Positions 1 through 64,000 of a stretch of 64,000 bases of DNA are shown in pieces; the first letter of the stretch is position 1; every line of letters begins with the position of its first letter. Source of the DNA: an uncultured Flavobacteriales bacterium (GTDB lineage: Bacteria > Bacteroidota > Bacteroidia > Flavobacteriales > Schleiferiaceae); assembly GCA_913055685.1 (NCBI GenBank), contig CAJXKC010000001.1, positions 186,001 through 250,000 on the forward strand. The letters run 5' to 3'. Under the pieces are notes generated by a model. The model saw nothing but the letters and a program-made list of their open reading frames with translations, was not told where the DNA came from and ran no database searches. The translations under genes were made by a program, and so were the position numbers.

Positions 1-197
1 AGCGCACCGACACTCCGTTCTGGTCTTACTTCTGCCAGATTAGTGACAGCACTACCAGCTATGGCTCTTATTCTGGGGCAGTACCCAACGAAAAAATCAC
101 CTGGGGGAAATTAGACATAAACACCCCTAAGTTTATTGTGGAGTCGGATGCCACCATTGTGGCTCCTCTTTTATTTGGCTACCTTTTAGGCTGGTAA
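1..197 (+). CDS. 3' end of an unidentified protein (partial)
   Basis: An open frame runs in from the left edge (first full codon at base 3) and stops with TAA at 195-197. It gives 64 C-terminal residues, ending hydrophobically in LLFGYLLGW. I recognise no family. The composition is rich in Ser, Thr and aromatic residues (for example TDTPFWSYFCQ), which would suit an exported protein, but that is inference. It ends eight bases before the GNAT/nitrilase gene on the same strand, so the two are probably co-transcribed. The start and most of the gene lie outside the window. Confidence 0.55.
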   Translation, partial: RTDTPFWSYFCQISDSTTSYGSYSGAVPNEKITWGKLDINTPKFIVESDATIVAPLLFGYLLGW

Positions 198-205
198 GCC
201 ATTTT

Positions 206-1738
206 ATGGAAGAGCAAAAAATTGAAAATATTGAATTAGCCTATTTAAGCAGCGATGATTATCAAAGCTTAAAGGAGCTCATGGAACAAGCCTATCCGGA
301 TATGGATAGCCTTCACTGGTCGAAGCACGAGATCAAGAAGCTAATTAGCCTTTTCCCTGAAGGGCAAGTGGTTCTGAAGGTTAATGGCGACCTAGCCGGT
401 TGCGCCCTTTCCCTATTGCAGGATTACAGCATCACAGACCGTACTCATACCTATAATGAGATTACAGGAAACGATAGCTTTAAAACGCATAAAAAAGATG
501 GGGATTTGCTTTACGGCATTGATGTTTTTATCAATCCTAGATATCGCGGTTTACGCTTAGGTCGTCGTTTATACGACTTCCGTAAAGAGCTTTGCGAAAG
601 CATGAATTTAAGGGGTATCGCCTTTGGCGGTAGGATGCCACTTTATCACCAATACGCAGAGCAGCTCAGTCCCCTCGAGTATTTGGAAAAAGTACGCACC
701 CATGAAATTGAGGACCCGGTTCTTAATTTTCAGTTTAGCAATGATTTTCACGTAAAAAAGATTTTAAAGAATTACCTCGAAGGGGATGAGGAATCCTTGG
801 ACCATGCGGTTTTAATGGAGTGGAACAATGTGTACTACGAAAAGCCTAGTGAGAGTCCGGGTGGCGCCACTCGGGTAATCCGAGTTGGTCTAGTTCAGTG
901 GCAGATGCGTCGCTATAAAGACCTCGACGAATTAATGAGTCAGGCGGAATACTTCCTTGACTCCATCTCTGGCTATCACGCCGATTTCGCCTTATTCCCC
1001 GAGTTTTTCAATGCTCCCTTATTAGCCCCATACAATGAGCTTAACGAAGCAGAGGCGATTCGAAAACTAGCCCAGCATACCGACGAAATCGTGGAGCGCT
1101 TTGCGCGCCTCGCGCTCAAATACAATATCAATATCATTACGGGTAGCATGCCCTACATAAAAGAAAACCGGCTCTTTAATACCGGTTTCTTATGCCACCG
1201 TGATGGACGACTAGACAGTTACGACAAACTCCATGTAACCCCCGACGAAGAAAGGGTCTGGGGTATGGAAGGCGGTAATGATTTGCGAACCTTCGATACG
1301 GATTGCGGGAAAATTGGGGTCCTCATTTGCTACGATGTAGAATTCCCTGAGCTTAGTCGACTTTTAGCAGAAGAAGGCATGGACATTCTTTTTGTCCCCT
1401 TCCTAACCGATACCCAAAATGGGTATTCGCGGGTCCGCAATACGGCTCAGGCTAGAGCCATCGAAAACGAGTGCTACGTAGTAATTGCTGGTAGTGTTGG
1501 CAACCTTCCGAAGGTGAGCAATATGGACATCCAATACGCCCAATCGATGGTATTTACTCCTTGTGATTTCGCCTTTCCGAGCACGGGAATTAAGGCCGAA
1601 GCGACACCAAATACTGAGATGATCTTGATGGTTGACCTGGATATTCACCTCCTGAGAGAGTTAAATGAGTTTGGCAGTGTACGCAATCTTAAAGATAGAA
1701 GACTGGACTTATACTCAGTAAAGAAGAACCGCCTTTAG
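206..1738 (+). CDS. GNAT acetyltransferase / carbon-nitrogen hydrolase fusion
   Basis: This is a two-domain enzyme of 510 residues. Residues 1 to about 215 form a GNAT N-acetyltransferase, with the acetyl-CoA-binding stretch RGLRLGRRLYDF near residue 115. Residues from about 225 form a nitrilase-superfamily amidohydrolase. Its catalytic triad is visible as Glu266 in ALFPEFFN, Lys341 in YDKLHVTPDE and Cys375 in GVLICYDVEFPE. Proteins with this domain order are known in several bacterial groups, but I know of no firm substrate. The family chemistry implies acyl transfer onto an amine and hydrolysis of an amide or nitrile-like C-N bond. The protein is probably cytoplasmic, since no signal peptide is seen. 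The preceding gene ends eight bases upstream and a DUF1684 gene follows after 16 bases. Confidence 0.9.
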   Translation: MEEQKIENIELAYLSSDDYQSLKELMEQAYPDMDSLHWSKHEIKKLISLFPEGQVVLKVNGDLAGCALSLLQDYSITDRTHTYNEITGNDSFKTHKKDGDLLYGIDVFINPRYRGLRLGRRLYDFRKELCESMNLRGIAFGGRMPLYHQYAEQLSPLEYLEKVRTHEIEDPVLNFQFSNDFHVKKILKNYLEGDEESLDHAVLMEWNNVYYEKPSESPGGATRVIRVGLVQWQMRRYKDLDELMSQAEYFLDSISGYHADFALFPEFFNAPLLAPYNELNEAEAIRKLAQHTDEIVERFARLALKYNINIITGSMPYIKENRLFNTGFLCHRDGRLDSYDKLHVTPDEERVWGMEGGNDLRTFDTDCGKIGVLICYDVEFPELSRLLAEEGMDILFVPFLTDTQNGYSRVRNTAQARAIENECYVVIAGSVGNLPKVSNMDIQYAQSMVFTPCDFAFPSTGIKAEATPNTEMILMVDLDIHLLRELNEFGSVRNLKDRRLDLYSVKKNRL

Positions 1739-1754
1739 AAAGCATTTAAAAAGG

Positions 1755-2369
1755 ATGAAAAAGTTTGCCCTATTACTTATTGGCATAATGCCCTTATTCG
1801 CTCAATCGCAAAGCGCATTAATGGACAGCCTTATTTGGCTAAACTACCAGTATAGAATCAGCGAAAACGCCGAGTTTGCCGATAGCAGCCATTCACCTTT
1901 AACCGAGGAGGACCGTCAGCATTTTTACAGTCTTAACTGGTTCCCCATCGACACCAACTTTATAGTATGGGCCAGCTTAGAGCTAACACCCGAAGCTAAG
2001 CCATTTGAAATGCCAACTACCACCGACCGAATGGCAAAATACCGGCAGTATGCCTTCCTTACCTTTAGCCTCAGTGATAGTATTTTTAAAATCCCCGTTT
2101 ATCAAAATTTAAGACTACTTGGTAAAAAAGGATATGAGGATTACCTCTTTTTACCATTCACCGATTTAAGCAATGGCTTTGGAACCTATGGCGGTGGTCG
2201 GTACTTAGACTTTAGGATGCCGCCAGGTGATTCCCTTTTAATCGACTTTAATCGAGCGTATAATCCTTATTGTGCCTATAATGGTCGATACTCCTGCCCA
2301 ATCCCTCCCCCTAAAAACCACATAAACTTTAAAATTAAGGCGGGGGTTCGCTACGAAGTAACACACTGA
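1755..2369 (+). CDS. DUF1684 family exported protein
   Basis: This is a 204-residue protein with an N-terminal signal peptide (MKKFALLLIGIMPLFAQSQS, cleavage probably near residue 19). The second half carries the hallmarks of DUF1684: a GGGRYLDFRMPPGD stretch, then DFNRAYNPYCAYN, then YSCPIPPP. I recognise the family by these motifs; its biochemical role is not established. The conserved Cys and aromatic residues in the NPYCAYN and YSCP motifs suggest a small binding site. The protein is probably periplasmic or surface-attached. It follows the GNAT/nitrilase gene on the same strand and may share its transcript. Confidence 0.8.
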   Translation: MKKFALLLIGIMPLFAQSQSALMDSLIWLNYQYRISENAEFADSSHSPLTEEDRQHFYSLNWFPIDTNFIVWASLELTPEAKPFEMPTTTDRMAKYRQYAFLTFSLSDSIFKIPVYQNLRLLGKKGYEDYLFLPFTDLSNGFGTYGGGRYLDFRMPPGDSLLIDFNRAYNPYCAYNGRYSCPIPPPKNHINFKIKAGVRYEVTH

Positions 2370-2406
2370 TAATCGAAATAAAGAATTGCGATTCAAATAT
2401 TTAGTC

Positions 2407-2414
2407 GACCTTTG
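2407..2414 (+). promoter_or_regulatory. Probable -7 promoter box of the helicase gene
   Basis: GACCTTTG is one mismatch away from the Bacteroidota -7 consensus TAnnTTTG and lies 23 bases before the TTG start codon. No clear -33 TTTG was seen. Confidence 0.4.
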
Positions 2415-2437
2415 CAACCAATTTAAAAAGTACTTTT

Positions 2438-3910
2438 TTGTCAGATTTTCATTCTCTGGGTTTATCCCCAGAAGTTCTTCGCGCCCTCGATGATTTAGGA
2501 TTCGAGAGTCCAAGCCCTATCCAAGCCCAAGCCATTCCTTCCCTACTTAGTGACGCCCATGACCTTATCGGATTGGCCCAAACTGGAACCGGTAAAACGG
2601 CCGCCTTTGGATTACCCCTTCTGGAACGTATTGATCCAGAATTCCCTCATACCCAAGCATTAATCTTAGCACCAACCCGTGAATTAGGTCAGCAAATTGC
2701 CGAGCAAATTGACCTGTTCAGCAAATACCTGCCAAAACTAAATGTCTTGGCCGTTTATGGCGGTGCCGCTATTAGCAACCAAATTAAGGCCCTACATAAG
2801 CCTCAACATATTATCATTGCTACCCCAGGTCGATTAATTGACCTAATTGGTCGTCGTGCTGTTAAACTGGATCATCTCGAGATTCTAGTCCTTGACGAGG
2901 CCGATGAAATGCTAAATATGGGCTTCAAAGAAGCCTTAGATGAAATCCTTACCTATACTCCCAAGGATAAGATGACCTGGCTTTTTTCGGCTACCATGCC
3001 GAGAGAAATTCGTCGTATCGTCGATGAATATATGCACAAACCTATCGAGGTAAAGGTAAACCAGGAGCAAACACTCAATAAGAATATTGAGCACCAGTTT
3101 GTGAGTTTAAATCACAATCAAAAATCGGCCGCTTTAAAGCGCTTTATCGATTTAGATCCAGATATCCGTGCCGTAGTATTTTGCCGCACCAAACTCGACA
3201 CCCAAAACTTGGCCGAAGAGCTTATGCATGAAGGCTATCAAGCTGATGCTTTGCATGGTGACCTTTCCCAAGCGCAACGCGATCGGGTGATGAAGCGATT
3301 TAAGGAACATAAGCTTCCCATTCTAATTGCGACTGATGTGGCGGCCCGTGGGATTGATGTGAACGATTTAAGTCACGTTTTCCATTTTGCTTTGCCCGAT
3401 GACGCTGCCTATTACACCCACCGATCGGGACGTACCGCGAGAGCAGGTAAAAAAGGAATCTCTCTTGTTTTTGTAGGACAAAGAGATTTTTCCAAATTAA
3501 AATACCTCCAATCCAGATTAGGTATCGAATTCGAAAGAGTGCGCATTCCAGACGCCAAAGACATTGCATTTACGCGCATGGATCAATGGGGTCAGAAAGT
3601 GGTAGATCAAAAAGTGATGGGCGTAATTCCCGATCATATTATCGATCATTTGGAAGGGCTTTTTGCCCAGCTTAGTCAGGAAGAACTCCTCGGCAAAATC
3701 GTGGCCATGGAAATGGAAAAAATCCAGGTCGAAAACCAAGAGGATCTTAATGTAAGTAAGTCCCAAAAATCGAAAAAAGGCAAAGGCGGAAAAGGAGGCT
3801 ATAATAAGAGTGGCAACAATGGAGGTCCCTCTTTTAAAGCTAAGCGCAAACCCGGCTCCTTTAAACATGGACATAAGCGTAAGCCTGCTAAACGTAAGCG
3901 TCGCGACTAA
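2438..3910 (+). CDS. DEAD-box ATP-dependent RNA helicase
   Basis: This is an RNA-unwinding ATPase of 490 residues. It has the Q motif (PSPIQAQAIP), motif I AQTGTGKT at 47-54, PTRELGQQ, the DEAD box at 153-156, SAT at 184-186 and the arginine-finger motif HRSGRTARAG from about 328. After the helicase core comes a C-terminal tail of about 110 residues. Its last 60 are Lys/Gly/Arg rich (for example KGKGGKGGYNK and KRKPAKRKRRD), typical of RNA-binding tails in this family. It probably acts in ribosome assembly or cold adaptation and RNA turnover, but which is not resolvable. The start is a TTG, because no in-frame ATG precedes the conserved N-terminus. The gene converges on aroA and overlaps its end by four bases. 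Confidence 0.95.
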   Translation: MSDFHSLGLSPEVLRALDDLGFESPSPIQAQAIPSLLSDAHDLIGLAQTGTGKTAAFGLPLLERIDPEFPHTQALILAPTRELGQQIAEQIDLFSKYLPKLNVLAVYGGAAISNQIKALHKPQHIIIATPGRLIDLIGRRAVKLDHLEILVLDEADEMLNMGFKEALDEILTYTPKDKMTWLFSATMPREIRRIVDEYMHKPIEVKVNQEQTLNKNIEHQFVSLNHNQKSAALKRFIDLDPDIRAVVFCRTKLDTQNLAEELMHEGYQADALHGDLSQAQRDRVMKRFKEHKLPILIATDVAARGIDVNDLSHVFHFALPDDAAYYTHRSGRTARAGKKGISLVFVGQRDFSKLKYLQSRLGIEFERVRIPDAKDIAFTRMDQWGQKVVDQKVMGVIPDHIIDHLEGLFAQLSQEELLGKIVAMEMEKIQVENQEDLNVSKSQKSKKGKGGKGGYNKSGNNGGPSFKAKRKPGSFKHGHKRKPAKRKRRD

Positions 3911-5139
3911 ACTTCTTCTAGCACAAACCCCAGTTCGCGGCAATGGTCCCAGAACTGGGGATAGCTTTTTTGCACCACTTCTATGTCCTTTATGATTATT
4001 GGACCAAGCAGGGCTAATGGTAAAAAGCCCATGGCCATCCGATGGTCACTGTAAGTGTCAATTTCCTGCTCCCCGTTTAAGAAGGGCCCGGAAATGTCTA
4101 ATCGATCTTCTTGACTTGTAAGGTTTAAACCGAATTTCGATAGCTCTTTTTCCAATGCCATTATTCGGTCCGTTTCCTTTAGTCTCAAGGTTTGTAAGCC
4201 TTTAAGGCTTATGGACACCCCCTTTGCAGCATAAGCTGGCGCAATACTTTGCGCTAGATCGGGATTGGCAAGTAGATTAATCTGAGTTGGACTCGGTGTA
4301 GGCTCCGCCTTGCGCAGGCGAATACCGCTGCCAATGTAAAACTGCTCAACTCCCAAGGGCGCAAAGAAGCTTGCTGCTACCGAATCCCCCTGCAGGCTGT
4401 GCTCCTTAAAACCTGGTAGGTATAACTCCCCTTCATCAGCCAAAGCTAAAGCAGCAAACCAATAAGAGGCCGCTGACCAGTCGGGTTCAATCTTATAAAC
4501 TTTGCTAGTTTCAGTCGGACTTTGCTGCGGCACCCTAAGCTCATCCCCCAAAACATAAACCTCCATTCCAAGGCTGCGCATGATATTGGAGGTTAAATAA
4601 ATGTAGGGAGCCGATACCGAAGCGCCCTTAAATTTGATGCTTAAACCCTTTTCTAAACGGGGCGCTATCATCATTAAGGCACTTATAAATTGTGAACTCT
4701 CAACCGCACTAACTTCTATTTCGCCACCCCTAAGTTTTGCTCCTTTAATTCGCAAGGGCGGATAGCCATCTTGCTGTAGATACTCGATATTAGCGCCAAT
4801 ACTTTGTAAAGCTTTAACCAAGGTTCCTATCGGTCTTTGGTGCATACGATCGGTCCCTGATAAGATCCATTCACCCTTTTCTTGTGCAGCTAAAAAGGCA
4901 CAAGTAAAGCGCATGGCGGTTCCGGCATCTTTAACATCCAACTGATCCTGAACCTGGAAATTTTCTAGGATTTCCCTTAGGATAAAACTATCTCGACTTT
5001 CTGAAAAGCCTGCAATTTCCAGATTTGGAAAGTATAAGGCTCGTAAAATTAATAGCCGATTGGTTTCCGATTTGGAACCAGGCAAGGGCAAACGGCCGCG
5101 CAAGACCTTTGTGGGATGACTAATTCGATAATTAGCCAT
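3907..5139 (-). CDS. aroA: 3-phosphoshikimate 1-carboxyvinyltransferase (EPSP synthase)
   Basis: This enzyme joins phosphoenolpyruvate to shikimate 3-phosphate in the shikimate pathway to aromatic amino acids. It has 410 residues, slightly short of the E. coli enzyme (about 427). Visible signatures are LPGSKSETNR at the N-terminus, DAGTAMRF, the KETDR motif and the C-terminal DHRMAMGF. The residue after AGTAMR is Phe, where the E. coli enzyme has Pro101. The gene is translationally coupled to aroB, as its ATG lies within an eight-base overlap (ATGGCTAA) with the aroB stop. The two genes form one operon. Confidence 0.95.
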   Translation of the reverse strand: MANYRISHPTKVLRGRLPLPGSKSETNRLLILRALYFPNLEIAGFSESRDSFILREILENFQVQDQLDVKDAGTAMRFTCAFLAAQEKGEWILSGTDRMHQRPIGTLVKALQSIGANIEYLQQDGYPPLRIKGAKLRGGEIEVSAVESSQFISALMMIAPRLEKGLSIKFKGASVSAPYIYLTSNIMRSLGMEVYVLGDELRVPQQSPTETSKVYKIEPDWSAASYWFAALALADEGELYLPGFKEHSLQGDSVAASFFAPLGVEQFYIGSGIRLRKAEPTPSPTQINLLANPDLAQSIAPAYAAKGVSISLKGLQTLRLKETDRIMALEKELSKFGLNLTSQEDRLDISGPFLNGEQEIDTYSDHRMAMGFLPLALLGPIIIKDIEVVQKSYPQFWDHCRELGFVLEEV

Positions 5140-6181
5140 CTACCACCTTAGTTAATGCATCCCACACTAAAGCGGGTGCTATTTCCTGATCTATTTCTGG
5201 GCTGCCTATCCCCCTTAGCAATACTAAGCGGATTTTGGAAGCCTGGTTTTTCTTATCTCCAGCTAGAAGTCGTAAAAAAGCCTCCTGATCTACAGGAAGC
5301 TCTGGCCAATTATAATATTGTCTTAAATATTCTTGTACAGAATCATAAACTACCTGATCCCAAGGAAACTTCTGAGCCGAAATAAAAAGTTCTACTTGCA
5401 TTCCTAAAGCAACTGCATGGCCGTGACTAATTGGCGACTGAATTGAAGCATAATATGATTCGAGCGCATGACCTACAGAATGACCAAAGTTTAAGACCTT
5501 GCGGAGACCCCCTTCCTTTTTATCTGCTTCAACGATCTTCGCTTTTATAGCAATACTTTCTTGCAGCAATCGCTTGCTTGGGATCTTTTCTTCTAAGTCA
5601 AATTGATATAAAGCATTCCAATGCTGGAGATCGGAAATAAGCCCATGTTTTAACATCTCTGCCCATCCGCTGTAAAGCTCTTGCTCTGTTAAGCTTTTCA
5701 GAAAATCGGGAATAATGCCCACCATTAAAGGATCGGAAAAGCTGCCAATGCGATTTTTATAAGCTCCGAAATTGATGCCGGTCTTACTTCCTACCGCCGC
5801 ATCGGCCATGGCTAATAAGCTAGTAGGGAAGTTAATGAAGTCGATTCCTCGCATGTAGGTGGCCGCCATAAATCCGCCCAAATCAGAAACTACTCCCCCT
5901 CCTAGATTTATAATTAGTGAATTACGATCAAATTGCAATTCGCCCAAGCTTTCCCATAAACTCGCTAGAATCTCTAAGCTCTTTGACTCTTCTCCGGGTT
6001 CAATTTCTATCAGCTCCAGCTGAGGGACTTCCATCGCCAGGGCCTCCATGAAATTAGGATAACAACATTCAAAAGTGTTGCTATCTACCAACAAGCCAAC
6101 CTTGGTATAATCCCCACTACGTAGAACTTCACGTAATTGATTAAAGGCCTCTTCACCAAAAAAAATAGACGCTAATGCCAT
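5132..6181 (-). CDS. aroB: 3-dehydroquinate synthase
   Basis: This enzyme is the second step of the shikimate pathway, cyclising DAHP to 3-dehydroquinate with NAD and a divalent metal. It has 349 residues from the ATG at 6181. The core signature GGGVVSDLGGFMAATYMRG is followed by INFPTSLLAMADAAVGSKTG. The metal-ligand region GHSVGHALE and a later SHGHAVALGM are present. A TTG nine bases further upstream would also be in frame, but it lies inside the TACCTTTG promoter box at 6188-6195, so the ATG is the better start. It is the first gene of the aroB-aroA operon. Confidence 0.95.
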   Translation of the reverse strand: MALASIFFGEEAFNQLREVLRSGDYTKVGLLVDSNTFECCYPNFMEALAMEVPQLELIEIEPGEESKSLEILASLWESLGELQFDRNSLIINLGGGVVSDLGGFMAATYMRGIDFINFPTSLLAMADAAVGSKTGINFGAYKNRIGSFSDPLMVGIIPDFLKSLTEQELYSGWAEMLKHGLISDLQHWNALYQFDLEEKIPSKRLLQESIAIKAKIVEADKKEGGLRKVLNFGHSVGHALESYYASIQSPISHGHAVALGMQVELFISAQKFPWDQVVYDSVQEYLRQYYNWPELPVDQEAFLRLLAGDKKNQASKIRLVLLRGIGSPEIDQEIAPALVWDALTKVVDG

Positions 6182-6187
6182 ATAAGT

Positions 6188-6195
6188 CAAAGGTA
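6188..6195 (-). promoter_or_regulatory. -7 promoter box of aroB (TACCTTTG)
   Basis: This is an exact match to TAnnTTTG on the minus strand. Only six bases separate the box from the aroB ATG, so transcription would begin at or almost at the start codon. That predicts a leaderless or near-leaderless mRNA. Confidence 0.6.
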
Positions 6196-6368
6196 AGATA
6201 GTCCGCTTAAATCCGCTTGTTTTAAGGCCTTGGAATTGGTGACTACATTCTTATATTTTCGATCAATTTGTTAGTACATTCGAAAAAGATTTCAAGGCTA
6301 GATAGTTTTTTTACAATGATTTGATTTCATGATGATTGCCTTGAAATAAACCTCTCAAAATAATTGTC

Positions 6369-7535
6369 ATGGTAGATTTCAATGATACAAAAACGGCTTT
6401 CATCCTAAAGACCGACACCCAATTAAAAAAGGCCTATTGGTTATTTCGCTTGGTAGCGAGCAAAAGTTTAGTTGGGCTTGGTAAGAAAGCCTCCAATATG
6501 GCCATTAAGCTTGGCCTTCCCATCCGCACCGTAGTAAAGCAAACGGTATACGACCAGTTTGTAGGCGGAGAAACCATCGAAGAATGTGAGTCAATTATCG
6601 ATAAGTTGCATGAGCAAAATGTGCATTCTTTACTCGATTTTGCGGTGGAAGGAAAAGAAACGGAAGCCGATTTCGACGCTTGTAAAGATGAAATTATCCA
6701 AACCATAAAATACGGAGCAGAACACCAAGCCGTTCCGTTTGCCGTATTTAAGGCCACCGGAGTGGCAAAATTCTCCCTTTTGGAAAAATACAGTGCCGGT
6801 GAACCCTTTAATGAGATTGAGAGCCGAGCTTGGACCCGCGCCAAAAATAGAATCGAGGAGATTTGCTATACCGCTAACAAGTATGGCCTGCGCATTATGA
6901 TTGATGCGGAAGAATCCTGGATTCAAAAAGCCATCGATGAAATTACGGTGCAAATGATGGAGCGCTTTAATAAGGAAAAGGTGATGGTTATAAACACCTT
7001 GCAGATGTACCGAAACGACCGCATCGACTACATGAAAGAGTCTCTGGAAACTGCCGAGCGCAAAGGTTTTAAATTCGGGGCTAAGCTAGTTCGCGGCGCA
7101 TATATGGAAAAGGAAAGAGAAAGAGCAGAAAAAATGGGCTACCCCGACCCTATCCATAAAACCAAGGCTGATAGCGATAAATCGTACGACGACGGGGTGC
7201 GCTTAATGATTGAAAATATCGACGATGGACTATTGGTTGCCGGTAGTCACAATGAAGAAAGTGCTCGCCTACTAAGTGAGCTCATCGACCAGAAAGGCCT
7301 AGAACGAAGCGACAAACGCATTTGGTTTAGCCAATTGTACGGAATGAGCGACAACCTATCCTTTAACCTTGCCAAAGAAGGTTATAATGTGGTAAAATAT
7401 TTACCCTTCGGGCCGGTTAATGAGACTTTACCTTACCTCATCCGTAGAGCCGAAGAAAACTCAAGCGCTAGCGGACAGAGTGGTCGAGAGCTGAGCCTAA
7501 TTCAGGCCGAATTAAAGCGGCGTGGGATTAATTAA
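6369..7535 (+). CDS. Proline dehydrogenase (monofunctional)
   Basis: This FAD enzyme oxidises proline to pyrroline-5-carboxylate, the first step of proline catabolism, feeding electrons to the respiratory chain. It has 388 residues and is a single-domain enzyme without the P5C dehydrogenase or DNA-binding parts of PutA. The TIM-barrel hallmarks are KLVRGAYMEKERE around residue 240, AGSHNEES, and the C-terminal FGPVNETLPYLIRRAEENS, whose RR pair binds the substrate carboxylate. It is divergent from aroB across a 187-base gap. At the 3' end it overlaps by eight bases the convergent small membrane protein gene. Confidence 0.93.
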   Translation: MVDFNDTKTAFILKTDTQLKKAYWLFRLVASKSLVGLGKKASNMAIKLGLPIRTVVKQTVYDQFVGGETIEECESIIDKLHEQNVHSLLDFAVEGKETEADFDACKDEIIQTIKYGAEHQAVPFAVFKATGVAKFSLLEKYSAGEPFNEIESRAWTRAKNRIEEICYTANKYGLRIMIDAEESWIQKAIDEITVQMMERFNKEKVMVINTLQMYRNDRIDYMKESLETAERKGFKFGAKLVRGAYMEKERERAEKMGYPDPIHKTKADSDKSYDDGVRLMIENIDDGLLVAGSHNEESARLLSELIDQKGLERSDKRIWFSQLYGMSDNLSFNLAKEGYNVVKYLPFGPVNETLPYLIRRAEENSSASGQSGRELSLIQAELKRRGIN

Positions 7536-7887
7536 CCCGTAAAAGAGTGGCGATAGAATCGCAGTTTTCGATTTCAAAGGCTTTTTCCATCTCCTTTAAT
7601 TTGAGGAAGTATACATTACAGCCTTGGTCGTCTATACGCGACTTTTCAAAATCGACCCTTGCTCGCTCTAAGGAAGCAGACAAACCACCAGTATCTGCAA
7701 TTACCACCCCTTGCTCGTCGATTAGATCAGCCGCAAGGCGCATCTCCTTTTTACGCAAATCGTAAAGTACCCGGTCGTTGGGGAAATAATTGCACTGGAT
7801 ATCACGATCGCCAAACATGAAATAAACCATGAAGACACCGAGGCCTACCCCGAGCATATAATAGAGCAATTTTCTTCCTAAGCGCAT
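7528..7887 (-). CDS. Small membrane-anchored protein, DUF4258-like
   Basis: This is a 119-residue protein with one N-terminal transmembrane segment (LLYYMLGVGLGVFMVYFMFG, residues about 7-26), followed by a soluble domain. The order of features after the anchor is C-x-Y-x-PN-R-V, a central acidic part and a second C near the end (ENCDSIATLL). It resembles the DUF4258 proteins found next to core genes in Flavobacteriia; I make that link from memory of motif order, so it is tentative. The function is unknown. It has its own promoter box at 7907-7914. Confidence 0.7.
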   Translation of the reverse strand: MRLGRKLLYYMLGVGLGVFMVYFMFGDRDIQCNYFPNDRVLYDLRKKEMRLAADLIDEQGVVIADTGGLSASLERARVDFEKSRIDDQGCNVYFLKLKEMEKAFEIENCDSIATLLRVN

Positions 7888-7906
7888 AAATGTTATTCAA
7901 AGGCGA

Positions 7907-7914
7907 CAAAGGTA
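7907..7914 (-). promoter_or_regulatory. -7 promoter box (TACCTTTG) of the DUF4258-like gene
   Basis: This is an exact TAnnTTTG match on the minus strand, 19 bases before the ATG of the small membrane protein gene. Confidence 0.6.
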
Positions 7915-7955
7915 GAAGGGTTGCCTTATTTTTTTGGACATTTGAAGATATAATT

Positions 7956-8723
7956 ATGACGGACAAAAATTTACAAGACCTCAAGGCGGGCGATCCTCAT
8001 TACAAAGCCTTTGTGGGGCCACCTTTAAAGTATGACCTTTTAGGAGCCCTTCAATTTAGTCTTTTGAGCGCCGCCGGACTTAGGGCCGATCACAAGCTTT
8101 GCGATATAGGCTGCGGTTCATTGCGGGTCGGTAAACTTTTGATTCCTTATTTGAATGCCGACAATTACTTCGGTCTAGAGCCAGAAAAATGGCTGATTGA
8201 AGTAGCAATAGACAAAGAAATTGGCCAGGACCTGATTAATTTAAAGCGCCCTCGCTTCGACCATTGGACCAACTTTGAAATCAGCAAGTTTGAAACAAAG
8301 TTCAAATTCATTCTTGCCCAAAGTATTTTTTCGCACGCCAACCTTAATCAGATCATTCAATGTCTGAAGGAGGCAAGACAATGCTTAGATAGCGACGGCC
8401 TTTTCCTGGCCACCTTTATTTGGGGAAAAGAGGATTACGAAGGCGATGATTGGGTTTACCCCGGCTGTGTAGCCTATCGACCGAGCTCCATCAAGAAAAA
8501 AGCTTGGGATGAAGCGGGGCTAAAAATGCTCACTACCGATTGGCCCCACCCCAATGGACAAAATTGGGTCATCTTCCATTTACCCGGCCATGAACTAGAA
8601 GCGGAAAAGGTAAGTCGTTTTAGCCTAGATAAGTTTGAGGCCGACGTAGTAGCGATTCCGGAGAAGAAAGTCCGAAGCCTAAAGCGCTATACCAATAAGG
8701 TTATTGATTTATTCAAAAAGTAG
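7956..8723 (+). CDS. Class I SAM-dependent methyltransferase
   Basis: This is a 255-residue enzyme with the Rossmann-fold SAM motif LCDIGCGSLRVGKL at about residues 48-61, followed by an acidic residue after the second strand (YFGLEPE). A later ILAQSIFSHAN segment fits motif IV. The substrate is not recognisable. The start was set at the ATG at 7956; the frame is open 22 codons further upstream, but that extension runs through the promoter of the divergent gene and looks non-coding. The 3' end overlaps the convergent ald gene by 15 bases. Confidence 0.8.
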   Translation: MTDKNLQDLKAGDPHYKAFVGPPLKYDLLGALQFSLLSAAGLRADHKLCDIGCGSLRVGKLLIPYLNADNYFGLEPEKWLIEVAIDKEIGQDLINLKRPRFDHWTNFEISKFETKFKFILAQSIFSHANLNQIIQCLKEARQCLDSDGLFLATFIWGKEDYEGDDWVYPGCVAYRPSSIKKKAWDEAGLKMLTTDWPHPNGQNWVIFHLPGHELEAEKVSRFSLDKFEADVVAIPEKKVRSLKRYTNKVIDLFKK

Positions 8724-9917
8724 ATCACCTTCCGCATAAGGGAGGTCAAACCACTCTCCGATAGATTTACTAGTTAAACTACCCTGGTACATGTAGAGTC
8801 CGCGACGGACGTGCTTTTTTCGGTGCAGCACTTCTTCTATTCCTCCAATATCGCCCATTTCCAACAATAACGGACTGAGGATATTACTGAGGGAGAAAGA
8901 GGCCGTTCTGCTCACCCGAGAAGCAATGTTAGGGACGCAGTAGTGAATGATGTCGTATTTCTTAAAGACCGGTTTATCATGACTAGTAAGTTCGCTGGTT
9001 TCAAAGCAACCACCCTGGTCAATGCTCACATCAATAATAACCGAGCCCGCCTTCATATTGCGCACCATTTCATCGGTAACCACACAGGGAGTGCGCCCGC
9101 CTTCTGCCCGAATAGCCCCAATGGCAACATCCGAGCGCATCAAGGCCTTTTCCAATATTTTCGGCTGGATTACACAGGTATAAATCGGAGCATTATTGAG
9201 CATACTCTGGAGGCGTCGCAATTTGGAAATTGAGCGATCAAAAACCTTAACACTGGCACCAAGGCCCAATGCGGTTCGAGCCGCAAAAGTACCCACCGTA
9301 CCTGCGCCAATAATTACTACTTCCGTGGGCGGTACACCCGAAACACCCCCGAGCATAAAACCCTTTCCATCATTGGCATTACTAAGGTATTCTGCTGCAA
9401 TTAAAATTGAGGTATTTCCCGCAATCTCACTCATGCTGCGTACCACTGGCACAATACCTTCTTCATCTTCGATATTCTCAAAACTTAAAGCAGTAACCCC
9501 TTTCTTCATAAGGGCTTTGAAATAGTCCTTCGTTTGAGTTTTTAATTGCAGAGCCGAAATAAGCGTCTGTTTATGCTTCATATAGCCAATCTCGGTCTCG
9601 CTCGGCGGCTCAATCTTGAGAATGATATCCGCTTCAAAAGCTTCTTTGGCCGAATAAACAATCTTTGCTCCCGCCTCAGAATAATCTTGATCCGAGTAAT
9701 TAGCGCTAAGGCCCGCCCCGGTTTCAATGATTATCTCATGACCGTTCTCAACTAGTAAATGAACCGCATCCGGACTCAAGGCAATACGTTTTTCCTGCAA
9801 GCAAGTTTCATTGGGGATCCCAATCTGCAAATGTTGACGCTTGCGCTTTACTTCCAAAACTTCCTCCTGAGGCATGAGCTCGGAAGAGGAAAAACTAAGG
9901 TATTCAGGTTTACTCAT
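8709..9917 (-). CDS. ald: Alanine dehydrogenase
   Basis: This is an NAD-dependent enzyme interconverting alanine and pyruvate plus ammonia. It has 402 residues. The N-terminal substrate domain carries QEKRIALSPDAV near 41-52, and the nucleotide-binding loop GAGTVG is at 204-209. It is longer than the roughly 370 residues usual for the family because of about 30 extra N-terminal residues before QIGIPNET. The ATG overlaps the tsaE stop by eight bases (ATGAGTAA), so it is translationally coupled in the porX-tsaE-ald operon. Given the fold, related transhydrogenase-like proteins are an alternative, but alanine dehydrogenase is the best fit. Confidence 0.88.
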   Translation of the reverse strand: MSKPEYLSFSSSELMPQEEVLEVKRKRQHLQIGIPNETCLQEKRIALSPDAVHLLVENGHEIIIETGAGLSANYSDQDYSEAGAKIVYSAKEAFEADIILKIEPPSETEIGYMKHKQTLISALQLKTQTKDYFKALMKKGVTALSFENIEDEEGIVPVVRSMSEIAGNTSILIAAEYLSNANDGKGFMLGGVSGVPPTEVVIIGAGTVGTFAARTALGLGASVKVFDRSISKLRRLQSMLNNAPIYTCVIQPKILEKALMRSDVAIGAIRAEGGRTPCVVTDEMVRNMKAGSVIIDVSIDQGGCFETSELTSHDKPVFKKYDIIHYCVPNIASRVSRTASFSLSNILSPLLLEMGDIGGIEEVLHRKKHVRRGLYMYQGSLTSKSIGEWFDLPYAEGDLLFE

Positions 9918-10341
9918 GGACCGTCCTTAAGCTGATTTGGCGCACACCATCGGCGTCCGCAGTTAAGCTAATTAGCTGATAATCGAGGGGCAGTAAGTTA
10001 CTAATTTTTTCGGGCCACTCCATAAATAACCAGTCACCATCGGCTAGGTATTCATCCAAACCAATTGCTAAGGCTTCCTCCTCATCTTCAATCCGGTACC
10101 AATCAAAATGATAGATTTTTTCACCGGCAGCACCTTGGTATTCATTTACGATAGAAAAAGTTGGACTAGATACCGTCTCTTCCACCCCCAATGCCTCGCA
10201 AAGGGCTTTAATGAGGGTAGTCTTACCCAGACCCATTTCCCCCACTAAAAGGACTAGGCCGGGTTTTAATACCCTAATAACTTTTTCAGCAACAACTGAA
10301 ACTTCCTCTACATTTGAGGCTTTAAAGGAGCTTTCTGCCAT
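9910..10341 (-). CDS. tsaE: tRNA threonylcarbamoyladenosine biosynthesis ATPase
   Basis: TsaE is the small ATPase that partners TsaB and TsaD in making the t6A modification at position 37 of ANN-decoding tRNAs. The protein has 143 residues. It contains the Walker A loop GEMGLGKTTL near residue 37, the SSPTFSIVNEY motif and the HFDWYRIEDEEE stretch typical of the family. It sits between porX and ald on the same strand, 34 bases after porX, with an internal promoter box directly before its ATG. Confidence 0.95.
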   Translation of the reverse strand: MAESSFKASNVEEVSVVAEKVIRVLKPGLVLLVGEMGLGKTTLIKALCEALGVEETVSSPTFSIVNEYQGAAGEKIYHFDWYRIEDEEEALAIGLDEYLADGDWLFMEWPEKISNLLPLDYQLISLTADADGVRQISLRTVHE

Positions 10342-10345
10342 AAAG

Positions 10346-10353
10346 CAAAAATA
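10346..10353 (-). promoter_or_regulatory. -7 promoter box (TATTTTTG) before tsaE
   Basis: This is an exact TAnnTTTG match on the minus strand, ending four bases before the tsaE ATG. It would be an internal promoter giving a leaderless tsaE-ald transcript independent of porX. No -33 element was evident, so this is moderate evidence. Confidence 0.45.
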
Positions 10354-10375
10354 TGCTTTAAGCCTTTAAAAGCCA

Positions 10376-11935
10376 TTAGCCTTTCGGCTGAAGAGTCACA
10401 AAGGGAATTATCATCTCCTCAAGAGAAATCCCGCCGTGCTGGTAAGTATTTCGGTAATACTTTACGTAGTGATTAAAATTATTAGGATAAGCAAAAAACA
10501 GATCCTCCTTAGCAAATAGATAGGTGGAATTAATATTTTGCTTAGGTAAGTGCACTGCTTCTGGATTTTTAATTTCCATCACATCGCGGGGCTGGAAAGT
10601 CATTCCCCGGCCACTTTTATAGCGCAAATTGGTATTTAAACTCCGGTCCCCTACCACCTTGGTTGGATCCACCACATTTATGGTGCCATGGTCGGTGGTA
10701 AGCATTACCGGGATCCCGCGCTGACTAAGCTGACGCAGCATATCCAAAAGGGGAGAGTTGCGGAACCAACTTTGAGTTAATGAGCGATAAGCCCTGTCAT
10801 TATCGGCTAGCTCGCGAATAACCTTCATATCGGTTTTGGCATGTGAAAGCATGTCTACAAAATTATAGACCACTACGTTCACATCATTGTGCATCAAGTT
10901 ACTCAGGTTTTCCGACAGCCTTTTCCCGTAATTATGATTAGTCACCTTTTCGTAGCCCATCGACTTAGAGCTAAACCCTAACCTTTGAAGCTGATCGCGG
11001 AAAAAGTCTTCCTCAAAATTATTCTTACCCTCTTCGTCGTCATTATCTTCTACCCATTTATCAGGAAAACGTTGCTTAATTCCATCGGGCATTAATCCTG
11101 CAAAAAGCGCATTTCGGGCAAACTGGGTTGCTGAGGGAAGAATGCTGCAGTAGGTTTTCTCGTTAGCTACGGTAAAGTACTTTTCTATCTCTGGCTGGAT
11201 AACCTTCCATTGATCGTAACGCAAATTATCGATAACCACTAAAAAGAAGGGCTTATCCGCCTCCAGCTGAGGACGCACCCATTCCTTAACTAAGGTGTGA
11301 CTCATTACCGGCGCTTCGTCCGAATACTTAAACCAATCTTCGTAGTTCTTTTCTATAAAGCGGAAAAACTGGGCATTGGCCTCTTTCTTTTGAGAAGCTA
11401 GTATTTCATTTAAGCTCTCGTCTTCCAATTTATCGAGTTCCAGCTCCCAATAAGTTAAGCGCTTAAAAAGCGACTCCCAGCCCTCGAAGTCACGCACCAT
11501 GGCCAAGTCCATACCTATTTGTCTAAACTCCTGCTGGTAATTGCTTTGCGTTTTTTCCGACACCAAACGTCGGTTATCCAAATGCTTTTTAAGGGTTAGC
11601 AGAATTTGGTTCGGGTTTACCGGCTTTATTAAGTAGTCGGAAATTTGCGAGCCAATCGCATCCTCCATAATACTCTCCTCCTCGCTTTTAGTAATCATCA
11701 CCACAGGTAAGGTGCTGTACTTTTCCTTCATCTTTTGTAAGGTCTCCAGACCGTCGATACCCGGCATGTTTTCATCTAAGAAAACCATTTGATAATGCTT
11801 TTCGTCGATCATATCCAGGGCATCAGCACCATTATTTGCAGTATCCACTTGGTAGCCCTTCGCTTCCAAGAAAAGAATATGCGGTTTTAAGAGATCTATT
11901 TCGTCATCAACCCAGAGGATTTGAATATTGTCCAT
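10376..11935 (-). CDS. porX: PorX: response regulator with PglZ effector domain
   Basis: PorX regulates the type IX secretion system in Bacteroidota and is known to pair with the kinase PorY. The receiver domain (residues 1-120) has the acidic pair D10/D11, phospho-acceptor D54 in VFLDENMPG, T82 and K104 in YLIKPVNP. From about residue 200 the protein carries an alkaline-phosphatase-like PglZ domain, with metal-ligand stretches VVIDNLRYDQW and MLTTDHGTIN. Its length of 519 residues matches known PorX. It is the first gene of the porX-tsaE-ald operon. Its presence implies that the organism has gliding or T9SS genes elsewhere. Confidence 0.93.
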   Translation of the reverse strand: MDNIQILWVDDEIDLLKPHILFLEAKGYQVDTANNGADALDMIDEKHYQMVFLDENMPGIDGLETLQKMKEKYSTLPVVMITKSEEESIMEDAIGSQISDYLIKPVNPNQILLTLKKHLDNRRLVSEKTQSNYQQEFRQIGMDLAMVRDFEGWESLFKRLTYWELELDKLEDESLNEILASQKKEANAQFFRFIEKNYEDWFKYSDEAPVMSHTLVKEWVRPQLEADKPFFLVVIDNLRYDQWKVIQPEIEKYFTVANEKTYCSILPSATQFARNALFAGLMPDGIKQRFPDKWVEDNDDEEGKNNFEEDFFRDQLQRLGFSSKSMGYEKVTNHNYGKRLSENLSNLMHNDVNVVVYNFVDMLSHAKTDMKVIRELADNDRAYRSLTQSWFRNSPLLDMLRQLSQRGIPVMLTTDHGTINVVDPTKVVGDRSLNTNLRYKSGRGMTFQPRDVMEIKNPEAVHLPKQNINSTYLFAKEDLFFAYPNNFNHYVKYYRNTYQHGGISLEEMIIPFVTLQPKG

Positions 11936-11979
11936 ATTTTCGTTTTCGGATTATGCCTTGCGCAGCAAAATAAAATAAT

Positions 11980-13203
11980 TTGAGCCGCACCAATAAGCTT
12001 AAGATACTAAACGACCCGATTTACGGCTTCATTACAATTCCGAATGAATTAATTTTCGACTTACTGGAACATCCTTATTTCCAGCGTCTCCGAAGAATTA
12101 CACAATTAGGTCTTACCTATCTAGTTTATCCTGGTGCTTATCATACTCGCTTTCATCATGCCCTAGGGGCGATGCATTTAATGCGCAAAGCGGTGGATGT
12201 ACTTCGGCAGAAAGGTAATGAAATAAGTCAGGCCGAAGAGGAAGCAGTATACATCGCCATTCTATTGCACGACATTGGCCACGGCCCTTTCTCTCATGCC
12301 TTAGAAAACTCCATCATTCCTGGCATTGATCATGAAAGCCTTTCCCTCGCTTTTATGGAAGAGTTAAACCAGGAGTTCGACGGTAAATTAAGTTTGGGAA
12401 TACAGGTGTTTAAAGGTGAGTATCCCAAAAAATTCTTGCATCAACTCATTAGTAGTCAGCTAGACATGGATCGTTTAGACTACCTCCGTCGCGATTGCTA
12501 TTTCACTGGGGTTTCTGAAGGAAAGATCAATACCGAACGACTCATAACCATGCTTAATGTCGCCGAAGATCAAATTGTAGTCGACGCCAAAGGCATTTAC
12601 TCGGTAGAAAAATTTATTGTTGCTCGGAGGCTGATGTATTGGCAGGTATACCTGCATAAAACCGTTTTAGGTGCCGAGTACCTACTCATTCAAATCTTAA
12701 AAAGAGCACGGCTTATCTATCACGAGGATATGCCTATGCCTTCGGTATTGCGCCCATTTTTAAGCGGGCAACTACCTGATAGTCAGAAAGATCTAGTTTT
12801 ACTCTACGCCCGTTTAGATGATGCCGATATTATGGCGGCGATCAAAGAGTGGCAATACCACTCAGATCCCGCGCTTAGTCAGCTAAGCATCCGCTTAATT
12901 GACCGCGACTTGCTAGGTGTGCAGATGCGTGAAAAAGCTTGGACTAATTCCGAAATGGACAGTCTCCGCCAGGCGGCAGTTTCAAAATACGGCTTAAGTG
13001 AAGAGTCGGTGAAATTCCTCATCTTCCAACAAGAGATAAGTAATAATGCCTATAATCCTGAGAAGGATCGCATCCAATTATTGTATAAAGACGGAAGCTT
13101 GGTAGACATCGCTGAGGCGGCCGATCAGCTCAATATTTCGGCTTTAGCCCAACCGGTAATCAAACATTTTTTGTTTTGCCCCAAATCCATCCTCAGAGCC
13201 TAG
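11980..13203 (+). CDS. HD-domain phosphohydrolase (dGTPase-like)
   Basis: This is a 407-residue HD-superfamily protein. The metal-binding histidines appear in YHTRFHHALG (residues 54-63) and in LLHDIGHGPFSH (96-106), with HD at 97-98. The N-terminal KILNDPIYGFI and FQRLRRITQLGL are typical of the SamHD1/YwfO-like group that hydrolyses dNTPs or other nucleotides. The exact substrate cannot be read from the sequence. The start is TTG, since no ATG precedes the conserved N-terminus. It is divergent from porX, with 44 bases between them, and is followed after 24 bases by lpxD. Confidence 0.88.
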   Translation: MSRTNKLKILNDPIYGFITIPNELIFDLLEHPYFQRLRRITQLGLTYLVYPGAYHTRFHHALGAMHLMRKAVDVLRQKGNEISQAEEEAVYIAILLHDIGHGPFSHALENSIIPGIDHESLSLAFMEELNQEFDGKLSLGIQVFKGEYPKKFLHQLISSQLDMDRLDYLRRDCYFTGVSEGKINTERLITMLNVAEDQIVVDAKGIYSVEKFIVARRLMYWQVYLHKTVLGAEYLLIQILKRARLIYHEDMPMPSVLRPFLSGQLPDSQKDLVLLYARLDDADIMAAIKEWQYHSDPALSQLSIRLIDRDLLGVQMREKAWTNSEMDSLRQAAVSKYGLSEESVKFLIFQQEISNNAYNPEKDRIQLLYKDGSLVDIAEAADQLNISALAQPVIKHFLFCPKSILRA

Positions 13204-13214
13204 GTCCTAATTTG

Positions 13215-13222
13215 TAATTTTG
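13215..13222 (+). promoter_or_regulatory. -7 promoter box of lpxD (TAATTTTG)
   Basis: This is an exact TAnnTTTG match, with only five bases between the box and the lpxD ATG. It would drive the lipid A operon from a leaderless or nearly leaderless mRNA. Confidence 0.5.
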
Positions 13223-13227
13223 TCACA

Positions 13228-14238
13228 ATGGAATTTAGTGCTCAACAAATTGCGGAGATGCTCCAAGGGAGTATCGAAGGAAATCCAGAAGCCAAGGTAA
13301 ACAACCTAAGCAGGATCGAAGAAGGTAAACCTGGAACCCTTAGTTTTCTCGCCAACCCTCAATACACCAAGTATATTTACAGTACCGAAGCCTCGGTAGT
13401 TATAGTTGGAAATGATTTTAAGGCCGAATCCGAAATTAAAGCTACCCTAATTCGGGTGGAAGATGCTTACGGTGCCTTTGCCAAGCTATTGGAAGCCTAT
13501 GATTCCATGCAAAATCAAGAAGTTGGCACGCACGAATCGGCGGTAATTGACTCAAGTGCAAGCATTGGTGATAATTGTTTTATTGGCCCCGGGGTGGTTA
13601 TTGGCAGCGGTGTGAGCATTGGAAAAGGCACTAAAATTTACGCAAATGTGAACATTGGGAACAATGTAAACATTGGTGAAAATTGCATCATACACAGCGG
13701 AGCTCAAATTTACCGTGAATCACAAATTGGCAATGAAGTGAGCATCCACAGCGGAGTAATTATTGGTGCCGATGGCTTTGGCTTCGCTCCCAAGGGATCT
13801 TCCTATGCTAAGGTGCCTCAAATAGGCAATGTGATTTTAGAAGACGGCGTTGAAATTGGCTCCAATACCACCATCGACCGCGCGACTTTAGGCTCAACCA
13901 TCATCCGAAAGGGGGTTAAGCTAGACAATCTGATACAAATAGGGCATAATGTTGAGATCGGCGAAAACACCGTAATTGCCGCTCAGGCTGGAGTTGCCGG
14001 CTCCACCAAAATCGGCGCCAACTGTATGATTGGCGGACAAGTAGGTATAAGTGGTCATTTAAAAATTGGCGATCGGGTGAAGATAGCTGCTCAGAGTGGT
14101 ATCATGAATAATATTGAAGATGACAGTACCATTATGGGCTATCCCGCCTTCAAGGCATCGGACTATCAAAAGTCCTATGTTTATTTCCGTAAATTGCCCC
14201 AATTAATTAGGGACTTGCAGAAAAGCCTAAAAAATTAA
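13228..14238 (+). CDS. lpxD: UDP-3-O-acylglucosamine N-acyltransferase
   Basis: LpxD adds the second hydroxyacyl chain to UDP-3-O-acylglucosamine in lipid A synthesis. It has 336 residues. The N-terminal uridine-binding domain (to about residue 100) is followed by a left-handed beta-helix of hexapeptide repeats ([20 protein letters not shown] and onward). The catalytic His is H240 in [12 protein letters not shown] short C-terminal helix ends the protein. Its stop overlaps the start of lpxC-fabZ as TAATG, so the two are translationally coupled. It heads the operon lpxD, lpxC-fabZ, lpxA, ABC ATPase. Confidence 0.95.
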
Positions 14239-15632
14239 TGAGCCTTAATCAACATACCATTGCCCAGAGTGGTAAAATTTCTGGAAGCGGACTGCATACC
14301 GGAGCGGAAGTAAGCCTTCATTTTAAAGCAGCGCCTGTTAATTCGGGGGTAGTTTTTAAGCGTATCGACTTAGACGGTCAACCAGAGATTCCTGCTCACG
14401 TGGCCTATGTCACCACTACCGACCGTGGCACTACTCTTCAAAATGGTCCAGCAGCGGTTAGCACGGTAGAACATGTATTAGCCGCCCTTACCGGTTTAGA
14501 AATAGACAATTGCTTAATTGAGGTAGATGGTCCTGAAATGCCCATCATGGACGGAAGCTCCTTACCCTTTGTAGAGGTGCTTGAAAGCTGTGGCCACCAG
14601 GAACAAGAAGCCCCCAGAAAGTATCTCGAATTAAAGCAAAGCCTTCGTTTTAAAGATGAAGATGGCATTGAATTAATCGCTATTCCTTCCGATCATTACG
14701 AAGTTTCGGTAATGGTTGATTACGGCACGCAGGTCCTCGGTACCCAAAGTGCTCAATTGGAAAAACTAGCCGATTTTAAAACTGAAATAGCCGCTTGTAG
14801 GACTTTCAGCTTCTTACATGAACTAGAGTTTCTATTGGACAATGGCTTAATCAAAGGTGGCGATTTAAACAATGCTATTGTATATGTAGATCAAGAGGTT
14901 TCGGAAGAGAAACTTGATAAACTTAAAGCGGCTTTCAACAAAGAAAAGGTGTCGGTTAAGTCGAATGGAATCCTCGATAACCTAGATTTACACTACCCCA
15001 ACGAGGCCGCAAGACACAAATTACTTGATGTTATTGGTGACCTACGCCTGGTAGGTCTCCCCATTAAAGCAAAAATAATTGCCACTAAACCTGGGCATAA
15101 AGCCAACACTTCCTTCGCTAAATTATTAGTACAAAAAATGAAAGAGCAAATGCAAAGCGCTGACATTCCACAATACGACCCCAACGCTAAGCCGGTTCAT
15201 AATGTGACCGAAATTATGGGGATTTTACCGCACCGTCCTCCCTTCTTATTAGTAGACAAGGTGATGGAGATTAGCACAGAGCATGTCGTAGCGGTAAAAA
15301 GTGTTACCATGAATGAGCCCTTTTTTGAAGGACATTTTCCTGGAGCACCGGTAATGCCGGGCGTACTTCAAGTTGAAGCCATGGCCCAAGCAGGAGGAAT
15401 CTTAGCCTTAAGCACCGTCCCTGATCCTGAAAACTACCTAACCTATTTTCTGAAAATCGACAATGTTCGATTTAAAAAACAAGTAGTTCCTGGAGATACC
15501 TTGATCTTCAAATTGGTTATGAATGAACCTATTCGCCGTGGCATTGTAAAAATGACTGGTAAAGCCTATGTAGGAACTTCCTTGGTTTGTGAGGCTGATA
15601 TGATGGCCCAAATTGTAAAAGAGAGAAAGTAA
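14238..15632 (+). CDS. lpxC-fabZ: Fused LpxC deacetylase / FabZ dehydratase
   Basis: This is a single 464-residue polypeptide with two enzymes. Residues 1 to about 305 are LpxC, the zinc deacetylase committing UDP-acyl-GlcNAc to lipid A, with STVEHVLAAL carrying a zinc-ligand His and DGPEMPIMDGSS. Residues from about 315 are FabZ, the 3-hydroxyacyl-ACP dehydratase, with ILPHRPPFLLVDKV, the catalytic His in EGHFPGAPVMPG, and LQVEAMAQ. This fusion is a known trait of Bacteroidota. It puts control of the hydroxyacyl-ACP branch point between lipid A and fatty acids in one protein. Both junctions to its neighbours are TAATG overlaps. Confidence 0.96.
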   Translation: MSLNQHTIAQSGKISGSGLHTGAEVSLHFKAAPVNSGVVFKRIDLDGQPEIPAHVAYVTTTDRGTTLQNGPAAVSTVEHVLAALTGLEIDNCLIEVDGPEMPIMDGSSLPFVEVLESCGHQEQEAPRKYLELKQSLRFKDEDGIELIAIPSDHYEVSVMVDYGTQVLGTQSAQLEKLADFKTEIAACRTFSFLHELEFLLDNGLIKGGDLNNAIVYVDQEVSEEKLDKLKAAFNKEKVSVKSNGILDNLDLHYPNEAARHKLLDVIGDLRLVGLPIKAKIIATKPGHKANTSFAKLLVQKMKEQMQSADIPQYDPNAKPVHNVTEIMGILPHRPPFLLVDKVMEISTEHVVAVKSVTMNEPFFEGHFPGAPVMPGVLQVEAMAQAGGILALSTVPDPENYLTYFLKIDNVRFKKQVVPGDTLIFKLVMNEPIRRGIVKMTGKAYVGTSLVCEADMMAQIVKERK

Positions 15633-16414
15633 TGAATCAGCCCCTAGCATACGTCCATCCCAGCGCCAAAATCGCCCCAACGGTAGTGATTGAACCTTTT
15701 ACCACCATTCATAAAAATGTGGTAATTGAAGAAGGTACTTGGATTGGATCTAACGTAACCATTATGGAGGGTGCGCGCATTGGTAAAAATTGCCGCATTT
15801 TTCCTGGCGCGGTAATCTCAGCCATTCCTCAAGATTTGAAATTCGAAGGAGAGGACAGTACGGTTGAAATTGGCAATAATGTAACCATCCGCGAATTTGT
15901 AACCATTAACCGCGGGACCAAAGCCTTGGGTAAAACTGTAATCGGCGAAAACAGTCTAATTATGGCTACGGCTCACGTGGCGCATGACTGTGTAATCGGT
16001 AAGAACTGTATTGTCGTTAACGGCGTATTATTAGCCGGTCACGTAGAAGTTGCAGATTGGGCCATTATTGGCGGTCTCTGCGCGGTTCAGCAGTTTGCTA
16101 AAATTGGCACCCACGCTTTTGTTGGTGGCGGATCTTTGGTGCGTAAAGATGTTCCCCCCTTTGTTAAAGCAGCCAAAGAGCCCATTTCTTACGCTGGTAT
16201 CAATTCTATTGGCTTACGCCGAAGAGGATACAGCAATGAAATGATTAATGAGATTCAAAACATTTACCGAATCTTATTCCAAAAGAATTACAATGTGAGT
16301 CAGGCTATCGAAATCATCGAAACTGAGTTTGAAGCCACCCAAGATCGCGATGAGATTCTAACCTTCATTCGCAACTCACAGACCGGTATCATGAAAGGAT
16401 TCCGATTGGAGTAA
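15632..16414 (+). CDS. lpxA: UDP-N-acetylglucosamine acyltransferase
   Basis: LpxA is the first acyltransferase of lipid A synthesis, moving a 3-hydroxyacyl chain from ACP to UDP-GlcNAc. It has 260 residues. The hexapeptide beta-helix begins at YVHPSAKIAPTVVIEP. The catalytic base is H118 in ATAHVAHDC, matching H125 of E. coli. The C-terminal helical part (from about residue 190, YAGINSIGLRRRGYS) is typical. The start overlaps the lpxC-fabZ stop by TAATG, and the stop overlaps the ABC ATPase start in the same way. Confidence 0.96.
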   Translation: MNQPLAYVHPSAKIAPTVVIEPFTTIHKNVVIEEGTWIGSNVTIMEGARIGKNCRIFPGAVISAIPQDLKFEGEDSTVEIGNNVTIREFVTINRGTKALGKTVIGENSLIMATAHVAHDCVIGKNCIVVNGVLLAGHVEVADWAIIGGLCAVQQFAKIGTHAFVGGGSLVRKDVPPFVKAAKEPISYAGINSIGLRRRGYSNEMINEIQNIYRILFQKNYNVSQAIEIIETEFEATQDRDEILTFIRNSQTGIMKGFRLE

Positions 16415-17034
16415 TGAAGATAAGCTTCCAGCAGGCCAGTCGCACCTTCGGACCACAAGTGGTCTTTAAAAATCTAAATCTCGAAATAGAAGCCGGGAGT
16501 AGATGGGCGATTTTAGGTGCTAATGGAAGTGGCAAATCAACCTTTCTTAAATGTCTTTATGGTGCCTTAGGCTTAAGTAGTGGTAAGCTTACTTATTCCT
16601 TAGACAATAAAAAATTAAATCCTACTGAAGCGGCACGGCACATGGGCTACGCCGCCCCCTATTTTGAGCATATTGAGGAACTACCCGCTCAAGAGTTTTT
16701 GGAAACGGTCGCGAAATTCAGACCCTTTAGAAAAGAATGGACCGCCAGCTCAATTCTGGAGGTCTGCTTGCTTAAGGATGCCAGAAACAAGCGCATTACC
16801 GACTTTAGCTCTGGGATGAAACAAAGACTAAGGCTGGGTTTAGCCCTACTTAGCGATGTTGAGTTGGTGATTTTGGATGAACCAAGCTCCAACCTCGACC
16901 CCGCGGGATTACAGTGGTACCAAGATTTTCTAAAAGATCATCTAGATGACCGTAGTCTTCTCGTTGGCACTAATTATAGCGCAGAAGAAGCCTTTCTATG
17001 CGATCATCAATTACTTATTACCGATTATCAATAA
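16414..17034 (+). CDS. Stand-alone ABC ATPase inside the lipid A operon
   Basis: This is a 206-residue ATP-binding cassette protein with no membrane domain. It has Walker A GANGSGKS with K41, the signature FSSGMKQRL (131-139), Walker B ending VILDEP with E156, and the D-loop SNLD. The switch (H-loop) position seems to be Asn187 in VGTNYSAEE, where most ABC ATPases have His. The gene is coupled to lpxA by TAATG and is followed by the efp promoter. No permease partner is nearby. It may support export of a lipid or polysaccharide, but the sequence does not show this. Confidence 0.85.
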   Translation: MKISFQQASRTFGPQVVFKNLNLEIEAGSRWAILGANGSGKSTFLKCLYGALGLSSGKLTYSLDNKKLNPTEAARHMGYAAPYFEHIEELPAQEFLETVAKFRPFRKEWTASSILEVCLLKDARNKRITDFSSGMKQRLRLGLALLSDVELVILDEPSSNLDPAGLQWYQDFLKDHLDDRSLLVGTNYSAEEAFLCDHQLLITDYQ

Positions 17035-17042
17035 GCCTTTAA

Positions 17043-17050
17043 TACTTTTG
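17043..17050 (+). promoter_or_regulatory. -7 promoter box of efp (TACTTTTG)
   Basis: This is an exact TAnnTTTG match in the 33-base gap between the ABC ATPase gene and efp, 17 bases before the efp ATG. It suggests that efp and the second lpxD have their own promoter. Confidence 0.6.
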
Positions 17051-17067
17051 CTTTAAATATTTCTACA

Positions 17068-17634
17068 ATGGCAGATACTTCAGATATCCGTAATGGACTT
17101 TGCATCACTTTCAATGGTGCTCCCCATCAAATCATAGAATTCCTTCACGTTAAACCAGGAAAAGGGCCAGCATTTGTACGTACTAAACTACGTAACTTAG
17201 ATACGGGTCGGGTAATCGATAACACTTTTCCTTCAGGAACAAAACTGGACGTTATTCGCATTGAAAACCGTAACTACCAGTTCCTTTATGAAGATCCAAG
17301 TGGTTGGCATTTCATGAATATGGATGATTTCAATCAAATCACCATTCCCAAAGAATTAATCAATGCGCCTCAATTCCTTAAAGAGGGAATGGAATGCCAA
17401 GTACTATTCCATGCCGATGAGGAGCGCCCACTAGTATGCGAGCTTCCCCAAAAGGTAAGCTTGGAAATTACCTATACCGAGCCAGGAATTAAAGGGGATA
17501 CGGCTACTAACTCTCTTAAACCAGCAACCGTAGAAACTGGTGCTGAAGTACGCGTTCCTTTGTTTATTGAAAACGGTGAAAAGATTGTAATCGACACCGC
17601 TTCTGGCTCTTACAAGGAACGTCACAAAGACTAA
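17068..17634 (+). CDS. efp: Translation elongation factor P
   Basis: EF-P relieves ribosome stalling at polyproline stretches. The protein has 188 residues and the usual three beta-barrel domains. The N-terminal loop that reaches the peptidyl-transferase centre reads [14 protein letters not shown], with the tip lysine at K32 (equivalent to K34 in E. coli). The C-terminal signature [20 protein letters not shown] is intact. No modification enzyme gene lies nearby. The stop overlaps the start of the second lpxD as TAATG. Confidence 0.97.
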
Positions 17635-18575
17635 TGGATTTCCCAAAAGCATTAAAGTTGGCCGAATTGGCCGAAATGCTAAACTGCGAGTTTCGTGGCG
17701 ATGCAGAGCATTTAACCTATGGTTTTAATGAGATTCACCGGGTAAGGCCCGGTGATCTTGTATTTGTAGATCATCCCAAATACTACGCTACTGCCCTGCA
17801 GTCTAACGCCACCACGGTGATTATCAACCAAGAGGTGGAGGTTCCCGCAGGCAAAGGCTTATTAATAAGCTCTGATCCTTTTCGCGATTTTAACCTGCTT
17901 ACGCGCAAGTTCTTCCCCTTTAGCGCTTCGAATAACATGATAGACCCCAGTGCGGAAATTGGGGAGAATACTATTATTCAACCGGGGGTATTTATTGGTC
18001 CGGGGGTGAAAATTGGCAAAAACTGCCTAATCCACAGCAATGTTAGCATTTACCATAATTGTGAAATTGGCGATAATGTGATTATTCATGCCAACACGGT
18101 AATTGGCTCCGATGCTTTCTATTACAAGAAAAGACCTGAGACCTTTGAAGCGCTTTTAAGTGGAGGCATCGTTAAAATAGAAGATGACGTGCAAATTGGT
18201 GCTTCCTGCACCTTGGACCGCGGTGTAAGTGCGGTGACTCACATTGGTAAAGGCACTCGAATTGACAACTCTGTTCATATTGGCCACGATACCATAATCG
18301 GTAAAAAGTGCCTCTTCGCCTCACAGGTGGGTATTGCTGGATGCAGTACTATAGAAGATGAAGTTACCCTATGGGGTCAGGTTGGGGTTAGTTCCAACAT
18401 AACTATTGGCACCAAGGCCGTTGTTCTCGCTCAAAGCGGCGTTTCTAAATCCTTGGCGGGTGGTAAAACCTATTTTGGCTACCCTGCAGAAGAAGCGCGG
18501 AAGAAATATCGGGAAATGGCCTCTATACGCCTCCTACCGCAAATTATTGAGCGGATTGAACTCAATGAGGATTAA
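17634..18575 (+). CDS. Second LpxD-like hexapeptide acyltransferase
   Basis: This is a 313-residue LpxD paralogue. It has the N-terminal domain (with RPGDLVFVDHPKYYATAL), then hexapeptide repeats (IGENTIIQPGVFIGPGVKIG and onward), and keeps the catalytic-type His, H218 in HIGHDTIIG. It is shorter and clearly different from the LpxD at 13228. Its position directly after efp, with a TAATG overlap, is one I recall from other Bacteroidota. It may N-acylate a different sugar nucleotide or use a different acyl chain; that is inference. A strong terminator follows. Confidence 0.85.
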   Translation: MDFPKALKLAELAEMLNCEFRGDAEHLTYGFNEIHRVRPGDLVFVDHPKYYATALQSNATTVIINQEVEVPAGKGLLISSDPFRDFNLLTRKFFPFSASNNMIDPSAEIGENTIIQPGVFIGPGVKIGKNCLIHSNVSIYHNCEIGDNVIIHANTVIGSDAFYYKKRPETFEALLSGGIVKIEDDVQIGASCTLDRGVSAVTHIGKGTRIDNSVHIGHDTIIGKKCLFASQVGIAGCSTIEDEVTLWGQVGVSSNITIGTKAVVLAQSGVSKSLAGGKTYFGYPAEEARKKYREMASIRLLPQIIERIELNED

Positions 18576-18603
18576 GCACTTTAAATATTAGAGCTCCTAA
18601 ATA

Positions 18604-18634
18604 AAAAAGGCCCCGCAATGCGGGGCCTTTCTTA
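18604..18634. terminator. Bidirectional intrinsic terminator
   Basis: A GC-rich hairpin (GGCCCCGC, loop AAT, GCGGGGCC) is flanked by an A-run on the left and T-rich bases on the right. It can stop both the efp-lpxD2 transcript and the convergent susC-susD transcript. A near-copy occurs at 36508. Confidence 0.85.
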
Positions 18635-18649
18635 TTGGATGACCAAATA

Positions 18650-20059
18650 TTAATGGAAAGGACAAACGTAATCGCTAGCCTTATTAGCTACGATAATCGC
18701 AGTCACATCATTATCAATTGTACAAGTGCGAGCAACGGGATCATAAGTAATCGCGTCTACGTCAATACCACTGTAGAATGGAGGCACATCAGCCTCAACA
18801 TCAGCAGCATTAACGTTTTCGTTGATCAACAACTCGTTTTCAGACATCACGAAAGTGATTCCCATATCCATACAACGGATACCTTCTGCGATGAAGACTT
18901 CCTGACGGATACGATAAATCATTTCTAATAAAGCGTCTCCGGTTAAACCTGCTAAGTCAGCAGGAGTATAAGAGGTACCCGAAATGATAGGCACATCTAC
19001 GGTACCACCACCACGGTAAAGCACTAAACCAGGACGACCATCTACAGTGATATCTACACTGTCTGGACGAGAACCAGGATTACGCTGAGTACGGTCCTCT
19101 ACATTATCATTAACCGCTTTGGTAGGACGTGAAGCCACAAGGTTTAGCACGTCGGTAAGGGTTAGGATTGCAGCCGGATCGGCACCATTAGACTGCTGCG
19201 CCTCTGCTTTAATTAAATGCGCTTCTTCAATCTTAAACAATGGAATCTTAGAATCTTCATTCGCCGAAACAAATGAGAATTTAGGATCTAAGAAGTCTAA
19301 GCTTGGAAGAGGCTGCAAGTCATCAAAGCTACCGCGATCGTACAATGCATCCTGAATCTCATTGAAGGGACCATTCTGGCCATCAAATACAATGTAGCTC
19401 ACGAAATCGCCATCAGTATCAGCAGCAATAGCAGCGTCTGCAGCAGCGATTGCGGCAGTTGCATCACCTTTAATGTACTGGCAACGAGCGATACCAATAA
19501 GAGCACCTACATTAGCCTGCGCGTTATTGGAAGCCGTAAAGGCTGCAATAGCGGCATTTAGGTGTTGATCTCTACTTAATACTGGACCTGCAGGTTCAGC
19601 TGGTAAAGCTCTGTAATACATAGCACTGTATAAGTGAGCTACACCCAGGTAAAATTGGAAAGTTGACTCATTTTCCGCATCACCATTAGGGTCAGCAGGC
19701 AATACTTCGGTTAGACCGTAATTTGCCATCTCACGTAAACGGGCGATATCAAAATGCTGTGCATTTAAGTCGGCATCCTGATAATCTACTGTCAAACCAT
19801 CTAAAAACTGGTTAAAGAAAGTCTGAGTATTTACATAGTTGTCCGAAGCAATCTCAGCGATGTTATGTGTTTCCTGAGAAACTAAAGCCATCTGACGCTC
19901 TAAACCTCTACCCCATGCATCGGCGGAGTTAGGCTGACCAATAAGGGCTGCTTCAGATAAGTTTGGGTTTACTACTTCGGATGGATCCACTGCTTCACAG
20001 CCTACAATAACCAAGGCAGAAGCGGCTAGTAATGATATTTTAGAAACTATCTTTTTCAT
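18650..20059 (-). CDS. SusD/RagB-family nutrient-binding lipoprotein
   Basis: SusD proteins are surface lipoproteins that cap a SusC transporter and capture the nutrient. This one has 469 residues, with a lipoprotein signal ending in the lipobox LVIVGC (C21). It shows the helical, TPR-like SusD architecture (for example GVAHLYSAMYYRALP and IGIARCQYIKGDATAAI). The C-terminal half includes EEAHLIKAEAQ and RIRQEVFIAEGIRCMDMG, typical of the family. It starts 11 bases after the stop of the SusC gene, so the two form one transcription unit. The substrate cannot be told, as no glycosidase or protease is encoded nearby. Confidence 0.88.
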   Translation of the reverse strand: MKKIVSKISLLAASALVIVGCEAVDPSEVVNPNLSEAALIGQPNSADAWGRGLERQMALVSQETHNIAEIASDNYVNTQTFFNQFLDGLTVDYQDADLNAQHFDIARLREMANYGLTEVLPADPNGDAENESTFQFYLGVAHLYSAMYYRALPAEPAGPVLSRDQHLNAAIAAFTASNNAQANVGALIGIARCQYIKGDATAAIAAADAAIAADTDGDFVSYIVFDGQNGPFNEIQDALYDRGSFDDLQPLPSLDFLDPKFSFVSANEDSKIPLFKIEEAHLIKAEAQQSNGADPAAILTLTDVLNLVASRPTKAVNDNVEDRTQRNPGSRPDSVDITVDGRPGLVLYRGGGTVDVPIISGTSYTPADLAGLTGDALLEMIYRIRQEVFIAEGIRCMDMGITFVMSENELLINENVNAADVEADVPPFYSGIDVDAITYDPVARTCTIDNDVTAIIVANKASDYVCPFH

Positions 20060-20070
20060 CTTGCTTCAAA

Positions 20071-22892
20071 TTATAGGTTAACACGTAGGGTGGTCAAGTA
20101 GATACGTGGAGCTGACTCGGTTCCGAAAGCGAAACCACCACCAGCGAAACCATTCTGAGTACTGAAACCAGAACCAGAAGCATCGGGATCGAAGCTAGCA
20201 TTGGTCCAGTTGAATGGGTTCTGTACGGTAAAGCCTAGACGTAAGTTCTTGATACGAGAATCTAGTAAGCTTCCGAAGTTATACTCGGCACCGATGGTAC
20301 GAACTTTAATGTAGTTCGCGTCCTCTACCCAGTATCCAGCTAAGTCAAAGAATGAAGTAATACCTGCATCCAATACTTCTTGAGGGAAACGACCTTCGTC
20401 ATTTACACCACCGAAGTAACGTAATACGTCATCAACGTTAACCGCCTGACCACCGAATTGGTAATCACCGTTTAAGAAGAAGCTTAACTTGTTATTCCAT
20501 ACGTAGTCGATACCGAAAGTACCGAAGGTTGGAGCGAAGGTTGTACCTAAGTAAGCATTACGCTCAACTTCGTAACCACCGTTTCCATCTTCAACAACTT
20601 TAGCACCACGTAAGTAACCTAAAGGCTGACCTTCTTTTACGAAAGAACCTAAGAAGGTAAATCCACCTATGCAAATTCAGGAGCACCACCAGAGCTTACT
20701 ACGGTGTTATCGTTTAAGTTGTAAGAAGCGCGAGCGCTTAAACGGTGTTTCTCGTTAGAAATAAGAATCGCATTTAAGGCGATTTCCATACCAGTGTTTT
20801 CAATCTCACCTACGTTTTTCTCTTGCGCAAGCTGACCAGAAGATGGTGCTTGAGGAGGAGTAAACAAGGCTCCTTCAGTAGTAGTCTTGTAGTAAGTGAA
20901 GCTAGCAGTTAAACGCTTGAATAAACCAAGGTCTACACCAAACTCAGTGGTTTTGGCGATTTCAGACTGTAAGTCTGGGTTACCTGGGTTATTGAAGGTA
21001 AAGGTACTTAGACCATTGTATGCGTTAGCTGCAAAAGTACGATCGTTAGCAAATGGAGTTGGGAAGATAGTAGCTTCACCATAGTTTGCACGAATCTTAA
21101 ATAGGTTTACGATATCGCTAGACACCATATCCTTGAAGAACTTCTCGTCTGACAATACGTAAGAACCACCCACTTTGATAAGTGGAATTAAACCGATTTC
21201 CTCACCAAAGGCTGAGTTACCGTCGAAACGAAGACCGAAGTCTAAGAACAACTTGTCTTTCCAACCGATGTTTTCAGCAAGGAAAATACCGTAAGAAGTA
21301 ATGGTATTGTAGAAATCTTCTGCACTCTGGTCGGCTGAGTTGTTTACAGACTGAGATCCATCAGGCACGTTAGTAGCGTTGATGTAAGTCTGATAATCGT
21401 TAGAACGGAACACCTGACCACCAACAGTAGTAAGGAAACTGAAGTCACCTACATTGTCTTCACGGGTCATGTTTAAGTTCGAACTTAACACTAAGAAGTT
21501 ACGGTTCATTACTTCGATATAACCTTGGTCGGTAGTACCGTCGGCAACCGCTCCTTTAGAGATTAACATTGCATTAGTTCCTAATTCTTGCTGCTTAGAA
21601 ACACGGCTATCTAAACCGAAGTCTAAAGATAACTTCATGTTATCACTCATGTCGTAAGTAAAGTTGTTCGCAACATTGAAACGGTTAACCTTTTCAGTAA
21701 TGTCAGTTACTTCACCTTGAGCTTCTAAATCGTCGGTAAGGTCTTGGATTTCTTGATCTGTTAATGAATCAAGGTTACCATACTGACCACCTTCTAAGTT
21801 ACCGTAACGAGCGAAACTGGTGTTCGCGTTATAGTCACGAGTATACTCTGAATTAGAGTAAGCTAAAGAGGCAGAATAGCGTAAACGGTTAGAAACACGC
21901 GCCGCTACTGTAGTACGGAAGTTACGACGTACTTGCTCGTTAACTGAGTTAAAGCCGTCGTCCTGGTACAATGATCCAGAGAAGCTGTAGTTAAAGGCAT
22001 CTGTACCACCAGAGAATCCTAAACGGTAGTTTTGAACCCAACCTGGTTGGAAGATGATATCTGCAGTTTTCTTCCAACGCAAGAAGTCGGCAGTACCTAC
22101 CATCTGACCTACTTGACTTTCGAAGAATACAGCAGCTTTACCAGCTTTTCCCCTTTTGGTAAAGATTTGAAGCACGCCATTCGCAGCGTCAGCACCATAC
22201 AAAGTAGTTGCTGCACCACCTGGAATGTACTCGATACGATCGATATCCTCCATAGGAATATCCGCGATCGCAGAAGATTGAGCACCACCAGTGGCGATAG
22301 AAAGCTCAGCGTTTGAGTTAAGGTTATCCACACGAACACCGTCGATCATAATAACCGGAGTGGTGTTAGTGTTAGCGGAAACAGGACCACGAGAACGGAT
22401 AATAGAAGCAGTACCAGGCTGACCAGAGCTCAATTTAATCTGAGCGTTTGGCAGCTTCGACTGAATCAATTGGTCGATCTGCATGGCAGGAGATTGTTTC
22501 AACTCCTTGGCATCAATAGACGATACCGTGGTGGAGATCCGCTTACGGCTTACTCCAGTACCCTGTCCAGTTACTACAACCTCGCTTAATTGCTCTGAAG
22601 ACTCATTCATGTAAACGTCGATGGAAGAGTTGCTTCCAACTTTACGTTCTTGAGTCTCAAAGCCGAGAGATGAGAAAACTAAAACAGCGTCGCTGCCCGA
22701 TACGGTAATGGTGTAAGCACCAGTTGCATCTGCAGCAGTACCATTCTTGGTACCTTTTTCAATTACAGAAGCGCCAGGAATTGGCTCTCCCCCAGGTCCC
22801 TTAACGGTCCCCTTCACAGTGCGAGATTGGGCAAAACCCACCTGCACGCATAATGCTAACAGTAAAGTTAGCAATGCTTTGGTTGTTCGCAT
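20071..22892 (-). pseudogene. SusC/RagA TonB-dependent receptor, frameshifted
   Basis: This gene encodes an outer-membrane, TonB-dependent importer. The N-terminus has a signal peptide (MRTTKALLTLLLALCVQVGFAQ region), then a carboxypeptidase-regulatory-like domain (TVKGTVKGPGGEPIPGASV), then the plug with VVVTGQGTGVSRKRIS and a beta-barrel. The first frame encodes 741 residues and stops at TAG 20667-20669, just after SSGGAPEFA. The next frame then continues at once with IGGFTFLGSFVKEGQPLGYL and runs open for 199 residues to the natural end (APRIYLTTLRVNL). One missing base near 20670 accounts for this; the intact protein would be about 940 residues. Neither half shows other damage, so this is a very recent mutation or a sequencing error. 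Confidence 0.85.
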
Positions 22893-23042
22893 AGCTTTAA
22901 TTTATTGGTTATCCGGAACCAAATTTGTTAAAAAAATATTAATTAACAATGGCCTTTCCCTTAACACTGGCTTAATCTCAATGTTAAATTTTTAAAAGTT
23001 AGAAGTTATTTCTTGCTTAAAAAGCAGAAAATCAAGTAACTG

Positions 23043-24461
23043 CTATTTTTTCCGGGAATCGAGAAAAACTAGGAAAGCAGTGAAGCCCCAAACGGGTAAA
23101 GTAGCCTTATCCATGTCCAAAAAGTTGTTTAGGAAGCCATGGGTCCAATAAGTAATGAGCCCAATTAAGGCGGCAAGGGCCATCGATTTTAGATTCGGGT
23201 CCTCAGTTTTGTAATAAGCAGAGATACCCGTTGTTACGGTGAAATACACCAGTAGCAGGACCAAGACTAATCCCATAACCCCCTGTTCGGCAAGAGGACC
23301 TATGTACTCGCTGTGGGCGTTACCCATATCGCCAGCGTTAGTACTGATTATGGTCTTTTCGTAAGGCTTTTGATAGGGAGCGTAGAGAAACATGTAAGTT
23401 CCGGGGCCGTGACCAAAGACTGGTCTCTCAGCAAACATCCGGAAAGCCGACTTCCAACGGTTAATCCGTTCCATGTTAGAAGGGTCGGTAGAGATATTAC
23501 TGATAGATTCTACGTGCTCACTAAGGTCGTCGCTACTAGTAACATCATTTTTTTCAAAACGCTTCATTATATCGTCTTGAAAATAGAAGAGCGTGCCAAT
23601 CCCAGCAGCAATAATTAAATAGAGGATTTCACGTCTTAATTTAATCCAGATCATAAATCCAGCTATACCGGCCGCTACCAGACTAACCCATGCTGCCCGG
23701 GTGTAAGACAAAATAACTCCTGCCACTAAAATAAGGAGAACAGTGCCCGCCAGTACTTTCCTGTTTACATCCCATTTAATGGAAAAGGTAAAAGCCACTG
23801 CTATGGGGATGTACAATGCCAAAACCGCCCCATATGAGGTATGCTCCTTAAAAAAGGGGAACATCACCCACACCGAAGCGTCTTTGGTAAAGCCCCATTG
23901 CGCGTGAATTACAATGGTGTAAACCACAACGGCGGCCAAAGGCAATAGGTAAAGCCAGAAAAATAAGTAGGTACGCTTAAGGGTGTAGAAAAGCTGGCTC
24001 ATTACATAGAAAAAGACGGTCACAAACCAAATCCGTGCGATGAGATACTTAGCACTAATGAGCGGCATCGCGGAAGTAAGAGTGGTAACAAACATCCATA
24101 ATACCGAGGCCATTATTACTAGAGAAAGCGGGTGCCGGACAATACTTAAGTCGAAATTTCCCTTGTAAATAAGCTTCGCAAAGAAGATGAGCATAATCCC
24201 AAAAAGGAGCGGCTCAGTCGGCAAGGTAAAGCCGATATGCAGCGTAGGGTCTAAATAGAAGATGCTTAGCGGCGTACTAAAAATAACAAAATAGAGGACC
24301 TTATCTAAGGCTAGGAAGGTCATGGTTACAATTAAAAGTGCAACCGGTATCAATAATGCCCAGTATTGCTCAGCAATTATTACCCCAACATTGAAAACTG
24401 CCGCCGCGAGGCCAGCGATATAAATGGGTCTTTGATCCTTATTTATTTTCCACCAAGACAT
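23043..24461 (-). CDS. O-antigen ligase family membrane protein
   Basis: This is a 472-residue polytopic protein with roughly a dozen hydrophobic segments. A large periplasmic loop includes FGHGPGTYMF and a conserved HSEYIGPLAEQG, the His-containing motif of WaaL/Wzy-type enzymes. Members either ligate undecaprenyl-linked O-antigen to lipid A core or polymerise polysaccharide repeats; the sequence alone does not separate the two. It is the last gene of a three-gene operon after the flippase and chain-length regulator, directly abutting the latter. Confidence 0.88.
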   Translation of the reverse strand: MSWWKINKDQRPIYIAGLAAAVFNVGVIIAEQYWALLIPVALLIVTMTFLALDKVLYFVIFSTPLSIFYLDPTLHIGFTLPTEPLLFGIMLIFFAKLIYKGNFDLSIVRHPLSLVIMASVLWMFVTTLTSAMPLISAKYLIARIWFVTVFFYVMSQLFYTLKRTYLFFWLYLLPLAAVVVYTIVIHAQWGFTKDASVWVMFPFFKEHTSYGAVLALYIPIAVAFTFSIKWDVNRKVLAGTVLLILVAGVILSYTRAAWVSLVAAGIAGFMIWIKLRREILYLIIAAGIGTLFYFQDDIMKRFEKNDVTSSDDLSEHVESISNISTDPSNMERINRWKSAFRMFAERPVFGHGPGTYMFLYAPYQKPYEKTIISTNAGDMGNAHSEYIGPLAEQGVMGLVLVLLLVYFTVTTGISAYYKTEDPNLKSMALAALIGLITYWTHGFLNNFLDMDKATLPVWGFTAFLVFLDSRKK

Positions 24462-25496
24462 CTAGGCTTTTTGACGAGAACTGCGAATCGTATCCCAGAT
24501 GAGAATCGCAATCAGCGTAAGCGTAAAAGCGCCCAGCATACTTAGAGCCACCACTAACCAACGAATAGGATAAGTTTTCTTTTCGGCCGGATAAGCATTA
24601 TTCACTTTAAAGGTGGCTGGTAAACTCTGCTCCACGTCTACTTTAGCCTGATCGTAAGCTGTTTTTAATTTAACCACTTCCTCCTTGAGGTATACTAATT
24701 CATCACGAATGGAAACATAGGTGCCACCATATTTAGCTAAAGTGTCTAGCTTGGCCTCAATCTTACGGATATTGGTAGGTGAAGCGTTCTCAATAATAGC
24801 CGTAGCTAATTGCTCATTAAGCACCGAAGACTGAGCTTCATAATCGTGCACTCCCTTGTAACGTAAAATAGTAAGAGAGTCCTCTAACAATTCTAATTCT
24901 TTTTTGAGGGCAAAGAACTCCCCTTCAATAATTTTTAAACCCTGCATGGCGCGTTCGCGCTGAATACGGTTTTTAACCTTATCCAATAAACGAACGATGT
25001 CATTTGCAATATCAGCTGCCATTTGAGGGTCGGTATCCAAGACATTAACCTCGACCGACATATACTCGGTACGGCGGAAGGATATATTGCTAGCAAAGGT
25101 CTTGTAAAGCTCAGTCATCACGTATTTACCATCTTCGTCGATTTCGTAATGCTCAAGCAGTTTAAATTTATTTATGATGCTATCGCGGATTTCATCGCTA
25201 TTCAAAATCTGCAATAATTGCTCTGCTTCTTCTTCCTTACCAAATTCTAAGATATCCTGACCACGCGAAGCAAATTTTTGCGGCAACAAAGCTTTCGACA
25301 AACTATTGGTGGTAGAAGGAAATACCGTTACCGTGGATTCGAACTTTGGTTTTATAAAAGTGGGACCACTAAAAATAGCGGCTAAAACACCTGCTACAAT
25401 AGAAACCACCAATAATGGCTTGCGCCAATTATATAGGTATACAATCAAATTTGTAGAATCAAAAACCCGGTCTTGGTTGGTATTTGGTGCATCCAT
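24462..25496 (-). CDS. Wzz-type polysaccharide chain-length regulator
   Basis: This is a 344-residue inner-membrane protein with two transmembrane segments, one near residues 30-50 (LLVVSIVAGVLAAIFSG) and one near the C-terminus (WLVVALSMLGAFTLTLIAI). They flank a large, coiled-coil-rich periplasmic domain. This is the Wzz/polysaccharide co-polymerase layout. There is no cytoplasmic tyrosine kinase domain, so it is the short type that sets O-antigen or exopolysaccharide length. It sits between the flippase and ligase genes, one base from the ligase start. Confidence 0.87.
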   Translation of the reverse strand: MDAPNTNQDRVFDSTNLIVYLYNWRKPLLVVSIVAGVLAAIFSGPTFIKPKFESTVTVFPSTTNSLSKALLPQKFASRGQDILEFGKEEEAEQLLQILNSDEIRDSIINKFKLLEHYEIDEDGKYVMTELYKTFASNISFRRTEYMSVEVNVLDTDPQMAADIANDIVRLLDKVKNRIQRERAMQGLKIIEGEFFALKKELELLEDSLTILRYKGVHDYEAQSSVLNEQLATAIIENASPTNIRKIEAKLDTLAKYGGTYVSIRDELVYLKEEVVKLKTAYDQAKVDVEQSLPATFKVNNAYPAEKKTYPIRWLVVALSMLGAFTLTLIAILIWDTIRSSRQKA

Positions 25497-25532
25497 GTTT
25501 AAAGGTACTTAGGCCGGCAAAAATAGAAATAA

Positions 25533-26981
25533 TCACCTGCTATTCACCAAAAAACGCTTTCGGAGCAAATCTATTCCCATTTGCCATGCCAAAAGCTTCC
25601 AAAAGAATACCGAAAGCACGGAGAACAAGGCAATGCTTATCATTTTTAACCACCAAATCCAATCGAGATAATAATGGATTAAAAAACCCAATAATATTGC
25701 CTGTACACTAAAACCTAAAAATCGCCAGAAAAAGCCCCATCCCCAATGAATAGAGGCTTGCCTGAAACTATAGAATGCTTGCGCAATAGCGCTAAGACCC
25801 TGGGTAACCAGGGTAGCGAAGGCTGCTCCCTGTGCACCATAGGTGGGAATTAAAACTGCATTGAGAATTATATTAAGAACAAAGCCACTAAAGGCAATTC
25901 CATTAAGCAATGCTAAGCTTCCTTTCGCCGTGAGCATAGTTCCAAAGACATATGTGGCACCAAAGGCTAGGGAAGAAAAAATTAACCAGCGGAGCAGTAT
26001 ACTGCTTTGTTCACCATGGGCAACGTAAAGCTTGGCCATTAGCGACTCCGACTCAAAGAAAGCGGCTAAGGCTATGCTTAAACTCATTACATAAATCATC
26101 ACAAATGCAAGCTTTGCCAAGTCACTCACCGATTCTTTTTTGGCAAAAAGGGTCGCAAACATCGGTAGTAAGATCACTGAGAACAGATAAGCTGGCTGAT
26201 TTAAGGCGTCCAACAATCGAAAGGCCTGGGCATAAATTCCTGTTTCCTGCTCCCCCACTATTTGCTGAAGCATCACGCTGTCTACCCTGGTATAAAGGGC
26301 CATCAAGAAAATTAATAAAGCATAAGGCAAACTAGAGTTTAAACGCGATTTAAACTTGGCCAGCTTAAAATGCGGTTTAAAATAAGGCACCTTCCAAAGG
26401 ATTAAAGCGGTGGCCAATAATGCCGAAAATCCGAAGCTGCCTGCCTGTAGGATAGCGAAGATTTCAATATTTATGCCTCCACTGGATAAATAAATAAAAT
26501 AACCTGCCAGAAGAATCATTAAAGATTTATCTAAAACACTAAAGAAGGCATCCCATTTGAATAAGTGGAGTCCTGCTAAATGTGATCGCAAAAAGAAAAG
26601 TGCAGAGCTGAAGACTTGGGCAAGGCTCAGCCAGATAAGAATGCTGGAAGCCTTTTGCCAATAGTCCATGAAGTAACCCAATACCAGAGCCAGCAAAAAG
26701 TAGAATAAGCCCAGCGATAGTTTAAGTAGAAACAATTCCGAAAAATGGCGAGCCAAGGTATCTGGATCTTGGGCAATTTCCCGATTGCTATAATGCGCCA
26801 AACCTAAGTCTAGGACGATGTTAAATATCATCACAAAACTAAGCATCGCGGCATACAAACCGTAAGCCTCGGCTCCAACCTGGTTCTGCACTTCCAAGTC
26901 GATGCCGAAAATCCAAACCGGTTTTACCAGCAAATTCACAAATAAGAGTAAGGCTAAACTGCCTACAAATTTCTTTTGCAT
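25533..26981 (-). CDS. Polysaccharide flippase (Wzx/MATE-like)
   Basis: This is a 482-residue protein made almost entirely of membrane segments, consistent with a 12-14 helix lipid-linked oligosaccharide flippase. The family hallmark of charged residues between helices is seen in GLAHYSNREIAQDP and YTRVDSVMLQQIVGEQETGIYAQAFR. It would move undecaprenyl-linked units across the inner membrane. It is the first gene of the flippase, Wzz, ligase operon and is divergent from a glycosyltransferase gene 52 bases away. Confidence 0.9.
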   Translation of the reverse strand: MQKKFVGSLALLLFVNLLVKPVWIFGIDLEVQNQVGAEAYGLYAAMLSFVMIFNIVLDLGLAHYSNREIAQDPDTLARHFSELFLLKLSLGLFYFLLALVLGYFMDYWQKASSILIWLSLAQVFSSALFFLRSHLAGLHLFKWDAFFSVLDKSLMILLAGYFIYLSSGGINIEIFAILQAGSFGFSALLATALILWKVPYFKPHFKLAKFKSRLNSSLPYALLIFLMALYTRVDSVMLQQIVGEQETGIYAQAFRLLDALNQPAYLFSVILLPMFATLFAKKESVSDLAKLAFVMIYVMSLSIALAAFFESESLMAKLYVAHGEQSSILLRWLIFSSLAFGATYVFGTMLTAKGSLALLNGIAFSGFVLNIILNAVLIPTYGAQGAAFATLVTQGLSAIAQAFYSFRQASIHWGWGFFWRFLGFSVQAILLGFLIHYYLDWIWWLKMISIALFSVLSVFFWKLLAWQMGIDLLRKRFLVNSR

Positions 26982-27021
26982 AGGAATTCTGCTAAGCGAA
27001 GGTAATGAATAAGAGAGGCTC

Positions 27022-27029
27022 TATCTTTG
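27022..27029 (+). promoter_or_regulatory. -7 promoter box (TATCTTTG) of the glycosyltransferase gene
   Basis: This is an exact TAnnTTTG match with only four bases to the GTG start of the glycosyltransferase gene, which predicts a leaderless mRNA beginning with GTG. Confidence 0.55.
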
Positions 27030-27033
27030 TCCT

Positions 27034-28155
27034 GTGAAGATAGCAATCAACACTCGTTTATTACTTGCCGGAAAGTTAGAGGGAATTGGTCAGTTTACCG
27101 CGGAAATTTTCCAGCGCCTAAGCCAGCAACACCCTGAAATTGAATGGATATTCGTTTTCGACCGTCCTTACGATGAGGAGTTTCGATTTAGTAAAGGGGT
27201 GAAAATGGTATCCCTTTTCCCCCCGACCCGACACGCGCTACTCTGGCATATTTGGTTTCAGTTTAGCTTAAAAAGGTATCTAAAAAAGGAACAGGTAGAC
27301 CTTTACATCTCACCCGATGGCTTTATTCCTTTAGGCTTAAAAATTCCAAGTTTAGCGGTGATACATGACCTTAACTTTGTGCATCAGCCCAAAAACTTAC
27401 CTGCTTTGGCGGGTGCCTATATGCGGCACTTCTTCCCCATGTTCGCAAAAGAGGCCAAGCGCATTGCTACGGTATCTGAATATTGCCGCCAGGACATTGC
27501 AGACAGCTATCAAATTGATAAGGCCAAAATAGATCTGGTTTACAATGGCGTGAACCCCAATTTGAAAATAAGTCCCAGCGAAGAGCAAGAAAAAGCACGG
27601 GCAAAATACACTAATAATGAGCCTTACTTCATCTTTGTTGGCGCACTAAATCCGCGTAAAAACATCGAAGGAATGCTGGCTGGATACCAGGAATACCGCG
27701 AGTCGGGCGGCAAGGCCCACTTTATTTTCGTTGGTGAAGAAATGCTCCTTCGCCCTGCGATGAAAAAAGCTTTTGAGCTTCACCCTTACCAGGCAGACAT
27801 TCATTTTGTAGGCCGCATACCTTTCGAAGATTTAGGCCCCTTAATTTCCGCCGCTCAGGCTTTATGCCTGGTTTCTCATTTTGAAGGTTTCGGAATTCCA
27901 ATCTTGGAAGCCTTTCAATGCGAAACCTGCTTAATCACGGCAAAAAATACCGCCATGCCGGAAATTGCCGGTTCGGCCGCACTTTATTGCGAAGCTAAAG
28001 ACCATCATAGCATTGCTGCCGCGATGTTACGAAGTGAAGACCCCGAGGCCCGGGCAGAGCTCATTCGCCTAGGCAAGGAACGGTTAAGAAATTTCTCTTG
28101 GGATAAAAGTGCGGATATGATGTGGGAGAGCATTACTAAATGCCTTGCAACATGA
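27034..28155 (+). CDS. Family 4 glycosyltransferase (GT-B fold)
   Basis: This is a 373-residue retaining glycosyltransferase. The N-terminal [20 protein letters not shown] is typical of mannosyl- or glucosyltransferases of the GT4 group. The C-terminal donor-binding half has [15 protein letters not shown] and then [16 protein letters not shown], the E-x7-E type nucleotide-sugar motif. The donor and acceptor are unknown. The GTG start is preferred because it opens the conserved N-terminus and follows a promoter box at once. The gene is divergent from the flippase operon, so it may build the same glycan. Its stop overlaps the rnhB start as ATGA. Confidence 0.9.
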
Positions 28156-28763
28156 GCCGATTGCGAAACTTTAAACTAAAGGGAAAGATTGAAGCAGGCT
28201 GTGATGAAGCGGGCAGAGGTTGCTTAGCTGGACCGGTTTATGCCGCAGCAGTTATTCTGCCTCAAAACTTTAAACATCCGCTCCTAGATGATTCCAAAAA
28301 GCTAAGTGAAAAGCAGCGGAATATACTGCGAGTTCTAATTGAAGAAAAGTCATTGGCATGGGCGGTAGCCTCGGTAAAACCAGAGGAGATTGATGAGATC
28401 AATATTCTGAAAGCAAGTTTCTTAGCTATGCACCGGGCCTTAGACCAATTGAGCTTGCGACCCGAGCACTTGCTTATCGATGGCAATCGATTTGAGCCTT
28501 ATCAGCAAATTCCCTTTTCGTGCGAAATAAAGGGTGACGGCCGATTTAAAAACATTGCAGCAGCCTCTATTCTTGCCAAGACCCATCGCGATGAATACAT
28601 GGAAAAAATAGCGACCGATTACCCCATGTACGACTGGACCAAGAACAAAGGCTATCCTACCAAAAAGCATCGCGAGGCCATTAAGGAATATGGTAGTAGT
28701 CCGCACCACCGAAAAAGTTTTCGTTTACTACCCGATCAACTAAGTTTAAGCTTTGATAAATAA
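28152..28763 (+). CDS. rnhB: Ribonuclease HII
   Basis: RNase HII cuts RNA in RNA-DNA hybrids and single ribonucleotides in DNA. The protein has 203 residues from the ATG at 28152. The catalytic DEAGRG motif is at 18-23 (D18, E19). [19 protein letters not shown] with another metal ligand, and AKTHRDEYM follow. The ATG at 28152 overlaps the glycosyltransferase stop by ATGA and starts at MSRLRNF; an in-frame ATG 12 bases upstream is possible but less likely. It is co-transcribed with the glycosyltransferase. Confidence 0.95.
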
Positions 28764-28770
28764 TCTTAGC

Positions 28771-28778
28771 TACTTTTG
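28771..28778 (+). promoter_or_regulatory. -7 promoter box (TACTTTTG) of the large lipoprotein gene
   Basis: This is an exact TAnnTTTG match 15 bases before the ATG at 28794. An in-frame TTG at 28776 lies within the box itself, which argues against its use as the start. Confidence 0.55.
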
Positions 28779-28793
28779 TCTAAACTCTTCTCC

Positions 28794-31412
28794 ATGAAAC
28801 TCAAATTCGGAATTTCTTTAGCCTTGGCATTTCTTACCATCGCTTGCAAGGAAGTTTCTAAACCTCAATTCCAAATAGAAAAAGCCATCCCTTCAAATGT
28901 GGTTTGGCTAGCCGAAATTAACGACTGGAAAGAGCTTGCTACCAAAACAAAAAGCAATCGCCCGTATCAACAATTACATAATCTAGAAAGCTTCACAGAT
29001 TTTGAGTCACATCTAAAAGAGATTCAGAATTTGTTTGAAAGCGAAAAAAGCCAAAACTTCCTTCAGCAAAGTGAGCTCTTTTTGGTGAATATGCTGAGTG
29101 GGGCCGAGCGCTACGATTGGCTCTTAATCGCTAAAGGCCCGCCTAGCCTAAGCGAAGAAATAAAAGGAATGATCGCCGCAAAACCGGGCTTGGAAAAACA
29201 GGAATACGCCAATCAAAGCATTTATTACTTAAAACTTGGTGAGCAGCACGAGCTTTACTTTTATCAAGAAGGGGAATTAACTTTAATTAGTGGGACTCGA
29301 CTTTGTCTGGAGGCTTCGCTCCGGCAATTAAATTCCGATAATACCGTGGCCGAATTAGAGGCCTTAAGCAGTGTTAGGCAAACCCGTAACCAAGATGCGC
29401 CCCTAAATTTTTACCTTAACTTGGGACAAAGCGATGAATTCCTCAAGCACTTTTTAAAGCAAAATCCAGGGGCTTTTTATAAAGATCAAGGTAATTGGCT
29501 GAGCTTGGATGTCGACTTCGAAAGACAGGATTTAATTGCCACCGGATTGTTAAACCATCCTCATCAAGAAGCCTATTACCCCAGTATATTTAAGGATCTA
29601 CGCGCAGAGAACATTCAGGCTCAAAGCTTAATCCCACAGAATGTCGCGCAGTGGACTCATTTAAGCATCGGCAATATTGGTCAGTATCAAAGGGCCTATG
29701 AAAGCTATTTAAAAAGTAAGGGGACTTACAAGCAGTATCAAAGTTTAATTGAAAAGTTACCCTCAACCATTCAGGGCGACCTACAAGGAATAATCGACAA
29801 TGAAATGGGCAGCTTTGAAGCAGGGCGTACCAATGACAACAGTTTTCACTTCGCCTATTTCAACTTCCGAGACCAAGAGCTTAGCGAGCAGAGTCTAGAA
29901 AGCTACTCCGACAGCAGTTTTATCGAGGGTTACCGCGGGCACATCATTCGCAAACTTCAGGTTCAAAACTTAATGGCCCGCCTTTACGGGGATCTTTTTG
30001 AGGACATTCATCATCCCTATTATTTTCTACATGAAAATTATGCCCTCTTCTGTGATAACCTAGCGGCACTAAAAGTGGCTTTAAACGATATTTTAGATAA
30101 TAAGACCCTTGATCGATTAGACTCCTATCAAAACTTGCAAGCGCAGCTTCCTGGCAAAGCCCATATCCAAGTATTGTACGGCATTCCCGAATGGCTCCCT
30201 AACCGTAAAACCGAATTAAAGAAAGAATTAGAAAAAGAGCTGAACGAAAAACTAGACAGCTTAAGTTCTATTCGCTGGGCCATGATACAGCTTAGGGCTA
30301 ATCAAGATCGGAGCTTTGTGTCTGCCATACTGAGGGAGGAAAAACCCATTCAAGAAAAAATAGTACGGCAATGGAGTACTCAGCTTCCGGCAAAATTACA
30401 AGGTGAGCCACAGTTCTTACGCAATCACCTTAGCAACAAATTAGATATTGCCGTATGTGATGAAAACCACAAGTTATACCTCCTCTCACGCAAAGGCGAA
30501 ATTTATTGGGAAAAGCAATTGGATGGCCCCATTATTGGCAATATTAAGCAACTCGACATCTATAAAAATAATAAGCTTCAAATGGCCTTTAATACCGCTG
30601 GAACCTTGTATGTGGTAGACCGCCTAGGAAGAGATGTTGAGGGTTTTCCGATAAAATTACCAGCAAAGGCCAGTGCTCCCATGGGCTTGTTTAACTACGA
30701 TTTAGCGCGGAATTATCGCTTGGTTGTGCCTTGTGGTCCGCAGCTCTACAATTACAGCGTCGAGGGTAAATTGGTTAAAGGCTGGAATTTCAAAAAAGCT
30801 AATGCCGATATTATCTCCGAGCCACAACACTTTAGTGTAGCGGGTAAGGATATTATTGTTTGCCTTACGGCGGATGGGAAATTATTCCAGCTCAATCGAA
30901 GAGGTGAAGAACGTTTCCAAGTTTCTGAAAAAATTGAGGAACTAAAAACGAGCTTCTACCTAAAAGAAGGAAAGACTTTGAAAGAAAGTGAATTAATCGC
31001 CGGCAGTAATTCAGGCAAGATGTACGTCATTAAGCCGGAAGGTCAGGTAGATGCCATTTACCTCGATCAAGCACATCCAGCGGATCATCTCATTTACTTT
31101 GAAGACCGCTATATCTTTAGCGATGACGAAGGACTTTTTGTAAAGGACGACCGTCAGCCTTTCAGCGCAAGCTTGGAGGACGACATTAGCGTGAAGCCCA
31201 AAGCCATGATCTTGAATAACCGCTTTTATGTCGCCGCCTTTTCGGCTAAGGCTGAAGAAATTCGACTCTTTAATGAAGAGGGGCAGTTAGTGGATGGCTT
31301 CCCTGTGTTTGCTCAGGGTCCTTTTGACATGGGCTCATTGAACCGCGATAAAAACCTAAACATTGTTACTTATAGCGGAGACGGCACTTTAATCTGCTAC
31401 CGCCTACGTTAA
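28794..31412 (+). CDS. Large lipoprotein with C-terminal propeller-like repeats
   Basis: This is an 872-residue protein with a lipoprotein signal MKLKFGISLALAFLTIAC (C18), so it is anchored in the envelope. The first 500 or so residues resemble DUF3352-type proteins (a start like AIPSNVVWLAEINDW and repeated alpha/beta units), a family without an assigned role. From about residue 545 to the end come repeated strands such as KLYLLSRKGEIYWE, TLYVVDRLGRDVEGFPI, KLFQLNRRGEE and GKMYVIKPEG, which look like a beta-propeller of the PQQ/WD type. The ATG at 28794 was chosen because it opens the signal peptide. The function is unknown. The 3' end overlaps the convergent glucosaminidase gene by four bases. 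Confidence 0.75.
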   Translation: MKLKFGISLALAFLTIACKEVSKPQFQIEKAIPSNVVWLAEINDWKELATKTKSNRPYQQLHNLESFTDFESHLKEIQNLFESEKSQNFLQQSELFLVNMLSGAERYDWLLIAKGPPSLSEEIKGMIAAKPGLEKQEYANQSIYYLKLGEQHELYFYQEGELTLISGTRLCLEASLRQLNSDNTVAELEALSSVRQTRNQDAPLNFYLNLGQSDEFLKHFLKQNPGAFYKDQGNWLSLDVDFERQDLIATGLLNHPHQEAYYPSIFKDLRAENIQAQSLIPQNVAQWTHLSIGNIGQYQRAYESYLKSKGTYKQYQSLIEKLPSTIQGDLQGIIDNEMGSFEAGRTNDNSFHFAYFNFRDQELSEQSLESYSDSSFIEGYRGHIIRKLQVQNLMARLYGDLFEDIHHPYYFLHENYALFCDNLAALKVALNDILDNKTLDRLDSYQNLQAQLPGKAHIQVLYGIPEWLPNRKTELKKELEKELNEKLDSLSSIRWAMIQLRANQDRSFVSAILREEKPIQEKIVRQWSTQLPAKLQGEPQFLRNHLSNKLDIAVCDENHKLYLLSRKGEIYWEKQLDGPIIGNIKQLDIYKNNKLQMAFNTAGTLYVVDRLGRDVEGFPIKLPAKASAPMGLFNYDLARNYRLVVPCGPQLYNYSVEGKLVKGWNFKKANADIISEPQHFSVAGKDIIVCLTADGKLFQLNRRGEERFQVSEKIEELKTSFYLKEGKTLKESELIAGSNSGKMYVIKPEGQVDAIYLDQAHPADHLIYFEDRYIFSDDEGLFVKDDRQPFSASLEDDISVKPKAMILNNRFYVAAFSAKAEEIRLFNEEGQLVDGFPVFAQGPFDMGSLNRDKNLNIVTYSGDGTLICYRLR

Positions 31413-32278
31413 CGCAAGCGTAGCTTAGTACCAGCGGGAACTTGTTCCCCTGCTTTCAGGTCATTTTTCTTGTAGATTTTTTCCAAACGCACCGCGAATT
31501 TTTGGGAAACATCATAGAGGCTTTCACCTTCACGCACCACGTAATAGCGATTTTCGCGACTCGCTCGGCGTCGTTTTGGTTGCAGGTAAACAATTTTTCC
31601 TGGCTCTAATTTGTGGTCGAAACGGAGCTCATTATACTCTAAAAGATCTTCCACATGTTTATCGAGGAGCTCGGCTAAAATCTCCCAGGTATCTCCTTCC
31701 CTGCTTATCACATAATCAACACGATTGTCCGATTCACGCACCGTTAATTGATCCTCCGGGAATAGTTCTGCCGCATCCAACTCAAGGTCGAAGCGATGTA
31801 AGTCATATTTTTCAATCAGATCGATGAGCAAGGTGGCATATTTAGGATTGGTGGCATAGCCTGCCTTTTTTAAACCCTTAGCCCAAGCTTTATAGTCGGT
31901 TGGATGCTCCTCAAAAAGAGATGCATAACGACTTCGGTTCTTCAGAAATAAGGAATGATCGCGAAAGCTATCTTCGGCATCATCATACTTGCGAAAGCAC
32001 TCATTATCCTCATCATCATCGTGATAAACGCGATCCCCCTCCCAATCTTCATGGCATTTAATCCCAAAGTGATTACGCGATTTTTTTGCAAGTTCGCTTT
32101 GCCCATTTCCCGATTCTAAAATACCCTGAGCTAAAGTGATACTTGCAGGTATACCAAACTCCTTCATTTCCGCTACGGCAACTTCATGCCATTCCTCGAT
32201 GTACTTTAAGGTGGCTTCTTGGGCGCACATGCTATAAGCACTCGATAAAATTAGAATTGAAAAAAGGTATTTAGTCAT
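31409..32278 (-). CDS. Exported glucosaminidase with two LysM domains
   Basis: This is a predicted peptidoglycan hydrolase of 289 residues from the ATG at 32278. A signal peptide (TKYLFSILILSSAYSMCAQ) precedes a glucosaminidase/FlgJ-like domain with ITLAQGILESGNGQSELAKK (the ILESG Glu is the likely catalytic acid) and SRNHFGIKC. Two LysM repeats follow, the clearest in RYYVVREGESLYDVSQKF. It would cut between GlcNAc and MurNAc in the periplasm. The ATG lies in an eight-base overlap (ATGACTAA) with the upstream desulfhydrase-like gene; an in-frame TTG six bases earlier is an alternative start. Confidence 0.88.
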   Translation of the reverse strand: MTKYLFSILILSSAYSMCAQEATLKYIEEWHEVAVAEMKEFGIPASITLAQGILESGNGQSELAKKSRNHFGIKCHEDWEGDRVYHDDDEDNECFRKYDDAEDSFRDHSLFLKNRSRYASLFEEHPTDYKAWAKGLKKAGYATNPKYATLLIDLIEKYDLHRFDLELDAAELFPEDQLTVRESDNRVDYVISREGDTWEILAELLDKHVEDLLEYNELRFDHKLEPGKIVYLQPKRRRASRENRYYVVREGESLYDVSQKFAVRLEKIYKKNDLKAGEQVPAGTKLRLR

Positions 32279-33224
32279 AGTCAATTTGTGGCATTCCTTT
32301 TTTAGCTAGACGGCGGTTCATTCCAGCAATTCCTTGCAAGCCTCCGGTATGTAAAACTAGGATCTTGCTGCCCGGCTTAAACAAGCCTTGGTCAATATCT
32401 TTCAACAAACCAAATAACATCTTCGCGGTGTATACTGGATCAAGCTTTAATTGGCGTTTATGGTATTGCTTATTCATAAACTCAACTAAGTCGGCCTTTA
32501 TTTTTGCGTATCCCCCAAAATGATATTGGTTTCGAAGGATTAAGTGCTTTTTCAAGTGATCCGACTTAAAGCTCGGCAGACCATAATAAGTACTATACTC
32601 CATTAACTGATTAGCAATTGCTCCGAGTATAAAGCTCTCCGCTTTTAAAGCTGGATACACTAAAATCTTTTCAGATTGAACAGCCGCTAAAACTCCTGCC
32701 GACGTGGCCCCGGTTCCGGCCGAAAGCGCTATGTAATCGTATTTAACTTTCAGCTCAGACATAAGCTCGGCACAACCTTTTAAGGCCTGGGGCCCTTTTC
32801 CTCCTTCAGGAATTATGTAAAGCTCGGGGCGAAGTTCCAATAAGGATTCTAAAAACTCTGGACTTTCTTTAAGTCGGTATTTACTTCTACTAATACCTTC
32901 TATCTCCATGCCTTGCGCTGCGCAATAAGCGAGGGTGGGACTGTCCATTTCTTCTTCTCCTCGAATTAAGGCGTAAGTAGAAATACCGCTAAGCTTTCCG
33001 AAAGCAGCCGTAGCGGCAAGGTGATTGGAAAAAGCGCCGCCGAAGGTTAAAATCGATTGGTAGGCCCCACGGTAGAATTCATCGACATGGTATTTAAGCT
33101 TTCGCCATTTATTACCGCTAATTTCAGGATGAATTAAATCATCGCGTTTTAGCCAAAGTGCAACTCCTTTATAATCGAAAAGAAATTCCTCTATGCTAGC
33201 ATCGGTATTAATACCTATTTCCAA
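32271..33224 (-). CDS. PLP enzyme: D-cysteine desulfhydrase / ACC deaminase family
   Basis: This is a 317-residue pyridoxal-phosphate enzyme of the tryptophan-synthase-beta fold. The PLP lysine lies in ISGNKWRKLKYH near residue 40, and FGGAFSNHLAATA forms the cofactor-carboxylate loop. The later ALSAGTGATSAGV is the phosphate-binding glycine-rich loop. Family members release ammonia from D-cysteine or ACC, or have other amino-acid lyase activity. The substrate is uncertain, although desulfhydrase activity is more common in bacteria. Translation probably starts at TTG. It sits three bases behind the AraC regulator gene. Confidence 0.87.
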   Translation of the reverse strand: MEIGINTDASIEEFLFDYKGVALWLKRDDLIHPEISGNKWRKLKYHVDEFYRGAYQSILTFGGAFSNHLAATAAFGKLSGISTYALIRGEEEMDSPTLAYCAAQGMEIEGISRSKYRLKESPEFLESLLELRPELYIIPEGGKGPQALKGCAELMSELKVKYDYIALSAGTGATSAGVLAAVQSEKILVYPALKAESFILGAIANQLMEYSTYYGLPSFKSDHLKKHLILRNQYHFGGYAKIKADLVEFMNKQYHKRQLKLDPVYTAKMLFGLLKDIDQGLFKPGSKILVLHTGGLQGIAGMNRRLAKKGMPQIDYD

Positions 33225-33227
33225 AAC

Positions 33228-34238
33228 TTAGCGATCGGGGCTTATTAATTGACTTGGACTCACATTATAGCGCTTCCGGAAATTGGATGAAAAAGTCTGA
33301 CTACTATGATAGCCCACCTCAAGGCAAATATCGCGAATAGACACTTTTCCCTCGGCTGCGCTTAGCAGGTCATAGGCCCGCTGGAGACGTAGATCTTTAA
33401 GATAATCACTAAAGCTTGTTTGCAATTCCTCCTTAAAATGTCGCTGTAGCCAGCGCGAACTAACTTCAAAGCGGTCGGCTACCTTAGTAAGACTTATGTT
33501 CTTATGCAGGTTATCTTTTATGTAAGAAAGAATCTCGTACATGCGGTAAGACCCCTCGAACTGTCGCTCGCCATCTTTATTCAAGGGTGCAGGCTGACTC
33601 CTATTACTCAAAACCAACATTGACTTATTCAGGATTTTGAGCACTATGCTCTCTGCTAGAAATAGATTGTGCACGTCTTTATCCAAGGGAATCAGCTTCA
33701 GCTTGTCAAAAAATGATCCCAAGAATTGGTCCTCCGGACTTAGGGCAATCATTTCCTCATCTTGCAGTTTTTGTGTAATAAAGTGACTGTCTTCGTACTT
33801 TTTCAAGATACGTTGAAGCACCTGGTCGTTAAATGAAATATTAAGGGTTTCATAGGGTCGGTCGGAGTGAATATACTGATAGCTCAGCTCCTTATTCTGC
33901 CTGTACACCACCACTGAGGGCGCCTCAACTTTAACTCCCTCATCGCGATCGCCATAATGGAAGATAAATGAACCGGTAAAAAGGAAGCCTACTGTAAACA
34001 GAGGCTCATCCAAATTCATCTCCAACTCCACATCATCCTTGAGATTGGCCTTGGTAGTTTTTATAGTGTAATTCCCAATACCCTTAACCGAGCCCACGTT
34101 AATACGACCCAAACTAGGCTCCTCGAAAAAACCTTGGTATTCGGAAAGGAATAAATCATTGGCCGATTCAAATTCCTCATGATAAAGTGTGTTCTCACGT
34201 AGTACTTTGGAGTACTCTGTCCACTTTAACTTTCGCAT
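33228..34238 (-). CDS. AraC-family transcriptional regulator
   Basis: This is a 336-residue regulator. The C-terminal 100 residues hold the two helix-turn-helix units of AraC/XylS proteins (SLTKVADRFEVSSRWLQRHF, then RDICLEVGYHSSQTFSSNFR and KRYNVSPSQL). The N-terminal two-thirds is a beta-rich domain with no recognised ligand motif. It is divergent from the DUF5522-hutU unit. It is also upstream of and probably co-transcribed with the desulfhydrase-like and glucosaminidase genes. Its target is unknown; either neighbouring unit is a reasonable candidate. Confidence 0.92.
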   Translation of the reverse strand: MRKLKWTEYSKVLRENTLYHEEFESANDLFLSEYQGFFEEPSLGRINVGSVKGIGNYTIKTTKANLKDDVELEMNLDEPLFTVGFLFTGSFIFHYGDRDEGVKVEAPSVVVYRQNKELSYQYIHSDRPYETLNISFNDQVLQRILKKYEDSHFITQKLQDEEMIALSPEDQFLGSFFDKLKLIPLDKDVHNLFLAESIVLKILNKSMLVLSNRSQPAPLNKDGERQFEGSYRMYEILSYIKDNLHKNISLTKVADRFEVSSRWLQRHFKEELQTSFSDYLKDLRLQRAYDLLSAAEGKVSIRDICLEVGYHSSQTFSSNFRKRYNVSPSQLISPDR

Positions 34239-34284
34239 AGCGCAAATAGCAAATTAACTTGACGGATAAAAGTATGAAAATGCC

Positions 34285-34315
34285 TTGAGCCTGTGGACTA
34301 AGCCTTGTATTTTTG
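34285..34315 (+). promoter_or_regulatory. Bacteroidota promoter of DUF5522-hutU
   Basis: TTG (34285-34287) and TATTTTTG (34308-34315) are separated by 20 bases, the expected spacing of -33 and -7 elements. The ATG of the small DUF5522 gene is 13 bases downstream. Confidence 0.7.
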
Positions 34316-34328
34316 CGGGAAAATTGTC

Positions 34329-34484
34329 ATGCCCAATTTAGAGCCCGGGGATTATTATTATTCTGATGAAGGCTTTATTGTTTTCACTAAACAGTATCAC
34401 CTTAAGCGAGGTTACTGTTGCCAAAGCGGATGCAAGCATTGCCCCTATGGCTTCGACAAAAAAACGGGGCGCTTTAAAAAGTAA
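34329..34484 (+). CDS. DUF5522 family small cysteine-rich protein
   Basis: This is a 51-residue protein with a tight cysteine cluster, Y-C-C-x3-C-x2-C-P-Y-G (cysteines 30, 31, 35, 38), typical of a zinc- or iron-binding site. It matches the short DUF5522 family by its EGFIVFTKQYHLKRGYCC and CKHCPYGF stretches. It has its own consensus promoter and ends two bases before hutU, so the two are expressed together. A link to histidine breakdown is suggested by that position only. The function is unknown. Confidence 0.8.
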   Translation: MPNLEPGDYYYSDEGFIVFTKQYHLKRGYCCQSGCKHCPYGFDKKTGRFKK

Positions 34485-34486
34485 TT

Positions 34487-36505
34487 ATGACCGAGTCTAC
34501 GAATTCTTTCCAAACTGCAATTTTAGAAGGTATCCCTAATGATTTACCTCCAAAACGCCCCTTAAACCCAAACCTTAGTCACGCCCCCAAGCGTAAAGAC
34601 ATCTTAAGTAAAGAGGAGAAGGTTTTGGCCCTGCAAAATGCCTTGCGCTATTTCCCCAAGAAATGGCATGCCGAATTAGCGGAAGAGTTTGCGGAAGAAT
34701 TAAAAGAGTTCGGCCGGATTTATATGTACCGTTTCCGCCCAGCCTACGAAATGTACGCTAGGCCAATAGAAGAATATCCCGCTAAAAGCCCACAAGCGGC
34801 GGCGATAATGTTAATGATTCAGAACAATCTGGATCCGGCGGTAGCCCAACACCCTGAAGAGCTTATTACCTATGGCGGTAATGGAGCCGTTTTCCAAAAC
34901 TGGGCTCAGTATCTGCTTACCATGAAGTACTTAGCAGAGATGACCGAGCAACAAAGCTTACACATGTATAGTGGTCACCCTATGGGGCTCTTCCCCTCTC
35001 ATCCCGATGCACCTAGAGTTGTGGTGACCAATGGTATGGTAATCCCTAACTACTCAAAGCCCGATGATTGGGAAAAGTTTAATGCACTAGGAGTTAGTCA
35101 GTACGGACAAATGACCGCTGGTAGCTATATGTACATCGGACCACAAGGAATTGTACATGGAACTACCATTACCGTGCTTAACGCGATGCGTAAAGTGGGC
35201 GCTAAACCTAACAATGGGGCGATTTTCCTTACTGCAGGCTTGGGAGGAATGAGCGGCGCTCAGCCCAAAGCAGGTAATATCGCGGGTTGTATTAGCATTA
35301 CTGCTGAAGTTAACCCCGCAGCCTCTCGTAAGCGTCACGCCCAAGGATGGGTAGATGAAATCATTGACAATCTCGACGAATTAGTAGCCCGCACCAAAGA
35401 AGCGAGAGCCAACAAAGAAACCGTATCTATTGCCTATGAAGGCAATGTAGTAGAAGTTTGGGAGCGCTTCGACCAGGAAGACATTTTCATTGAATTAGGA
35501 TCAGACCAAACTTCTTTACACAATCCATGGGCTGGCGGTTATTATCCCGTTCAGCTTAGTTTCGAAGCTGCCAATAAAATGATGGCCGAAGACCCTGACC
35601 AATTCCATGATTTGGTTCAAGAATCGCTGCGCCGCCATGCCGCTGCCGTGAATAAACACACCGAGAAAGGCACCTATTTCTTCGACTACGGAAACGCTTT
35701 TTTACTGGAAGCCAGTCGCGCTGGAGGAAATGTAATGAGCGACCATCCTACTATTGGTCGCGAGTTTAAATACCCTAGCTATGTGCAAGATATAATGGGT
35801 CCGATGTGTTTCGATTATGGCTTTGGTCCATTCCGCTGGGTTTGTGCCTCCGGCAAGCCAGAAGACCTAGCTTATACCGACCAATTAGCAGCCGAGGTTC
35901 TTAGCGAACTGGCCGCAGAGGCTCCAGCCGAAATTCAACAGCAAATGGAAGACAACATTCGTTGGATTAAGGCGGCTGGAGAAAATCAAATGGTAGTAGG
36001 CTCCCAAGCAAGAATCCTTTATGCAGATAGCGAAGGGCGAATTAAAATTGCGCAAGCCTTTAATAAGGCCATCAAAGAAGGTAAAATAGGCCCGGTCGTT
36101 TTAGGGCGGGATCACCATGATGTTAGCGGCACCGATTCACCTTATCGTGAAACTTCGAATATCTATGACGGCTCACGCTTTACTGCAGACATGGCCATTC
36201 AAAATGTAATTGGTGATGGTTTTAGAGGAGCCACCTGGGTAAGTATCCACAATGGCGGTGGCGTAGGCTGGGGAGAAGTAATTAATGGTGGTTTCGGAAT
36301 GCTACTAGATGGAAGCTCCGAGGCTGACCGTCGATTGGAAATGATGCTCTTTTACGACGTAAATAATGGTATTGCCCGCCGCAGCTGGGCCCGCAATAAG
36401 GAAGCACAATTTGCGATCCGAAGAGAAATGGAACGCAGTCCGGGATTAAAAATCACCCTAGCCGAAGAATGCGACGAAAAGTTAGATTTAAACAAACTAG
36501 TATAA
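34487..36505 (+). CDS. hutU: Urocanate hydratase (long form)
   Basis: This NAD-dependent enzyme hydrates urocanate in histidine degradation. It has 672 residues, longer than the roughly 555 of E. coli-type relatives, in line with the Bacteroidota long form. Visible stretches are LITYGGNGAVFQNWAQY, MYSGHPMGLFPSHPDAP and VLGRDHHDVSGTDSPYRE, with HNGGGVGWGEVINGGFGM near the C-terminus. No other hut genes are in the window, so the rest of the pathway must lie elsewhere. It is followed by a strong terminator. Confidence 0.95.
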   Translation: MTESTNSFQTAILEGIPNDLPPKRPLNPNLSHAPKRKDILSKEEKVLALQNALRYFPKKWHAELAEEFAEELKEFGRIYMYRFRPAYEMYARPIEEYPAKSPQAAAIMLMIQNNLDPAVAQHPEELITYGGNGAVFQNWAQYLLTMKYLAEMTEQQSLHMYSGHPMGLFPSHPDAPRVVVTNGMVIPNYSKPDDWEKFNALGVSQYGQMTAGSYMYIGPQGIVHGTTITVLNAMRKVGAKPNNGAIFLTAGLGGMSGAQPKAGNIAGCISITAEVNPAASRKRHAQGWVDEIIDNLDELVARTKEARANKETVSIAYEGNVVEVWERFDQEDIFIELGSDQTSLHNPWAGGYYPVQLSFEAANKMMAEDPDQFHDLVQESLRRHAAAVNKHTEKGTYFFDYGNAFLLEASRAGGNVMSDHPTIGREFKYPSYVQDIMGPMCFDYGFGPFRWVCASGKPEDLAYTDQLAAEVLSELAAEAPAEIQQQMEDNIRWIKAAGENQMVVGSQARILYADSEGRIKIAQAFNKAIKEGKIGPVVLGRDHHDVSGTDSPYRETSNIYDGSRFTADMAIQNVIGDGFRGATWVSIHNGGGVGWGEVINGGFGMLLDGSSEADRRLEMMLFYDVNNGIARRSWARNKEAQFAIRREMERSPGLKITLAEECDEKLDLNKLV

Positions 36506-36506
36506 A

Positions 36507-36537
36507 AAAAGGCCCCGGTTACGGGGCCTTTCTTTTT
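36507..36537. terminator. Bidirectional intrinsic terminator after hutU
   Basis: A hairpin (AAAGGCCCCG, loop GTTA, CGGGGCCTTT) has an A-run on the left and a T-run on the right. It serves hutU and the convergent secreted-protein gene. The stem is nearly the same as that at 18604. Confidence 0.88.
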
Positions 36538-37265
36538 TAATCTATCGTTTCCCAGATTGACTCTGATTGCCATTTAACAAAATCGGCCCAGTCGTCTAGG
36601 GCGGTGCGCCAAGCGCCCTCGCCATACTTCTCATCATACTTCTCCATCATATTGTAACCTGGAGTATCAAAATCCGTCCAATTCTCAGAAGGGAAAGTAA
36701 GTGCCACAGTAGCTTTATTGCTGGCGTAGAGGGCATTGTTGTACATATACATCTCTCCACCATTTTCCTTTTGAACCGCATTGACCTTTTCCATGAAATC
36801 CTTCATGCGATGCCATTGACCGCGTTTTACGTGCACCCACATAATGGTTTCCACGGCCACCTTTGACTCTTGAGGGGAAGACAAGTCCTTGTTATAAGTC
36901 CAAATCTCAACGTCTCCATAGTCGGCAATGTATTTCGCTACGTTCTTATTCCAGTCTGCCGCATGATCACCCATTCCTGGAGCATCATCTAAATCGGCAT
37001 AAGTGAATCCTCCCATGGCCCATACATACATACCCGCATCCTTTCCTGCTCTAATGTAATATAGCCCGGCACTATAAGGACTACCCTCTTTATGGTATTT
37101 CTCATTGTGCTTTTTAACCCCTTCGGCAAAGTTCTTTTCTTGGCCAATTTTCACTTTGATGTAGGTTAGCTCAACCCGATTCCGTTTCGGAGCTTCTTCG
37201 TCCTGAGCTTGAGAAAATGCCGGCATGAAAAATGCCAGAAGCAATAATTTGTAAATCGCTTTCAT
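36537..37265 (-). CDS. Secreted protein with two similar halves
   Basis: This is a 242-residue protein with a signal peptide (KAIYKLLLLAFFMPAFSQAQ). Two segments look related: VELTYIKVKIGQEKNFAEGV and VETIMWVHVKRGQWHRMKDF. Each is followed by a Tyr-rich strand (GLYYIRAGKD; EMYMYNNALYAS) and a hydrophobic strand. This suggests a duplicated ferredoxin-like fold as in dimeric alpha-beta-barrel proteins, which is inference. I do not recognise a named family or a catalytic site. The gene is monocistronic between the hutU terminator and the mraZ upstream region. Confidence 0.7.
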   Translation of the reverse strand: MKAIYKLLLLAFFMPAFSQAQDEEAPKRNRVELTYIKVKIGQEKNFAEGVKKHNEKYHKEGSPYSAGLYYIRAGKDAGMYVWAMGGFTYADLDDAPGMGDHAADWNKNVAKYIADYGDVEIWTYNKDLSSPQESKVAVETIMWVHVKRGQWHRMKDFMEKVNAVQKENGGEMYMYNNALYASNKATVALTFPSENWTDFDTPGYNMMEKYDEKYGEGAWRTALDDWADFVKWQSESIWETID

Positions 37266-37335
37266 TTGATTGTTTGGTTTAGTTAATAGCTGAAGAAGGT
37301 AGGCATAAAAACCAACTATAGCCCGCTAACTATCA

Positions 37336-37351
37336 AGTATTTACAAATACT
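37336..37351. repeat. 16-base palindrome
   Basis: AGTATTT and AAATACT form a perfect inverted repeat around the two bases AC. It could be an operator for the divergent secreted-protein gene or the division cluster, or chance in AT-rich DNA. Confidence 0.35.
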
Positions 37352-37586
37352 ACCTCCTATTTTAAAGCAGTGTGAGCTCCACGAGGTAAGCACAGCAAGG
37401 CATCAGGCTTCTTAGTATCCCGGAAAAATATAAACCGATCAAAGCCTGACTTAAATTCTTAACAAGAGGAAAGGCAGAAAATCTAACTCCACTTTTTCCC
37501 ACCACAACAAAATTTTCCTAAAACCACTATTTTTCAGCACTCTAAGGCAATACACTTAAAGTAAATTTCGTTTATTGCGGGAAAAC

Positions 37587-37595
37587 TTATCCACA
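37587..37595 (+). promoter_or_regulatory. Perfect DnaA box (TTATCCACA)
   Basis: This is an exact match to the consensus DnaA binding 9-mer, sitting directly upstream of the GTGGG repeats before mraZ. It is a single box, so it is more likely regulatory than a replication origin. Confidence 0.45.
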
Positions 37596-37597
37596 TT

Positions 37598-37627
37598 GTG
37601 TGACTTAGTGGGAAATTGTGGGGCAAT
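37598..37627 (+). promoter_or_regulatory. Candidate MraZ operator: three 10-base repeats
   Basis: Units begin GTGTG, GTGGG and GTGGG at 37598, 37608 and 37618, exactly ten bases apart. MraZ in other bacteria is known to bind tandem TGGG-type repeats with this period upstream of its own gene. The block ends just before the -7 box, where bound protein would block transcription. Confidence 0.65.
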
Positions 37628-37632
37628 ATTTC

Positions 37633-37640
37633 TATTTTTG
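37633..37640 (+). promoter_or_regulatory. -7 promoter box of mraZ and the dcw cluster (TATTTTTG)
   Basis: This is an exact TAnnTTTG match 25 bases before the mraZ ATG. The -33 position overlaps the GTGGG repeats. Confidence 0.65.
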
Positions 37641-37665
37641 GTTTCATAAGTGGTAGAAAGCTAAA

Positions 37666-38139
37666 ATGCTGAATCTGATAGGAGTACATGAGTGTAAAAT
37701 GGATGCAAAGGGCCGGGTAAGCATACCCAGTGGGCTCAAGAAGCAACTATTAGCCCTATTAGACCAAGGCTTTGTTTTGAAGCGTAGTGTTTTTCAAAAC
37801 TGCCTGGAACTTTATCCCATGCAAGAATGGGAGCAAACCATGTCCAAGGTTAACAAGCTCAACCGCTTTGTAAAAAAGAATAATGATTTCATCCGCATGT
37901 TCACGGCTGGAGTGAAGCTGGTAGAAGTCGACGGAAGCGGTAGAATCAATGTCCCCAAAGACTTGATGACCTTCGCCGGACTTCAAAGTGAACTCGTGCT
38001 TTCAGCCTCTGTGGGCACCATAGAAATATGGGACAAAGCTCGCTATGAAGAAACCATTAACAATCCGTCGGTCGACTTTAGTCAGCTTGCCGAGGACGTT
38101 ATGGGCGGCTTAAAGGACGATGAGGATGGACTATCATAA
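37666..38139 (+). CDS. mraZ: MraZ transcriptional regulator
   Basis: MraZ is an AbrB-like DNA-binding protein that represses the division cluster it heads. It has 157 residues. It contains two tandem SpoVT/AbrB-like units: the first starts HECKMDAKGRVSIPSGLKKQ and the second starts LVEVDGSGRINVPKDL. Its stop lies inside the start of rsmH (overlap of about 14-20 bases). Repeats matching its known operator type lie upstream at 37598. Confidence 0.95.
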   Translation: MLNLIGVHECKMDAKGRVSIPSGLKKQLLALLDQGFVLKRSVFQNCLELYPMQEWEQTMSKVNKLNRFVKKNNDFIRMFTAGVKLVEVDGSGRINVPKDLMTFAGLQSELVLSASVGTIEIWDKARYEETINNPSVDFSQLAEDVMGGLKDDEDGLS

Positions 38140-39022
38140 GCCCGTTCTTTTACATGAGAGTATCGAATTACTTGCCCTAAAACCAGATGGGATCTACGTT
38201 GACCTCACCTTTGGTGGGGGCGGTCACAGTCGAGAAATCCTAAACCTATTGAAGGGTGGGAAGCTATTTGGCTTTGACCAAGACCCTGATGCTATTGCCA
38301 ACAAACCCGACGATGAACGCTTCACCCTAATTGAAGCCAATTTTAGGCACATAAGCAGAATGCTCCGTTTACATGGCGTTCGCAAGGTGGATGGCATTTT
38401 AGGAGACTTTGGCATCTCGTCGCATCAGATTGATGCTGCTGAAAGGGGCTTTAGTCTACGATTTGACGCAGAGCTCGACATGCGTATGAATCCCAGCAAA
38501 AGCCTGAGTGCCAAAACCGTTTGCAATGAATACAGCGAAAGAGGATTAATTGATATCCTAAAACGATACGGCGAATTGAATCGCCCCCACCTAGTTAGCA
38601 AAGCCATTATTGAGGCGCGCCCCTTGGAAAGCACATTCGACCTGGTAAAGGCTGTAGAGCGATTTGCACCTCGAAATAAGCATGGTCAGTTTTTAGCGCA
38701 GGTATTCCAAGCAATCCGAATTGAAGTTAACGAAGAATTAAAGGTGATTGAAGAAATGTTGACTCAGGCTCCAGACCTATTAAGCCCAGGTGGTCGCCTA
38801 GTTTGCATCAGCTACCATTCCTTGGAAGATCGTATCGTTAAAAATTTCTTTCGTGCCGGCAACTTCGACGGCAAAGCAGAAAAGGATTTCTACGGCAATT
38901 TAATTCGGCCTCTCGAACCTGTAACCCGAAAACCGATCGCTCCTAGCGATGACGAAATAATTGAAAACCCACGCGCCCGCAGTGCAAAACTGCGAGCAGC
39001 GGTAAAGCCCAGCGAAGAATGA
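38120..39022 (+). CDS. rsmH: 16S rRNA (cytosine(1402)-N(4))-methyltransferase
   Basis: RsmH methylates C1402 of 16S rRNA in the decoding centre. It has 300 residues. The N-terminal YHKPVLLHESIELL, the SAM motif YVDLTFGGGGHSREIL, GILGDFGISSHQID and the C-terminal ISYHSLEDRIVKNF are all diagnostic. The ATG six bases downstream (MDYHKP) is an equally plausible start. Its stop overlaps the ftsL ATG as ATGA. Confidence 0.96.
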   Translation: MRMDYHKPVLLHESIELLALKPDGIYVDLTFGGGGHSREILNLLKGGKLFGFDQDPDAIANKPDDERFTLIEANFRHISRMLRLHGVRKVDGILGDFGISSHQIDAAERGFSLRFDAELDMRMNPSKSLSAKTVCNEYSERGLIDILKRYGELNRPHLVSKAIIEARPLESTFDLVKAVERFAPRNKHGQFLAQVFQAIRIEVNEELKVIEEMLTQAPDLLSPGGRLVCISYHSLEDRIVKNFFRAGNFDGKAEKDFYGNLIRPLEPVTRKPIAPSDDEIIENPRARSAKLRAAVKPSEE

Positions 39023-39366
39023 AAGAAAACCAAAACAGAGCTGCTGCCATAGGCAATCTGCTTACGGGACGCTTTCTGGTGCACCCAAAAGTGCTTCAGC
39101 ATTGGCGATTCATTCTATTTCTCTGCGTTTTGGCCTTAATCATGACCGCTAGTAGTCATACTGCCGAACAAAAGGTGCATCAGATCTCCCAGCTACGTTC
39201 CGAAATGAAAGAGCTTCACTCTCAATTTATTGATACCCGCTCGCGACTCATGAATGAGAGCATGGAAAGTAAGGTTTTAGATAGGGTGGAAGAAGCAGGC
39301 TTAGCGCTTCACAAAAGCGAAGAACCACCATTGGTACTTCAAGTAAATCAAGGAAAAAAAGAATAA
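39019..39366 (+). CDS. ftsL: FtsL-like division protein
   Basis: This is a 115-residue bitopic protein between rsmH and ftsI, the expected ftsL position. It has one transmembrane segment (FILFLCVLALIMTASS, about residues 31-46), then a coiled-coil-like stretch with repeated hydrophobic spacing (HQISQLRSEMKELHSQFIDT) and a short C-terminus. FtsL works with FtsB and FtsQ to activate FtsWI at the septum. Sequence identity is low in this family, so the call rests on size, topology and position. Its TAA directly abuts the TTG start of ftsI. Confidence 0.85.
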   Translation: MKENQNRAAAIGNLLTGRFLVHPKVLQHWRFILFLCVLALIMTASSHTAEQKVHQISQLRSEMKELHSQFIDTRSRLMNESMESKVLDRVEEAGLALHKSEEPPLVLQVNQGKKE

Positions 39367-41331
39367 TTGCAAACTCAAAAATCCATATTATCCAGAGCTT
39401 TTGTGGTTTACATACCGCTTGGAGTCCTTGCCTTTCTTATTCTAAGCAAACTATTTAGCATTCAGTTTATCGAGGGTCCTGAGCTACGTGCTCGTGCGCA
39501 AGAAGAGGTGGTTAAGGAAATGAGCATTAAAGCCGAGCGAGGTAACATTTACAGTGCCGATGGTAAGTTACTGGCCACCTCCATGCCAGTATACGATTTA
39601 CACTTCGACCCCGTGACCGTAGACGAGGAGCTATTTTTTAACGAAGTAGAGGCCCTTGGCCAATCTCTAGCGCAAATCCCCGGAAAATTAAGTGCCGCCG
39701 AATGGAAGAATCAGTTAATAAAGGCCCGCAATCAAGGGAATCGCTATTTCTCATTGGCCTCAGACCTCAGCTATAATGAGTTGCAGGACATAAAGGACTA
39801 TCCCATTTTTAATGCGGGACGCTATAAAGGCGGACTCATAATTGAACAAGAGAACTTCCGGAAAATGCCATTGGGCAAGATTGCTGAACGCACCATTGGC
39901 CGTGAGAGAAATTCCTTTGCCACTGGACTTGAAGGGGCCTACTCTTCCTATTTATCTGGCCGCGATGGCAAAAGACTGAAGCAAAAAATTAGCAAGGGTA
40001 ATTGGAAACCCCTCAATGACCTAAATGAAATTGAACCGGTAAATGGCTATGATCTGGTTAGCACCATTGATAGCCGGATGCAGGACATCACCCACCATGC
40101 CCTTTTGGAAATGCTTGAAAGGCAAGAGGCTGATCACGGATGCGCGGTGGTAATGGACGTCAAAACCGGCGCCATTCGCGCTATTGCCAATCTAGGGCGT
40201 ACCGATAAAGGAACCTATTTCGAAAAACGCAATTATGCCGTTTGGGAAAGCACCGAACCCGGCTCCACCTTTAAGCTTGCCTCAGTCCTCGCTCTGTTTG
40301 AAGACGGCTATGCCGATACCAACACTCCGGTTGATACTGAGAACGGTATTTACGAGTACCGCGGTTCAAAGATCCGGGACAGTAATGGTAAAGGCTATGG
40401 CAAAACCAGTCTGCAAGTCGCCTTTGAAAAGTCGAGCAATGTTGGAATTGCCAAAACTGTAATCGACCATTATGAGCAGCAGCCCGAACGATTCATAGAT
40501 CGTCTTTATAGCATCGGATTGCACAATAGATTAAACATCGATATTAAAGGTGAGGGTAAACCTAAAATCCCTAAACCAGCCGACCCCGACTGGAGTGGTA
40601 TCTCACTACCGTGGATTAGCTTTGGATATCAAGTAAGCTTTACTCCATTACAGATATTAAGCTTCTACAATGCTATAGCAAATGACGGCGTCTTGATTAA
40701 GCCACGCTTTTTGGAAAGTATTCAGGAGCACGGGCAAGCGGTAGAAACCATAGAGCCAGAAGTTCTAAACCCGGCAATATGCTCACCGAACACCCTAAAA
40801 AAACTACAAAATCTCTTAGAAGGAGTAGTAAGCGACGGTACTGCATGGCGAGGCGCCGATGCAGTCTGTCAGCTTGCCGGCAAAACAGGCACCTGTCAAC
40901 TTAATTATTGGAAGCAAGGCACCAAAGAATACCAGGCATCATTTGCGGGCTATTTCCCCGCTGATAAGCCACAGTATTCCTGTATCGTGGTAATCAATAA
41001 GCCCCAAAAGGCCTATTACGGCTCAACCGTTGCCTTCCCCGTATTCGAAAAAATCGCCGAAAGCATTTACCGCAACACTCCTCAATCTGCTCCAACACCA
41101 GAGAAAAAGCTTTATGCCCTTTTAGATGATAAAGCCGAGGGGCTCAATTGGAACCCTAGCCAAAAAGTGATGCCAAAGCTTATCGGCCTTAATGGTTCCG
41201 AAGCGATAAGCATTCTTGAGAATGCTGGGTATACCGTTAAAGCAAAAGGCTTAGGAAAAGTGGTGTGGCAGTTTCCTAGTGCCGAGACTAAACTCAATGA
41301 CAACCCTTTAATAGAACTACAACTGCAATGA
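39367..41331 (+). CDS. ftsI: Septal peptidoglycan transpeptidase (class B PBP)
   Basis: FtsI crosslinks septal peptidoglycan. It has 654 residues. There is an N-terminal membrane anchor (AFVVYIPLGVLAFLILSKLF), then a PBP dimerisation domain, then the transpeptidase with active-site S300 in PGSTFKL, SSN in EKSSNVGIAK and KTGT at 506-509. A C-terminal PASTA domain (KVMPKLIGLNGSEAISILEN onward) makes it resemble SpoVD-type enzymes. The start is a TTG abutting the ftsL stop, with no suitable ATG nearby. It overlaps murE by four bases. Confidence 0.95.
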   Translation: MQTQKSILSRAFVVYIPLGVLAFLILSKLFSIQFIEGPELRARAQEEVVKEMSIKAERGNIYSADGKLLATSMPVYDLHFDPVTVDEELFFNEVEALGQSLAQIPGKLSAAEWKNQLIKARNQGNRYFSLASDLSYNELQDIKDYPIFNAGRYKGGLIIEQENFRKMPLGKIAERTIGRERNSFATGLEGAYSSYLSGRDGKRLKQKISKGNWKPLNDLNEIEPVNGYDLVSTIDSRMQDITHHALLEMLERQEADHGCAVVMDVKTGAIRAIANLGRTDKGTYFEKRNYAVWESTEPGSTFKLASVLALFEDGYADTNTPVDTENGIYEYRGSKIRDSNGKGYGKTSLQVAFEKSSNVGIAKTVIDHYEQQPERFIDRLYSIGLHNRLNIDIKGEGKPKIPKPADPDWSGISLPWISFGYQVSFTPLQILSFYNAIANDGVLIKPRFLESIQEHGQAVETIEPEVLNPAICSPNTLKKLQNLLEGVVSDGTAWRGADAVCQLAGKTGTCQLNYWKQGTKEYQASFAGYFPADKPQYSCIVVINKPQKAYYGSTVAFPVFEKIAESIYRNTPQSAPTPEKKLYALLDDKAEGLNWNPSQKVMPKLIGLNGSEAISILENAGYTVKAKGLGKVVWQFPSAETKLNDNPLIELQLQ

Positions 41332-42791
41332 AGCTATTGAAAGACCTATTATATGGAGTATCCATTACCGAACGCGTAGGAGCTACTCAAATTGCAGTTA
41401 GCAAGGTTTGCTTTGACTCCCGCACCGTGAGTAAAGGCGCACTTTTCGTGGCAGTACGTGGCACCCAGGTAGATGGTCATGAATACATCGAAAAAGCGAT
41501 CCAATTGGGAGCATGCTCAATAATTTGTGAGCAATTACCCGAAAAGCTGGAAGAGAAACTGAGCTACATTGTGGTTAAGGACAGCGCCGAGGCTCTGGCA
41601 TTGGTGGCCGCTAACTTCTTCGACAATCCATCTTCCAAATTAAAGCTAGTTGGGATAACCGGAACCAATGGGAAAACTACCACCACCACCCTTCTGTACA
41701 AGCTATTCATGCAACTTGGTCATAAAGCCGGACTACTCTCTACGGTTAAAGTTTGTGTAGGTAAAGAAGAGTTTCCTGCGACACATACCACCCCCGATCC
41801 AGTGCAAATAAACTTCTACCTGGACAAGATGGTAAAAGCCGGCTGTAAATACTGCTTTATGGAAGCGAGTAGTCATGGTATTCACCAAAGGCGAACCGCT
41901 GGCTTAAGTTTCACCGGCGCCGTATTTACGAATATTAGTCACGATCATCTCGACTACCACGGAAACTTTGAAGACTATATAAAAGCTAAAAAGCGCCTCT
42001 TCGATGAGCTACCCAAGGGGGCTTTTATGCTTACCAATGCCGACGAGAGACACGGTATGACCATGGCTTTAAACACCAAAGCCAAAGTGCACAGCTTCGG
42101 ACTTAAAAGTGATGCCGATTTTAAGGGTCGAATTCTCGAGCATCAGCTTAATGGCATGCTTCTACGTTTAGATAAGCACGAGGTTTGGACCAAATTAATT
42201 GGTCGCTTCAACGCCTCCAACCTAATCGCCATTTACGGAGTTGCGGCCTTATTGGATCAGGACCCATTGCAAATAGCCACCGCAATAAGCAGTCTAAAAT
42301 CGGTTGCCGGTCGCTTCCAATACATCCAAAAAAATGAACTCACCGCAATAGTTGATTACGCTCACACTCCGGATGCGCTAGAAAATGTTTTAAAAACCAT
42401 TGAAAGCATCCGCACCAATAATGAAAAGGTGATTACTGTAGTCGGTTGTGGCGGAAACCGCGATAAAACTAAGCGTCCAGAAATGGCCCGCATTGCGGTG
42501 GAGCTAAGCGATCAGGTTATTCTTACCTCCGACAACCCTCGCTTCGAAGATCCGGAAACCATAATTAAAGATATGGAAGCCGGAGTGGAGATGCACCAAA
42601 GCCATAAAACCTTAAAAATTGTTGACCGAAAAGAAGCGATTCGCACTGCATTGAGCCTAGGCCAAGCCAAAGACATCATCCTTATCGCTGGCAAAGGCCA
42701 TGAGACCTATCAAGAAATAAAGGGAGAGCGCTTTCCCTTCGACGATCTGGCAATAGCCAAAGAAACTCTAGACCAAAAATATCCTAGCTAA
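41328..42791 (+). CDS. murE: UDP-MurNAc-tripeptide synthetase
   Basis: MurE adds the third amino acid to the peptidoglycan stem peptide. It has 487 residues. The ATP loop [26 protein letters not shown] and the C-terminal [17 protein letters not shown] are seen. The motif DNPR in [11 protein letters not shown] is the one used by meso-diaminopimelate-adding enzymes, so the cell wall is predicted to contain mDAP. It overlaps ftsI by ATGA and mraY by TAATG. Confidence 0.96.
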
Positions 42792-44026
42792 TGCTGTACT
42801 ACCTTTTTAATTATCTAGACCAAGCCTACAACCTACCAGGAGCCGGGGTATTTCAATACATCACCTTTAGAGCGGCAATGGCCCTAATCATCTCCTTGGT
42901 GATCTGCCTACTCTTCGGTAAAAGTCTCATTGGCATGCTTCAGCGTAAGCAAGTTGGTGAATCAATCCGCGACCTTGGGCTAGAAGGTCAAGCCGAAAAA
43001 GCAGGCACCCCTACCATGGGCGGACTCATAATTCTAATGGGTATTCTGATACCCACGCTCTTGTTTGCCAAATTAGACAATGTATACATCATTATGCTGC
43101 TTATCACCACGGTATGGATGGGCGCAGTGGGTTTCCTAGACGATTACATTAAAGTCTTCCGTAAAAATAAAAAGGGCCTACCCGGTAAATTCAAAGTGGT
43201 AGGGCAAGTGGGCCTAGGAATTATCATTGGTGGACTCTTATACTTTAATGAAAATGTTACTATAAAGCCACGTATCTCTGGACCTCAAGTAATGGAGGTA
43301 GAGGGTGTAAGGGCCCAGAGCCTCCCCCAATACGGAGAAGCGGTTAAGTCTTTAAAAACGACTATCCCCTTTGTAAAGAACAATGAATTCGATTACCAAA
43401 GTCTAATCGAATGGATGGGGCCCATGGCCGAAAAATACGCCTGGCTACTTTTTATCCCCATTGTGATATTCATCATTACTGCCGTTTCAAATGGCGCCAA
43501 CCTCACCGATGGCATCGATGGTTTAGCCACCGGCACCTCGGCCATCATTGGAATTGCCTTGGGCATCTTCGCCTATGTATCGGGTAGTATAATTTTTGCT
43601 GATTACCTCAACATCATGTACATCCCAAACACGGGAGAGCTAGTAGTCTTTATCGCTGCTTTTGTTGGAGCCTGTATTGGTTTCCTTTGGTACAACACCC
43701 ACCCCGCTCAAGTATTTATGGGGGATACCGGCAGCTTAACCTTGGGCGGCATTATAGCCGTCTTTGCCATTGCAATTCGAAAGGAACTTCTTATCCCCGT
43801 AATCTGTGGCATTTTCCTCGCTGAAAACCTCTCTGTGGTTATGCAGGTGAGCTATTTTAAATACACGAAAAAGAAATTCGGCGAAGGCAAACGTATTTTC
43901 TTAATGTCGCCCCTTCACCATCATTACCAAAAGAAGGGCTTTCACGAATCAAAGATCGTGACTCGCTTTTGGATTGTCGGAATTTTCCTGGCCGTATTGG
44001 CCTTCGTAACCTTAAAGCTGCGCTAA
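42791..44026 (+). CDS. mraY: Phospho-MurNAc-pentapeptide transferase
   Basis: MraY makes lipid I at the inner face of the membrane by moving phospho-MurNAc-pentapeptide to undecaprenyl phosphate. It has 411 residues with about ten membrane helices. Catalytic and binding stretches include [33 protein letters not shown] and [11 protein letters not shown], then [10 protein letters not shown]. It is somewhat longer than the E. coli enzyme (360) because of an insertion around residues 155-220, a common feature in Bacteroidota. It is coupled to murE. Confidence 0.97.
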
Positions 44027-44029
44027 ACC

Positions 44030-45373
44030 TTGAATGGTAAATTGAACATATCAATTCTTGGTGGAGGCGAAAGTGGCTATGGCGCTGCCCTACTTGCTCA
44101 TGTGCAGGGCCACAATGTTTGGCTTAGCGATGGAGGTAGTTTAAAAAGCAAATACCGCCAAGCCTTACAAAAAGAAGGCATTCCTTATGAGGAAGGCGGA
44201 CACGATGAGGCCAAAATATTGGCTAGTGACCTGGTAATCAAATCACCAGGCATTCCTGAGAAAGCTCTCATTATTAAAAAGCTCCGCGCAGCAGAAATAA
44301 GCATTATATCTGAAATCGAATTTGCCTACCGCTATTGCGAAGGGAAGATAATCGCTATTACCGGTACCAATGGCAAAACCACCGTTACTAAGCTCATTCA
44401 TTACCTACTGGTAAATGCGGGCTTAGATTGCGCCTTAGTAGGTAATATCGGTGACAGCTTTGCGAAGAGCCTAGCTCTAGAAAAGCATGATTATTATGCC
44501 TTAGAAGTAAGCAGCTTTCAGCTGGATGACATTGTAGACTTCAAACCCTACATCTCTATTCTTACCAATATTACTGAAGACCACCTAGACCGCTATGACT
44601 ATTCAATAGACAATTACGCAGCGGCCAAACTAAGGATCTTCGAAAATCAGAGCCCCGAAGATCACTTCATCTATTGTGCGGATGACGCACTTAGCCTAAG
44701 CTATTTAAAAAAGGCCAAGGTTGACGCCCAGCAATGGGCTATTTCACTCGAAAGTGAAGTGGAAAACGGAGCCTTCCAAGCATCAGAAAACAATTATAAA
44801 ATCATAATCAACAAGCAAGAGGACATGGATATTAATGAACTAGCCTTACAAGGCAAACACAATCGCTACAACAGTCTAGCTTCTGGAGTAGCAGGCCGAT
44901 TACTAAACATACGTAAAGAGAGCATCCGCGAAAGCCTTTCTTCTTTCGAAAGCGTAGAGCACCGTCTTGAGCCAGTATTGGAAATTTATGGCATCAATTT
45001 TATTAACGACTCAAAAGCCACCAATGTAAATTCTACTTGGTACGCCCTCGAAAGCATGCAAAACCCCACCATTTGGATTGCAGGTGGTGTAGACAAGGGA
45101 AATGACTATTCACAACTTATACCCTTGGTAAAAAACAATGTAAAAGCATTGATCTGCCTTGGCGTCGACAATGAAAAATTACACAAAGAATTCGACCCAG
45201 TTATCCCAATGGTTATAGACGCCGCCAACATGGACGAAGCAGTTCGAATGGCCTATAAAATGGGAGAAAAAGGAGACAATGTTCTATTGAGTCCAGCTTG
45301 TGCCAGCTTCGATTTGTTTGAAAACTACGAAGATCGTGGCCGTCAATTTAAAGCAGCGGTAAGAAAGTTATAA
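44030..45373 (+). CDS. murD: UDP-MurNAc-L-alanine:D-glutamate ligase
   Basis: MurD adds D-glutamate to UDP-MurNAc-alanine. It has 447 residues. The N-terminal ILGGGESGYGAAL nucleotide-binding loop, the ATP loop [26 protein letters not shown], and INDSKATNVNSTW are diagnostic. The start is a TTG three bases after mraY; the nearest ATG is out of frame. Its TAA abuts the TTG of ftsW. Confidence 0.96.
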   Translation: MNGKLNISILGGGESGYGAALLAHVQGHNVWLSDGGSLKSKYRQALQKEGIPYEEGGHDEAKILASDLVIKSPGIPEKALIIKKLRAAEISIISEIEFAYRYCEGKIIAITGTNGKTTVTKLIHYLLVNAGLDCALVGNIGDSFAKSLALEKHDYYALEVSSFQLDDIVDFKPYISILTNITEDHLDRYDYSIDNYAAAKLRIFENQSPEDHFIYCADDALSLSYLKKAKVDAQQWAISLESEVENGAFQASENNYKIIINKQEDMDINELALQGKHNRYNSLASGVAGRLLNIRKESIRESLSSFESVEHRLEPVLEIYGINFINDSKATNVNSTWYALESMQNPTIWIAGGVDKGNDYSQLIPLVKNNVKALICLGVDNEKLHKEFDPVIPMVIDAANMDEAVRMAYKMGEKGDNVLLSPACASFDLFENYEDRGRQFKAAVRKL

Positions 45374-46570
45374 TTGAAGCTCTTTAATCTAAATATCAAA
45401 GTTGAAGGAGACCGTAGCCTCTGGGTATTGAGCATTCTTCTGGCGATTATAGGCACACTTACAGTCTATAGCGCTAGTAGCAACCTTGCCTTTAATCAGG
45501 GGGGCAGCACCTTTGGCGACTTGTTTAAACACAGCGCCTTTCTCCTAATTGGCTTTGGTTTGGCGATTGCTATTCACCGTGTAGATTACAAAATCTTTGG
45601 TGCACTAGCCAAGCTTTTGATAATCCCCATCATCCTCTTGCTTTTATACACCTTGTTCAATGGGGTTAATATTTCAAATGCATCACGCTGGATTAGACTT
45701 CCTTTTGGTCAGACTTTTCAAACTTCAGCCCTAGCAAGCGTAGTGCTAATTAGTTATATCGCTCGCTACCTAGCTCTTCACGAAAAGGAAGAAATGCAAA
45801 GTTTTAGAAAGCATTTCCTAGGGCTTATTGCGCCCATTCTTTTAACGGTAGGCCTTATTTTACCTGCCAACTTTAGCACCGCCGCCCTTATCTTCGGGGT
45901 CTCCTACCTAATGCTTTACATCGGAGGCTACCCGATTCGAAACTTGTTAATTTTAGCTGGTAGTGGTATTGCCGCCCTGGCTCTATTCATTTTACTGGTA
46001 TTCGCTTTCCCCAATATCAGTAACCGAGTTGAAACCTGGAAAACCCGGATTGAAAGCTATTCTAGCGGAGAATCGGAAGAAAACTATCAAGTTACCAAAG
46101 CTAAAATGGCCATTGCCGAAGGAAATGTCTTGGGCAAGGGTCCGGGTAAATCGGTACTTAAAAACTTCCTTCCTCAATCCAATTCCGATTTCATTTTCGC
46201 GGTTATTGTTGAAGAACTTGGAACGATTGGTGGCTTCTTAGTCATCATCAGCTACATCTGGATACTTTTCCGAGTCTTGACCATCGCTAATAAGGCTAAA
46301 ACCAATTTTGGCTCCTTGCTAAGCTTGGGCCTCGGACTAATTATTATTTCCCAAGCTCTGGTTAATTTATCGGTGGCGGTAAATCTTATCCCGGTAACGG
46401 GCCAAACCCTCCCCTTGGTAAGTAAAGGAGGAACTTCGGTCTGGATGACCTGTCTCGCATTGGGTATAATTCAAAGTGTTAGTCGTAGTCAGAATGTAGA
46501 AGAAAGTAAACCAGAACCTGAATCCGAAGCCGATAATACCGAACCTTTAAATACCATGACTCATGCCTAA
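45374..46570 (+). CDS. ftsW: FtsW septal peptidoglycan polymerase (SEDS family)
   Basis: FtsW is the SEDS glycosyltransferase that makes septal glycan strands with FtsI. It has 398 residues and about ten membrane helices. SEDS motifs are visible, including NASRWIRLPFGQTFQTSALA, GKGPGKSVLKNFLPQSNSDF with the conserved acidic residue nearby, and the C-terminal LPVTGQTLPLVSKGG-like segment (LIPVTGQTLPLVSKGGTS). A short acidic tail ends the protein. The TTG start directly follows the murD stop. Its end overlaps murG by eight bases. Confidence 0.96.
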   Translation: MKLFNLNIKVEGDRSLWVLSILLAIIGTLTVYSASSNLAFNQGGSTFGDLFKHSAFLLIGFGLAIAIHRVDYKIFGALAKLLIIPIILLLLYTLFNGVNISNASRWIRLPFGQTFQTSALASVVLISYIARYLALHEKEEMQSFRKHFLGLIAPILLTVGLILPANFSTAALIFGVSYLMLYIGGYPIRNLLILAGSGIAALALFILLVFAFPNISNRVETWKTRIESYSSGESEENYQVTKAKMAIAEGNVLGKGPGKSVLKNFLPQSNSDFIFAVIVEELGTIGGFLVIISYIWILFRVLTIANKAKTNFGSLLSLGLGLIIISQALVNLSVAVNLIPVTGQTLPLVSKGGTSVWMTCLALGIIQSVSRSQNVEESKPEPESEADNTEPLNTMTHA

Positions 46571-47666
46571 ACTTCGTTTTATGATAAGTGGTGGAGGAAC
46601 GGGAGGACACATTTTCCCAGCGGTGGCCATTGCGGATGAACTTAAGAAAAGACATCCCGATGCCGAATTTCTATTTGTTGGCGCCAAGGATAAGATGGAA
46701 ATGGAAAAAGTTCCGCAGGCCGGCTATGAAATTGAAGGGCTTTGGATTAGTGGTATTCAAAGAAGTTTAAGCGCTAAGAATCTAAGCTTCCCTTTTAAGC
46801 TTATTAGCAGCTTATGGAAGTCCTATTTCCTTATACGTGACTTTAAGCCTGATGCAGTTATTGGCACCGGTGGCTTTGCTAGTGGTCCCCTTTTATACAT
46901 GGCCACGCGCGCCAAAATTCCAAGTTTAATTCAGGAGCAAAATTCCTATCCCGGCATCACCAATAAACTATTGGCCAATAGGGTCGATAAAATCTGCGTG
47001 GCTTACGATCGCATGAAACGATTCTTCCCGAAAGACAAAATCGTATTAAGTGGTAACCCTCTGCGCGCGGGTCTGGAAAAAAGCCTTTCGGCGGATGCGA
47101 AAGTGAAAGAAAATTTAGGCCTAAAGGGCGATAAGCCCACCCTACTTATATTGGGAGGAAGCCTAGGCGCCCGTCGCATTAATGAGCTCATCAGCGAAAG
47201 TATTGATAGCCTCGAGGACTTAGATATTAATGTTATTTGGCAATGCGGAAAGCTTTATTATGAAGCCTTGCGGGAAAAGCATCAAAAGCTGCCAGACAAC
47301 TTTAAACTTCAGGCCTTTATTGCCGACATGCCACAGGCCTACAGCGCCTCAGATATTGTAGTTAGTAGAGCCGGAGCCAATACGCTAAGCGAATTAGCCG
47401 CAGTTGGAAAAGCCGCCATTCTTATACCATCACCTAATGTAGCTGAGGATCATCAAACCAAAAATGCCCAAGCACTTAGTAGTCATGATGCAGCCATCCT
47501 TTTCCAAGAAAAGCAAAGTGCCGAGGATTTAATGGCGACCCTCCGCAATTTGGTGAGCGATCCAAGCAAAACCGAAAGTTTAATGCGCAATATTTCCAAG
47601 CTCGCTCTTCCTAACGCCGCAGAGGTTATTGCTAACGAAATAGATGAATTAATTAGCCATGCTTAA
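46563..47666 (+). CDS. murG: Lipid II synthase (GlcNAc transferase)
   Basis: MurG adds GlcNAc to lipid I to make lipid II at the membrane inner surface. It has 367 residues of GT-B fold. The N-terminal loop SGGGTGGHIFPAVAIAD, GTGGFASGPLL, EQNSYPGITNKLLA and the C-terminal donor-site stretch SRAGANTLSELAAVGKAAIL are all typical. The ATG sits in the ATGCCTAA overlap with ftsW, and the stop sits in the ATGCTTAA overlap with murC, so all three are tightly coupled. Confidence 0.97.
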   Translation: MPKLRFMISGGGTGGHIFPAVAIADELKKRHPDAEFLFVGAKDKMEMEKVPQAGYEIEGLWISGIQRSLSAKNLSFPFKLISSLWKSYFLIRDFKPDAVIGTGGFASGPLLYMATRAKIPSLIQEQNSYPGITNKLLANRVDKICVAYDRMKRFFPKDKIVLSGNPLRAGLEKSLSADAKVKENLGLKGDKPTLLILGGSLGARRINELISESIDSLEDLDINVIWQCGKLYYEALREKHQKLPDNFKLQAFIADMPQAYSASDIVVSRAGANTLSELAAVGKAAILIPSPNVAEDHQTKNAQALSSHDAAILFQEKQSAEDLMATLRNLVSDPSKTESLMRNISKLALPNAAEVIANEIDELISHA

Positions 47667-48996
47667 TCAAGCAAACATATACTTACTTGGCATCGGCGGC
47701 ATCGGAATGAGCGCCTTAGCTCGTTATTTTCATAGTTCGGGTCGTAAAGTTTATGGCTATGATCGCTATCGCTCTGCGCTTTGCAAAAAACTCGAGGAAG
47801 AAGGAATGAAGATTCATTACGAGGATGAACCTAAGTCGATTCCGAAAAGCTTTACCAAAGACAGTACTTTAGTTATATACACACCCGCTATCCCAAGCGA
47901 TCATTTAGAGTTAAATTTCTTTAAAGACCAAGGATACACGCTGCGCAAAAGAGCACAGATTCTTGGTGAAATTGCTCAAATGCATCAATGCTTAGCAGTT
48001 GCTGGCACCCACGGGAAGACCACCACCTCCTCCCTATTAGCGCATTTGTTTCGGCATAACCAAAAGGATATTAGTGCCTTTTTAGGTGGCATTAGCACCA
48101 ATTACAACACTAATTTCTGGGGTCATGACGATACCGAGCTTTTAGTAACAGAGGCGGATGAATACGATCGGAGCTTTTTAAGCTTAAAACCCAGTGCAGC
48201 GGTAATTACCTCGACCGATGCCGACCACCTCGACATTTACGGGGATGGTGAAGAATTAGAGCGAACTTTTGAAGAGTTTGGCGACTCAGTTAGTGATTTA
48301 CTATTGGTGAACGAGAAAACTCATCTTGCCAAAGGCTTGAAATATGGGCTCGATTCAAATAGCTCCTATTTTGCCGATCAAATTAGGGTCCACGAGCACC
48401 AATTCGTATTCGACCTAGTATATCCACAAGGAAGAATTAATCAGATTCACTTCCCTTTACCTGGCCGGCATAATATTGAAAATGCAGTAGCCGCTTCAGC
48501 CCTTGCGCTTAAATACGGTCTTAATGAAGAAGAACTAAAAGCTGGCCTCGAAAGTTTTTCCGGGGTTAAGCGTCGCTTCGAATACCATATAAAAAGTGAC
48601 AAGCTGGTATATATAGATGACTACGCGCATCATCCTAGTGAAATATCGGCTTTAGCTCATGCAGTAAAGGAACTCTACCCACAGAAAAAAATTACTGCGA
48701 TATTTCAGCCCCATTTATACAGTCGGACCCGAGATTTCCTAGAAGGCTTTGCCGAAAGCTTAGCCGCCTTCGATGAAATAATTCTATTGGAACTCTACCC
48801 AGCCCGTGAAAGACCCATTGCCGGTATTAATTCACGCGCCTTATTAGATAAAATCGAGCACTCGCAAAAATCAATATTGGGTAGGCAAGAAATAATCGAC
48901 CGTTTTAGCGTAGACAAACCAGAAGTGATATTAAGCATTGGAGCAGGAGACATTGATCAGTTAATCGGACCCCTAAAAGTAGCCCTCCTGAAATGA
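47659..48996 (+). CDS. murC: UDP-MurNAc:L-alanine ligase
   Basis: MurC starts the stem peptide by adding L-alanine to UDP-MurNAc. It has 445 residues. The N-terminal YLLGIGGIGMSALARYF, the ATP loop AVAGTHGKTTTSSLL, TEADEYDRSFL and DDYAHHPSEI identify it. The family is usually near 450-490 residues, so it is complete. It overlaps murG by eight bases and ftsQ by four (ATGA). Confidence 0.97.
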   Translation: MLNQANIYLLGIGGIGMSALARYFHSSGRKVYGYDRYRSALCKKLEEEGMKIHYEDEPKSIPKSFTKDSTLVIYTPAIPSDHLELNFFKDQGYTLRKRAQILGEIAQMHQCLAVAGTHGKTTTSSLLAHLFRHNQKDISAFLGGISTNYNTNFWGHDDTELLVTEADEYDRSFLSLKPSAAVITSTDADHLDIYGDGEELERTFEEFGDSVSDLLLVNEKTHLAKGLKYGLDSNSSYFADQIRVHEHQFVFDLVYPQGRINQIHFPLPGRHNIENAVAASALALKYGLNEEELKAGLESFSGVKRRFEYHIKSDKLVYIDDYAHHPSEISALAHAVKELYPQKKITAIFQPHLYSRTRDFLEGFAESLAAFDEIILLELYPARERPIAGINSRALLDKIEHSQKSILGRQEIIDRFSVDKPEVILSIGAGDIDQLIGPLKVALLK

Positions 48997-49718
48997 AAAA
49001 GTGGCACTACATAAGTCTCTGGTCTATCGGGCTAATCACCTTTCTAGCACTAATCTCATGGTCACAGGGACGTTACCATGATATTCGAATTAACTCTATT
49101 GAATTAGAGTTTAAAAACCGCTTTGAGAAATCATTTTTGGACCCTTCAGAAATCCATGAAATAATCACTAGTAATTATGGAAAAATAGAAGGTTTACTAA
49201 TGCTAGAAATTAACAAGGCATTGTTAGAAGAAAGCATTGAGAATCACCCCACTATCGCAAAAGCAGAAGTATATTCGGACTTAGATGGTAAATTGAGGAT
49301 AATGCTATGGCAGCATGAACCATTGGCCAGAGTAATGAAGCCAAATGGCAGTCATTATTTACTGAAGAATGGTTTAAAAATGCCTTTAAGCCCGCATTAT
49401 TCGGAGTCCGTTCCTTTGGTAAGCGGTGCTTTAAATGCAGAGAGAACCAAGAAGATAGCCGACTTTTTAGAAAGTCTAAAGGATGAGGAGTACTTCGCGA
49501 ATGCCTTTGGTGCTTTGGCCTGCGATGAAAATGAAAACTGGACGCTCTACCCGCAAAAAGGAGCTTTCAAAATTCGTTTAGGGAAGCCGGAAGAAATAGA
49601 AAAAAAGCTGCGGAAACTGCGCGTGTTTTACGAGCAAGCTCCGTTAAATGAAGACATAAACACAATACGGGAAATTGACCTTCGCTACGAAGGGCAACTA
49701 ATCTGTCGCAAAAGATAG
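48993..49718 (+). CDS. ftsQ: Cell division protein FtsQ
   Basis: FtsQ is a bitopic inner-membrane protein of 241 residues that joins FtsB and FtsL in the divisome. A short cytoplasmic N-terminus precedes one transmembrane segment (ISLWSIGLITFLALISW). A POTRA-like region and a beta-domain with the typical HEPLARVMKPNGSHYLL strand follow. Sequence conservation is low, but its position between murC and ftsA is diagnostic. It ends two bases before ftsA. Confidence 0.92.
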   Translation: MKKWHYISLWSIGLITFLALISWSQGRYHDIRINSIELEFKNRFEKSFLDPSEIHEIITSNYGKIEGLLMLEINKALLEESIENHPTIAKAEVYSDLDGKLRIMLWQHEPLARVMKPNGSHYLLKNGLKMPLSPHYSESVPLVSGALNAERTKKIADFLESLKDEEYFANAFGALACDENENWTLYPQKGAFKIRLGKPEEIEKKLRKLRVFYEQAPLNEDINTIREIDLRYEGQLICRKR

Positions 49719-49720
49719 TT

Positions 49721-51109
49721 ATGAATCCGGGAGAAATTGCAGTAGGCTTAGACATAGGAACCACCAAAATTGTGGCCATGATTGGTCGCAAAAATGAATT
49801 TGGCAAGCTCGAAATTGTCGGGATCGGCAAAGCGCGCTCCCTGGGGGTTCAGCGCGGGGTGGTAACCAATATCGTTAAAACCATTGAATCTATAAAAGAA
49901 GCCGTTGAGGAAGCTGAGGCACAAAGCGGGCTCGATGTTGCTTCGGTAGTTGTTGGAATCGCGGGTCAGCATATCCGCAGCACCCAACACAGCGATTACA
50001 TCAATCGCGCTAATCCGGATGCCGTAATTGAAGATCAAGACCTACAAGAACTGATCGACAATGTGCACAACCTAGTAATGTTGCCAGGGGAGGAAATTAT
50101 TCATGTCTTACCCCAGGAATATAAAATTGATGGTCAGGCCGACATCCGCGAGCCCAAAGGAATGTACGGTAGTCGACTCGAAGCTAACTTTCACATCGTA
50201 GTAGGACAGATTTCCTCCATTAAGAATATTGGACGTTGCGTGCGCTCTAGCGAACTCGAGATTTCGGATATCACCCTCGAGCCTTTAGCCTCGGCTGAAG
50301 CAGTTCTTTCCCAAGAGGAAAAAGAAGCAGGGGTAGTGCTAGTAGATATCGGTGGTGGGACCACCGATGTGGCAATCTTTAAAGATGGCATTATCAGACA
50401 TACCGCGGTAATCCCATTTGGCGGTAATGTAATTACGGAAGATATCAAAGAAGGTTGCTCCATTATTGAAAAGCAGGCCGAATTACTGAAAATCAAATTT
50501 GGCTCAGCCTGGCCCGGAGAAAATAAAGAGAATGAAATTGTTAGCATTCCTGGTCTCCGCGGAAGAGAGCCGAAAGAGATCTCCATGAAAATGCTGTCCA
50601 AGATTATCAACGCTCGGGTGGTGGAAATCATTGAACAGGTATACCTGGAGATTAAAAATTACGGCTACACCGAAAACAAGAAAAAACTTATCGCTGGCAT
50701 TGTACTCACTGGTGGTGGAGCACAATTAAAGCACATCAAGCAATTAGTGGAATTCGTAACCGGAATGGACACCCGTATCGGTTACCCTAATGAACACTTA
50801 GCAAGCACCAGCAACGACGATCTTTCCTCTCCTATCTATGCCACAGCCGTTGGTTTAGTACTAAAAGGTCTAGAAGGACAAAGCCGCAGAGCTGCTTTAA
50901 GGGAAGAGGAAGAAGAATTAATAAATAAGGAGACTACTGCAGAGAATTCGGAAATAGAAGATCCAGAACTTGAAAATCAAAGTTCAGAAAATGCGGATGA
51001 ATCAAGTGAGCAAGAGCAAGCTTCTAAAGAAAAGAAGAAAGGCCGCTCTCCTTCCGTATTTGAAAACTGGGCTGCAAAATTCAGAAACTTTCTAAACGAG
51101 GACTTGTAG
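49721..51109 (+). CDS. ftsA: Cell division protein FtsA
   Basis: FtsA is an actin-like ATPase that tethers FtsZ to the membrane. It has 462 residues. Phosphate loops are seen as VGLDIGTTKIVAMIG at the N-terminus, VLVDIGGGTTDVAIF in the middle and GIVLTGGGAQLKHI later. After residue 390 there is an acidic linker (EEEEELINKE and onward), then a C-terminal amphipathic helix (SVFENWAAKFRNFLNEDL) that would anchor it to the membrane. It is two bases from ftsZ. Confidence 0.97.
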   Translation: MNPGEIAVGLDIGTTKIVAMIGRKNEFGKLEIVGIGKARSLGVQRGVVTNIVKTIESIKEAVEEAEAQSGLDVASVVVGIAGQHIRSTQHSDYINRANPDAVIEDQDLQELIDNVHNLVMLPGEEIIHVLPQEYKIDGQADIREPKGMYGSRLEANFHIVVGQISSIKNIGRCVRSSELEISDITLEPLASAEAVLSQEEKEAGVVLVDIGGGTTDVAIFKDGIIRHTAVIPFGGNVITEDIKEGCSIIEKQAELLKIKFGSAWPGENKENEIVSIPGLRGREPKEISMKMLSKIINARVVEIIEQVYLEIKNYGYTENKKKLIAGIVLTGGGAQLKHIKQLVEFVTGMDTRIGYPNEHLASTSNDDLSSPIYATAVGLVLKGLEGQSRRAALREEEEELINKETTAENSEIEDPELENQSSENADESSEQEQASKEKKKGRSPSVFENWAAKFRNFLNEDL

Positions 51110-51111
51110 AA

Positions 51112-53289
51112 ATGAGCGACGCAAATAATCAGGATATGATGCCTTTTGACCTTCCCAAAAACAAATCTTCCGTCATCAAAGTACTTGGTGTAGGAGGAGG
51201 AGGTAGTAATGCGGTAAATCACATGTACGCAGCCGGAATCAACGGTGTAGACTTTGTGATTTGTAATACCGATGCCCAAGCGCTAGAAAATAGCCCGGTA
51301 CCGAATAAAATTCAATTGGGCGTGAGTCTTACCGAAGGACTAGGTGCCGGCGCCAACCCAGAGGTGGGTGAAAAAGCCGCACAAGAGAGCTTAGGGGAAA
51401 TTTCTAAACTACTGGAAACCAATACAAAAATGCTTTTCATCACCGCTGGTATGGGAGGTGGCACCGGGACCGGAGCCGCACCCGTTATCGCTAAAGCGGC
51501 GAAAGACCTTGGCATTTTAACTGTAGGCATTGTAACCAGTCCCTTCCTTTTTGAGGGTCGCATGCGACAGGACCAAGCCGAAAAAGGTATTGAGTCTTTA
51601 CGATCAAATGTCGATTCCCTGGTAGTCATCAACAATAATAAACTGCGGGAAGTATATGGCAACTTAGGCTTTAAAGCAGGTTTCGCTAAGGCGGATGAAG
51701 TCCTATCTACCGCCGCTCGAGGTATTGCAGAGGTTATTACTCATCACTATACCACCAACATCGACTTACGTGATGCAAAGACGGTTTTAGCAAATTCTGG
51801 AACTGCCATTATGGGCGCTGCCACCGCGCGTGGTGAAAACCGGGCCAAAGAGGCGATTAGCTCCGCACTAGACTCCCCTTTACTCAACGATAATCATATT
51901 CGCGGGGCCAAAAACGTCCTCCTTTTAATTGTTTCGGGCCACGAAGAAATCACTATTGATGAAATCGGCGAGGTGAACGACTTTATTCAGACCGAAGCCG
52001 GTGGCGCTGCTAACATCATTATGGGTATTGGTGAGGACGAAAGTCTTGGCGATGAAGTGGCCATCACCATTATTGCGACCGGTTTTAACCCGGATCAGCA
52101 AAAACAAGTGATTGGTAAAGCGCCCGAAAAAATCGTTCATCCCTTGGAAGACGATCAGGCAATAAGCACCTCACTCTATGACAAACCCATCCAAATGGAT
52201 GAAGAGGACAATGATTCTCTTCTTGATGCTGAATTAGACCGAGCACTGAGTCAAGAGCAAGAGGAAAAGCAAGAAGTGCAAGCCTCATTATTTGAAGAAG
52301 AAGCTTACCCTACTTCCCAACCTATACCAGAACTTCATCCGGAGCCTGAGGCAAAAGCTCCTTCGGTACATCATTTAGAGGAAGACATAGAAGAGTCTCC
52401 AATTGAAGATCAACATGAAGAGGAGGCAATTCCAGAAGCTCAAGCGGAAGAGGAGGAATTCAGGTTTGAAATTCGTGAGGAAGCAAGCCTAGAAGAACCC
52501 AATGAAATAGAGGCCACAAAGCCTGAAGCCCCTGAACAACCAGAGACTGAAGAGGAAGATCATATTCGTTTCGACCTAGAAGAGTCCTTACCTTCCGAAG
52601 ATGAACAACCGCAGGAAGTCTTTCAGGGCCTATCCCTTAGTGATGAAATAAATCAGCTAAATGCTGCTGAAGCAGAGAAAAACCCAGTTGCATCAAGCAA
52701 AGATGAGGAAGCTGATGAGATGAATTTCGACTTCTTCACTATTGGTCAGGACGATGAATCCCCATCAATCGAAAGCGAAGTTGAAGACGCTTCCCCAAAC
52801 ACAGAAATAGCCGAAACTCCACAGGAAGAAGCTCCACAGCGTAAAGTTTACAGTCTTTCCGATTACGAAGCCCTAGAAGCTAAGCTAAAGGGAGAGGTAG
52901 AGCCTGAGAAAGCCAAGGTAAGCCCTCAGGTTGAGGCCGAGTTGGAGGATGAAGCCCTACATTTTGAGGTAAAAACGAAGGAAGAAAAGCCTAGTCAGCC
53001 TCAAGAAAGCAAGGTGGTAGACCCCATGAACTCGAGCATTGAGGAAAGCATGCGACTTAGGGCAGAAGAGCGACGTGCTAAACTTAAAGCCTTTAATTAC
53101 CGCTTTAAGAACAATCCGCATAGCTTAGATGAAACCGATAAAGAGCCCGCCTATAAGCGCCATGGCATCGATATCGAACAAGGATCTATCTCCAAGCAGG
53201 AGACCCAGAGCAGAATGACCTTAAATAATTCGGATGGAGGTAACGATTTGAAATCGAACAACAGTTTCCTCCACGATAATGTAGATTAG
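51112..53289 (+). CDS. ftsZ: FtsZ with a very long acidic linker
   Basis: FtsZ is the tubulin-like GTPase of the division ring. The core (residues 1 to about 340) has the tubulin signature GGGTGTG at 115-121 and the synergy-loop-type TTNIDLRDAKTVL. The protein then extends to 725 residues, against about 380-400 in model bacteria. Residues 345 to about 650 are a Glu/Pro/Ser-rich, probably disordered linker. A basic stretch (RAKLKAFNYRFKNN) near 653 follows, then PAYKRHGIDI, and the C-terminal tip NNSFLHDNVD that I recall from flavobacterial FtsZ. The tip is the expected partner-binding peptide for FtsA. Length alone could vary within the family. Confidence 0.97.
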   Translation: MSDANNQDMMPFDLPKNKSSVIKVLGVGGGGSNAVNHMYAAGINGVDFVICNTDAQALENSPVPNKIQLGVSLTEGLGAGANPEVGEKAAQESLGEISKLLETNTKMLFITAGMGGGTGTGAAPVIAKAAKDLGILTVGIVTSPFLFEGRMRQDQAEKGIESLRSNVDSLVVINNNKLREVYGNLGFKAGFAKADEVLSTAARGIAEVITHHYTTNIDLRDAKTVLANSGTAIMGAATARGENRAKEAISSALDSPLLNDNHIRGAKNVLLLIVSGHEEITIDEIGEVNDFIQTEAGGAANIIMGIGEDESLGDEVAITIIATGFNPDQQKQVIGKAPEKIVHPLEDDQAISTSLYDKPIQMDEEDNDSLLDAELDRALSQEQEEKQEVQASLFEEEAYPTSQPIPELHPEPEAKAPSVHHLEEDIEESPIEDQHEEEAIPEAQAEEEEFRFEIREEASLEEPNEIEATKPEAPEQPETEEEDHIRFDLEESLPSEDEQPQEVFQGLSLSDEINQLNAAEAEKNPVASSKDEEADEMNFDFFTIGQDDESPSIESEVEDASPNTEIAETPQEEAPQRKVYSLSDYEALEAKLKGEVEPEKAKVSPQVEAELEDEALHFEVKTKEEKPSQPQESKVVDPMNSSIEESMRLRAEERRAKLKAFNYRFKNNPHSLDETDKEPAYKRHGIDIEQGSISKQETQSRMTLNNSDGGNDLKSNNSFLHDNVD

Positions 53290-53297
53290 AACCCGGG

Positions 53298-53324
53298 AGG
53301 CGGCCACTTGGCCGCCTTTTTTTT
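53298..53324 (+). terminator. Intrinsic terminator after ftsZ
   Basis: The hairpin GGCGGCC-ACTT-GGCCGCC is followed by eight Ts. It closes the division cluster. Confidence 0.9.
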
Positions 53325-53338
53325 GCTGTAATTCTCGC

Positions 53339-53346
53339 TACCTTTG
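53339..53346 (+). promoter_or_regulatory. -7 promoter box (TACCTTTG) of yqeY
   Basis: This is an exact TAnnTTTG match 20 bases before the ATG and just downstream of the ftsZ terminator. Confidence 0.65.
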
Positions 53347-53366
53347 CGGCCTTAAAAACAAGAAAT

Positions 53367-53819
53367 ATGAGCCTAAGTAAAAATATTGTTGAGGAAATTA
53401 AAAATGCCATGCGTGCCAAAGATAAAGTGCGCTTAGAGGCTTTACGTGGCATTAAATCAGCGCTTATGCTCGCACAGACCGAAAAGAGCGCGGGCAGTGA
53501 GCTTAGTGATGAGGAAGAATTAAAAATCCTAACCCGCCTGCAAAAACAGCGCAAAGACTCCATTCAGATTTATGAGGAGCAAGATCGTAGTGATTTGGCA
53601 GAAGAGGAAAAAGCGCAGTTAGCGGTAATTGAAGGATTTTTACCGAAGGCCTTAACTGAAACTGAGTTAACCGAATACCTGAAAAACTTGATCGCACAAG
53701 TAGGTGCTTCTGGCCCTCAAGACATGGGTAAAGTGATGGGACGTGCCAGCAAAGAACTGACCGGCAAGGCAGATGGCAAAACAATTTCGGCCAAGGTTAA
53801 AGAATTACTTTCGGCCTAA
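53367..53819 (+). CDS. GatB/YqeY domain protein
   Basis: This is a 150-residue YqeY-type protein. It resembles the C-terminal tRNA-binding domain of the GatB amidotransferase subunit but stands alone. Diagnostic stretches are AKDKVRLEALRGIKSAL, LQKQRKDSIQIYEEQ and the end MGKVMGRASKELTGKADGK. Its exact role is unsettled; tRNA binding is likely from the family. It has its own promoter after the division cluster, and nothing follows for 150 bases. Confidence 0.92.
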   Translation: MSLSKNIVEEIKNAMRAKDKVRLEALRGIKSALMLAQTEKSAGSELSDEEELKILTRLQKQRKDSIQIYEEQDRSDLAEEEKAQLAVIEGFLPKALTETELTEYLKNLIAQVGASGPQDMGKVMGRASKELTGKADGKTISAKVKELLSA

Positions 53820-53971
53820 ATCAGCTATTTGAGCTAAGTTTTCTTGCCTAATGGCTAAAAGCCTTTAGCAAAGGTCACCTAGCTGTCCTTGCCCTGAAGC
53901 GAACTTGCCAAAATTGCTTTTAACTACTTACCTAACAGCTTTAATCTAAGCCCTAGTAAAACCAAATCTAG

Positions 53972-54832
53972 ATGAACTCAAACAGCTATAGCCGGGAGGA
54001 AATCGTTGAATATTACGACAAAACCCAGGTACATTATGAGCGCAGTTGGAATCTAAAAAAGAGCTTCTCCCTGCATTATGGTATTTGGGATCAAAGCACC
54101 CAGAATTTCCATGAGGCTTTGGAGAACACCAACAAGACCCTTTTTGAAGCTGCGGAAATTAAAGCTGGCGATGCTGTTTTGGACGCAGGCTGTGGTGTAG
54201 GTGGTGCAGCCTTTTACATTAATAGCCGTTGCCCCGAGTCTAAGGTTACGGGAATCAGCTTAAGCTCCAATCAGATTAAGCAGGCGAATGAACGCCTTCA
54301 GTCATCTGGACTGGAAAACCGACTTAATTTCCAGGTTGCCGACTTTACCGACACTCCATTTGAGGACGAAAGCTTTGATGTGGTATGGGCCTGCGAAAGC
54401 GTATGTCATGCCGACAATAAAGCCGACTTTTTAAAAGAAGCCTACCGGCTACTTAAGCCAGGAGGCCGATTGGTAATGTTTGACTTCTATCTTACTCCGG
54501 AAGGGCAAAAAGACCCCAAAGGCTACATTAACAAGTGGAAGCAAACTTGGGCTATTTCTAACTATGCTGCGATTGATGAGTTTAGCAATCAATTAAATGA
54601 GCTTAATTACAGCGATATCCAGCGCATCAATTATACCCCTAAGGTGGTAAAGAGTGCCAAAAGGATGTATCGCTTGTATTTCTTGGGCGTATTTTTCTCC
54701 AACCTCTACCGTTTATACAATCCCAAGGTTTCGCGATTTGCAGACTCCCACTACCTGTGTGGAAAATACCAATACCTTGCTTTGAAGGATAACTTATGGG
54801 AATACAATCTATTTACGGCGCGGAAGAAGTAA
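53972..54832 (+). CDS. SAM methyltransferase, tocopherol/sterol methyltransferase-like
   Basis: This is a 286-residue enzyme. The SAM loop VLDAGCGVGGAAFYI (about residues 70-84) and the later SFDVVWACESVCHADNKADF and YRLLKPGGRLVMFDFY match the group that methylates quinol-ring or isoprenoid substrates. The N-terminal EEIVEYYDKTQVHYERSW and LHYGIW also match that group. A lipid or isoprenoid substrate is therefore likely, but not provable here. The gene converges on another methyltransferase-like gene 22 bases downstream. Confidence 0.82.
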   Translation: MNSNSYSREEIVEYYDKTQVHYERSWNLKKSFSLHYGIWDQSTQNFHEALENTNKTLFEAAEIKAGDAVLDAGCGVGGAAFYINSRCPESKVTGISLSSNQIKQANERLQSSGLENRLNFQVADFTDTPFEDESFDVVWACESVCHADNKADFLKEAYRLLKPGGRLVMFDFYLTPEGQKDPKGYINKWKQTWAISNYAAIDEFSNQLNELNYSDIQRINYTPKVVKSAKRMYRLYFLGVFFSNLYRLYNPKVSRFADSHYLCGKYQYLALKDNLWEYNLFTARKK

Positions 54833-54854
54833 AACTCAAGTCAATTGGAAGCAA

Positions 54855-55628
54855 TTAGACTTCCTTCTTTTGTCCTATTAGATAGAGAATCTTGGCTGGC
54901 CCAGATTGCTTTTTACCTATTTGCCAATCATATTCATCTCCACCAGGAACAAGTGCCACCAGCTCCTTTAACTCTTTGATGGAATAGGTGCGCAAGGAGG
55001 AAACGACTCCATCCCAAAGCACCATAAGGGGTAAAACCGGAATTAAATAAGTGAAGAGTAAACGCGACCATTTAAAGGGTCTAATAAAAGGGGTGCTAAA
55101 CCAGAGGCTTATCGGTGAAAACAACATAGCCATAATGCTTGGCAGGCTGCGTTCCTGTCCCTCAAAAATCGCGATTGGTTCTCCTTCTTGTACGGCGTTG
55201 CTCAAAATTTTCACCGCCTCCTCAGGTCTAAAGTGATGAAAGGATAGAAAAAGCGTTCTCAAACCTTTTAAGCTTTCTGGCACTTGTCGAGCATCGACCG
55301 GTTGAGGATGGTAGGACAAACCTTTTAGTGGGCCCAAACGTGACGCCATTTCAGGATGCGGATAATAATCGCTAAAGGTAATCTTAAGGTCTGGAATTTT
55401 AGCCTGCAGCCGTTCTGCCATGGTTAATAAGGCACCACCGGCACCCGAAGCTAGATCTACTATATGGGGCTCCTTACTGTTCTTAAGGATTGCTACTAAA
55501 TCCGCCTCAATGGGCTCAAACATTTTAGTTCGAGCGGCTAGAAATTCTAGAAAATCGGTTGCAAATGACCGTAGGTTTTTGGGAAACCAAGCCTGGTCCT
55601 CCCACTCCATTAGATGTATTCTGGCCAT
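54855..55628 (-). CDS. Methyltransferase-like protein
   Basis: This is a 257-residue protein with a SAM-binding-type glycine loop (PHIVDLASGAGGALL, about residues 52-66) and a following FSDYYPHPEMA stretch. A hydrophobic stretch near residue 200 (LLFTYLIPVLPLMVLWDG) could bind a membrane. I recognise only a class I methyltransferase fold, and the substrate is unknown. It is convergent with the methyltransferase gene at 53972. It lies 35 bases downstream of the two-component genes but on the same strand. Confidence 0.72.
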   Translation of the reverse strand: MARIHLMEWEDQAWFPKNLRSFATDFLEFLAARTKMFEPIEADLVAILKNSKEPHIVDLASGAGGALLTMAERLQAKIPDLKITFSDYYPHPEMASRLGPLKGLSYHPQPVDARQVPESLKGLRTLFLSFHHFRPEEAVKILSNAVQEGEPIAIFEGQERSLPSIMAMLFSPISLWFSTPFIRPFKWSRLLFTYLIPVLPLMVLWDGVVSSLRTYSIKELKELVALVPGGDEYDWQIGKKQSGPAKILYLIGQKKEV

Positions 55629-55663
55629 AGCGCACTCTTTCGACTAAGTTACGAAATTAGCCC

Positions 55664-56305
55664 TCAGACTAAGCGATGCCGAAGGGCTACTTGTACTGCC
55701 TCTACCTTATTATGAACTTGCAATTTTTGATAAATATTCTCAATGTGCTTTCGCACGGTTGATGGACTAATAAATAGGTTCTCCGCAATTTCCTGGTAAT
55801 TCCTCCCCGCTGCTAATTGCTCTAAAATCTCGGTTTCTCTTTTGGTTAAACCATAATCTATCTGGGTATCCACTTGTTGTGCACCATAGCGAATCAAGCC
55901 TAAGGCTTTACTTGCTATTGCCGCTGACATGGGTGCACCCCCTTCTAAAACCTCAGCAATACTCGCATGAATTTTATCCGGCCGTTCATCTTTTAAGAGG
56001 TAACCATTAGCCCCCGCCATTATTGCCTTCAATATATAGTCTTCCTCATCGAAGACCGTACTCATTATCACTTTAAGCTGTGGATAACGTTTTTTAAGCT
56101 CCTCGGTGGCGCTAATTCCATCCATCTCAGGCATATTAATATCCATGAGCACCACATCCAAATTATGATCTTCTTCTAGCTTATTCAAAAGACGGGCACC
56201 CGTAGGCACTTGCCACTTCACTTTTATATTATCGGCAAGCTCCAGCTTCTCTTGGAGACTTTTGGCCAAACGGCTATTATCTTCTGCTATGGCAATGTGT
56301 ATCAT
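55664..56305 (-). CDS. NarL/LuxR-family response regulator
   Basis: This is a 213-residue response regulator. The receiver domain has acidic residues E8/D9 and phospho-acceptor D55 in VVLMDINMPEMDG, with K near 105 in YLLKDERPD. The C-terminal LuxR-type helix-turn-helix is seen in LTKRETEILEQLAAGRNYQE and FISPSTVRKHIENIYQKL. The ATG at 56305 was chosen over an in-frame TTG two codons upstream. It is paired with the TPR histidine kinase 44 bases upstream in the same operon. Confidence 0.92.
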   Translation of the reverse strand: MIHIAIAEDNSRLAKSLQEKLELADNIKVKWQVPTGARLLNKLEEDHNLDVVLMDINMPEMDGISATEELKKRYPQLKVIMSTVFDEEDYILKAIMAGANGYLLKDERPDKIHASIAEVLEGGAPMSAAIASKALGLIRYGAQQVDTQIDYGLTKRETEILEQLAAGRNYQEIAENLFISPSTVRKHIENIYQKLQVHNKVEAVQVALRHRLV

Positions 56306-56349
56306 AATCAAATGCTGTATTCAAAAGTGAAGAAATCGAAGCTTAATTG

Positions 56350-58305
56350 CTATACGACAGATGTCGTATTCTTTTTAAGCTTTAATCTTATTTGCGTGCC
56401 CTTACCGCGTTCCGAGCTCATTTCGAACTGTCCGTTGATTTGCTGCATGCGCTCCTTCATATTAAGCAGGCCATAACCATTTCCATGTTCCGATAAGTCC
56501 ATTCCCCGACCATCATCTTGGATTTCAAATACCAAACTTCCTTCTTCTTCCATTATGCGAATTTTAAAAGTATTGAAGTCTGCGTGCTTAATGGCATTTA
56601 CCAAGGCCTCCTGGCAGATGCGATAAATATTGATGGTCTGTGCTGGACCCAGCTCTACTTCTGATTCGAGGTGATTCTCTATTTCAAAACCAGGACGTCC
56701 TCTTAATGCCTTTGCGCCAAACTCTTGCAGTTTGGCCACTAGCATTTGCAGCTTAATACTGTCGTTATTCATGGCCCAAATGGTTTCTCTGAGCTGAGCC
56801 ATAGTATCCCTTACTTGATCACTTATATGTTCGTATTCCTCCTTACGCTTACCGTCCTGCTCCACATAGGCCAGGTTATCAACTTCCGAGCTAATAATGG
56901 TAAGCTGAGTTCCAATATGATCGTGTAAATCTCGAGATATTCTCACTCTTTGCGCTTCCATATTTTGCTTCAATTCAGCTTTAGCTAATTCCTCTTTAAG
57001 CAAGGCCTCTTTCTCCAGTTGTTTCCGCTTCAGCTGCTGCTGACGGTAAATAATAACTGTTATAAAAATCAAAATAAATACACCGGCAGAAAGCAAAGCC
57101 AAATACCAGCGTTGCTCCTGGACCTTCAAATCTTGTTGGGCCAAGGCCGCTTTATTTTCGGCCAGTTCTCTCTCCTTCTTCTCCGTTTCATAGAGGGCCT
57201 CGGTTTCGGCTATCGCTTTGGCCTTCGATTCATTAAAGATGGAATCTTTTAAGCTTTGATATTTTTGCGAATAGGCATAGGCCTTGGGATACCTCTCGCT
57301 TAAAGCATAGTAATCAGCGATTTTACCATATAAATCGTAGGCCAAGTTTTTAAAGTCGTAATCGGCAATCAATTTTTCGGCCTCTAGAAAAAAAGCTTCC
57401 GCTGATGAGCTTTTACCGGCAGCAATGTATAAACTGGCCAGGTTCATATAATTTAAGGCCAGAGAGTGATTGTCGCCATTTTCACGATTAGTAGCCATCG
57501 CTAGGCGGTAAAATTTCTCCGATTCTTGCCACTGCTTGAGCCCAGAATAAGCCCCTGCCACATTGTTGTAAGCAATGCCCATTTCGGCACGATCGCCTAG
57601 GTCCTCCGAAATTTTCATGGCCCGCTTATAATAAACTAAGGCCGAATCGTATTGCTGTAAAGCCTCATTTATAGCGCCAATATTATTGTAGCCCTGCTTT
57701 GCACTAAGCATATTGCCCATGGCTTCGTGGACCTTAACCGACTCCACAAAATATTCTAATGATTTATCGTAGTCGCCCTGATAATAGAAGACTACCCCAA
57801 TATTATTTAAACCCTGCGCAATTCCTTCTTGATTATCCAGGTCTTCCTCAATTTGAGTAGCCTTAGTAAATTCTTCTAAAGCCTCAGGGAAATCTCCTTT
57901 CTCCGTATAAATTAGAGCGACATTATTATAAAGCTTAGCCAAGCCAGGCTTATAATCTATTTTTTCGGCGCGCTCAATGGCCCGAGCATAGGTCTGCAAG
58001 GCCTCATCCTGCTGATACCGACGTTGCTGAAGGTTTCCGTATTGATTTAAGGCCTCGATATAGTACTCCTCTTCCTCAAAGCGTTCACTAAGACTAAGTG
58101 ATTTTTTGATAAAGACTTCCGCACTGTCATGGTTAAGAATCAACCATTCTCTACTAATATTAAGATAGGTTTCAATTGAGCTTCGTGCGTTTGGAGCCGT
58201 CTCAATTATAGCATTCAAGCTGTCTACCTTAGTCTGGCCATAAAGCATGCAGCCCGACCAAAAGGTCAGGCTGACATGTAAAATTATAGTACTTAGTTTT
58301 TTCAT
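56350..58305 (-). CDS. TPR-containing sensor histidine kinase (HisKA_3)
   Basis: This is a 651-residue kinase. A signal-peptide-like start precedes a periplasmic sensor of at least five tetratricopeptide repeats (for example GIAQGLNNIGVVFYYQGDYD and AYNNVAGAYSGLKQWQESEK) to about residue 360. A coiled-coil stretch, one transmembrane helix (YLALLSAGVFILIFITVIIY), a second coiled coil and the dimerisation box RISRDLHDHIGTQLTI with the phospho-His follow. The ATP-binding domain includes QDDGRGMDLSEHGNGYGLLN. The domain order is typical of Bacteroidota kinases paired with LuxR regulators, here the gene at 55664. The signal is unknown. Confidence 0.92.
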   Translation of the reverse strand: MKKLSTIILHVSLTFWSGCMLYGQTKVDSLNAIIETAPNARSSIETYLNISREWLILNHDSAEVFIKKSLSLSERFEEEEYYIEALNQYGNLQQRRYQQDEALQTYARAIERAEKIDYKPGLAKLYNNVALIYTEKGDFPEALEEFTKATQIEEDLDNQEGIAQGLNNIGVVFYYQGDYDKSLEYFVESVKVHEAMGNMLSAKQGYNNIGAINEALQQYDSALVYYKRAMKISEDLGDRAEMGIAYNNVAGAYSGLKQWQESEKFYRLAMATNRENGDNHSLALNYMNLASLYIAAGKSSSAEAFFLEAEKLIADYDFKNLAYDLYGKIADYYALSERYPKAYAYSQKYQSLKDSIFNESKAKAIAETEALYETEKKERELAENKAALAQQDLKVQEQRWYLALLSAGVFILIFITVIIYRQQQLKRKQLEKEALLKEELAKAELKQNMEAQRVRISRDLHDHIGTQLTIISSEVDNLAYVEQDGKRKEEYEHISDQVRDTMAQLRETIWAMNNDSIKLQMLVAKLQEFGAKALRGRPGFEIENHLESEVELGPAQTINIYRICQEALVNAIKHADFNTFKIRIMEEEGSLVFEIQDDGRGMDLSEHGNGYGLLNMKERMQQINGQFEMSSERGKGTQIRLKLKKNTTSVV

Positions 58306-58339
58306 TCTCAGGCTTTCGGAGAATGAAAAATACTAATTT

Positions 58340-59290
58340 TTAATATTCTGCTTCTTCTAGGTAATCGGCAATTAGCTCCGCCTGAGTTTCAAAGTACTCA
58401 GCCCGACTAGACTTTTGCCACTCTTTCATATCTGCAAGAATAGCTTGCGCCTCTTCCAAATCGCCCGAATCTTGATACTTAAACTGGAAGGACTCAGCCA
58501 TCGGACGCAAGTCCTCATCAATTGAGCCATCAATCTCATCCATATAATATTCCAATTGATCCTCTAGGGCATCATCATATTCAAAAGGCTCAATATCCTT
58601 TAGCTCCCCCTGGGCAGTACGAATCGCTTTGCGCAAATTGGTAATAATAATCGCTAAGGTGTCTCCCTTGTTGGCGTCAATGGCATTAAATAGGGCCGTA
58701 AGCTCGCCATCAATGCGAAAGTATATGGAGGTTAGCTCCCTTGTATAGACCGTAACCTCATCTAGTAGAATCTGCTTATTTCGCAAAATAGTATCACGGC
58801 GAAGATCTACTTGATAGGTCTTTCCAAAATAATCCTCTGCCTTTTCAATTTTAAAAGCAGCATCGAGCATTTTTAGCTCCGCCTTATTGGCCGCTTCAAA
58901 ATACTTCTGCAAATCTTCATAGGAGTTATAGCGGTTTGCAGTAAGTTCCTCTGCTGCTCCAAAATCCTTTTCAAAAGCCTCTAGATAAAGGTCTAAGGCG
59001 GCCATGTACTCGCGGTGCAAAACATCATCGCCATTGTAGGCACCTACTCTACTTAAAGAGCGCTGACTATCCTTCATTTGCTCCACGACCATTTCGCGGT
59101 ATTTATTAATTCGACGAGCATCATCACCTTTAACTACCGCTTCCAAATAGCGCATATTTTTAATTCCAATCTTACGGGTTTGGGCTTGAAACTCGCGGTA
59201 ATAGGAGCGCGCATCTTTATAACGCCGTTGCGCATCTGCAACCGGAATTAAAACAAAAAGGGCTAAAATAATGCCGAGTACTTTTTTCAT
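58340..59290 (-). CDS. Exported helical protein of unknown function
   Basis: This is a 316-residue protein with a signal peptide (KKVLGIILALFVLIPVADAQ). The rest is predicted helical and highly charged, rich in Asp, Glu, Lys and Arg (for example KAIRTAQGELKDIEPFEYDD). I recognise no family and no catalytic motif. It may be a periplasmic or surface structural protein. It has its own consensus promoter at 59310-59339 and is followed by the histidine kinase gene after 34 bases, so the three genes could form a signalling operon. Confidence 0.68.
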   Translation of the reverse strand: MKKVLGIILALFVLIPVADAQRRYKDARSYYREFQAQTRKIGIKNMRYLEAVVKGDDARRINKYREMVVEQMKDSQRSLSRVGAYNGDDVLHREYMAALDLYLEAFEKDFGAAEELTANRYNSYEDLQKYFEAANKAELKMLDAAFKIEKAEDYFGKTYQVDLRRDTILRNKQILLDEVTVYTRELTSIYFRIDGELTALFNAIDANKGDTLAIIITNLRKAIRTAQGELKDIEPFEYDDALEDQLEYYMDEIDGSIDEDLRPMAESFQFKYQDSGDLEEAQAILADMKEWQKSSRAEYFETQAELIADYLEEAEY

Positions 59291-59309
59291 AATCTACTAA
59301 GTCTTACAA

Positions 59310-59339
59310 CAAAGATAAACTTGCTAAGCGAGCCGCAAA
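59310..59339 (-). promoter_or_regulatory. Bacteroidota promoter (TTTG, N18, TATCTTTG)
   Basis: On the minus strand TTTG (59336-59339) and TATCTTTG (59310-59317) are spaced 18 bases apart. The ATG of the exported helical protein is 19 bases further on. Confidence 0.7.
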
Positions 59340-59346
59340 GCAGGAG

Positions 59347-59390
59347 CAAAAAAAATCCCGACTGCCCCTAAAGTAGAAGTAGTCGGGATT
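59347..59390 (-). terminator. Intrinsic terminator after groL
   Basis: A ten-base stem (AATCCCGACT with AGTCGGGATT) and a 17-base loop are followed on the minus strand by a T-run, just past the groL stop. Confidence 0.82.
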
Positions 59391-59410
59391 AAATTATTAT
59401 TGAATGAATC

Positions 59411-61063
<1,653 letters not shown>

Positions 61064-61072
61064 TTAATTAGA

Positions 61073-61354
61073 TTAACCTACAATTGCATAAATGTCCGAC
61101 TCACGCATGATCAAGTAGTCTTTACCTTCATGCTTGATTTCGGTACCACCGTACTTTCCATAAAGTACCACGTCACCAACTTTAACCGTCATTGGCTCAT
61201 CAGCTTTACCATTGCCTACCGCAACAACAACACCTTGTTGGGGTTTCTCTTGGGCAGTATCAGGAATGATAATACCGGATGCCGTAGTAGTTTCGGCAGC
61301 ACTTGCCTCAACTAGAACACGGTCTGCTAGGGGTTTTAAATTGATATCAGCCAT
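61073..61354 (-). CDS. groS: Co-chaperonin GroES
   Basis: GroES caps the GroEL ring. It has 93 residues. The start [12 protein letters not shown], the mobile loop region [35 protein letters not shown] and the end [11 protein letters not shown] are typical. It is the first gene of groS-groL. The upstream region carries candidate stress-regulatory elements. Confidence 0.98.
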
Positions 61355-61403
61355 TGTTGACTATGCTTTTAAGTTAATATTTGTTGCTTGTAAATTTGCT
61401 TGT

Positions 61404-61426
61404 GCAATAGTCAGAAAATATGCCAA
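61404..61426 (-). promoter_or_regulatory. Possible sigma-54-like element upstream of groS
   Basis: On the minus strand TTGGCATATTTTCTGAC has GG, ten bases, then GA; the sigma-54 pattern is GG-N10-GC, so it is one base off. It lies about 70 bases before the groS ATG. Confidence 0.35.
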
Positions 61427-61447
61427 GGCAGATTCACCGGTTTTTTT

Positions 61448-61487
61448 CTGTCATTCTGCCATAGGAGGCTGACAAAGTCCTGACAAG
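61448..61487 (-). repeat. Cluster of TGTCA/TGACA-type motifs upstream of groS
   Basis: TGTCA or its complement TGACA recurs three times here (CTGTCATTCTGCCA and CTGACAAAGTCCTGACAAG on the plus strand), along with TGCCA. They lie just beyond the sigma-54-like element and are candidates for heat-shock or activator binding sites. Confidence 0.4.
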
Positions 61488-61568
61488 CATTAAATAGAAG
61501 TGTCAATAATTCTCACCCAATATTCAACCTTTGGAAATTAAATCGGTTATAAAAGAAAAATATAGTAG

Positions 61569-62030
61569 ATGACACACCTTAAACCCGGGGACCAAGCCCC
61601 CGACATCAATAGTCAAGACCAGAACGGCAATCCCTTAAAATTAAGTGATTTTAAGGGTCAAAAAGTAATCCTATACTTCTACCCAAAAGACGACACCCCT
61701 GGCTGTACAGCCGAGGCTTGTAACTTTAGGGACAACTACAGTCTTTTAAAAGAAAAGGGCTTTGCGATAATTGGGGTTAGCGCCGACAATGAAGCTAAAC
61801 ATCAAAAGTTTGCCGCTAAATATGATCTCCCCTTCCCGCTAATTCCCGACACTGAAAAAGAAGTCATCAAGGCTTACGGCGTATGGGGACTAAAGAAATT
61901 CATGGGACGAGAATACGATGGTATTCACCGGGAAACCTTTGTAATTGACGAGCAGGGACTAATCGAAAAGGTATACCACAAGGTTAAAACCAAAGAAGCT
62001 ACAGAGCAGATTCTGGCGGACTTTAGTTAA
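61569..62030 (+). CDS. bcp: Thioredoxin-dependent thiol peroxidase (BCP family)
   Basis: This peroxiredoxin reduces peroxides with electrons from thioredoxin. It has 153 residues. The peroxidatic cysteine is C46 in DDTPGCTAEAC, with C51 five residues on as the likely resolving cysteine, as in E. coli BCP. The N-terminal LKPGDQAPDINSQDQNG and the later FPLIPDTEKEVIKAYGVWG are family hallmarks. It is divergent from groS, with 214 bases between, and is followed by an intrinsic terminator. Confidence 0.96.
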   Translation: MTHLKPGDQAPDINSQDQNGNPLKLSDFKGQKVILYFYPKDDTPGCTAEACNFRDNYSLLKEKGFAIIGVSADNEAKHQKFAAKYDLPFPLIPDTEKEVIKAYGVWGLKKFMGREYDGIHRETFVIDEQGLIEKVYHKVKTKEATEQILADFS

Positions 62031-62050
62031 TCGTAGTCAAGGAAAATTAA

Positions 62051-62083
62051 GGCCTGGTTACCAAAGGTAGCCAGGCTTTTTTT
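62051..62083 (+). terminator. Intrinsic terminator after bcp
   Basis: A hairpin of GCCTGGTTACC pairing with GGTAGCCAGGC around AAA is followed by seven Ts. It lies just before the stop of the convergent lipoprotein gene. Confidence 0.85.
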
Positions 62084-62084
62084 A

Positions 62085-62624
62085 TTACCGCTCGCGGTGA
62101 AAATCGAGTGAGCCTTGGTAACTAAATTGAATATCTAAATCGTTTTCATCCTTAGCTACCCCCACTATCGTGTAGGTTTCCCCATCGCGAATTACTTCGA
62201 ACTCAGCCGACTGTAGGATAAACCAGAGATCGCTATTGTTAAATACCACCGGGTTTAAAGACGATAAACCCAAACTAAAAGGGGAACGAGCCGTATCCAA
62301 ACGATAAACCCCTTCTGCCAAGCCTAAACTATCACTACTCCAAGCTTCAAAAGCTAAGAAGTAACCATGGCCTTTTACACCACTGGGAAAACCAGTGGAA
62401 TCGTAATCAATGCTGATCCCTTCTGTATACAAGACCATTTCCTGGCTGTAAGGTGAAGCATTGGCATCAGGGAAATGCATTATAAAGCCAGCCTCCATAG
62501 GAAAGCGTTCGCCGTCGATAATTAATTCTTGTGGGAAGCGTGGTTCGGGCTTCTCTTCTTCCTTAGAGCAAGCCGCTGAAATTAGCAGCACACTAAGACT
62601 TGCTATCAGTATTCTAGTTCTCAT
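62085..62624 (-). CDS. Lipoprotein of unknown function
   Basis: This is a 179-residue protein with a lipoprotein signal (MRTRILIASLSVLLISAAC, lipid-modified C19), then an acidic spacer (SKEEEKPEPRF) and a beta-rich domain. It includes repeated Tyr- and Gly-containing strands such as GYFLAFEAWSSDSLGLAEG and YTIVGVAKDENDLDIQFSYQ. I recognise no family. It is single between the bcp and secG transcripts, with its own unplaced promoter. Confidence 0.72.
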   Translation of the reverse strand: MRTRILIASLSVLLISAACSKEEEKPEPRFPQELIIDGERFPMEAGFIMHFPDANASPYSQEMVLYTEGISIDYDSTGFPSGVKGHGYFLAFEAWSSDSLGLAEGVYRLDTARSPFSLGLSSLNPVVFNNSDLWFILQSAEFEVIRDGETYTIVGVAKDENDLDIQFSYQGSLDFHRER

Positions 62625-62683
62625 GCCACGAAGAAAATAAAAAAAGCGCCCTTAGTTTAGAAAACAAAACCTAAGAAACAGCT

Positions 62684-62712
62684 AAAAAAAAAGCCGCTCC
62701 CTTGGGAACGGC
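62684..62712 (-). terminator. Intrinsic terminator after secG
   Basis: On the minus strand, GCCGTTCCC pairing with GGGAGCGGC is followed by nine Ts, 24 bases past the secG stop. Confidence 0.8.
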
Positions 62713-62735
62713 CTTCTTAAACAAATAACAATATT

Positions 62736-63119
62736 TTAATTCTGCTCTTCCTCGTCTACGCTTTGTGGCATGTCTGAGTTCTGATCGGCAGCTCCACTTG
62801 GCAATTGGAAGTTCTGACCCGCTGGGGCAGAAGGAGTAGCAATATCTACGCTCTCTACCGCAGAAGTAGGTACCTCACCACTAGTAGTATTGGGGCTAAT
62901 TACAATATTAGCAGCCATTACCAGCACTACTAAAGCGATAGCCAAGGCCCAAGTTCCGCGGTCTAAGAAATCCGTAGTTTTCTTAACCCCTCCAAATAGC
63001 TGGGTGCCACCGCCGCCAAAAGAAGAACTTAAACCTCCTCCTTTAGGGTTTTGTACTAACACGATTAAAATAAGTAGTACACAAACGATGATAATCAATG
63101 ATGTAAGTAAAAGGGCCAT
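62736..63119 (-). CDS. secG: Preprotein translocase subunit SecG
   Basis: SecG is a small partner of SecYE in protein export. It has 127 residues with two transmembrane segments (LLTSLIIIVCVLLILIVLVQ and WALAIALVVLVMAANIVI) and the family loop QNPKGGGLSSSFGGGGTQLFGGVKK between. The C-terminal 45 residues form a Ser/Pro/Gln-rich tail beyond the usual SecG core. It starts 11 bases after the TPR protein gene and is co-transcribed with it. Confidence 0.95.
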   Translation of the reverse strand: MALLLTSLIIIVCVLLILIVLVQNPKGGGLSSSFGGGGTQLFGGVKKTTDFLDRGTWALAIALVVLVMAANIVISPNTTSGEVPTSAVESVDIATPSAPAGQNFQLPSGAADQNSDMPQSVDEEEQN

Positions 63120-63130
63120 AATCTTATCTA

Positions 63131-64000
63131 TTAGTTGCTCTTAGCCAGTTTTTTAATCTCCAAAATTTGGCTGGCAAAGAAAGTACTTTTTTCGGGATAT
63201 TTCAACTTAAGAATTTCATAGGCTTGAATTGCCTTTTTATAATGCTTCTGGCGGATATAAACTTTGGCTAAGGTTTCAGTCACCATCCCCAAGCCTTCGC
63301 TTTCTTCGCGACTCGGACTAGGATTGTTTACACTAGGACTAGCCTCACTTCCGCCTAAGCGACTTTTCATTTTGAGCTCGGGAAGTTTATCGACAAATGA
63401 GTCCAATAAATCTACCTTCGCCTTTATTTCGTGACGCGGACCCTGCTCGGCGTCTACTTCTCCATCACGCAATTTGCGCAGCCAATCACTAAAGGAAAGC
63501 TCTTCTTCCAAGACCGGAGCTTGACTATCATCTGCCTCAGGCAGCACTTCGAGGTCGGCATTAAGTTCCTCTGCATTTACTGGCTCCTCTTCAATGCTTT
63601 GCTCTGCTTCTGCCGACTCGGAAGACTCGGGTTCACCTTCTAATGCTTCAGGTATTGTCTCTTCGTGCTCCGTTTTCGCTTCCTCCGGCGCTTCCTGCCT
63701 TAACTGAGCCGCTAATCCCTCTATGCGCTCAATTTCCGCATCTAAATTATCCGCTGCAGGCTCAGTAGCTTCCTCAGTTTCATTTTCAAGTTCATCAATC
63801 TCAAACTCCATTGAAGCCTCATCAGCCTCACTTGATTCGGCCTCGAGTTCCACATCAAACACATGCTCCTCATCAATAGGTAAATCAGACATTAGAGATT
63901 CCAAGCGGCTATGCTCTTCCATCAAAGTCTGCATTTCCTCCTCGCTAAGGGCATTGCTGGCCTTTAAAGCCTCTAGGCGGTCACGAATTATACGGATCCG
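63131..64000 (-). CDS. TPR/coiled-coil protein, C-terminal part (partial)
   Basis: An open frame enters from the right edge with no stop and ends at 63131. The 289 visible residues include an acidic, Glu-rich middle (SMEFEIDELENETEEATEP and onward) and a C-terminal tetratricopeptide-like stretch (AKVYIRQKHYKKAIQAYEIL). In other Bacteroidota a TPR protein often precedes secG, which fits. The function is unknown, and the start lies beyond the window. A start at an internal ATG (63934) is possible, but the open frame continues to the edge. Confidence 0.75.
   Translation of the reverse strand, partial: RIRIIRDRLEALKASNALSEEEMQTLMEEHSRLESLMSDLPIDEEHVFDVELEAESSEADEASMEFEIDELENETEEATEPAADNLDAEIERIEGLAAQLRQEAPEEAKTEHEETIPEALEGEPESSESAEAEQSIEEEPVNAEELNADLEVLPEADDSQAPVLEEELSFSDWLRKLRDGEVDAEQGPRHEIKAKVDLLDSFVDKLPELKMKSRLGGSEASPSVNNPSPSREESEGLGMVTETLAKVYIRQKHYKKAIQAYEILKLKYPEKSTFFASQILEIKKLAKSN

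Follow-up and report, generated by a model that had tools for sequence, protein, structure and literature searches.

We found that the groSL unit of the source genome is probably transcribed from an enhancer-dependent sigma-54 promoter, and that the TGNCA boxes ahead of it are probably bound by an activator encoded in the same gene block, which would also serve dnaK and lon; this reading was obtained by sequence comparison. In the window (the whole stretch of 64 kb that was analysed, G000:C1:186001-250000), groS is preceded by a gap of 214 nt that is common to a divergent peroxiredoxin gene (Table 1). The groSL genes belong to a block with the order activator-lptE?-TPR?-secG-groSL, in which the lptE and TPR labels were given by eye and have no NCBIfam match. 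A putative lipoprotein gene (179 aa, 62085-62624, minus strand), also without NCBIfam match, lies between secG and the peroxiredoxin gene. Scanning of 61300-61620 for sigma-70 hexamers and terminators gave none.

Table 1. Features of the groS locus in the window (positions are those of the window)
Feature	Position	Strand	Basis and remarks
groS (GroES, 93 aa), regulated gene	61073..61354	-	ORF; sole PF00166 match in genome, 4.1e-34
groL (GroEL, 544 aa), 3' gene of the groS unit	59411..61045	-	ORF; TIGR02348 860.9 bits vs cut-off 582.1
Peroxiredoxin (bcp/PrxQ type thiol peroxidase), divergent from groS, same intergenic region	61569..62030	+	ORF; NF006960 181.8 bits vs cut-off 140
secG, member of the block	62736..63119	-	TIGR00810 66.2 bits vs cut-off 30.85
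Expected groSL transcription start	61396..61402	-	Inferred, ~12 nt past the -12 G by sigma-54 spacing
-12 element CTGAC	61410..61414	-	G conserved; following base A, usual C
-24 element TGGCAT	61420..61425	-	TGGCAY within 110 nt of groS in 54/56 order-level upstreams, shuffle mean 3.0
Box TGACA	61449..61453	-	28 nt 5' of -24 TGG; with 61457-61461 makes TGGCA-N3-TGACA
TGGCA half-site, partner of TGACA (TGNCA-N3-TGNCA)	61457..61461	-	Spacing 8, the preferred partner distance at relatives' groS
Box TGTCA	61470..61474	-	49 nt 5' of -24 TGG
Box TGTCA	61481..61485	-	60 nt 5' of -24 TGG
Box TGACA	61501..61505	-	80 nt 5' of -24 TGG

Sigma-54 promoters place the transcription start about 12 nt past the -12 element, have TTGC as the -12 consensus, and need RpoN together with an ATP-hydrolysing activator. 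An earlier note on this DNA had described an element about 70 bases before groS that was one base off the sigma-54 pattern. This held on closer measurement, as TGGCATATTTTCTGA at 61411-61425 on the minus strand (TGGCAT-N7-GA) has its first base 71 nt 5' of the groS ATG, and the deviating base is an A in place of C after the -12 G. The sequence TGGCATATTTTCTGA contains GG-N10-G in a TGGYAY context, by which we recognised sigma-54 promoters. The C of the consensus is absent at the window site, where GA is found, and it was not taken as defining because this base varies among orthologous sites: A in 31, C in 18, T in 5 and another base in 1 of 55 order-level groS sites; C in 28, T in 22, A in 15 and other or none in 4 of 69 named flavobacteria; and, among 34 dnaK upstreams, 24 with A, 5 with T, 2 with C, 1 with another base and 2 that have no TGGYAY site. 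The -12 G itself was nearly invariant at the groS sites. In the RpoN of the source genome (PF04552, 2.3e-53) the motif ARRTVAKYRE, which we take to be the RpoN box, is intact, so the cause of the relaxed -12 is not obvious.

Judged from the window sequence alone the predicted -24/-12 match is weak, and TGGCAY-N7-G[AC] occurs 10 times on the two strands of the 64 kb. We accepted a sigma-54 site at groS because it is conserved in relatives. For this comparison 59 genomes including the source genome were searched, groS was found in 57 of them, and 56 of the 58 loci, from 36 genera, were used; the two loci set aside were L057, which has a run of N upstream, and L058, the second copy in G036, and L038 was replaced by L134 from the same genome. 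TGGCAY-N7-G was present within 150 nt of groS in 53 of the 56 upstream regions, as compared to a mean of 0.7 and a maximum of 3 in 100 shuffles. The distance from the -24 element to the groS ATG in these 53 had a median of 64 nt and a range of 51-83. The stricter TGGCAY-N7-G[AC] was found in 48/56 (shuffle mean 0.3). The rule by which sites were chosen gave preference to a -24 match with G[AC] at -12 and so slightly favours the motif; at L028 the upstream TGGCAC was picked. RpoN was found in all 59 genomes.

The same arrangement was seen in a wider taxonomic range. Among the best 80 activator loci of a longer list from named genomes, 69 contain groS, and TGGCAY lies 38-115 nt upstream in 68 of these 69, the -12 G being present in 66. 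Each of the 68 sites from these best loci has a box within 100 nt upstream, in 55 cases exactly at -17. In the class outside the order 12 regions were inspected: seven have TGGCAY 44-69 nt before the start, two have near forms recognised by eye (G074, G088) and three have none, these three including G119, where no start was found, and one of two G092 copies, the other copy having the site. As a side observation, L227, a record titled Candidatus Rokubacteria, has the flavobacterial activator-groS block with 66% activator identity, and is probably a mislabelled or contaminated bin.

Two other kinds of promoter control were weighed against these data. An ordinary Bacteroidota sigma-A promoter (TTTG ... 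TAnnTTTG), with the sigma-54 likeness due to chance, has in its favour that SM1-3 motifs are the most abundant ones in F. psychrophilum in the available part of PMC9723704. The TAnnTTTG signal, which the earlier note had named as the finding that would speak against sigma-54, was looked for on the minus strand of the groS intergenic region and not found there; in the relatives it stayed at or below shuffle level (groS 5/56, shuffles 5.1; dnaK 1/34, shuffles 3.8), and the pair TTG-N17-23-TAnnTTTG occurred in 0/56 groS and 0/34 dnaK upstreams, which makes such a promoter very improbable. The other candidate is HrcA-CIRCE, which governs groESL in many other bacteria and, judged from the motifs in our scan, elsewhere in the phylum. 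The 30 best-scoring loci outside class Bacteroidia (L138-L167, not a random sample) gave 29 groS upstreams: 18 have CIRCE or half of it, 10 have a canonical sigma-54 site, 1 has neither and none has both. Nine of the ten sigma-54 sites came from one family, f35, and the canonical form is TGGYAC-N5-TTGC. As read from these motifs, CIRCE versus a predicted sigma-54 site before groS is a regulatory switch within the phylum. However, neither CIRCE (TTAGCACTC-N9-GAGTGCTAA) nor any CIRCE-like word was found before the window groS, in 57 order-level or in 69 named upstreams, in agreement with the earlier note, which had seen no CIRCE element, and control by HrcA is extremely improbable here.

The source genome encodes four strong PF00158 proteins, one of them within the secG-groESL block. 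The earlier note had stated that in other Bacteroidota a sigma-54 activator gene is often near this block and had suggested a search past the right edge of the window; the gene is indeed found there, at G000:C1:251434-252699 (window 65434-66699). Its product of 422 aa consists of PF00158 (13-180) with GAFTGA present and HTH_8 (381-420), with nothing N-terminal of the AAA+ domain. It is thus a type Ic activator, having Sigma54_activat with the GAFTGA loop, a Fis-type helix-turn-helix and no N-terminal sensor. The other three strong PF00158 proteins have receiver domains. An orthologue of the block activator was detected in 57/59 genomes, the two misses being 70% and 84% complete, and that of G012 is in two pieces on two contigs. 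Of the 57 genomes with groS, 38 have the activator gene upstream of it on the same strand at a distance below 8 kb; in the remaining genomes it is on another contig (16), apart on one contig (2; G046, G053) or without an entry (1; G025). This adjacency could reflect only the lptE-secG neighbourhood. Among 56 activator proteins the recognition helix, ELGISERTLYRKIK, hardly varies. The linker of about 120 residues contains a conserved stretch and is helical only in a poor model (mean pLDDT 62.4). Some reduced genomes appeared to have lost the helix-turn-helix of the activator as the match ended early, but the protein sequences retain it and this candidate was rejected.

We also noted that G040 and G053, of one family (L124, L126), have SQR and not SER in the activator recognition helix. 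Their groS upstreams (L041, L020) have TGCCA words and few TGTCA boxes, and their dnaK retains TGTCA boxes. Co-variation of the SQR helix with the scarcity of groS boxes is not claimed, since the dnaK boxes are kept.

The several TGTCA/TGACA motifs that the earlier note had mentioned ahead of the element were counted as four boxes, and they form the densest cluster in the window (4 per 110 nt; at most 2 elsewhere among the matches listed, with 36 TGTCA/TGACA words in total). One TGNCA-N3-TGNCA pair is found in the window groS upstream, the TGGCA-N3-TGACA at 61449-61461. Over the 56 order-level upstreams, 137 boxes were present 60-180 nt before groS, as compared to 14.4 ± 3.9 in shuffled sequences, which reached at most 26, and to the 12 occurrences of the reversed words; at least one box was found in 53/56 and at least two in 45/56. 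The boxes were also phased relative to the -24 element. With one count per genus, which removes relatedness only in part, the best period at groS was 10.6 bp (R = 0.586), whereas 2000 jittered sets, each scored at the period that suited it best, reached at most R = 0.351. The dnaK boxes had R(10.6) = 0.606 with the same phase as groS. At the class level R was 0.713 for 26 boxes in 16 regions (4 from the own order and 12 from other orders); the named flavobacteria gave 0.695, which fell to 0.556 when the dominant -17 box was removed. Partner distances from 5 to 16 were scored, each box pair being counted twice: at groS, the 134 boxes had full TGNCA partners at distance 8 in 29 cases on the upstream side and in 24 on the downstream side, as compared to 0-8 at other distances. 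At dnaK the preferred distance was 9 in full matches (7 and 12) and 8 in near matches (15 and 25). As TGNCA-N3-TGNCA reads identically on both strands, such a site would account for the presence of TGTCA and TGACA in every orientation.

In six loci (L010, L014, L017, L021, L024, L049) the gene that precedes groS has a terminator-like hairpin with TGTCA/TGACA in or near its loop, an example being TGCCA...CTGTCA...TGGCATTTTT. Terminator and putative enhancer site seem to be merged in these loci.

Against the preferred reading stand the GA at the -12 and the closeness of the boxes, which reach 17-28 nt from the -24 element. Enhancer sites usually lie farther from -24 than this, and because the boxes are unusually near, another protein could bind them. 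The boxes may then be sites of an unrelated repressor or activator, with the sigma-54 activator bound elsewhere or acting in solution; the role of TGTCA boxes as activator sites is itself predicted, and activators without a DNA-binding domain exist among type Ic proteins (PMC3162934, in the part available). Phasing to -24 at both groS and dnaK with the same phase argues against unrelated sites, and the symmetric TGNCA-N3-TGNCA would suit a dimer with a Fis-type domain. We therefore regard unrelated sites as unlikely.

The proposed link of dnaK and lon to the same promoter type was based on a search of the own genome with a composite pattern (a box, 10-40 nt, then TGGCAYNNNNWNNGM), in the building of which dnaK and lon were not used. 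In the whole genome four matches were obtained: groS, which was built in, dnaK, lon, and one antisense within grpE that was taken as chance. The TGTCA form of the composite gave one match, before dnaK, where the -24 starts 61 nt 5' of the ATG and boxes are at -10, -38, -89 and -119. The TGACA form gave three: groS, lon and the antisense one in grpE. At lon (L081, G000:C3:169449-169499, minus strand) the -24 lies 54 nt 5' of the ATG, with boxes at -36 and -57, 21 nt apart; the Lon match by which the gene was identified is truncated at the end of the locus and scores 483 bits over 456 of 795 positions. All three promoters, groS, dnaK and lon, have GG-N10-GA. The counts of these searches carry no weight because they do not exceed the reversed-pattern controls (TGTCA form 1 vs 6 reversed, TGACA form 3 vs 3 reversed), and it is the place of the matches that is informative. 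A strict pattern, TGGCAYANNNTNNGMC, was rejected, having 2 matches (groS and one within a gene) vs 4 in the reversed control. Conservation at dnaK was seen in the relatives: 34 dnaK upstreams were taken from the 59 genomes, and TGGYAY stands where expected in 32 of them, the remaining two, G050 and G046, having GGGCAT and CGGCAT with G at -12. The strict TGGCAY-N7-G was found in 26/34 (shuffles 0.5).

In 12 of the 59 genomes, picked for few activator matches, PF00158 was searched, and six reduced genomes (G042, G045, G046, G050, G055, G057) have a single match at E <= 1e-20, which is the block activator; RpoN is present in all six. At groS, GG-N10-G in TGGCAY context is retained in 5/6 and at least one box in 4/6, and in 5/6 a complete -24/-12 accompanied by one or more boxes is kept at groS or at dnaK. 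G045 has a groS site without box and boxes at dnaK, and G057 has no groS site, its dnaK having TGGCAT and three boxes and no -12 G. The symbiont-sized G050 consists of one contig (344,793 bases) and has RpoN and one activator, and its gene order is activator, secG-like frame (recognised by eye), TGACATTATGTCA, TGGCATATTTTTGG, groS, groL. Ahead of the -24 element of its groS lies TGACATTATGTCA, and TGACA-N3-TGTCA is kept. In 140 kb of this genome (23% G+C) TGGYAY-N7-G occurs 43 times; the groS site alone has two boxes within 100 nt, and two other sites have one box; the dnaK site of G050 has no box within 100 nt.

These genomes bear on the alternative in which one of the three response-regulator-type activators drives the sigma-54 promoter and owns the boxes, the block activator serving other genes. 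Three such strong PF00158 proteins with receiver domains are encoded in the source genome. One of them has no helix-turn-helix match, and 5 of the 6 genomes in which the block activator is found alone retain the groS site, so that we consider this alternative improbable. Neighbourhood, co-occurrence and the single-activator genomes are the grounds on which the activator is linked to the boxes. We infer that it is the block activator that occupies the phased TGNCA boxes, that these are necessary, and that the promoter is under stress control.

According to the model that we favour, the RpoN-RNA polymerase would bind -24/-12 at 61410-61425, and the sensor-less block activator, with its AAA+ domain and Fis-type helix-turn-helix, would bind TGNCA half-sites, favoured as TGNCA-N3-TGNCA at groS. 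The bound half-sites would sit on one helix face, and ATP hydrolysis by the activator would open the groSL promoter. The same pair of RpoN and block activator may also serve dnaK and lon, and since groSL, dnaK and lon would share it, they would form a protein-quality-control regulon. For a sensor-less activator, PspF-style control by a bound inhibitor is one possibility. More speculatively, and with less than even probability in our estimation, the block activator might be a dedicated proteostasis enhancer-binding protein of Bacteroidia that replaces the HrcA/sigma-32 logic. A chaperone or partner would hold the linker and misfolded protein would free the activator, inducing groESL, dnaK and lon via phased TGNCA enhancers and a sigma-54 promoter with relaxed -12; this could be the one remaining reason why RpoN is kept in the smallest genomes of flavobacterial symbionts. 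The retention of RpoN in some flavobacterial symbionts has been called unusual, and nitrogen was considered, in the part of PMC3971599 available. The single-activator genomes suggest chaperones, and not nitrogen control, as the reason for RpoN in some flavobacterial insect symbionts.

Sigma-54 control of chaperones has already been published (PMC9723704, PMC12316311, as far as their available text goes), and the groS promoter was therefore expected. In F. psychrophilum, mapped 5' ends place a sigma-54 motif (SM4) before groESL, dnaK, grpE-dnaJ, htpG, clpB and lon, and mutation showed that the sigma-54 motif matters at another operon (available part of PMC9723704). The sigma-54 reading of the earlier note is supported by these 5' ends (same part of PMC9723704), by the encoded RpoN, by the site conserved across the order and by the composite before dnaK and lon. 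The F. psychrophilum system thus shares with ours the genes groESL, dnaK and lon, the sigma-54-type -24/-12 and, on its side, mapped 5' ends; unlike the TGNCA boxes here, no upstream boxes are described in the available SM4 account (PMC9723704). Three activators might serve different clusters in F. psychrophilum, the activator being left open, and a sigma-54 regulator gene together with lptE has an SM5 promoter (locus tags 0733 and 0732, groES being 0729), according to the same part of PMC9723704. For this chaperone control, the activator of which was open in that text (PMC9723704), we propose one activator and one box. At the phylum level, sigma-54 control of GroEL, GroES, GrpE and DnaK was predicted across Bacteroidota with a matrix-based approach; this regulon is the same as here, and no activator or enhancer sites are given for these genes in the available text (PMC12316311). 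The same text cites Sabree et al. 2009 (Blattabacterium) for sigma-54-dependent GrpE and GroES, and that work may already hold part of the chaperone-RpoN idea. In the open-licence literature, as far as its text was available, no activator assignment, phased TGNCA boxes or relaxed -12 were found for flavobacterial groESL. In other classes of the phylum groESL is the target of HrcA-CIRCE promoters, which differ in signal and mechanism. The closest likeness of the block activator is with PspF of enterobacteria, a type Ic protein that also has an N-terminal AAA+ domain and a Fis-type helix-turn-helix and no receiver or sensing domain. However, the block activator stays below the PspF equivalog cut-off (TIGR02974, 265.9 vs 443.55 bits), and it differs from PspF in its linker (about 120 residues, conserved over one stretch) and in its proposed targets, which are chaperone genes.
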